Part shown: piece by piece, positions 1 to 23,249 of the stretch
Layout of the letters: each line of letters begins with the position of its first letter
Position numbering within the stretch: position 1 is the first letter of the stretch
Origin: a virus
DNA: 23,249 nt
IMG/VR virus record: IMGVR_UViG_3300012920_005821
Location: 1-23,249 of that record
Strand: one strand, 5' to 3'
Program-made: the position numbers and the translations under genes
Notes under the pieces: generated by a model
Database searches by the model: none
Told to the model about the DNA's origin: nothing
The model's input: the letters and a program-made list of their open reading frames with translations, nothing else

Positions 1-348
1 GAATTAAATCATATCAATGTTAAAAGATATGTTAAAGGTAAAGGAACTTGGGAACCTTTAGAGATTACTCTCTATGACCCAATCGTTCCAAGTGGAGCAC
101 AAGCAGTAATGGAATGGGTTAGATTACATCATGAATCTGTAACAGGTCGTGATGGATACTCAGACTTTTATAAGAAAGATATTTCATTTAATGTATTAGG
201 GCCAGTCGGTGATAAGGTTGAAGAGTGGACATTGAAAGGTGCATTTATCCAAACTGCAAACTTTAATGATTTAGATTTTGCAAATGGAACAGATGTTGCA
301 GACATTAGTTTAACTCTTCGTTACGATTACGCAATACTACAATTCTAA
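1..348 (+). CDS. gp19: Tail tube protein, T4 gp19-like (5' partial)
   Basis: The reading frame is open from base 1 to the stop at 346-348, so the N-terminus lies outside the window; 115 residues are visible. The product should be the subunit of the inner tube of a contractile tail, through which DNA passes. The visible part looks like the C-terminal portion of T4-type tube proteins: an N-V-K-R-Y-x-K-G start, then L-Y-D-P, a W-V-R-L-H-H-E-S-x-T-G-R helix, a K-K-D-I-S-F strand, G-P-V-G-D-x-V-E-E-W-T-L-K-G, and a closing D-I-S-L-T-L-R-Y-D-Y-A run. An internal ATG at 109 is not the true start because the homologous sequence continues upstream. It opens a tail/baseplate cluster. Identification is by recalled family pattern, not by a search. 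Confidence 0.85.
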   Translation, partial: ELNHINVKRYVKGKGTWEPLEITLYDPIVPSGAQAVMEWVRLHHESVTGRDGYSDFYKKDISFNVLGPVGDKVEEWTLKGAFIQTANFNDLDFANGTDVADISLTLRYDYAILQF

Positions 349-361
349 CAATCGGAGATAT

Positions 362-589
362 ATGAAAATGTGGGAAATATTCAAGGACGACAACGACTAT
401 AACGAGAAATCAATCATTGGTTTCGGTGCGTTTACAATAATGGTTATCTTCGCAGGTGCAGATGTTGTTACTGGTATCATGGGTAAAGATTTAGTTATCA
501 ATGATGTGGTATACAACTCATTCCTATTCACTACTTTAGGTAGTTTCGGAATAGCAGGTGCAGAAAAAGTTCTTGGAAATAAAAAATAA
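362..589 (+). CDS. Small two-helix membrane protein (possible holin)
   Basis: This 75-residue protein starts 13 bases after the tail tube stop, behind a GGAG at 354-357. A second in-frame ATG at 368 has a more usual spacing and could be the real start. A charged N-terminus rich in Asp, Asn and Lys precedes two hydrophobic stretches, roughly residues 18-40 (I-I-G-F-G-A-F-T-I-M-V-I-F-A-G) and 50-68 (F-L-F-T-T-L-G-S-F-G-I-A-G-A). It ends in Asn-Lys-Lys. Size, two predicted membrane helices and a basic tail fit small phage holin-like proteins, which make holes in the inner membrane at lysis. No endolysin gene lies beside it, so the lysis role is an inference; a tail-associated membrane protein is the alternative. 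Confidence 0.6.
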   Translation: MKMWEIFKDDNDYNEKSIIGFGAFTIMVIFAGADVVTGIMGKDLVINDVVYNSFLFTTLGSFGIAGAEKVLGNKK

Positions 590-662
590 GATTATTTTTG
601 ATTTTCGAAAATAGTTATAATTAATGGTTTTAATATTCTTTATTAATCAAGGAGATTAACAC

Positions 663-1433
663 ATGGCAGATAATCAGTATGGTTTTCCTACTGAAGTGCT
701 ATCTTTACCATCAAAGGGATTATTGTATCCCAAAGATAGTCCTTTAAGTAAGGGAACAATTGATGTAAAATACATGACAGCGAAAGAAGAAGATATACTA
801 ACTTCTCAAAACTTAATTGAACAAGGTGTTGTAATTGACAGACTTTTGGAAAGTGTGATAGTGACACCAAATGTTAAATTAGGTGATTTACTAATTGGTG
901 ATAAGAACGCAATCATGATAGGAACTCGTATATTGGGTTATGGTAAAGATTATCCAATAACGATAATTGACCCTGATTCAGGTGAATCAGTAGAATCAGA
1001 AATAGACCTATCTAAATTAAATGATGTTGAGTTCGATGAATCAGTATTTAAGGGTGAGAATAAATTTTCATACACATTACCTAATTCTAATAGGACTATT
1101 GAGTTTAAATTATTCACACACCAAGATGAGTTAGAACTCGATACATTGATTCAAAACTATGAGAAGGCAACAGAACTTACAGGTGTAAATAATGAATTAA
1201 CATTAAGATTAAAAAAACAAATTTTATCAGTTGATGGTATTACAGACCAACAAACTATTGATAATTTTGTTGATAATGAGTTTTTGTCATTAGATACTCG
1301 TGAGTTTAGAAAGTATGTTAAGTCAATTCAACCTGATGTTGATATGAGTATCAGTTACACAAGTAAAGTGGGTAAGAAACACCAAGTTCCCATTGCACTT
1401 GGGATTGACTTTTTTTGGCCAGCCGGCGAGTAA
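663..1433 (+). CDS. gp26-like baseplate hub / tail assembly chaperone-like protein
   Basis: This 256-residue protein has a good ribosome site (AAGGAG at 650-655). It begins M-A-D-N-x-Y-G-F, then L-P-S-K-G-L-L-Y-P, and has a conserved-looking segment K-Y-M-T-A-K-E-E-D-I-L-T near residues 38-49. That pattern is what I recall for the T4 gp26 / 'T4 baseplate' family of myoviruses. T4 gp26 is about 208 residues, so this one is longer. The zero-frame product ends F-F-W-P-A-G-E-stop at 1431-1433. A second frame continues with family-like sequence from the overlap (see the following two entries). Position directly before a small protein and the tape measure matches that of G/GT tail assembly chaperones in lambda-like phages. 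Confidence is good that it is a tail/baseplate gene, moderate for the exact family. Confidence 0.75.
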   Translation: MADNQYGFPTEVLSLPSKGLLYPKDSPLSKGTIDVKYMTAKEEDILTSQNLIEQGVVIDRLLESVIVTPNVKLGDLLIGDKNAIMIGTRILGYGKDYPITIIDPDSGESVESEIDLSKLNDVEFDESVFKGENKFSYTLPNSNRTIEFKLFTHQDELELDTLIQNYEKATELTGVNNELTLRLKKQILSVDGITDQQTIDNFVDNEFLSLDTREFRKYVKSIQPDVDMSISYTSKVGKKHQVPIALGIDFFWPAGE

Positions 1434-1638
1434 CAGGCCGGCAATCCACGAAGAAGTCTTCAGTCTAATATATAACGGCAACGGCGGGTTTACCCACCAT
1501 GAAGTCTATAATATGCCCATTCCGCTCCGAAGATTTTATATACAAAAGATAATTGAGTCTCATGAGGAACAGAAAAAAGAGATTGAGAAGGCACAAAAAA
1601 ATACAACTCAAACACCCCGTCCACAATTCGGAAAATAG
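1393..1638 (+). CDS. Frame-shifted C-terminal extension of the gp26-like protein
   Basis: This frame overlaps the end of the gp26-like gene and is open to the stop at 1636-1638, but has no ATG and no ribosome site; the only initiator-like codon is a TTG at 1393 inside the upstream gene. The protein sequence (N-R-P-A-I-H-E-E-V-F-S-L-I-Y, G-G-F-T-H-H-E-V-Y-N-M-P, L-R-R-F-Y) looks like a genuine conserved domain, followed by a charged helix E-E-Q-K-K-E-I-E-K-A-Q and a Pro-rich tail. I infer it is translated as a fusion after a +1 or -2 ribosomal frameshift near the seven T at 1410-1416, giving about 324 residues in total. Alternatives are a homopolymer sequencing error, in which case both parts are one gene, or independent reinitiation at TTG. 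Codon use is more GC-rich than the neighbours. Confidence 0.65.
   Translation: MHLGLTFFGQPASNRPAIHEEVFSLIYNGNGGFTHHEVYNMPIPLRRFYIQKIIESHEEQKKEIEKAQKNTTQTPRPQFGK
1410..1442 (+). promoter_or_regulatory. Candidate programmed frameshift site: T7 slip run plus GC hairpin
   Basis: Seven T (1410-1416) read in frame as TTT TTT TGG. Five bases later a perfect all-GC stem forms between GCCGGC at 1422-1427 and GCCGGC at 1437-1442. The 9-base loop contains the zero-frame TAA stop (1431-1433). A +1 slip on the T run keeps TTT pairing and joins the two frames; -2 is also possible in phase. A -1 slip would meet a stop after about 17 codons. Slip run, short spacer and stable hairpin is the classic arrangement for recoding, but no experiment or alignment is available here. 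Confidence 0.55.
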
Positions 1639-1676
1639 TGACTTGTGATATTTATTATTGATAATTAGGAGTCATT

Positions 1677-1934
1677 ATGTCTAAAATAACAATCAAAGAT
1701 AGAAAATTAATACCAGAGTTCGTGGGTTCTCTCATGAAAGCTCTTGCGACAAAGAGAGCAAAAAAGAGTGTAATTAAGAAACTATCTAAAGACCCTGTTA
1801 TCAAACAGAGTATTCAAAAAATAGCTCAAATCGACAAACAAACACAACAATATCTTAATAAAAAAATGAAAGACCCAAATTGGAAATCAGATATGGATGA
1901 TTTGTTTGGAAGAGACATAAGCGACATACTTTAA
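1677..1934 (+). CDS. Small basic helical protein between chaperone-like gene and tape measure
   Basis: This 85-residue protein has a clear ribosome site (TAGGAG at 1666-1671). I do not recognise the family. It is lysine-rich, especially over residues 24-43 (K-R-A-K-K-S-V-I-K-K-L-S-K), likely mostly alpha-helical, and ends with an acidic stretch D-M-D-D-L-F-G-R-D-I-S-D-I-L. No membrane helix or signal peptide is visible. Its place between the frameshifted gene and the tape measure gene suggests a role in tail assembly, for example a small chaperone of the tape measure, but that rests on position only. The composition (few aromatic residues, many Lys and Gln) is ordinary for this AT-rich genome. 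Confidence 0.7.
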   Translation: MSKITIKDRKLIPEFVGSLMKALATKRAKKSVIKKLSKDPVIKQSIQKIAQIDKQTQQYLNKKMKDPNWKSDMDDLFGRDISDIL

Positions 1935-1976
1935 AAAAACATATTCGGTTATACATTTAAGTTGAGATAATAACAT

Positions 1977-4055
1977 ATGGCACAATCTGATAAAGCAAAA
2001 AGAAACTTTGAGGATATCCAAAAATCAGTTCAAGAAACTGATAAATTTATTAAAGAAATATCTAAAGAGTTTCCTGATATAGTAAATTATAGTAAGAGAT
2101 TAGTTGAAACATTCTCAGACTATAAAAAGCTATCCGACAGCCAACTCAACACACTAAAAAAATCCAATGACCTTACACAAGAGATATTGGGTAATCGTAG
2201 AGATATACATAAAGAAGATTTCCAAATCAAAGACCTATCAGAATTAGAGGCAGAGTTTACAAGAAAGGGTCTACAAAACAGAAAGAAAATTATACAAGTT
2301 CTTAAAGAAGAACAAAGAATTCAAAAGTCTATAAATAACCAAATCAGTGCATCGGCAAACGCCGCGGCAAAATTTGGTGATATGATAACCAATAGTATTA
2401 AAAGTATACCATTCATTGGTGACTTCTTATCTACTGCATTGGGTGCAGACAACTTAGGTCAAGACATGAGTAAAGGGGTTCGTGACCAATTCTCTGGATT
2501 TGGTAGAGATGCAGGTGCAGAATTTGCTGGTTCATTCGGTTCAAATATACTTAGAGAGTCTGGTGGTGAGAGGGGAATAATTTCTAATCTATTTCTTGGG
2601 TCTAAGGGTGCCAAAGAAATGTATGAAATGAATGAAAGAATTAAAAAAGAGAGAAAGGCCTTGGGTAAAGAAGACCAATCACCAGTAGCTCAATTATTGA
2701 CTGAAGGCCGATTTGGTCTTGGATTTTTATTGAGAAATACTTCAAGACTCGGTATACTTGCAGGTGTCGCACTGGCAGGTAAGGCACTAAGTCAAGGTCT
2801 TTTTGCATATGATTTTGAAAACTTTTTCAAGAGTTTATTACCCAACTTCACTAATTTTAAAAACATATTTGGGGATATAAGACAATTCAATTTACGAACC
2901 GTAGCAAGTTTAACACAAAGTAGACTTTTATATGGTATCAATGGTGAGGCTGCATTAGAACTTGCAAAACAACAGAGAAATATAACAGGTGCATCTGTAG
3001 AACAGGCACTTGCACAACAACGAACCGTATCTGCATTTGCAAGACAACGAGGAGTTGCACCAGCAGATGTTATAGAGGATTTAAAAAATAATTCACAATT
3101 AATAGCAGAATTCAGTAGAGATAATTTTGTGAATCTTGGAAGAGCTGCAGTTGAGGCTCGTAAACTTGGTTTAAGTTTAGACACTACTGCGAAGATTGCA
3201 GATTCATTGTTAGATTTTGAAAGTAGTATTGAGGCAGAATTAGAAGCTCAAGTCCTTACAGGTAAGGCATTGAATTTAGATAGAGCTCGTAGACTCGTTC
3301 TTGCGGGTAAAATGGAAGACCTACAAAAAGAAATTGTAAAACAAGTTGGTAGTGAAGAGGCATTACAGAGAATGAATGTAATGCAAAGAAGAAAGTTGGC
3401 AGCCGCCATTGGGGTTAGTGTTAAGGAATTAAATGCACTTGCACAAGGAAAACCAATAGAGGTTAAGAGTAATGATACACAAATGAACACCAATGCAATG
3501 AGAGGATTAACTACCATGATAAAAGCGTTGATTGCAGTCATGGCGTTAGATGTGGGAAGACGAGGATTTCGTTCATTCCAAGATATATCTCGTGGAATGG
3601 GTAAACAGGCAACAAGTATGTCAGCTTTTAGAAAGAGTGGATTATCTTTCCAAGGTGTAAGTTATCAAGAATTTGTTAAGGCAAATAGGATGTCAGGTGG
3701 AACATACGCTGCAATGATGAGAGGTGGTTTACCAAAAGTTGGAGCAGCAGCGGGGATATTAGGTGCAGTTGATATAGGAACTGCCGCGAAGTCAGGACAA
3801 CCTATAGCACCTGCAGTTGGAAGAACGATTGGTGGAGTTGGTGGTAGTCTTGCAGGTGGTGCAGCATTAGGATTCATGACAGGAGGCCCAATAGGTGCAA
3901 TGATAGGTGCATTGATAGGTGGTGGTTTAGGTAGTGCACTTGGTGGTAATATTGGTGATAGATTTAATGGTGGAGAAATGATATCAGAACAAAGAAAAAC
4001 AAATGAATATCTGAATCGGATGGTTCAAGGTGTTAACATAAACGAGGCGTATTAA
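1977..4055 (+). CDS. Tail tape measure protein
   Basis: This 692-residue protein should set tail length and be held inside the tail tube. The N-terminal 120 residues are highly charged and coiled-coil-like. Hydrophobic stretches follow near residues 140-155 (I-P-F-I-G-D-F-L) and 246-275 (F-G-L-G-F-L-L then L-G-I-L-A-G-V-A-L-A-G-K-A-L). A long helical Ala/Gln/Arg-rich middle spans roughly 310-480. Near the C-terminus (about 605-660) lies a glycine-alanine membrane-active run such as G-G-A-A-L-G-F-M-T-G-G-P-I-G-A-M-I-G. Long helices plus Gly-rich hydrophobic blocks are typical of tape measures. It is the longest gene between the chaperone-like genes and the tube-cap-like gene, as expected. It ends one base before the next gene's ATG. 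No lytic domain is visible. Confidence 0.78.
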   Translation: MAQSDKAKRNFEDIQKSVQETDKFIKEISKEFPDIVNYSKRLVETFSDYKKLSDSQLNTLKKSNDLTQEILGNRRDIHKEDFQIKDLSELEAEFTRKGLQNRKKIIQVLKEEQRIQKSINNQISASANAAAKFGDMITNSIKSIPFIGDFLSTALGADNLGQDMSKGVRDQFSGFGRDAGAEFAGSFGSNILRESGGERGIISNLFLGSKGAKEMYEMNERIKKERKALGKEDQSPVAQLLTEGRFGLGFLLRNTSRLGILAGVALAGKALSQGLFAYDFENFFKSLLPNFTNFKNIFGDIRQFNLRTVASLTQSRLLYGINGEAALELAKQQRNITGASVEQALAQQRTVSAFARQRGVAPADVIEDLKNNSQLIAEFSRDNFVNLGRAAVEARKLGLSLDTTAKIADSLLDFESSIEAELEAQVLTGKALNLDRARRLVLAGKMEDLQKEIVKQVGSEEALQRMNVMQRRKLAAAIGVSVKELNALAQGKPIEVKSNDTQMNTNAMRGLTTMIKALIAVMALDVGRRGFRSFQDISRGMGKQATSMSAFRKSGLSFQGVSYQEFVKANRMSGGTYAAMMRGGLPKVGAAAGILGAVDIGTAAKSGQPIAPAVGRTIGGVGGSLAGGAALGFMTGGPIGAMIGALIGGGLGSALGGNIGDRFNGGEMISEQRKTNEYLNRMVQGVNINEAY

Positions 4056-4056
4056 T

Positions 4057-6195
4057 ATGGGTTTATTTGATTTTGATTTAAATAAGTTAAAAAGTTTTGA
4101 TTACAAGAAAGTAGGTCAAAAACAAGGTGAATACTTTGGTGAAGACAATGCAACAGGATTTACACCTAATAGACAGGCAGGTGATACGACAGAATACATA
4201 TCAAACTCTACCACAAAGTTAGGTCTCGATGGTATAAACTTTCCAGGACCAGTTAATTATTTTCAAGATGATAATGCAACAGGATTCACTATTGGTAGAC
4301 AACCAGGAGATGAAACTGAATATAATACTGAATCAAGTATATATCGTGAGGGTTTTCCAGGACCTGTTGATTTCTTTCTAAACACAAATGCTACTGGTTA
4401 TACTTTGAATAGAACTGAGGGTGACCCAACAGAATATATTTTAGACCCAAACTCATCAATTTATAAACAAGGTTTTCCAGGACCTGTTGATTATTTTTTA
4501 AATACAAATGCAAATGGATTCACAATAGGAAGAAAAGAAAAAGACCCAACAGAATTTATTAATGATGGAACTACAGGTAAGTTTGATGATGGAATCGGTA
4601 ATAATGAGGGTTCTTCACAAATAATAGTCAATCAAGGATATGCAGGTTCAGAACCATTAGGTTTAGGTCAAACTTTCACAACACCACGAGGTGATGTAGT
4701 ATCAGGTAAAAAGATTGTAGGGTATGGTGATGAAAGTAATGATGTTGATTCACAAGAATTAATACCATTGAAACCAGGACAAACACTCGAAGACCAATAT
4801 AATAAATTTGGTGGGAATAAGGCACTAAGAAGAAGTGGTAAATTCAATTCAGATGTTTTTAATAATGAACCATTTATTATTCGTGATATAGGAGATGAGT
4901 ATGATGGTATTGAATTAGATGAGGGATTAACAAGAGGTGGAATATTACTAAATACTCAGAGAGGTCTTGAGGATAAAGATAGAATCTTAAAGTTCTTGGG
5001 TTCACCAAGAGGTTTGAGGTTTCTTGCAAAACAAACAATTTTACAAAAGGGTAATTCATTTTGGTTCACACGAGGATATAATGAATTATCTATGTTCTCT
5101 TCACCACCAGGATTAAATTCTTCTGAGTTAACCAACATAACTTCAATTGTTCGTGACATCACATCAACAAGACATAATCCAATTGGTTTAACTTCAAGAC
5201 TTAGATATGAGGATACGAGTTTAGAAACAGATTTACCAGATATCGCAACAGAAATACAAGGAACTGGAAAAACTGATGAAGATAATAAAGAAATAAATAA
5301 TGCATTTTCAAGATTTGTATCTGGAGTTACAAGTGGTGTTAGTGAGTTTGCAAGTAATCTTAGTAGTGAGGCAAAATTATTTATTAACGAGGGTCAAAAA
5401 GCTCTTGATAAGGCAAAGGGTAAAACAAATCTATCAGTTGAGGTTACACATGGTAGAGACTTACAAGTTCCTTATGGTGGTAAGTTTGGTGATTTAAAAA
5501 CTGAAAAACTACCAAAAGATTTTGTTAAATTTAGAATCAGAGATGCAGTGAATGGTAAGTGGATTATCTTCCCTGCATTCTTAGAAGATATTAGTGATAG
5601 TTCAACTGCAGAATATTCACAAGAAAGATATATTGGTAGACCAGATGCAGTTCATATTTATACTGGATACTCAAGGAACATTAGTTTTAATTTCAAAGTA
5701 GTTGCCATGAGAAGAAATGAAATACCAATTATTTGGGAAAAATTAAATTACTTAAAAGGATTAACCACACCAACATTTAGAAAAGTTTTCGAGGGTGATA
5801 CTGAATTTAGACCAATATCACCATACATTTATTTAACCATTGGTGATATGTTTAATAACACACCAGGTTACTTCAGTAGTGTTAATATTAATACACCTGC
5901 AACAACAACATGGGAAATTTCAGATGGAGTTCAGTATCCACAAGTTGCGGATGTTGCACTTGAATTTGTATACATTGGTAAAACACTACCAAACTCTCTT
6001 GGTAAACATTATGAAATACCTTGGTTAACCGATGATGGTGTAGGTGCAGGAAAATTCGCTACATTTGGTGAAAGTGACCCAACTGATGAAAATAATCTCA
6101 CACCAACAAGAGGAAACTATGAAATAGATGGTAAGAACTTAGATTTCGATAAGACAATCGGAAGTTCAGTAAGTAACATTTATAAGGATGCATAA
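4057..6195 (+). CDS. Tail tube cap / baseplate protein, gp48/gp54-like C-terminus with N-terminal repeats
   Basis: This 712-residue protein starts one base after the tape measure stop. The C-terminal part (about residues 460-655) has the look of T4 gp48/gp54 tube-initiator proteins: a strand-rich domain with F-P-A-F-L-E-D-I-S-D, then Y-I-G-R-P-D-A-V-H-I-Y-T-G-Y-S-R-N-I-S-F-N-F, and P-Y-I-Y-L-T-I-G-D-M-F. Those T4 proteins cap the hub and nucleate the tube. T4 gp48 is about 364 residues, so this protein is roughly twice as long. The extra part holds four imperfect N-terminal repeats (separate entry) and an unassigned middle of about 280 residues. A ready alternative is another tube-associated baseplate protein of the same fold. 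The stop codon shares one base with the next ATG. Confidence 0.68.
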   Translation: MGLFDFDLNKLKSFDYKKVGQKQGEYFGEDNATGFTPNRQAGDTTEYISNSTTKLGLDGINFPGPVNYFQDDNATGFTIGRQPGDETEYNTESSIYREGFPGPVDFFLNTNATGYTLNRTEGDPTEYILDPNSSIYKQGFPGPVDYFLNTNANGFTIGRKEKDPTEFINDGTTGKFDDGIGNNEGSSQIIVNQGYAGSEPLGLGQTFTTPRGDVVSGKKIVGYGDESNDVDSQELIPLKPGQTLEDQYNKFGGNKALRRSGKFNSDVFNNEPFIIRDIGDEYDGIELDEGLTRGGILLNTQRGLEDKDRILKFLGSPRGLRFLAKQTILQKGNSFWFTRGYNELSMFSSPPGLNSSELTNITSIVRDITSTRHNPIGLTSRLRYEDTSLETDLPDIATEIQGTGKTDEDNKEINNAFSRFVSGVTSGVSEFASNLSSEAKLFINEGQKALDKAKGKTNLSVEVTHGRDLQVPYGGKFGDLKTEKLPKDFVKFRIRDAVNGKWIIFPAFLEDISDSSTAEYSQERYIGRPDAVHIYTGYSRNISFNFKVVAMRRNEIPIIWEKLNYLKGLTTPTFRKVFEGDTEFRPISPYIYLTIGDMFNNTPGYFSSVNINTPATTTWEISDGVQYPQVADVALEFVYIGKTLPNSLGKHYEIPWLTDDGVGAGKFATFGESDPTDENNLTPTRGNYEIDGKNLDFDKTIGSSVSNIYKDA
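4126..4557 (+). repeat. Four tandem protein repeats of about 40 residues
   Basis: Within residues 24-167 of the tube-cap-like protein, a unit recurs with spacings of 42, 38 and 40 residues. Its core is [Y/F]-F, a short Asp/Asn-rich link, N-A-[T/N]-G-[F/Y]-T, two residues, R, then x-x-x-D-x-T-E-[Y/F]. Units 2-4 are preceded by F-P-G-P-V-[D/N]. The DNA copies have diverged at synonymous sites while the protein pattern is kept, so the repeats look maintained at protein level. Confidence 0.85.
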
Positions 6196-6488
6196 TGAGA
6201 TACGATAATAACAAAATTCTACAAGATGAAAATGGTAATCGATATCTAAACAGAACAAGATATCCTGTTGTTCCTATAAAGGACACAGATGTTTTGATTA
6301 ATGCAAAATATGGTATGAGTTATATGAATCTTGCCTATCAATATTATGGTAAAACAGAATTATGGTGGATTATCTCAAGGGCAAATGATAAAGTGAATGG
6401 TTCTGTATTTCCAACCATTGGTTCCCAAATAAGAGTTCCTATAGAAATAGGTGAAGTAATAACAGAATTTGAGAGATTAAATAAATAA
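6195..6488 (+). CDS. Baseplate protein with LysM-like domain (gp53/gpX-like)
   Basis: This 97-residue protein overlaps the previous stop by one base. The segment Y-G-M-S-Y-M-N-L-A-Y-Q-Y-Y-G-K-T-E-L-W-W (about residues 36-57), followed by I-S-R-A-N, V-F-P-T-I-G-S-Q-I-R-V-P, matches the pattern of the LysM-like domain found in T4 gp53 (baseplate wedge) and P2 gpX: repeated aromatic residues, a W-W pair, then G-x-x-I-x-V-P. It is shorter than T4 gp53 (about 196 residues) and closer to a gpX-type single domain. It would link tube, hub and wedge during baseplate assembly. The neighbouring hub gene begins two bases after its stop. Confidence 0.72.
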   Translation: MRYDNNKILQDENGNRYLNRTRYPVVPIKDTDVLINAKYGMSYMNLAYQYYGKTELWWIISRANDKVNGSVFPTIGSQIRVPIEIGEVITEFERLNK

Positions 6489-6490
6489 CC

Positions 6491-9421
6491 ATGTTTTTTA
6501 GAACACCAATATCAGGTCAAGTCCAACGATATTTGTTTGAGAAGATAGACGCACTTAACAGAAGAGGTGGAAATCAAACTTTAAATAATGTTGGATTATT
6601 AGAACCACAAAATTTTGAAAATCAACCATTACCAACAATGTTGAACAGAATGTGTTGGGCAAAAGTTACATCTGCGACACCAATAGAAAATGACGATGGT
6701 GATGTAATAAGGTTTGAACCAGTAAGGTTATCCACATCAATCAGTAAAGATAATAAAACACCAATCAATAGACCTTTATCATTTAATAAAAATCCATACA
6801 ATATACAAAAAGATTATGAGTGGAGAGGTGAAACAGGAATCACATCAATCACAACAGAGACAAAGGGATATTACATCTACACTTCTACTATAAATTTTGT
6901 TTGTCCTGACCCTGATGACTTTGACCAAAAAGTTTTACCAAGATTTTTGAAACATGGTAGAATGGCGTTGTTAGAGTATGGTTGGTCAAATCCTGAAAGT
7001 GTTGATGTGGACTTTGGTGATATATCAGAACCACGACAGATGAATGAATTGATGGAAAATTTAAGAGAAAGAAATGAAAAGGGTCGAGGTAGATATCAAG
7101 CATTTGTTGGTGTAATTGATAACTATTCTTACAATCAAAGAAATGATGGTAGTTATGAGGGTTCATTCACCATGAAGAGTTTGGGTAGAAATATGTTAGG
7201 TCAAAGTATAGGTGAAACCAAGTTATCAGATGTCATTGCAAATGTTATGAGAAAATCAAAGGATGGTGAAAGTAAACCTGAAAGTAAAGTATTACAAAAA
7301 TCTTTAATACAATTTGCACAAGTAATGAATAATCTCAACAAAGTGGTTCAGTATTATGTGGGAGATGAGACACCAAAAAGTTATGGTAAAGGAAAAGTAG
7401 TTCGAGAAGAGACATCATATTATGGTGGTAGAACGACTGGTGGACATAAAGAAGATGAAGTATTGACTAAGTATAAAAATGGTGCATTGGAATTAGTGGA
7501 AGTGAAAGGTCTCAATATACCTAAAGAATATAAGACTTATGTATCGTGGGGTTGGTTTGAAGACCATATATTAAATTCATTTTTCTCATTTACTGCGGAT
7601 ATAAAGAATACTGATGGAAGTGTTAGTCCATTCAAGACAGAGATAAGAAGTGTGTCACACGATAAAGATGATAAAGGTGAATATAAATTGTATAAAAACC
7701 TATGTCGTGATAGTAAAAATTTATATAGTATAGGTTTGAAACATATGATTATGCCACATAAATTTAAACCATTTGACCCTATAATTAAAGAGAAAGATAA
7801 AAAATTTTTTAGAAATGATACAAAACTTCAACTCAAACAACAAGTATTAGACAACATTTTCAGAAGTATGAAACAATTTCCACAGGCGGGAGTAGATGAA
7901 AATGGTAAAGATAGATTGATGATTAGAAACTTGGTATTCCCAACTGAATATCTGAAACAAAATTTCTCTACTGCACAAACTATAGAAGAGGGATTGAAAT
8001 CATTGTGGAGTCAAGTTAGTATGGATTATGGTGGTTTTTGGGAATTTGATGTAATATGTGATGATTCAAATTCAGGTAGATTATCAATAATCGATATACA
8101 CCAAGGACAATTAGACAATATTCCTACAGGATTTAAAGAAAGAAAGTCAACAAGAAATGATTTCATAAACTTCGGTTCTACAACACCAATGCCTTATAAA
8201 AATATTTTTGAATTTCCACTATATAATAAAAATAGTTTTATAAAAGATTTCTCAATAGATGTAAAGATGTCTCCTGAAATGGCAACTATGGCAGTTTATG
8301 GGACAAATTCTGATATCGAGATAACAACAGGTGATAGTAATCGTGGTGATATGGATTTAAGAACAAGAGCCATAAGTATATTGGCAAACACAAGTCCTAA
8401 AAAAAGATTTAATAAAACTCTAAAAGATAACGAAACATTAATTGAAGATGGTGTATTGAGTAATTTAAGTTATCCTGTTCAAGGGGATGATACCATAGGA
8501 ACATCTTCAGTATTAGAGGCCGAGAGAGAAGTATCTAAATTATTAAAAGATACAGGAATTGATTTTAGTAAAATTCCATCGATAAAAGATAGCACTGATG
8601 AGATTATTAAAAAGATAGCACAAAAACAAAATTCAGATTATTCTGATAAGAGTGTAAAAGAGATTACAGAAGAGTTGAAAAGTAAATCATATTGGTTTAG
8701 TAGTGGTAATCAAGATTTACTAATCTACGATACAAATACTTTAAGTATGTTTGATAATTTTTTGGTAGTGATGAAATATAAAATAAATAAATCTATGGGT
8801 GAGAATGATTCAAGTAATTATACCGTAACTATTCCTGAAATACCTATCTCATTGAGTATGACGATTGATGGAACAGGTGGATTAAAAATCGGTGATTTAT
8901 TTTTAGTAGATTATCTACCACATTACTTTAGAGAGTATGTGGCATTTATGATTAAAGGTATAAGTCATAATGTTTCTACAAGTGGTTGGTCAACAACAAT
9001 TCAATCTTTTATGATTGTAGATATACCAAATGTATTAAAGGATTTCGGTGCATTGATTGAAGATGACGAGGTGATAGAGATACAAAGTGGATATAGTAGT
9101 TTTGCAGAATATATTGATGATACTGCAAAAGAAGAAAAATTCTTATCAGAAAAAACTTCGATAGGTTCTACTAAATCAGTTGGTGGAACTGAAAAAGTAG
9201 AATCACAAACTCTAACTATTGATAATCCTGATGGTAGTTCATTTGAATATACTCCTGAATTTGAAACAACTTCAATTGAATCAACTGAACAACAACTATA
9301 TAAAAATAACAGAGATTTATATAAACCAAAATCAGACTCTACTGATAATATATTAAAGTCTGAAGTAGATAATAATGGTAGTGAACAGAATTGGTGGGCA
9401 AAACTATTTGGTGGTATTTAA
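6491..9421 (+). CDS. Large baseplate hub protein (gp27-like features)
   Basis: This 976-residue protein begins two bases after the LysM-like gene. Features include an early segment Y-I-Y-T-S-T-I-N-F-V-C-P-D-P-D-D-F followed by L-K-H-G-R-M-A-L-L-E-Y-G-W near residue 160, and a late strand-rich block (about 783-850) containing I-S-L-S-M-T-I-D-G-T-G-G-L-K-I-G-D-L-F and F-M-I-K-G-I-S-H-N-V-S-T-S-G-W-S-T-T. Motifs of the type 'G-x-x-H-x-[IV]-x-x-x-x-W-x-T' mark hub proteins related to T4 gp27 and P2 gpD. T4 gp27 is about 391 residues, so this protein carries large insertions or fused parts. The final 130 residues are Ser/Thr/Glu-rich and low in complexity, ending N-W-W-A-K-L-F-G-G-I. No lysozyme motif is evident. 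The tail role is firm; the precise ortholog is less so. Confidence 0.65.
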   Translation: MFFRTPISGQVQRYLFEKIDALNRRGGNQTLNNVGLLEPQNFENQPLPTMLNRMCWAKVTSATPIENDDGDVIRFEPVRLSTSISKDNKTPINRPLSFNKNPYNIQKDYEWRGETGITSITTETKGYYIYTSTINFVCPDPDDFDQKVLPRFLKHGRMALLEYGWSNPESVDVDFGDISEPRQMNELMENLRERNEKGRGRYQAFVGVIDNYSYNQRNDGSYEGSFTMKSLGRNMLGQSIGETKLSDVIANVMRKSKDGESKPESKVLQKSLIQFAQVMNNLNKVVQYYVGDETPKSYGKGKVVREETSYYGGRTTGGHKEDEVLTKYKNGALELVEVKGLNIPKEYKTYVSWGWFEDHILNSFFSFTADIKNTDGSVSPFKTEIRSVSHDKDDKGEYKLYKNLCRDSKNLYSIGLKHMIMPHKFKPFDPIIKEKDKKFFRNDTKLQLKQQVLDNIFRSMKQFPQAGVDENGKDRLMIRNLVFPTEYLKQNFSTAQTIEEGLKSLWSQVSMDYGGFWEFDVICDDSNSGRLSIIDIHQGQLDNIPTGFKERKSTRNDFINFGSTTPMPYKNIFEFPLYNKNSFIKDFSIDVKMSPEMATMAVYGTNSDIEITTGDSNRGDMDLRTRAISILANTSPKKRFNKTLKDNETLIEDGVLSNLSYPVQGDDTIGTSSVLEAEREVSKLLKDTGIDFSKIPSIKDSTDEIIKKIAQKQNSDYSDKSVKEITEELKSKSYWFSSGNQDLLIYDTNTLSMFDNFLVVMKYKINKSMGENDSSNYTVTIPEIPISLSMTIDGTGGLKIGDLFLVDYLPHYFREYVAFMIKGISHNVSTSGWSTTIQSFMIVDIPNVLKDFGALIEDDEVIEIQSGYSSFAEYIDDTAKEEKFLSEKTSIGSTKSVGGTEKVESQTLTIDNPDGSSFEYTPEFETTSIESTEQQLYKNNRDLYKPKSDSTDNILKSEVDNNGSEQNWWAKLFGGI

Positions 9422-9444
9422 AAAAAAATTTATTTTGAATAAAA

Positions 9445-9464
9445 TTAGTAATACTTATTACTAA
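9445..9464. repeat. Perfect inverted repeat between hub gene and thyX
   Basis: TTAGTAAT (9445-9452) and ATTACTAA (9457-9464) form an 8-bp stem with loop ACTT in the 65-base gap after the tail module. No T-run follows, so it is a poor intrinsic terminator; it may be an operator, an mRNA-end hairpin or a processing site. It marks the switch from tail genes to metabolism genes. Confidence 0.5.
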
Positions 9465-9486
9465 ACAAACATTAAAGGTTATAAAT

Positions 9487-10179
9487 ATGAAAATCGATAT
9501 TTTAGATAAAGGTTATATAGAATTAGTGGATACACTTGGTGATGATTTAACACCAGTAAATGCCGCTCGTGTATCATTCGGTGGAAGAAGTGAAACATTT
9601 GAGGAGAAAGATAGAAAGTTATCTAAATTCTTAATCAAACATAAACACTTTTCACCATTCAGACATCAACATTGTATGTTTATCATTAAGGCACCAGAGT
9701 TCGTGATGAGACAATGGTATAAGCATGTGGTGGGTATTGAAACTACATCAAGTCATGTAACAAAAGACCATGCATGGAATGAGATTAGTGGTAGGTATGT
9801 TCCTTATGATGAATTCTATGAACCAACAGAGTTTAGAAAACAAAGTGATGATAACAAACAGGCGAGCGATGGGTTAGTTGATAATCAAAAAGAGATGAAA
9901 CAATTGTGGACTATCTCTCAACAAAATTCTATATCTGCATATAAAGAAATGTTAAAGAGTGGGATGGCAAAAGAACAAGCTCGTAGTATATTACCACTTA
10001 CGGTTTATACAAAAGTTTGGTGGACTGCATCATTCCAAAGTGTTATGAATTTTATAGAATTACGAGATGAACCTACTTCACAAGTAGAGATACAAGATTA
10101 TGCAAAAGGGTTGAAAGAAATTATGTTGAAAACATTTCCTGAAACCACTAAATTATGGAGTGAAATTTATTTAGATTGA
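9487..10179 (+). CDS. thyX: Flavin-dependent thymidylate synthase ThyX (divergent)
   Basis: This 230-residue protein should make dTMP from dUMP using FAD, NADPH and methylene-tetrahydrofolate, feeding phage DNA synthesis. Visible motifs are H-F-S-P-F-R-H (54-60), R-Q-W-Y-K-H (75-80), N-E-I-S-G-R-Y (98-104), and late A-R-S-I-L-P-L-T-V-Y-T (165-175) plus I-E-L-R-D-E-P-T-S-Q-V-E-I (190-202), the end of the dUMP site. The ThyX signature R-H-R-x2-S-x-N-x2-S-x-R-Y is interrupted: the RH-like pair (K79-H80) is followed by V instead of R, and about 13 extra residues precede N98. The late block has A-S-F-Q where many ThyX have N-x-R. The length suits the family. It starts the metabolic block and overlaps the next gene by one base. 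Confidence 0.9.
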   Translation: MKIDILDKGYIELVDTLGDDLTPVNAARVSFGGRSETFEEKDRKLSKFLIKHKHFSPFRHQHCMFIIKAPEFVMRQWYKHVVGIETTSSHVTKDHAWNEISGRYVPYDEFYEPTEFRKQSDDNKQASDGLVDNQKEMKQLWTISQQNSISAYKEMLKSGMAKEQARSILPLTVYTKVWWTASFQSVMNFIELRDEPTSQVEIQDYAKGLKEIMLKTFPETTKLWSEIYLD

Positions 10180-11066
10180 TGACAGGTTGGATATTATATA
10201 AAAAGGATATAAGTGAATCATACGAGACTCAGAGATTAGTAGAGGAGTTTGAGAAACAAGATATCAAGATTCATGTGGTGAACCCACAAGATGTAGATAT
10301 TTTGGTGGATAGAGAAGATAGAAAGAGTATCAGAGTAAAGGGTAAGTCAAGAATATTACCAGATTTTGTAATTCCAAGAACAGGTAGTGGAACAACTTAT
10401 TACATTAAGGCAATTATTCGTCATTTAGAGAGAATCGGTGTGATACTTATTAATGGAAGTTATGCAATAGATAATGTTAAAGATAAGTTATATTCACAAC
10501 AAATACTTGGACAATCAAATCTACCTGTTCCTAAAACTATGTTGGTGAAACATCCAATTGATGTAGATTTTATTCAGAAAAGTATTGGGTTTCCTTGTAT
10601 CATTAAAACATTAAGTGGTTCATTTGGTGCAGGTGTGTTTATGGCAGATAACAAAACACAATTAAAACAATTATTAAAAATGGCAGAAATCACCAATGAG
10701 AATTATGATATTATCATTCAAGAATATGTGAAAGATAGTTATGGAAAAGATTTAAGAGTATTAGTAATTAATGGTAAAGTAGTGGGTTGTATGATGAGAC
10801 AATCAGTAGATGATGATTTTAGGGCAAACATCACTCGTGGTGGTGAGGGTATTCCTTATCAGATTACAGAAGATATTGAGTGGATTGCAGGTGAATCATC
10901 AAGGTTGTTAGATTTGGATATCGCAGGTGTTGATTTATTATTTGATAATGGTGGATACAAAATCTGTGAAGTAAATTCATCACCTGGTTTTGAGGGTATG
11001 GATAAATATTGTAAAACAAACATTGCAGAACAGATAGTTACTTATGTGAAATACAAAATAGGTTAA
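10179..11066 (+). CDS. RimK-like ATP-grasp ligase
   Basis: ATP-grasp enzymes of this type join an amino acid (RimK: glutamate) to a carboxyl group of a protein or small molecule through an acyl-phosphate. The 295 residues show the full plan: N-terminal pre-ATP domain to about 98, I-D-N-V-K-D-K (97-103), P-V-P-K-T (116-120), ATP-binding C-I-I-K-T-L-S-G-S-F-G-A-G-V (140-153), I-I-Q-E-Y-V (179-184), D-L-R-V-L-V-I-N-G-K (191-200), R-A-N-I-T-R-G-G-E-G (215-224), and metal-binding C-E-V-N-S-S-P-G-F-E-G (263-273), close to the RimK/LysX motif. I chose the ATG at 10179, in the TGATG overlap with thyX, over the TTG three bases earlier. Substrate is unknown; candidates are ribosomal protein S6 of the host or a phage protein. 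All catalytic-looking residues are present. Confidence 0.88.
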   Translation: MTGWILYKKDISESYETQRLVEEFEKQDIKIHVVNPQDVDILVDREDRKSIRVKGKSRILPDFVIPRTGSGTTYYIKAIIRHLERIGVILINGSYAIDNVKDKLYSQQILGQSNLPVPKTMLVKHPIDVDFIQKSIGFPCIIKTLSGSFGAGVFMADNKTQLKQLLKMAEITNENYDIIIQEYVKDSYGKDLRVLVINGKVVGCMMRQSVDDDFRANITRGGEGIPYQITEDIEWIAGESSRLLDLDIAGVDLLFDNGGYKICEVNSSPGFEGMDKYCKTNIAEQIVTYVKYKIG

Positions 11067-12338
11067 ATGGTTATAATAAATTCTAAGGAGAAGTGGGAGT
11101 CTTTAAAAAAGAAATTGAAGACCCAACACTTCATCTACTTACAAATGTTATCGGATGTGAATAAACATCCTAAAGAGAATCGTGTATCTTGTTTTTATAT
11201 CAGAACAATACTACGAGAATACATCGTGCCTGTTAATCATAATGAGAAGTTCGGAACTATAGAAACACTTGATGTTGAGGATAGTAAAGTATGTGTGAGT
11301 GATATGAAGTCATTCCTACATAACTCAATGATTGAATGTGATAAAGTATTTGGGTTAGTGGATATGAATTGGTGTCACTACATGAAAACAAATGAACCAT
11401 ACGACATGGACAAACACCTAACCAATGCACACCATTGGTATTACAGAACACATTATGATAAAGAGAATATCAATGATGTGATTCCATTGGTGAAACATGG
11501 TGAGTATTTCTCAAAGGTATCTATGGATTTATTAGGATACATGGAAGACAAAGGTTATTATGACCAAAGTATCTTAGAAGTTTTATCTGATGTAGAGAAG
11601 AATGGAATCCAAACTACAAATGGATTGGTTTATTCAGAATATAATCCCTACACTTCAACAGGTCGTCCAAGTAATCGTTTCGGTGGATTGAACTTTGCCG
11701 CATTAAACAAGAAAGATGGTAGTAGAAAACAATTCATCAGTAGATTTGATAATGGTGTGTTGGTGGAGTTTGATTATGATGCATATCATCCAAGACTGAT
11801 TGGTGATAAAATTGAGTATGAGTTTCCAAATGGTAGTGTTCACCAACACTTGGCAGACACCTATGGATTAAGTTACGATGATGGTAAGGCATTGACATTT
11901 AAGTATTTATATGGTGGTATCACAAACGAGATAAAAGATAATCCATTTTTCAGTAAAGTAGATAAGTATGTTCAAGACCTTTGGAGTCGTTGGAAAGGGA
12001 ATAAAATCATAAAATCTGATATTTATAATAGAGAAATAAGTAAGAAGAATCTATCTGATATGAATCCTAATAAATTATTTAATTATATGATTCAATTGAT
12101 GGAGACAGAAAACAATATGTTGGTATTGGAAGAACTTTTACCTGAGATTCAAGATGATAAAAGTAAATTAGTTCTTTATAATTACGATGCATTCTTGTTT
12201 GACTTTGATTTATCAGATGGATTAAATTACTTAAACAAAATAAAAAAGATACTTGAACAAAATGGAAAGTATCCTACAAGAGTTTCAATGGGTAGTAATT
12301 ACCATGAAATGAAAGATATAACGGAGAAATTTAAATGA
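11067..12338 (+). CDS. Compact family A DNA polymerase domain protein
   Basis: This 423-residue protein starts directly after the ligase stop. Residues 192-383 match the palm and fingers of family A polymerases: T-G-R-P-S-N-R-F-G-G-L-N (198-209), motif A D-Y-D-A-Y-H-P-R-L (236-244) in place of D-Y-S-Q-I-E-L-R-L, motif B K-A-L-T-F-K-Y-L-Y-G (274-283) aligning with K-A-I-N-F-G-I-I-Y-G, and motif C Y-N-Y-D-A-F (371-376) in place of V-H-D-E. Both catalytic Asp (D236, D374) and the motif B Lys are kept. The motif A Glu is His and the H-D pair of motif C is Y-D. The N-terminal 180 residues lack an obvious 3'-5' exonuclease signature. At under half of a full Pol I it may be a specialised polymerase, or the replicative one; the window cannot say. 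Confidence 0.75.
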   Translation: MVIINSKEKWESLKKKLKTQHFIYLQMLSDVNKHPKENRVSCFYIRTILREYIVPVNHNEKFGTIETLDVEDSKVCVSDMKSFLHNSMIECDKVFGLVDMNWCHYMKTNEPYDMDKHLTNAHHWYYRTHYDKENINDVIPLVKHGEYFSKVSMDLLGYMEDKGYYDQSILEVLSDVEKNGIQTTNGLVYSEYNPYTSTGRPSNRFGGLNFAALNKKDGSRKQFISRFDNGVLVEFDYDAYHPRLIGDKIEYEFPNGSVHQHLADTYGLSYDDGKALTFKYLYGGITNEIKDNPFFSKVDKYVQDLWSRWKGNKIIKSDIYNREISKKNLSDMNPNKLFNYMIQLMETENNMLVLEELLPEIQDDKSKLVLYNYDAFLFDFDLSDGLNYLNKIKKILEQNGKYPTRVSMGSNYHEMKDITEKFK

Positions 12339-12580
12339 AACTATCAGACATAGTTCAAGAGTTGGGTAAAGTTCAAACTGCAAAGGACAAACCACCTTTT
12401 AAAACACAACAGCAGATTGAAAACGAAGCAGTTACAAATCCAATGATTAAGAAAGTTGATTTCAATAAACCAACCGTAATACATATCTCAGATGAAGAGA
12501 TGGAGTTACTACATCAAGACAGAAGATTAGAAAAGGATGGAATCACAATAATATTTGGTGATGAAAAACGAACTAAGTAA
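12335..12580 (+). CDS. Small protein of unknown function
   Basis: This 81-residue protein starts in an ATGA overlap with the polymerase stop, behind GGAGAAA, so it is translationally coupled. I do not recognise it. It is hydrophilic with no membrane segment. The N-terminus M-K-L-S-D-I-V-Q-E-L-G-K looks like an amphipathic helix. The second half (V-I-H-I-S-D-E-E-M-E-L-L-H-Q-D) could be a strand-helix unit, ending in G-I-T-I-I-F-G-D-E-K. Its end overlaps the next gene by 20 bases in another frame. Coupling to the polymerase gene hints at a partner or accessory protein, by position only. Confidence 0.65.
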   Translation: MKLSDIVQELGKVQTAKDKPPFKTQQQIENEAVTNPMIKKVDFNKPTVIHISDEEMELLHQDRRLEKDGITIIFGDEKRTK

Positions 12581-14510
12581 AATACTAACCGAATTATCCT
12601 ATCGTGTTAGAGATGGGGTGCCTAATTTAAACAACGAACAACACTTAATTAAATTGTTTGATGTGTTGAAAGAGTTTAACTGGCCCATAGAAGCACGCAT
12701 AGAACTCATACACAATCTTACTGAATCTGAAGCAGGTGACCAAGCAAAGAAACTTGGATTAACACATATGGGATTTGGTAATTATGGTAAAGATGATAAA
12801 GTAACTCACACTTCAAAAGATGGTGAATTAGTTCCTGTCGGTGGAAGTGGAGGCGATGATAGTGAAAAAGAAGAAAAAGAAGCACCAAAAGAAGTCAAAA
12901 AGATTTTTGATGGTTCACAAAATTCAGTTAGAGATGGTTTGTTATATATGAGTGATGAAGATAAAAAATTATTTGAAGATTTTAAGAGTGATTTTATAAA
13001 GTTAAATTCTAATCCATCTAAAGAACTTGCAGAACAAATGGTAGAGAAATATGGTTTATCAGTAAGTTCAGGTAAAAAACCTAAAGTTTATATAAAAAAT
13101 ATAAATTTTGAAGCTAGAAAAATATTAGGACAAAATAATGCAACCGTATTCATTAAAGATACTATTGAGAAGGCATTAGGTGAACCATTAAAAGGTGCTG
13201 AAAAGGGAGTGGATGTAAAACAGGCAGTTACCACTACATCTAAACCAGATTTAGAAACTAAGAGGACTGCAAAAGAAGATGAAAGTGTAAAAGAATTATT
13301 CAGTAAAGAACCATACGATAGATTAAATCCTAACTTCCATCAAGTATTTGGGCCAGTAGATGATAAGGGTAATTTAATTTATCCGAGTGGTGGTAAAAAT
13401 GCAAAGGCATATCTAAAACAATCTTTATCTGAAAATAACTCAATCAAAAGAACAATTGAAAAATTAAAAGAATTAGAAAAATCAGATAATGTTAGTCCTA
13501 AGATAAGTGGTGCACTTGAAGAACATCAAAAAACTATGGAAAGTATAGTAGAGAAATATGATATTCCATCTAAAGAAGCATCAGAGGCCATTGGTAATTC
13601 ATATGCAAAGATGGCCGAAACAATAAATGTTGAAAGTCCAACAATTGCAGGTGCAATGATGAAAAATCTTGCAGAGTTTGCATTATATGATACTGAAATC
13701 GCTGCAGGTGATGAATGTTATTTACCATCAGATGGTTCCTTTCCAAGTGGTGATAAATTAAAAGTAACTCGTGGTGGTGGTAAAGTAGAAAGAGTTGCGT
13801 CAGTTAGTGTGAAGTATGGACGAAGTGGTAAATATGGTTCATTTGGATTTCCAGGTGAAACAGGACAATATCAAAAGTATCATCCGAATCCAGAATATAG
13901 AGATAGATTACATAGTAGACCAGGTGACGATGGATATGAGTTGGGTGTAAAGGATGACATCATAAATGATGATAAACAAATGGACAAAATAATAGAAGAA
14001 AGTGGATTGAGTGATGCCATAAAAGATAAAGATAAACTTTTAACTACTATTAGAAAAAATCTATCTGAGATTAAGAAACTAAAAGAAGAGATTGACTTTG
14101 AACAAAAACCAAAAAGAAGTTCAGGTAAACCACCTGCATGGAAACAATTAAATGTTCATAAGAAAAGAATTTTAGAATTAGAAAAGAAGTTGGCAGAAGA
14201 AATGAAAGATTCTATTGATGAAGATAAATTAAAAGAATTAGTTGGAAATGATAATGCAAAAGTAATAATGAGTAGACCAGGTTGTATGATAACTGCATTG
14301 ACATTTGCATCAACATTGACAACAAGTAATGGGTTAGATGTTATTGAACATAATCACCAAGAAATTAAAGATGGTAAATATGAAACTCATACTGATACTG
14401 CAGAAGATGGAACAATAGATTTAAAGAATTGGAAACTAACATGGAGAGCTTGGGATAGTAGAGCAGGTGGATTAATCGCCAGTTTCAATAGTGATAGGAA
14501 AGAATTATGA
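12561..14510 (+). CDS. Large protein of unknown function, possibly virion-associated
   Basis: This 649-residue protein is counted from ATG 12561; a TTG at 12555 adds two residues but is a poorer start. The first 55 residues (L-T-E-L-S-Y-R-V, G-V-P-N-L-N-N, H-L-I-K-L-F-D-V-L) and the next block (A-K-K-L-G-L-T-H-M-G-F-G-N-Y-G) resemble an N-terminal module I associate with uncharacterised large proteins of marine T4-like phages. There follow an acidic link (G-G-D-D-S-E-K-E-E-K-E), several charged helices, and near 375-450 a patch with A-G-D-E-C-Y-L-P-S-D-G and G-S-F-G-F-P-G-E-T-G. The last 120 residues hold two Cys and H-N-H (in I-E-H-N-H-Q-E) but no convincing nuclease motif. It overlaps both neighbours (20 and 4 bases). 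Function is not assigned; injected or internal virion protein is a guess. Confidence 0.75.
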   Translation: MKNELSKILTELSYRVRDGVPNLNNEQHLIKLFDVLKEFNWPIEARIELIHNLTESEAGDQAKKLGLTHMGFGNYGKDDKVTHTSKDGELVPVGGSGGDDSEKEEKEAPKEVKKIFDGSQNSVRDGLLYMSDEDKKLFEDFKSDFIKLNSNPSKELAEQMVEKYGLSVSSGKKPKVYIKNINFEARKILGQNNATVFIKDTIEKALGEPLKGAEKGVDVKQAVTTTSKPDLETKRTAKEDESVKELFSKEPYDRLNPNFHQVFGPVDDKGNLIYPSGGKNAKAYLKQSLSENNSIKRTIEKLKELEKSDNVSPKISGALEEHQKTMESIVEKYDIPSKEASEAIGNSYAKMAETINVESPTIAGAMMKNLAEFALYDTEIAAGDECYLPSDGSFPSGDKLKVTRGGGKVERVASVSVKYGRSGKYGSFGFPGETGQYQKYHPNPEYRDRLHSRPGDDGYELGVKDDIINDDKQMDKIIEESGLSDAIKDKDKLLTTIRKNLSEIKKLKEEIDFEQKPKRSSGKPPAWKQLNVHKKRILELEKKLAEEMKDSIDEDKLKELVGNDNAKVIMSRPGCMITALTFASTLTTSNGLDVIEHNHQEIKDGKYETHTDTAEDGTIDLKNWKLTWRAWDSRAGGLIASFNSDRKEL

Positions 14511-14914
14511 GAACTCAATTACTATGCACATTCACTAAACAAGATAAACTAAATGAAACCATTGATATTATAGTTTCTTGTAATGATATTTTATATGATA
14601 AGATTTATGTTTTTGAGAATCAAGATGATTCCAATCAATTGTTATGCACATACAATATAGAGTTTAAAGAAAATTTTGCAGAAAATATAATTGACACTAT
14701 ATCGTTACATAGAAAGAAACAATCAAATACACTTTATACAATCAACGCATTGAATGAAGTTATTCGTTCAAAGAATAATGGAATTTTAGATAAGAAATAT
14801 ATAGTTGATTGGAATGAGTTCAACAATACATTATTGTTAACGAATGAAAATGGATTAACAAAAATTCCTACCAAGATACATCAAATCATAGATGTAAATG
14901 ATTGGGTAAAATAA
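14507..14914 (+). CDS. Conserved-looking small phage protein, unknown function
   Basis: This 135-residue protein starts in an ATGA overlap with the preceding gene. The pattern (T-F-T start, K-I-Y-V-F-E-N, L-L-C-T-Y-N-I, D-T-I-S-L-H-R-K-K-Q-S-N-T-L-Y-T-I-N-A-L-N, then D-W-N-E-F-N-N-T-L-L-L-T) looks like a small protein I recall from marine T4-like phages with no assigned role. It has no signal peptide or membrane segment and appears to be a mixed alpha/beta domain. It is the last gene before a 687-base stretch without coding capacity. Because it is coupled to the 651-residue protein gene, the two may act together. Confidence 0.75.
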   Translation: MRTQLLCTFTKQDKLNETIDIIVSCNDILYDKIYVFENQDDSNQLLCTYNIEFKENFAENIIDTISLHRKKQSNTLYTINALNEVIRSKNNGILDKKYIVDWNEFNNTLLLTNENGLTKIPTKIHQIIDVNDWVK

Positions 14915-14945
14915 AAAATAAAAAAAAATAAAAAAAAATTACGGT

Positions 14946-14974
14946 TTGAGAATTTTGGATTATATATATATATG
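14946..14974 (+). promoter_or_regulatory. Promoter-like sequence for the structured RNA
   Basis: TTGAGA (14946-14951) followed after 17 bases by TATATG (14969-14974), inside a longer TA run from 14960, resembles a sigma70-type -35/-10 pair. Transcription would begin near 14980-14985, just ahead of the structured region. The TA run is degenerate, so spacing can be read several ways. The upstream 14911-14940 is almost pure A with a few T. Confidence 0.35.
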
Positions 14975-14984
14975 TATTCAAGAC

Positions 14985-15417
14985 AATACGAAGTTTTTTG
15001 AAAATTGGAAATGGAGAGTATCGAGAGTAATTAACTCGATATGGGATTGACCGAATAATGGGTAGACTTTAGAAGCCCATAAGGTAATCTGAGATTAGTT
15101 CGTGGTGAACCTACTGAGGTGTAAATCATTTCGGTAGTTGAGACATCAATAATCTAATGTATCTTCTGTAAAAACAATAGAAACGATTCTATTGACCTTA
15201 TTGTGGGTAAGGGTAAAACTGAAGCCCCACTTTATGACTGAATAAACTAAACTCTGAGAGTTAAAGTATTCATATAGGAGTTGTATCCACTTCAATGGAA
15301 CTAACCATTCTGAGAAGAACCGAAGTAACTTTCGGATATGAAGTATAAGGTATAAAAAATCAGAGCGGAAGATTGTTGGTAATCGTTAGTCCAACATCCC
15401 CAAATTTTCCTACACTT
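14985..15417 (+). ncRNA. Large structured RNA, unrecognised class
   Basis: No coding frame is present here, but many helices are. A terminal helix pairs GAAAATTGG (15000-15008) with CCAAATTTTC (15400-15409, one bulged A), enclosing about 410 nt. Inside: TATCGAG/CTCGATA (15019-15025/15035-15041), ATGGG/CCCAT (15058-15062/15076-15080), TAATC/GATTA (15085-15089/15093-15097), CTACTGAG/TTCGGTAG with wobbles (15111-15118/15130-15137), CAATAGAA/TTCTATTG (15175-15182/15187-15194), GTGGG/CCCAC (15203-15207/15226-15230), AACTC/GAGTT (15250-15254/15258-15262), AATGG/CCATT (15294-15298/15305-15309), CCGAA/TTCGG (15320-15324/15331-15335), GTTGG/CCAAC (15375-15379/15391-15395). It lies between a promoter-like sequence and a strong terminator. 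It does not look like tmRNA, RNase P, tRNA or a group I intron by the motifs I can recall. A member of a large ornate phage RNA class, or a new one, is possible. Confidence 0.72.
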
Positions 15418-15487
15418 AAAAAAATGGTCACACGATTTTTAGTTTCCACTATACTACAAACTTAAAAACAAGATGACCATTTTTTTT
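15418..15487 (+). terminator. Long intrinsic terminator after the structured RNA
   Basis: A 13-bp outer stem (15418-15430 with 15474-15486) contains ATGGTCA/TGACCAT and an A-run facing a T-run. After a five-by-five internal loop an inner stem of about 10 bp continues (15436-15445 with 15458-15468, one bulge), with a 12-base apical loop. Seven T end the element (15481-15487). The A-run on the 5' side means it could also act on the opposite strand, though no gene points that way. Confidence 0.85.
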
Positions 15488-15529
15488 GCAAAAAATAAAA
15501 ATAAAACCGTTTTTTAAGAAGTTAAATGA

Positions 15530-15554
15530 TATATATTATTGTATCAAGGTTATA
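15530..15554 (+). promoter_or_regulatory. AT-rich promoter-like sequence upstream of the gp32-like gene
   Basis: TATATATTAT (15530-15539) followed by GTTATA (15549-15554) lies in the leader of the ssDNA-binding protein gene, after the terminator. The same two words occur ahead of the ribonucleotide reductase gene (20212-20228). A phage promoter is the simplest reading, since the upstream RNA unit ends in a terminator and this gene needs its own start. Confidence 0.35.
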
Positions 15555-15563
15555 CTTGAATAC
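15541..15563 (+). promoter_or_regulatory. Leader hairpin upstream of the gp32-like gene
   Basis: GTATCAAG (15541-15548) pairs with CTTGAATAC (15555-15563) over 8 bp with one bulged A and a six-base loop GTTATA, ending 38 bases before the start codon. T4 gene 32 represses its own translation through a leader structure; this hairpin is a candidate for similar control, or it may simply overlap the promoter. Confidence 0.35.
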
Positions 15564-15601
15564 CAATTAACAAATGAATATTAAAAATAGGAGAATATAA
15601 A

Positions 15602-16360
15602 ATGGACTTAAATGCTATTCGTAAGAGGTTAAATCAACTTCAAACAACAAACAACAGAACATCAAGTCTTTGGAAACCACAACCAGGTAAAACTCAAATC
15701 AGAGTGGTTCCTTATGAATTTAATAAGGACAATCCTTTTATCGAGTTGTTTTTCCACTACAACCTAAACAATCGTTCCTATTTATCACCAATCAGTTTTG
15801 GTCGTCCAGACCCAATTGAAGAGTTTGCACAGAAACTCAAGGCAAGTGGTAATAAGGAAGATTATCAATTATCCAAAAAGTTGGAAGCAAAAATGAGAAC
15901 CTATGCACCTGTAATCGTTAGAGGTGAAGAGTCTCAAGGAGTGAAGTTTTGGGGATTCGGTAAAACCGTATACCAAGAATTACTTTCTGTAATCGCTGAC
16001 CCAGATTATGGTGACATTACAGACCCAGTTAATGGTCGTGACATTGTGGTAGAGTTTATCACTGCAGAGGAAAGTGGTGCTTCATTTCCAAAAACCAACA
16101 TTCGTGTTAAACCTAATCAAACACCTATTTCAGATGAACCTGAAGTATTAGAAAAAGTTAAAACATCACAACAAGACATTCGTGATATCTATCAAGAAAT
16201 GAGTTACGATGAATTAACAGATGTGTTGAATGAATGGTTAACACCAGGAGATAATGAAGAGGGTGAAGAGACTTCATCTGATACTATTTCAACTTCTGAT
16301 TTAAAATCTGAACCAAAGAAAGATACATCAGAGGCATTTGACGAGTTATTCAACTCATAA
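15602..16360 (+). CDS. gp32: Single-stranded DNA-binding protein, T4 gp32-like
   Basis: The product should coat ssDNA at the fork and during recombination and recruit helicase, UvsX and polymerase. The 252 residues show the gp32 plan: a basic N-terminus (M-D-L-N-A-I-R-K-R-L-N-Q-L), a core with L-W-K-P-Q-P-G-K-T-Q-I-R-V-V-P-Y and F-F-H-Y-N-L near residues 23-57, V-K-F-W-G-F-G-K-T-V-Y-Q (about 114-125), and a long acidic C-terminal tail (from about 215: D-N-E-E-G-E-E-T-S-S-D) used in T4 for protein contacts. It is shorter than T4 gp32 (301 residues), and I see no Cys/His cluster, so the T4 zinc site seems absent. The ribosome site AGGAG at 15589-15593 is strong. It begins the replication block. 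Confidence 0.9.
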   Translation: MDLNAIRKRLNQLQTTNNRTSSLWKPQPGKTQIRVVPYEFNKDNPFIELFFHYNLNNRSYLSPISFGRPDPIEEFAQKLKASGNKEDYQLSKKLEAKMRTYAPVIVRGEESQGVKFWGFGKTVYQELLSVIADPDYGDITDPVNGRDIVVEFITAEESGASFPKTNIRVKPNQTPISDEPEVLEKVKTSQQDIRDIYQEMSYDELTDVLNEWLTPGDNEEGEETSSDTISTSDLKSEPKKDTSEAFDELFNS

Positions 16361-16373
16361 ACTAAAACAATGT

Positions 16374-16400
16374 ATGGGAGTCATATATTGTGGCTCCCAT
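16374..16400 (+). terminator. Hairpin between gp32-like gene and uvsX
   Basis: ATGGGAGTC (16374-16382) pairs with GGCTCCCAT (16392-16400): 9 bp with one G-U, loop ATATATTGT. No T-run follows, so it may be a weak terminator, an attenuator or a 3'-end stabiliser for the abundant gp32 message. It sits in the 62-base gap, ending just ahead of the uvsX ribosome site. Confidence 0.5.
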
Positions 16401-16422
16401 TATTAACGAATGGAGAATGTAG

Positions 16423-17520
16423 ATGTCAGTAAATGATGTATTGGCCGATACTCTGGCCAGTAGTTTAAATAAAAAGTTCAAAGATACAAAGGTTGCATAT
16501 TTTCTTGATGGGAGTGATACAACACCAACAGATATCAAAGAATTTATCTCAACAGGTAGTTCTATGTTAGACTTGGCAATATCCAATAGACCTAATGGTG
16601 GTATTGCAGTTGGTAGAATCACAGAAATCAATGGTTTAGAATCAAGTGGAAAATCTCTACTTGGTGCTCATATCCTTGCAGAAACTCAAAAGAAAGGTGG
16701 AGTTGCAGTATACATAGATACTGAGACTTCTGTTTCACAAGAGTTCATGGAAGTAATCGGTTTAGACTTAAATAAAATGTTATATCTACACTTAGAAACC
16801 GTAGAGGATATATTCGAAGCGATTGAAGAAATTGTAACAAAAGTTCGTGAAAGTGACAAAGATAGATGTGTAACTATATTAGTTGACTCACTTGCCGCCG
16901 CTTCTACTAAAGTAGAGTTAGAGGCAGACTTTGATAAAGATGGTTGGGCAACTGCCAAGGCAATCATTATCAGTAAGGCGATGAGAAAGATTACCCAAAT
17001 GATTGGGAGAGAAAGAGTTGCTCTTGTATTTACAAATCAGTTACGACAAAAACTCGGAGTAATGTTTGGAGACCCTTGGACAACAAGTGGTGGAAAGGCA
17101 TTACCATTCCATTCATCTACAAGAATTAGATTGAAGAATATGGGACAAATCAAAGATAGTGGTAAGAATGTTCTTGGTATGAAGTGCAGAGCACAGATTA
17201 TTAAGAATCGTTTAGGCCCACCTTTGAGACATGCAGATTATGATATGTATTTCGATAGAGGTATTGATAACTATGGTGCATGGTTAACCGTATTAAAAGA
17301 ACATAAGTTAGTTAAAGTTGGTGGTTCTTGGTATACACTAATAGACCACAATGGAAACGAAGTTAAGTTTCAATCTAAAGATTGGGATGATATTATTACT
17401 GGTGATGAAGAGTTAAGAGAACATATATACAATCTCATTTGTGACAAGGTTATATTACAATACAAGGAAAAACTTGGTATTGATGATGTAGAGTTTACAG
17501 ATGAGGTTCTCGGTGACTAA
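16423..17520 (+). CDS. uvsX: UvsX/RecA-family recombinase
   Basis: It should form ATP-dependent filaments on gp32-covered ssDNA and catalyse strand exchange, the step that starts recombination-dependent replication in T4-like phages. The 365 residues contain Walker A G-L-E-S-S-G-K-S (71-78), V-Y-I-D-T-E-T (97-102 region), Walker B I-L-V-D-S (152-156), a RecA-like F-T-N-Q-L-R-Q-K-L-G-V followed by the DNA-binding loop region T-T-S-G-G-K-A-L-P-F-H, and a C-terminal domain with I-K-N-R-L-G-P-P. T4 UvsX is about 390 residues, similar. The start at 16423 follows GGAG (16412-16415). Its last 20 bases overlap the exonuclease gene in another frame. Confidence 0.93.
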   Translation: MSVNDVLADTLASSLNKKFKDTKVAYFLDGSDTTPTDIKEFISTGSSMLDLAISNRPNGGIAVGRITEINGLESSGKSLLGAHILAETQKKGGVAVYIDTETSVSQEFMEVIGLDLNKMLYLHLETVEDIFEAIEEIVTKVRESDKDRCVTILVDSLAAASTKVELEADFDKDGWATAKAIIISKAMRKITQMIGRERVALVFTNQLRQKLGVMFGDPWTTSGGKALPFHSSTRIRLKNMGQIKDSGKNVLGMKCRAQIIKNRLGPPLRHADYDMYFDRGIDNYGAWLTVLKEHKLVKVGGSWYTLIDHNGNEVKFQSKDWDDIITGDEELREHIYNLICDKVILQYKEKLGIDDVEFTDEVLGD

Positions 17521-18565
17521 TAAAAAATATCTTTCAATACTTGACGAGATAAAAAAATCTGGCGGTAAAGTAGATAGTGGTAAACCAAACGACTCGGTTT
17601 TACTAATAGATGGTCTGAACACTTTCATACGAGTGTTTTCAGCAATACCTACTACCAATGAGGATGGGGTTCACATTGGTGGAATAGTAGGTTTTTTAAG
17701 GTCAATTGGTTACACTATAAATATGGTAAGACCTACCCGAACCATTATTGTATTTGATGGTAAAGGTGGGTCTAACCGCCGTAGGAAAATCTTTCCTGAA
17801 TATAAAATGGGAAGAAAAATGTCTCATCGTTTGAATCGTTCAAATGATTATTTAACTCGTGAAGAAGAACAAAAGATGATGATTCATCAGTTGAATCGTG
17901 TGGTTGAGTATCTTGAGTGTCTACCTTTAACCATAATCAATATGGAAAACATTGAGGCAGATGATGTTATTGGGTATTGTGCAAAACATATATTCAAAGA
18001 CAAAGTAACTATTATGTCTACTGATAAAGATTTTTTACAATTGGTAGATGAACGAATCCAAGTATACTCACCTACAAAAAAGTTGATGTATGATGTGGAT
18101 AGAATCTATAATGAATATGGTATATATCCACAAAACTTTTTATTATACAGAATATTAGATGGTGATAAATCAGATGGGATACCAGGTATCAAAGGTGCAG
18201 GTATCAAAACGATATTAAAAATGTTTCCTTGGTTTGGTGAACCACATAAATATACTATCGAAGATATGTTGAAGAGTGCTACTACTAAGAAAGACCAATA
18301 TAAATTATGTGAAAGTATGGTCGAACAAAGAGATACTATATTTCTGAATAGAAGATTGATGGATTTAGATGATGGTATTATAAGTGGTAGTAGTAAATTA
18401 AAAGTTCAAAATATTACATCACAACCAATTCAAAGAATTATTAAACATAAATTCCAAAGAATGTTCTTGGAAGATAAGATGTATACTGCCCTACCTAATT
18501 TGACAAGTTGGTTGGCAACCACATTCAATAGATTGAATCAGATGGCGGAGAAGTCACATGGGTAG
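17501..18565 (+). CDS. rnh: 5'-3' exonuclease / RNase H of T4 Rnh (FEN/PIN) type
   Basis: The enzyme should remove RNA primers and nearby DNA on the lagging strand. The 354 residues carry the acidic metal-binding set of the FEN family: V-L-L-I-D-G (D37), I-I-V-F-D-G-K-G-G (D86) followed by R-R-R-K and Y-K-M-G-R (the basic substrate-binding bridge), I-E-A-D-D-V-I-G (E152, D154, D155), M-S-T-D-K-D-F (D175, D177), and G-D-K-S-D-G-I-P-G-I-K-G-A-G (221-234), a helix-hairpin-helix-like DNA-binding motif. T4 RNase H has 305 residues. It overlaps uvsX by 20 bases and the following small gene by 8, indicating coupling. The start at 17501 gives about 30 residues before the first strand, which is longer than usual, so a later start is possible. 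Confidence 0.9.
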   Translation: MRFSVTNKKYLSILDEIKKSGGKVDSGKPNDSVLLIDGLNTFIRVFSAIPTTNEDGVHIGGIVGFLRSIGYTINMVRPTRTIIVFDGKGGSNRRRKIFPEYKMGRKMSHRLNRSNDYLTREEEQKMMIHQLNRVVEYLECLPLTIINMENIEADDVIGYCAKHIFKDKVTIMSTDKDFLQLVDERIQVYSPTKKLMYDVDRIYNEYGIYPQNFLLYRILDGDKSDGIPGIKGAGIKTILKMFPWFGEPHKYTIEDMLKSATTKKDQYKLCESMVEQRDTIFLNRRLMDLDDGIISGSSKLKVQNITSQPIQRIIKHKFQRMFLEDKMYTALPNLTSWLATTFNRLNQMAEKSHG

Positions 18566-18743
18566 GAAATTAAAATATAAAACACCTGAAGAAAAGAGGA
18601 TTGCCCAAAGAAAGTGGCAAATGGAACATTACTATAGGAATTCAGAAGAGATAAAAAGGAAAGCTCGTGAAAGATATAGAGAGAAAAAAAGGAAAGAATT
18701 TTATGACAAAAAAGTCCAAGATTTGTATAGAAATATTGAATAA
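18558..18743 (+). CDS. Small highly basic protein, unknown
   Basis: This 61-residue protein begins inside the end of the exonuclease gene (8-base overlap). It is extremely basic, with M-G-R-K-L-K-Y-K-T-P-E-E-K at the start and R-K-A-R-E-R-Y-R-E-K-K-R-K-E near residues 36-49, and is probably one or two long helices. It could bind nucleic acid. Similar short Lys/Arg/Tyr-rich pieces precede HNH domains in some phage endonucleases, but no HNH residues are present, so a remnant of such a gene is possible. No close family is recognised. Confidence 0.6.
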   Translation: MGRKLKYKTPEEKRIAQRKWQMEHYYRNSEEIKRKARERYREKKRKEFYDKKVQDLYRNIE

Positions 18744-18744
18744 A

Positions 18745-18767
18745 AAAAATGTGTATTTAACATTTTT
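18745..18767 (+). terminator. Weak AT-rich hairpin before the helicase gene
   Basis: AAAAATGT (18745-18752) pairs with ACATTTTT (18760-18767), loop GTATTTA, with the stem ending in five T. It is made mostly of A-T pairs, so termination would be weak. It stands directly after the small basic gene stop. Confidence 0.35.
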
Positions 18768-18788
18768 ACATGATAATTATATTTGGTT

Positions 18789-20150
18789 ATGAGTGAATCT
18801 TTAATACAATACGGAACATCTTTTCAGAATAAACTTATTTCGAGTTTAATAACAGACTCAAAGTTTATTCAAACAATTGTTGATATCTTGGAAATATCAT
18901 ACTTCGATAGTGATTCAAGTAAATTTCTTATCAAGTCAATCAAAGACTATTTCAAAAAATATAAAACCACACCAACAATGGAAGCAATGAAAGTTATGAT
19001 TGATGATGTTGAGGATGATATTCTAAAGTCTTCAATAGTTGATAATCTAAGAAATGCTTGGGGTTATAGAGAGAGTCCTGATTTAGAATTTGTAAAAGAA
19101 AAATCACTTGAGTTCTGTAAGAACCAAGTTGTAAAAAGTGCAATCATGGAATCAGTTGAGTTATTGGAATCTCAAAAGTATGATGAGATAAAAACAATTA
19201 TTGATAAGGCTATGACTGCAGGTGTCGAAAGAGATATAGGACATGAATACATTACAGGTTTAGAAGAAAGACTAACACAACAATCAAGAAATACATTAGG
19301 AACACAATGGGATAGTGTTAATGAATTGATGGATGGTGGACTTGCAGGTGGTGAGTTGGGTGTGATTGTTGCACCTGCTGGTATTGGTAAATCATGGACT
19401 CTTCAGGCATTAGGTGCACATGCAGTCAAACAAGGTAAAACCGTAATACATTATACATTAGAGTTAAATGCTCAGTATGTAGGGTTAAGATATGATACAA
19501 TTGTAAGTGGACAACCAACAGGTAACTTACAATATTATAAAGACGAAGTGATGAAAAAGATTAGTCAGTTAAAGGGTGAGTTGATAATAAAATATTATCC
19601 AACAAGAACTGCAAGTGTAAACACTTTAACTGCACACTTACAACAATGTGAACTACAAGGTATTAAACCTGACATGGTATTAGTTGATTATGCAGACATT
19701 ATGAAATCAACACAACACTTCAATGAGAAACGACATCAAATAGGTCATGTGTATGAGGAGTTACGAGGTATGGCAGGTGAGTTTGATATACCAATATGGA
19801 CTGCATCACAGGCAAACAGAAGTTCACTTGAGGAAGAGGTTATCGGAGCAGACAAGGTTTCAGAGGATTATAGTAAAGTGATGACGGCAGATTTTGTTAT
19901 GAGTATGAGTAGAAAAGTAGAAGACAAGATAGCAAATACTGGTAGATTCCATGTTATTAAAAATAGATTCGGCCCTGATGGTATAACCTTTCCCGCAACC
20001 ATTAACACCAACACAGGTTTCATTCAGATTTATGAAACTAATACACAAGGTGGACGAGAGGCACAAGGTAAAATGAATAATGCGGATGAGTATATTCGTA
20101 AAACCTTGGCACAGAAGAAGAAAGATTTTGATGCAGGTGGGTTCGAATAA
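18789..20150 (+). CDS. gp41: Replicative DNA helicase, gp41/DnaB-like
   Basis: It should be the hexameric 5'-3' helicase moving on the lagging strand and interacting with primase. From ATG 18789 it has 453 residues; a TTG at 18783 is a weaker option and there is no clear ribosome site for either. The N-terminal helical domain (1-165) is followed by the RecA-like motor: W-D-S-V-N-E-L-M-D-G-G-L (174-185), Walker A A-P-A-G-I-G-K-S (195-202), Y-T-L-E-L (222-226), Walker B M-V-L-V-D-Y-A-D (296-303), S-Q-A-N-R near 346-350, and V-I-K-N-R-F-G-P-D-G near 394-403, the usual DnaB H4/arginine-finger area. T4 gp41 is 475 residues, so the length fits. A TATATTTG at 18778-18785 fits the Bacteroidota -7 consensus but would give a nearly leaderless message. 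Confidence 0.92.
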   Translation: MSESLIQYGTSFQNKLISSLITDSKFIQTIVDILEISYFDSDSSKFLIKSIKDYFKKYKTTPTMEAMKVMIDDVEDDILKSSIVDNLRNAWGYRESPDLEFVKEKSLEFCKNQVVKSAIMESVELLESQKYDEIKTIIDKAMTAGVERDIGHEYITGLEERLTQQSRNTLGTQWDSVNELMDGGLAGGELGVIVAPAGIGKSWTLQALGAHAVKQGKTVIHYTLELNAQYVGLRYDTIVSGQPTGNLQYYKDEVMKKISQLKGELIIKYYPTRTASVNTLTAHLQQCELQGIKPDMVLVDYADIMKSTQHFNEKRHQIGHVYEELRGMAGEFDIPIWTASQANRSSLEEEVIGADKVSEDYSKVMTADFVMSMSRKVEDKIANTGRFHVIKNRFGPDGITFPATINTNTGFIQIYETNTQGGREAQGKMNNADEYIRKTLAQKKKDFDAGGFE

Positions 20151-20211
20151 AACTTCAAAGAAAATCTTTTTAAAACTTCGAAAAAAATGACAAATATGCA
20201 TTTATTATCCG

Positions 20212-20228
20212 TATATATTATAGTTATA
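20212..20228 (+). promoter_or_regulatory. AT-rich promoter-like sequence upstream of the reductase gene
   Basis: TATATATTAT (20212-20221) and GTTATA (20223-20228) lie in the 119-base gap before the ribonucleotide reductase gene, repeating the two words seen before the gp32-like gene. Only these two places share both words in this order, and the spacing between the words differs (1 versus 9 bases). Confidence 0.35.
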
Positions 20229-20269
20229 TTGGGAAGAATGTAGAAACAAATTAACAGGAGTAAGTTTCA

Positions 20270-22282
20270 ATGGGACAAGGAAAATTTAAGTTATCGGAAA
20301 ACTTCATATCGAAGTATAAAAGAAAAAAGGCACCATTTGGTTTCAATGGTTTAGGAGAGTTAGTGTATATGAGAACTTACTCCAGAATAAAAGAGAATGG
20401 TAAAAACGAAAGATGGTGGGAAACCGTTCAACGAGTTGTAGAGGGAACCTATACAATGCAAATGAATCATATCGATTCACATCAATTAGGGTGGAACCCA
20501 TGGCAGGCTCAAAAGTCAGCACAAGAAATGTATGATAGAATCTTCAACATGAAGTTCTTACCACCAGGTCGTGGTTTATGGGCGATGGGAACACCAATCA
20601 CAGAAGAAAAGAATTTATACGCCGCACTAAACAATTGTGCATTTGTATCCACTAAAACAATCAAAGATGATTACTCAAAACCTTTCTGTTTCCTTATGGA
20701 TGCAAGTATGTTAGGTGTTGGAGTAGGATTTGATACCAAAGGAGCAGGGGAAATAATTGTTAAGGGTGTAGATAAAGATAGGGAAACTACTTATGTAATA
20801 CCAGATACTCGTGAGGGTTGGGTAGAATCTTTAAGGTTATTATTAGAAAGTTATTTTCATGGTCAACCAAGTGTTGTTTTTGATTATAGTGAAATTAGAT
20901 TAGCAGGTGAACCAATTAAAGGATTTGGTGGAGTAAGTTCAGGACCAGAACCATTGGAAGAAGTTCACGAAGATATTAGAAAAGTATTAGAGGGTAATAG
21001 TGGTAATCCAATCACAATCACAACAATCGTAGATATAATGAATCTAATCGGTAAATGTGTTGTTGCAGGTAATGTAAGAAGAACTGCAGAGATTGTATTT
21101 GGTGACCCACATTCAGAAGAATATTTAGATTTAAAAAACTATAAAGTTAATCCACATAGAGAACAATATGGGTGGACAAGTAACAATAGTATTTTTGCAG
21201 AACTTGGTATGGATTATACAGAGGCCGCAAAAAGAATTAATGATAATGGTGAACCAGGTTTTGCATGGTTAGATAATATGAGAAAGTATTCTCGTATGAA
21301 GAATGGTGGAGATAACAAAGACCATAGAGTAATGGGTGGTAATCCATGTTTGGAACAATCATTAGAAAGTTATGAATTATGTTGTTTAGTAGAAACATTT
21401 CCAAACAATCACGATTCATTTGAAGACTATGCAAAAACACTAAAATATGCATACCTATATGCAAAAACGGTAACTCTTGGTAGAACCCATTGGGCAGATA
21501 CCAATAGAGTGATGTTGAGAAACAGAAGAATTGGATGTAGTGTAAGTGGAGTTGCACAATTTATTACATACAAGGGTTTGAACGAACTAAAGAGTTGGTT
21601 GAATGATGGTTTTGATGTTATTCAACAATGGGATAAAGTTTATTCTGATTGGTTTGCAGTTCCAAAATCAATCAAAACCACAAGTGTAAAACCAAGTGGA
21701 ACCGTATCATTACTGGCAGGTGCAACACCAGGACTACATTATCCTGAAAGTCGTTTTTATATTAGAAGAATAAGATTATCAGTTAACTCAGAACTGATTG
21801 AACCTTTGAAAAAGGCAGGGTATAAAATAGAACCAGCATTTGGTTCAGAGGAATCAACATTAGTAGTTGAAGTTCCTGTTGATGTGGGTGAGGGAATTAG
21901 AACTGCAAAGGATTTAAGTATTTGGGAACAATTTAGTTTGGCCGCTTTCCTACAAAGACATTGGGCAGACAACCAAGTAAGTTGCACCGTAACTTTTAAT
22001 CCTGAGACAGAGGCAGACCAAATATCACCATGTCTAAATTATTATCAATATCATCTAAAGGGTATATCACTATTACCAAGACACGATTGGGGTGCATATC
22101 CACAAATGCCATATGAGGCAATAGATGAAAAAGAATATAATAAACAAATTAAAAAACTCGGAAATTTATCCTTTGGGGTTATCAAGAATGAGGAGGCAGA
22201 AGTAGATAAGTTCTGTAACAACGATAGTTGTGAGGTTCCATCATTCACAGGTGATAACGATGACCAAGACTATGCAAATTAA
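20270..22282 (+). CDS. nrdJ: Class II (adenosylcobalamin-dependent) ribonucleotide reductase
   Basis: It should reduce ribonucleotides to deoxyribonucleotides with a radical made from adenosylcobalamin, needing no oxygen and no second subunit. The 670 residues show N-N-C-A-F-V-S (C123, redox pair), N-P-C-L-E-Q (N358, C360 thiyl site, E362), C371 exactly 11 residues on, as C408 and C419 in the Lactobacillus leichmannii enzyme, V-K-P-S-G-T-V-S-L-L-A-G near 480, and a C-terminal C-N-N-D-S-C (C649, C654), the C-x4-C arm that re-reduces the active site. The arm and overall length fit the monomeric RTPR-like branch. The start follows AGGAG (20253-20257 region). Activity depends on cobalamin from the host or uptake, which is of interest given the next gene. 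Confidence 0.9.
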   Translation: MGQGKFKLSENFISKYKRKKAPFGFNGLGELVYMRTYSRIKENGKNERWWETVQRVVEGTYTMQMNHIDSHQLGWNPWQAQKSAQEMYDRIFNMKFLPPGRGLWAMGTPITEEKNLYAALNNCAFVSTKTIKDDYSKPFCFLMDASMLGVGVGFDTKGAGEIIVKGVDKDRETTYVIPDTREGWVESLRLLLESYFHGQPSVVFDYSEIRLAGEPIKGFGGVSSGPEPLEEVHEDIRKVLEGNSGNPITITTIVDIMNLIGKCVVAGNVRRTAEIVFGDPHSEEYLDLKNYKVNPHREQYGWTSNNSIFAELGMDYTEAAKRINDNGEPGFAWLDNMRKYSRMKNGGDNKDHRVMGGNPCLEQSLESYELCCLVETFPNNHDSFEDYAKTLKYAYLYAKTVTLGRTHWADTNRVMLRNRRIGCSVSGVAQFITYKGLNELKSWLNDGFDVIQQWDKVYSDWFAVPKSIKTTSVKPSGTVSLLAGATPGLHYPESRFYIRRIRLSVNSELIEPLKKAGYKIEPAFGSEESTLVVEVPVDVGEGIRTAKDLSIWEQFSLAAFLQRHWADNQVSCTVTFNPETEADQISPCLNYYQYHLKGISLLPRHDWGAYPQMPYEAIDEKEYNKQIKKLGNLSFGVIKNEEAEVDKFCNNDSCEVPSFTGDNDDQDYAN

Positions 22283-22295
22283 ATTTCACATACCC

Positions 22296-22330
22296 TACTG
22301 GCAGAAAACACACCAGTATAAAAATGTGTT
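22296..22330 (+). promoter_or_regulatory. Two competing hairpins upstream of the receptor gene
   Basis: TACTGG (22296-22301) pairs with CCAGTA (22313-22318), loop of 11. Alternatively AACACA (22307-22312) pairs with TGTGTT (22325-22330). The two cannot easily both form in a short leader. No T-run follows either. The first may end the reductase message; the pair could also act as a simple attenuator. The region is too short, and lacks the conserved B12-box, for a cobalamin riboswitch. Confidence 0.35.
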
Positions 22331-22359
22331 ATTCACAAGTAAACAACAAGGAGATGATT

Positions 22360-23249
22360 ATGAAATATCGTAATCTAATCGCATCAGTATTGATGATTGG
22401 TGGATTGTTCGCACAATCTATTCATGGAGTTATTACTGATGTAGACAATAAACCACTTGAGGGAGCTAATGTTGTAGTTGTTGGAACAGATTTAGGTGCA
22501 GTATCAGATGTAAATGGTATTGCTCATATTGATGTTCCCGCAGGAACCTATGATGTAACTGCTTCTTTTATTGGTTACTCTACTTTAACTAAATCAGTTG
22601 TTGTAGGGGATAGTATGACTACATTGAATTTCGTATTGGATTTTAATGTGGTTGCACTTACAGATGTTGAGGTGTTAGCATCTCGTGCATCTGAAACTAC
22701 ACCTGTTGCATACACTAATGTTAGTAAAGAGGAAATGGAAGTGAGATTGGGTTCACAGGACATTCCAATGATTCTTAACACAACACCAAGTGTATATGCG
22801 ACTCAACAAGGTGGTGGTGCGGGTGATGCTCGTATCAACATTCGTGGTTTTAATCAGAGAAATGTTGCAGTAATGATAAATGGAGTTCCACAAAATGATA
22901 TGGAAAATGGATGGGTCTATTGGTCTAATTGGGATGGAGTAGGAGATGCTACATCATCAATTCAAGTTCAAAGAGGTCTATCTGCTGTCAATTTAGCGAC
23001 ACCATCTATTGGTGGAACCATGAACATCATAACCGACCCAACATCTTTTGAAAAGGGTGGAAAGTTCAAACAAGAAGCAGGAGAGGGTGGTTTTCTTAAA
23101 ACTACTTTCAATTATAATACTGGTCTATTATTAAATGACAAGTTAGCTTTAAGTGGAACTATTGTTCGTAAAACTGGTGATGGAATAATCGATGGAACTT
23201 GGACTGATGCTTGGGCATACTACTTCGGTGGTTCATATGCTGTAAGTGA
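22360..23249 (+). CDS. TonB-dependent outer-membrane receptor (3' partial)
   Basis: Such receptors import siderophores, cobalamin, sugars or peptides across the outer membrane using energy from TonB-ExbBD. The 296 visible residues, open to the window end, show a signal peptide (M-K-Y-R, then L-I-A-S-V-L-M-I-G-G-L-F-A with cleavage near residue 19), a carboxypeptidase-regulatory-like domain (about 21-95: G-V-I-T-D, P-L-E-G-A-N-V-V-V, G-T-Y-D-V-T-A-S-F-I-G-Y), a TonB-box-like L-T-D-V-E-V (100-105), and a plug (about 115-228) with I-N-I-R-G-F, M-I-N-G-V-P, V-Q-R-G-L-S-A-V and I-G-G-T-M-N-I-I-T. The barrel begins after about 240. The start at 22360 has a strong AAGGAG; an ATG at 22354 is too close to it. 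Alanine and arginine codons differ from neighbours (more GCT and CGT), suggesting recent acquisition from a Bacteroidota/Marinimicrobiota-type host, or a chimeric contig. Confidence 0.9.
   Translation, partial: MKYRNLIASVLMIGGLFAQSIHGVITDVDNKPLEGANVVVVGTDLGAVSDVNGIAHIDVPAGTYDVTASFIGYSTLTKSVVVGDSMTTLNFVLDFNVVALTDVEVLASRASETTPVAYTNVSKEEMEVRLGSQDIPMILNTTPSVYATQQGGGAGDARINIRGFNQRNVAVMINGVPQNDMENGWVYWSNWDGVGDATSSIQVQRGLSAVNLATPSIGGTMNIITDPTSFEKGGKFKQEAGEGGFLKTTFNYNTGLLLNDKLALSGTIVRKTGDGIIDGTWTDAWAYYFGGSYAVS

Follow-up and report, generated by a model that had tools for sequence, protein, structure and literature searches.

The window analysed here, an entire IMG/VR record of 23249 bases that is classed as a linear fragment, ends within a gene of the TonB-dependent receptor (TBDR) type, and the locus raises the question whether a phage really carries such a receptor gene and, if so, which role the deduced protein might play during infection. 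Because the window represents the whole record and stops inside the gene, the receptor barrel cannot be read from the window copy. The features relevant to the genetic context are the following:

22360..23249, plus strand: TBDR gene, 5' third, with signal peptide, CarboxypepD-reg N-terminal extension, TonB-box segment, plug and first barrel strands; cut by the contig end
22348..22353, plus strand: ribosome binding site AAGGAG of the TBDR gene, recognised from the sequence; a GGAG-type site is present in 98/98 phage leaders
20270..22282, plus strand: class II adenosylcobalamin-dependent ribonucleoside-triphosphate reductase (NrdJ/RTPR type; TIGR02505, PDB 1l1l)
18783..20150, plus strand: DnaB-like replicative helicase upstream of NrdJ, part of the phage replication module (Pfam DnaB_C, 2.5e-15)
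16423..17520, plus strand: UvsX/RecA-like recombinase, bearing on the phage identity of the region (phrog_97, 3.6e-72)
15602..16360, plus strand: gp32-like single-stranded DNA binding protein (PF08804, 7.8e-15)
9487..10179, plus strand: ThyX thymidylate synthase, nucleotide-metabolism context (PF02511, 4.9e-38)

Phage context of the TBDR gene

The reading frame of the receptor (22360-23247, plus strand) is open at the contig end, leaving 296 amino acids visible. A domain search detected a signal peptide followed by the CarbopepD_reg_2 (2.1e-15) and Plug (5.4e-16) domains, in agreement with the first-pass annotation, which had also correctly described a start 77 bases past the stop of the reductase gene and a strong ribosome binding site. 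No NCBIfam cut-off was reached by the TBDR, and scans for sigma-70 promoters and terminators near the gene yielded nothing above chance. The upstream gene, formerly described as a phage-type reductase, is indeed a reductase, but its class has to be specified as II and adenosylcobalamin-dependent (364.5 bits against TIGR02505 with a cut-off of 340; PDB 1l1l at E 8e-101).

The phage identity of the window follows from the presence of gp32, UvsX, baseplate hub and tape measure families, as assigned by Pfam and PHROG. In the fragment available, the designation T4-like appears to hold at the level of these modules only; positions 20270-23249 gave zero DNA matches across 50,697 phage records, which include no close phage isolate. 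Additionally, a manA RNA (RF01745, 67.6 bits; 15202-15400, plus strand) was found just 5' of the gp32-like gene, as well as in the relatives L003 and L141. A gene for a RimK-like ATP-grasp ligase (PF08443, 2.4e-52; 10176-11066, plus strand) overlaps the end of thyX, and positions 12555-14510 (plus strand) encode a phage protein of 651 amino acids that has no Pfam or PHROG match. In the close relative L003 the replication operon contains a gene for a radical SAM/SPASM protein (5277-6407), which is missing at that place in the window.

Conservation of the NrdJ-TBDR junction

A scan of viral contigs, all of them metagenomic, revealed 307 stretches that encode TBDR relatives, and the best 80 of the 307 were fetched; the closest of these are up to 93% identical to the window copy. 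Full-length relatives comprise approximately 905-940 amino acids. In L003, where the protein has 912 residues, the gene is followed by those of a phage DNA polymerase B and a clamp loader. The nrdJ gene is located just upstream of the TBDR gene in 201/216 viral loci examined, and a family B DNA polymerase gene follows in 131 of the 141 loci with enough downstream sequence.

These data bear directly on the suspicion that the receptor gene stems from host contamination, from the assembly of a chimera or from a merely transient transduction. Its bacterial type and its truncation by the end of the window would suit such an artefact, but the identical junction occurs in about 200 contigs recovered from numerous metagenomes, the TBDR gene is followed by that of a phage polymerase, and the phage copies have a clade, a leader RNA and a record of purifying selection of their own. 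The recurrence of the junction rules out a chimeric join at NrdJ-TBDR, and an artefactual origin as a whole is extremely improbable. The first-pass proposal of genuine phage cargo is thus supported by phage gene families, conserved synteny and purifying selection.

Natural variants at the site between nrdJ and the polymerase gene show the TBDR gene as a cassette. The relatives L111, L120 and L121 (contigs of 17-96 kb) contain nrdJ directly followed by the polymerase gene without a TBDR gene; in some relatives a glutamine synthetase gene (L133, 6561-7547) lies between nrdJ and the TBDR gene, and in L290 a peroxiredoxin gene (1497-2066) occupies this place. The NrdJ-TBDR site has the appearance of a hot spot for cargo genes. 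In L274 and L306 the TBDR gene resides at another phage locus with no nrdJ nearby; the L306 contig also contains a tmRNA (RF00023, 111 bits; 9910-10319) and, near the TBDR gene, those of a peptide deformylase and a QueE-like radical SAM protein.

Origin and selection of the phage receptor

The nearest cellular TBDR genes belong to Ca. Neomarinimicrobiota (Marinimicrobia) and are 59-72% identical along their entire length. In a maximum-likelihood tree, 52 of the 53 phage representatives, together with one gene from a metagenome-assembled genome (MAG; L152), form a single clade inside Marinimicrobia (SH-aLRT 99). The remaining representative, L288, is placed outside this clade, yet the order NrdJ-TBDR-PolB is kept, so either one or two captures are possible. 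The L152 gene (986-3736), from a Marinimicrobia MAG and followed by another TBDR gene, may have passed back from a phage into the host or may have been binned erroneously. Since the phage genes are nested within Ca. Neomarinimicrobiota, this phylum is the likely donor and the likely host, the host assignment resting on gene origin. Most of 13 Ca. Neomarinimicrobiota genomes contain one TBDR orthologue scoring above 1000 bits (two in G007), while the other TBDRs in these genomes score at most 133 bits; among 120 drawn genomes of the phylum, 58 possess an orthologue with an E value below 1e-200.

Pairwise dN/dS values among the phage copies are about 0.1-0.2 (0.044/0.407 for the window versus L003), indicating that the phage TBDR is under purifying selection. 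Accordingly, a large family of uncultured marine phages carries a complete, selectively maintained TBDR gene from Marinimicrobia-type bacteria. The gene is host-derived, lies between phage genes in many genomes and is under selection, as is characteristic of an auxiliary metabolic gene.

Predicted fold and conservation pattern

As the window copy is truncated, a structure model was made for the L003 protein. The model (mean pLDDT 84.1) displays a plug and a barrel that is read as 22-stranded, and its top PDB matches are the TonB-dependent transporters PqqU, Fiu, YncD and FhuA, which do not identify the ligand. With a signal-like N terminus, a TonB box, the Plug domain and the predicted 22-strand barrel, the protein has the parts of a TonB-dependent transporter. 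It shares these parts and the N-terminal extension with the CarboxypepD_reg_2 and Plug transporters of the Bacteroidota/FCB group, whose cellular orthologues are 44-72% identical to the phage TBDR; unlike them, it is encoded in a replication operon behind a phage-specific RNA leader.

The TonB-box segment EVLASRA is invariant in 14 phage copies. When strand topology was assigned manually on the basis of the predicted secondary structure, the phage TBDRs showed mean pairwise identities of 94% (TonB-box segment), 90% (plug), 75% (strands) and 73% (extracellular loops), compared with 62% for the loops of host orthologues. This pattern looks like that of a retained transporter and differs from the usual surface of a receptor in an arms race.

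A covarying pseudoknot in the TBDR leader

The 77-base gap between the two genes contains a conserved H-type pseudoknot that was overlooked in the first reading of the sequence:

22297..22330, plus strand: H-type pseudoknot RNA in the TBDR leader (covariation; covariance model)
22297-22301/22313-22317, plus strand: pseudoknot helix P1
22307-22312/22325-22330, plus strand: pseudoknot helix P2
22318-22324, plus strand: A-rich linker of the pseudoknot

In the window the element spans 34 bases and consists of two interleaved helices (ACTGG-CAGAA-AACACA-CCAGT-ATAAAAA-TGTGTT). Every phage locus whose leader could be read contains this element (155/155). Across 39 distinct leader sequences, 96.7% of the cells are paired compared with 88.1% in shuffles, 34 cells are changed on both sides compared with 7.3, and the covariation score is 0.265 compared with 0.116, none of these values being attained in the shuffles (0/500 each). 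When the pairing partners were slid by 1-3 columns, pairing fell to 18-54%, a drop that arises partly by construction because the structure was drawn from the same sequences; the double changes provide the stronger evidence.

The covariance model R1 matches the window at 22284-22336 with 60.3 bits. One strong copy (50-67 bits) was detected directly 5' of the TBDR gene in 13/13 TBDR-bearing phage records and none in three TBDR-less phage relatives, whereas 199 Marinimicrobia genomes yielded only noise of at most 26 bits. An exact-pattern scan revealed 73 further pseudoknot loci, in 70 of which the TBDR gene is the next gene, while in the remaining three the contig stops within a few codons. Moreover, the pseudoknot accompanies the receptor gene to its other loci in L274 and L306 and hence is a feature of the TBDR gene rather than of nrdJ. 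These data clearly indicate a covarying pseudoknot that is specific to the phage TBDR gene.

The pseudoknots of preQ1-I and of the T4 gene 32 leader, the latter an operator for a phage protein, resemble the TBDR leader in having a short P1 hairpin, an A-rich linker and a P2 pseudoknot before the start codon. The same layout is found in the small DUF805-type pseudoknot RNA, the best relevant Rfam match, which scored only 12.6 bits against a cut-off of 51.1; no Rfam family was assigned to the leader. Unlike all three RNAs, the TBDR pseudoknot occurs only before phage TBDR genes. The leader RNA is previously undescribed as far as the open-access literature is concerned, in which no paper on it or on phage-encoded TBDRs was found; earlier reports elsewhere are possible. 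A T4-late-promoter-like sequence, TATAAAAA, was rejected as a promoter candidate, as it is present in just 9/98 leaders and therefore reflects the pseudoknot sequence. The minimum free energy of the leader was unremarkable (z -0.39), as calculated with a program that cannot model pseudoknots.

The TBDR leader combines conserved structure with compensatory changes, as is expected of a riboswitch; it is not classed as one here. It could act as a metabolite sensor, as an operator for a phage protein in the manner of the T4 gene 32 leader or as a stability element.

Candidate substrates and role during infection

The gene neighbourhood of cellular orthologues points to a nucleotide-derived substrate. 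Outside Marinimicrobia, the next gene encodes a secreted or lipoprotein nucleotide pyrophosphatase/phosphodiesterase (PF01663) in 18 of approximately 70 loci, located downstream on the same strand and typically within 6-500 bases. In a draw of 118 Bacteroidota genomes chosen regardless of TBDR content, 12 contained a strong orthologue, and in 11/12 a PF01663 pyrophosphatase gene was detected on the same contig at a distance of at most 7 kb, in seven of these 11 directly downstream on the same strand; the two counts overlap because a few genomes of the draw were already in the first set. The nearest relatives of the partner enzymes are the nucleotide-cleaving ENPP1 and ENPP3 and snake venom phosphodiesterase; the partners retain the TF nucleophile motif as well as a conserved Tyr, the residue that lines the nucleobase site in ENPP1.

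The link with the pyrophosphatase is strong in Bacteroidota, in Calditrichota and in related groups. Among Marinimicrobia it consists mostly of a co-occurrence above expectation (39/58 versus 24/62 genomes, p = 0.0015), although uneven assembly completeness could bias this comparison, and the two genes are directly adjacent in two genomes only. A deoxynucleoside kinase gene lies near the Marinimicrobia TBDR copies L153, L162 and L199; none was found when it was sought in the phages. There was no SusD partner among the identified recurrent neighbours, and no TBDR for nucleosides is named in the part of a TBDT review considered here (PMC11658791). In L480 and L483, genes resembling pyrR, pyrB and pyrC of pyrimidine biosynthesis (named by eye) are situated 4-7 genes upstream of the orthologue. 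Judged from the cellular operon partners, the odds that the substrate of the TBDR is nucleotide-derived are about even.

Cobalamin import was considered first because NrdJ requires adenosylcobalamin: a phage-encoded receptor for this cofactor could enable B12-poor hosts to make phage deoxynucleotides, and nrdJ is directly adjacent to the TBDR gene in the 201 loci mentioned above. A survey of Marinimicrobia, however, pointed to another receptor, as the cobalamin riboswitch RF00174 is located directly 5' of a different TBDR gene in 7/7 loci with a readable adjacent receptor. The riboswitch-linked TBDRs (L232-L238) constitute one homologous family of BtuB-like proteins whose similarity to the phage family is confined to the plug; the phage TBDR is not orthologous to them, and no cobalamin riboswitch was detected near 11 host orthologues. 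Furthermore, nrdJ is kept in the TBDR-less relatives, and the TBDR gene occurs apart from nrdJ in L274 and L306. B12 import is therefore disfavoured, and we regard it as very unlikely. The scavenging of phosphorus or of cofactors such as NAD, FAD, dinucleotides and other organophosphates, not specifically of DNA precursors, is the nearest alternative to a nucleotide-derived substrate. Marine phages are known to be limited by organic phosphorus, and ENPP5, ENPP1 and venom phosphodiesterase are close relatives of the ENPP-type phosphodiesterase that forms the operon partner. Such scavenging fits almost as well because the substrates of these enzymes also include NAD, dinucleotides and further phosphodiesters. 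The position of the phage gene in a replication and nucleotide operon and the deoxynucleoside kinase neighbours in some hosts argue against it, so that this alternative appears doubtful.

The first-pass annotation had offered three roles, namely boosted import during infection, a change of the host surface that blocks competing phages and a receptor decoy. TBDRs such as FhuA are classic phage receptors according to the review cited above (PMC11658791), and the phage TBDR is homologous to a single host TBDR; by installing its own allele, a phage might exclude competitors that use the host receptor or leave a decoy on debris. Such masking is disfavoured because the extracellular loops of the phage proteins are as conserved as the strands and exceed those of the hosts in identity, which also led us to reject superinfection exclusion by loop variation; moreover, exclusion alone would not require the strictly kept TonB box and plug. 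Neither masking nor decoy gained positive evidence, and a role of this kind is unlikely. Boosted import is the best supported of the three, with a near-invariant TonB box and plug, conserved loops and orthologues paired with a nucleotide pyrophosphatase.

We therefore favour, with a probability of about 0.5, the interpretation that the phage TBDR is a complete and working importer from a Marinimicrobia-type host that serves as an auxiliary metabolic gene in a DNA-synthesis operon, raises the uptake of nucleotide-derived solutes and is controlled by the pseudoknot. The gene would have been captured from a Ca. Neomarinimicrobiota-type host and kept, and the order of helicase, NrdJ, TBDR and DNA polymerase B would constitute a phage DNA-synthesis operon. 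In the infected cell, the protein would be exported to the outer membrane and couple to the host TonB-ExbBD system, raising the uptake of nucleosides, nucleotides or oligonucleotides, and these additional solutes may relieve a shortage of DNA precursors. The leader pseudoknot would control translation of the TBDR or the stability of its mRNA. A more far-reaching version, in which an outer-membrane nucleotide importer is governed by its own metabolite-sensing pseudoknot, a new riboswitch class that opens TonB-driven entry of DNA precursors when the pool is low, must be considered speculative.

If the favoured interpretation is correct, phages of an abundant marine phylum, most of which is uncultured, would reprogramme host metabolism not only through enzymes and periplasmic proteins but also through energy-coupled import at the outer membrane. 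A testable substrate class is thereby proposed for a TBDR family without an assigned one, along with a new small RNA that is seemingly tied to one phage gene. Phages likewise keep host-derived genes under selection for the uptake of nutrients, pstS of cyanophages being an example, and for nucleotide metabolism, and the TBDR gene stands beside those of NrdJ, PolB and a helicase; the deduced protein differs in being a predicted energy-coupled outer-membrane importer instead of an enzyme or a periplasmic binding protein. A TBDR fold or sequence is also present in other virus records, namely A0A8D9FQQ5 from an uncultured marine phage (annotated as TBDR in the structure library) and the jumbo phage records LR745206 and LR756502, but with 12% identity by fold alignment or about 30% by sequence these proteins belong to a different TBDR branch.
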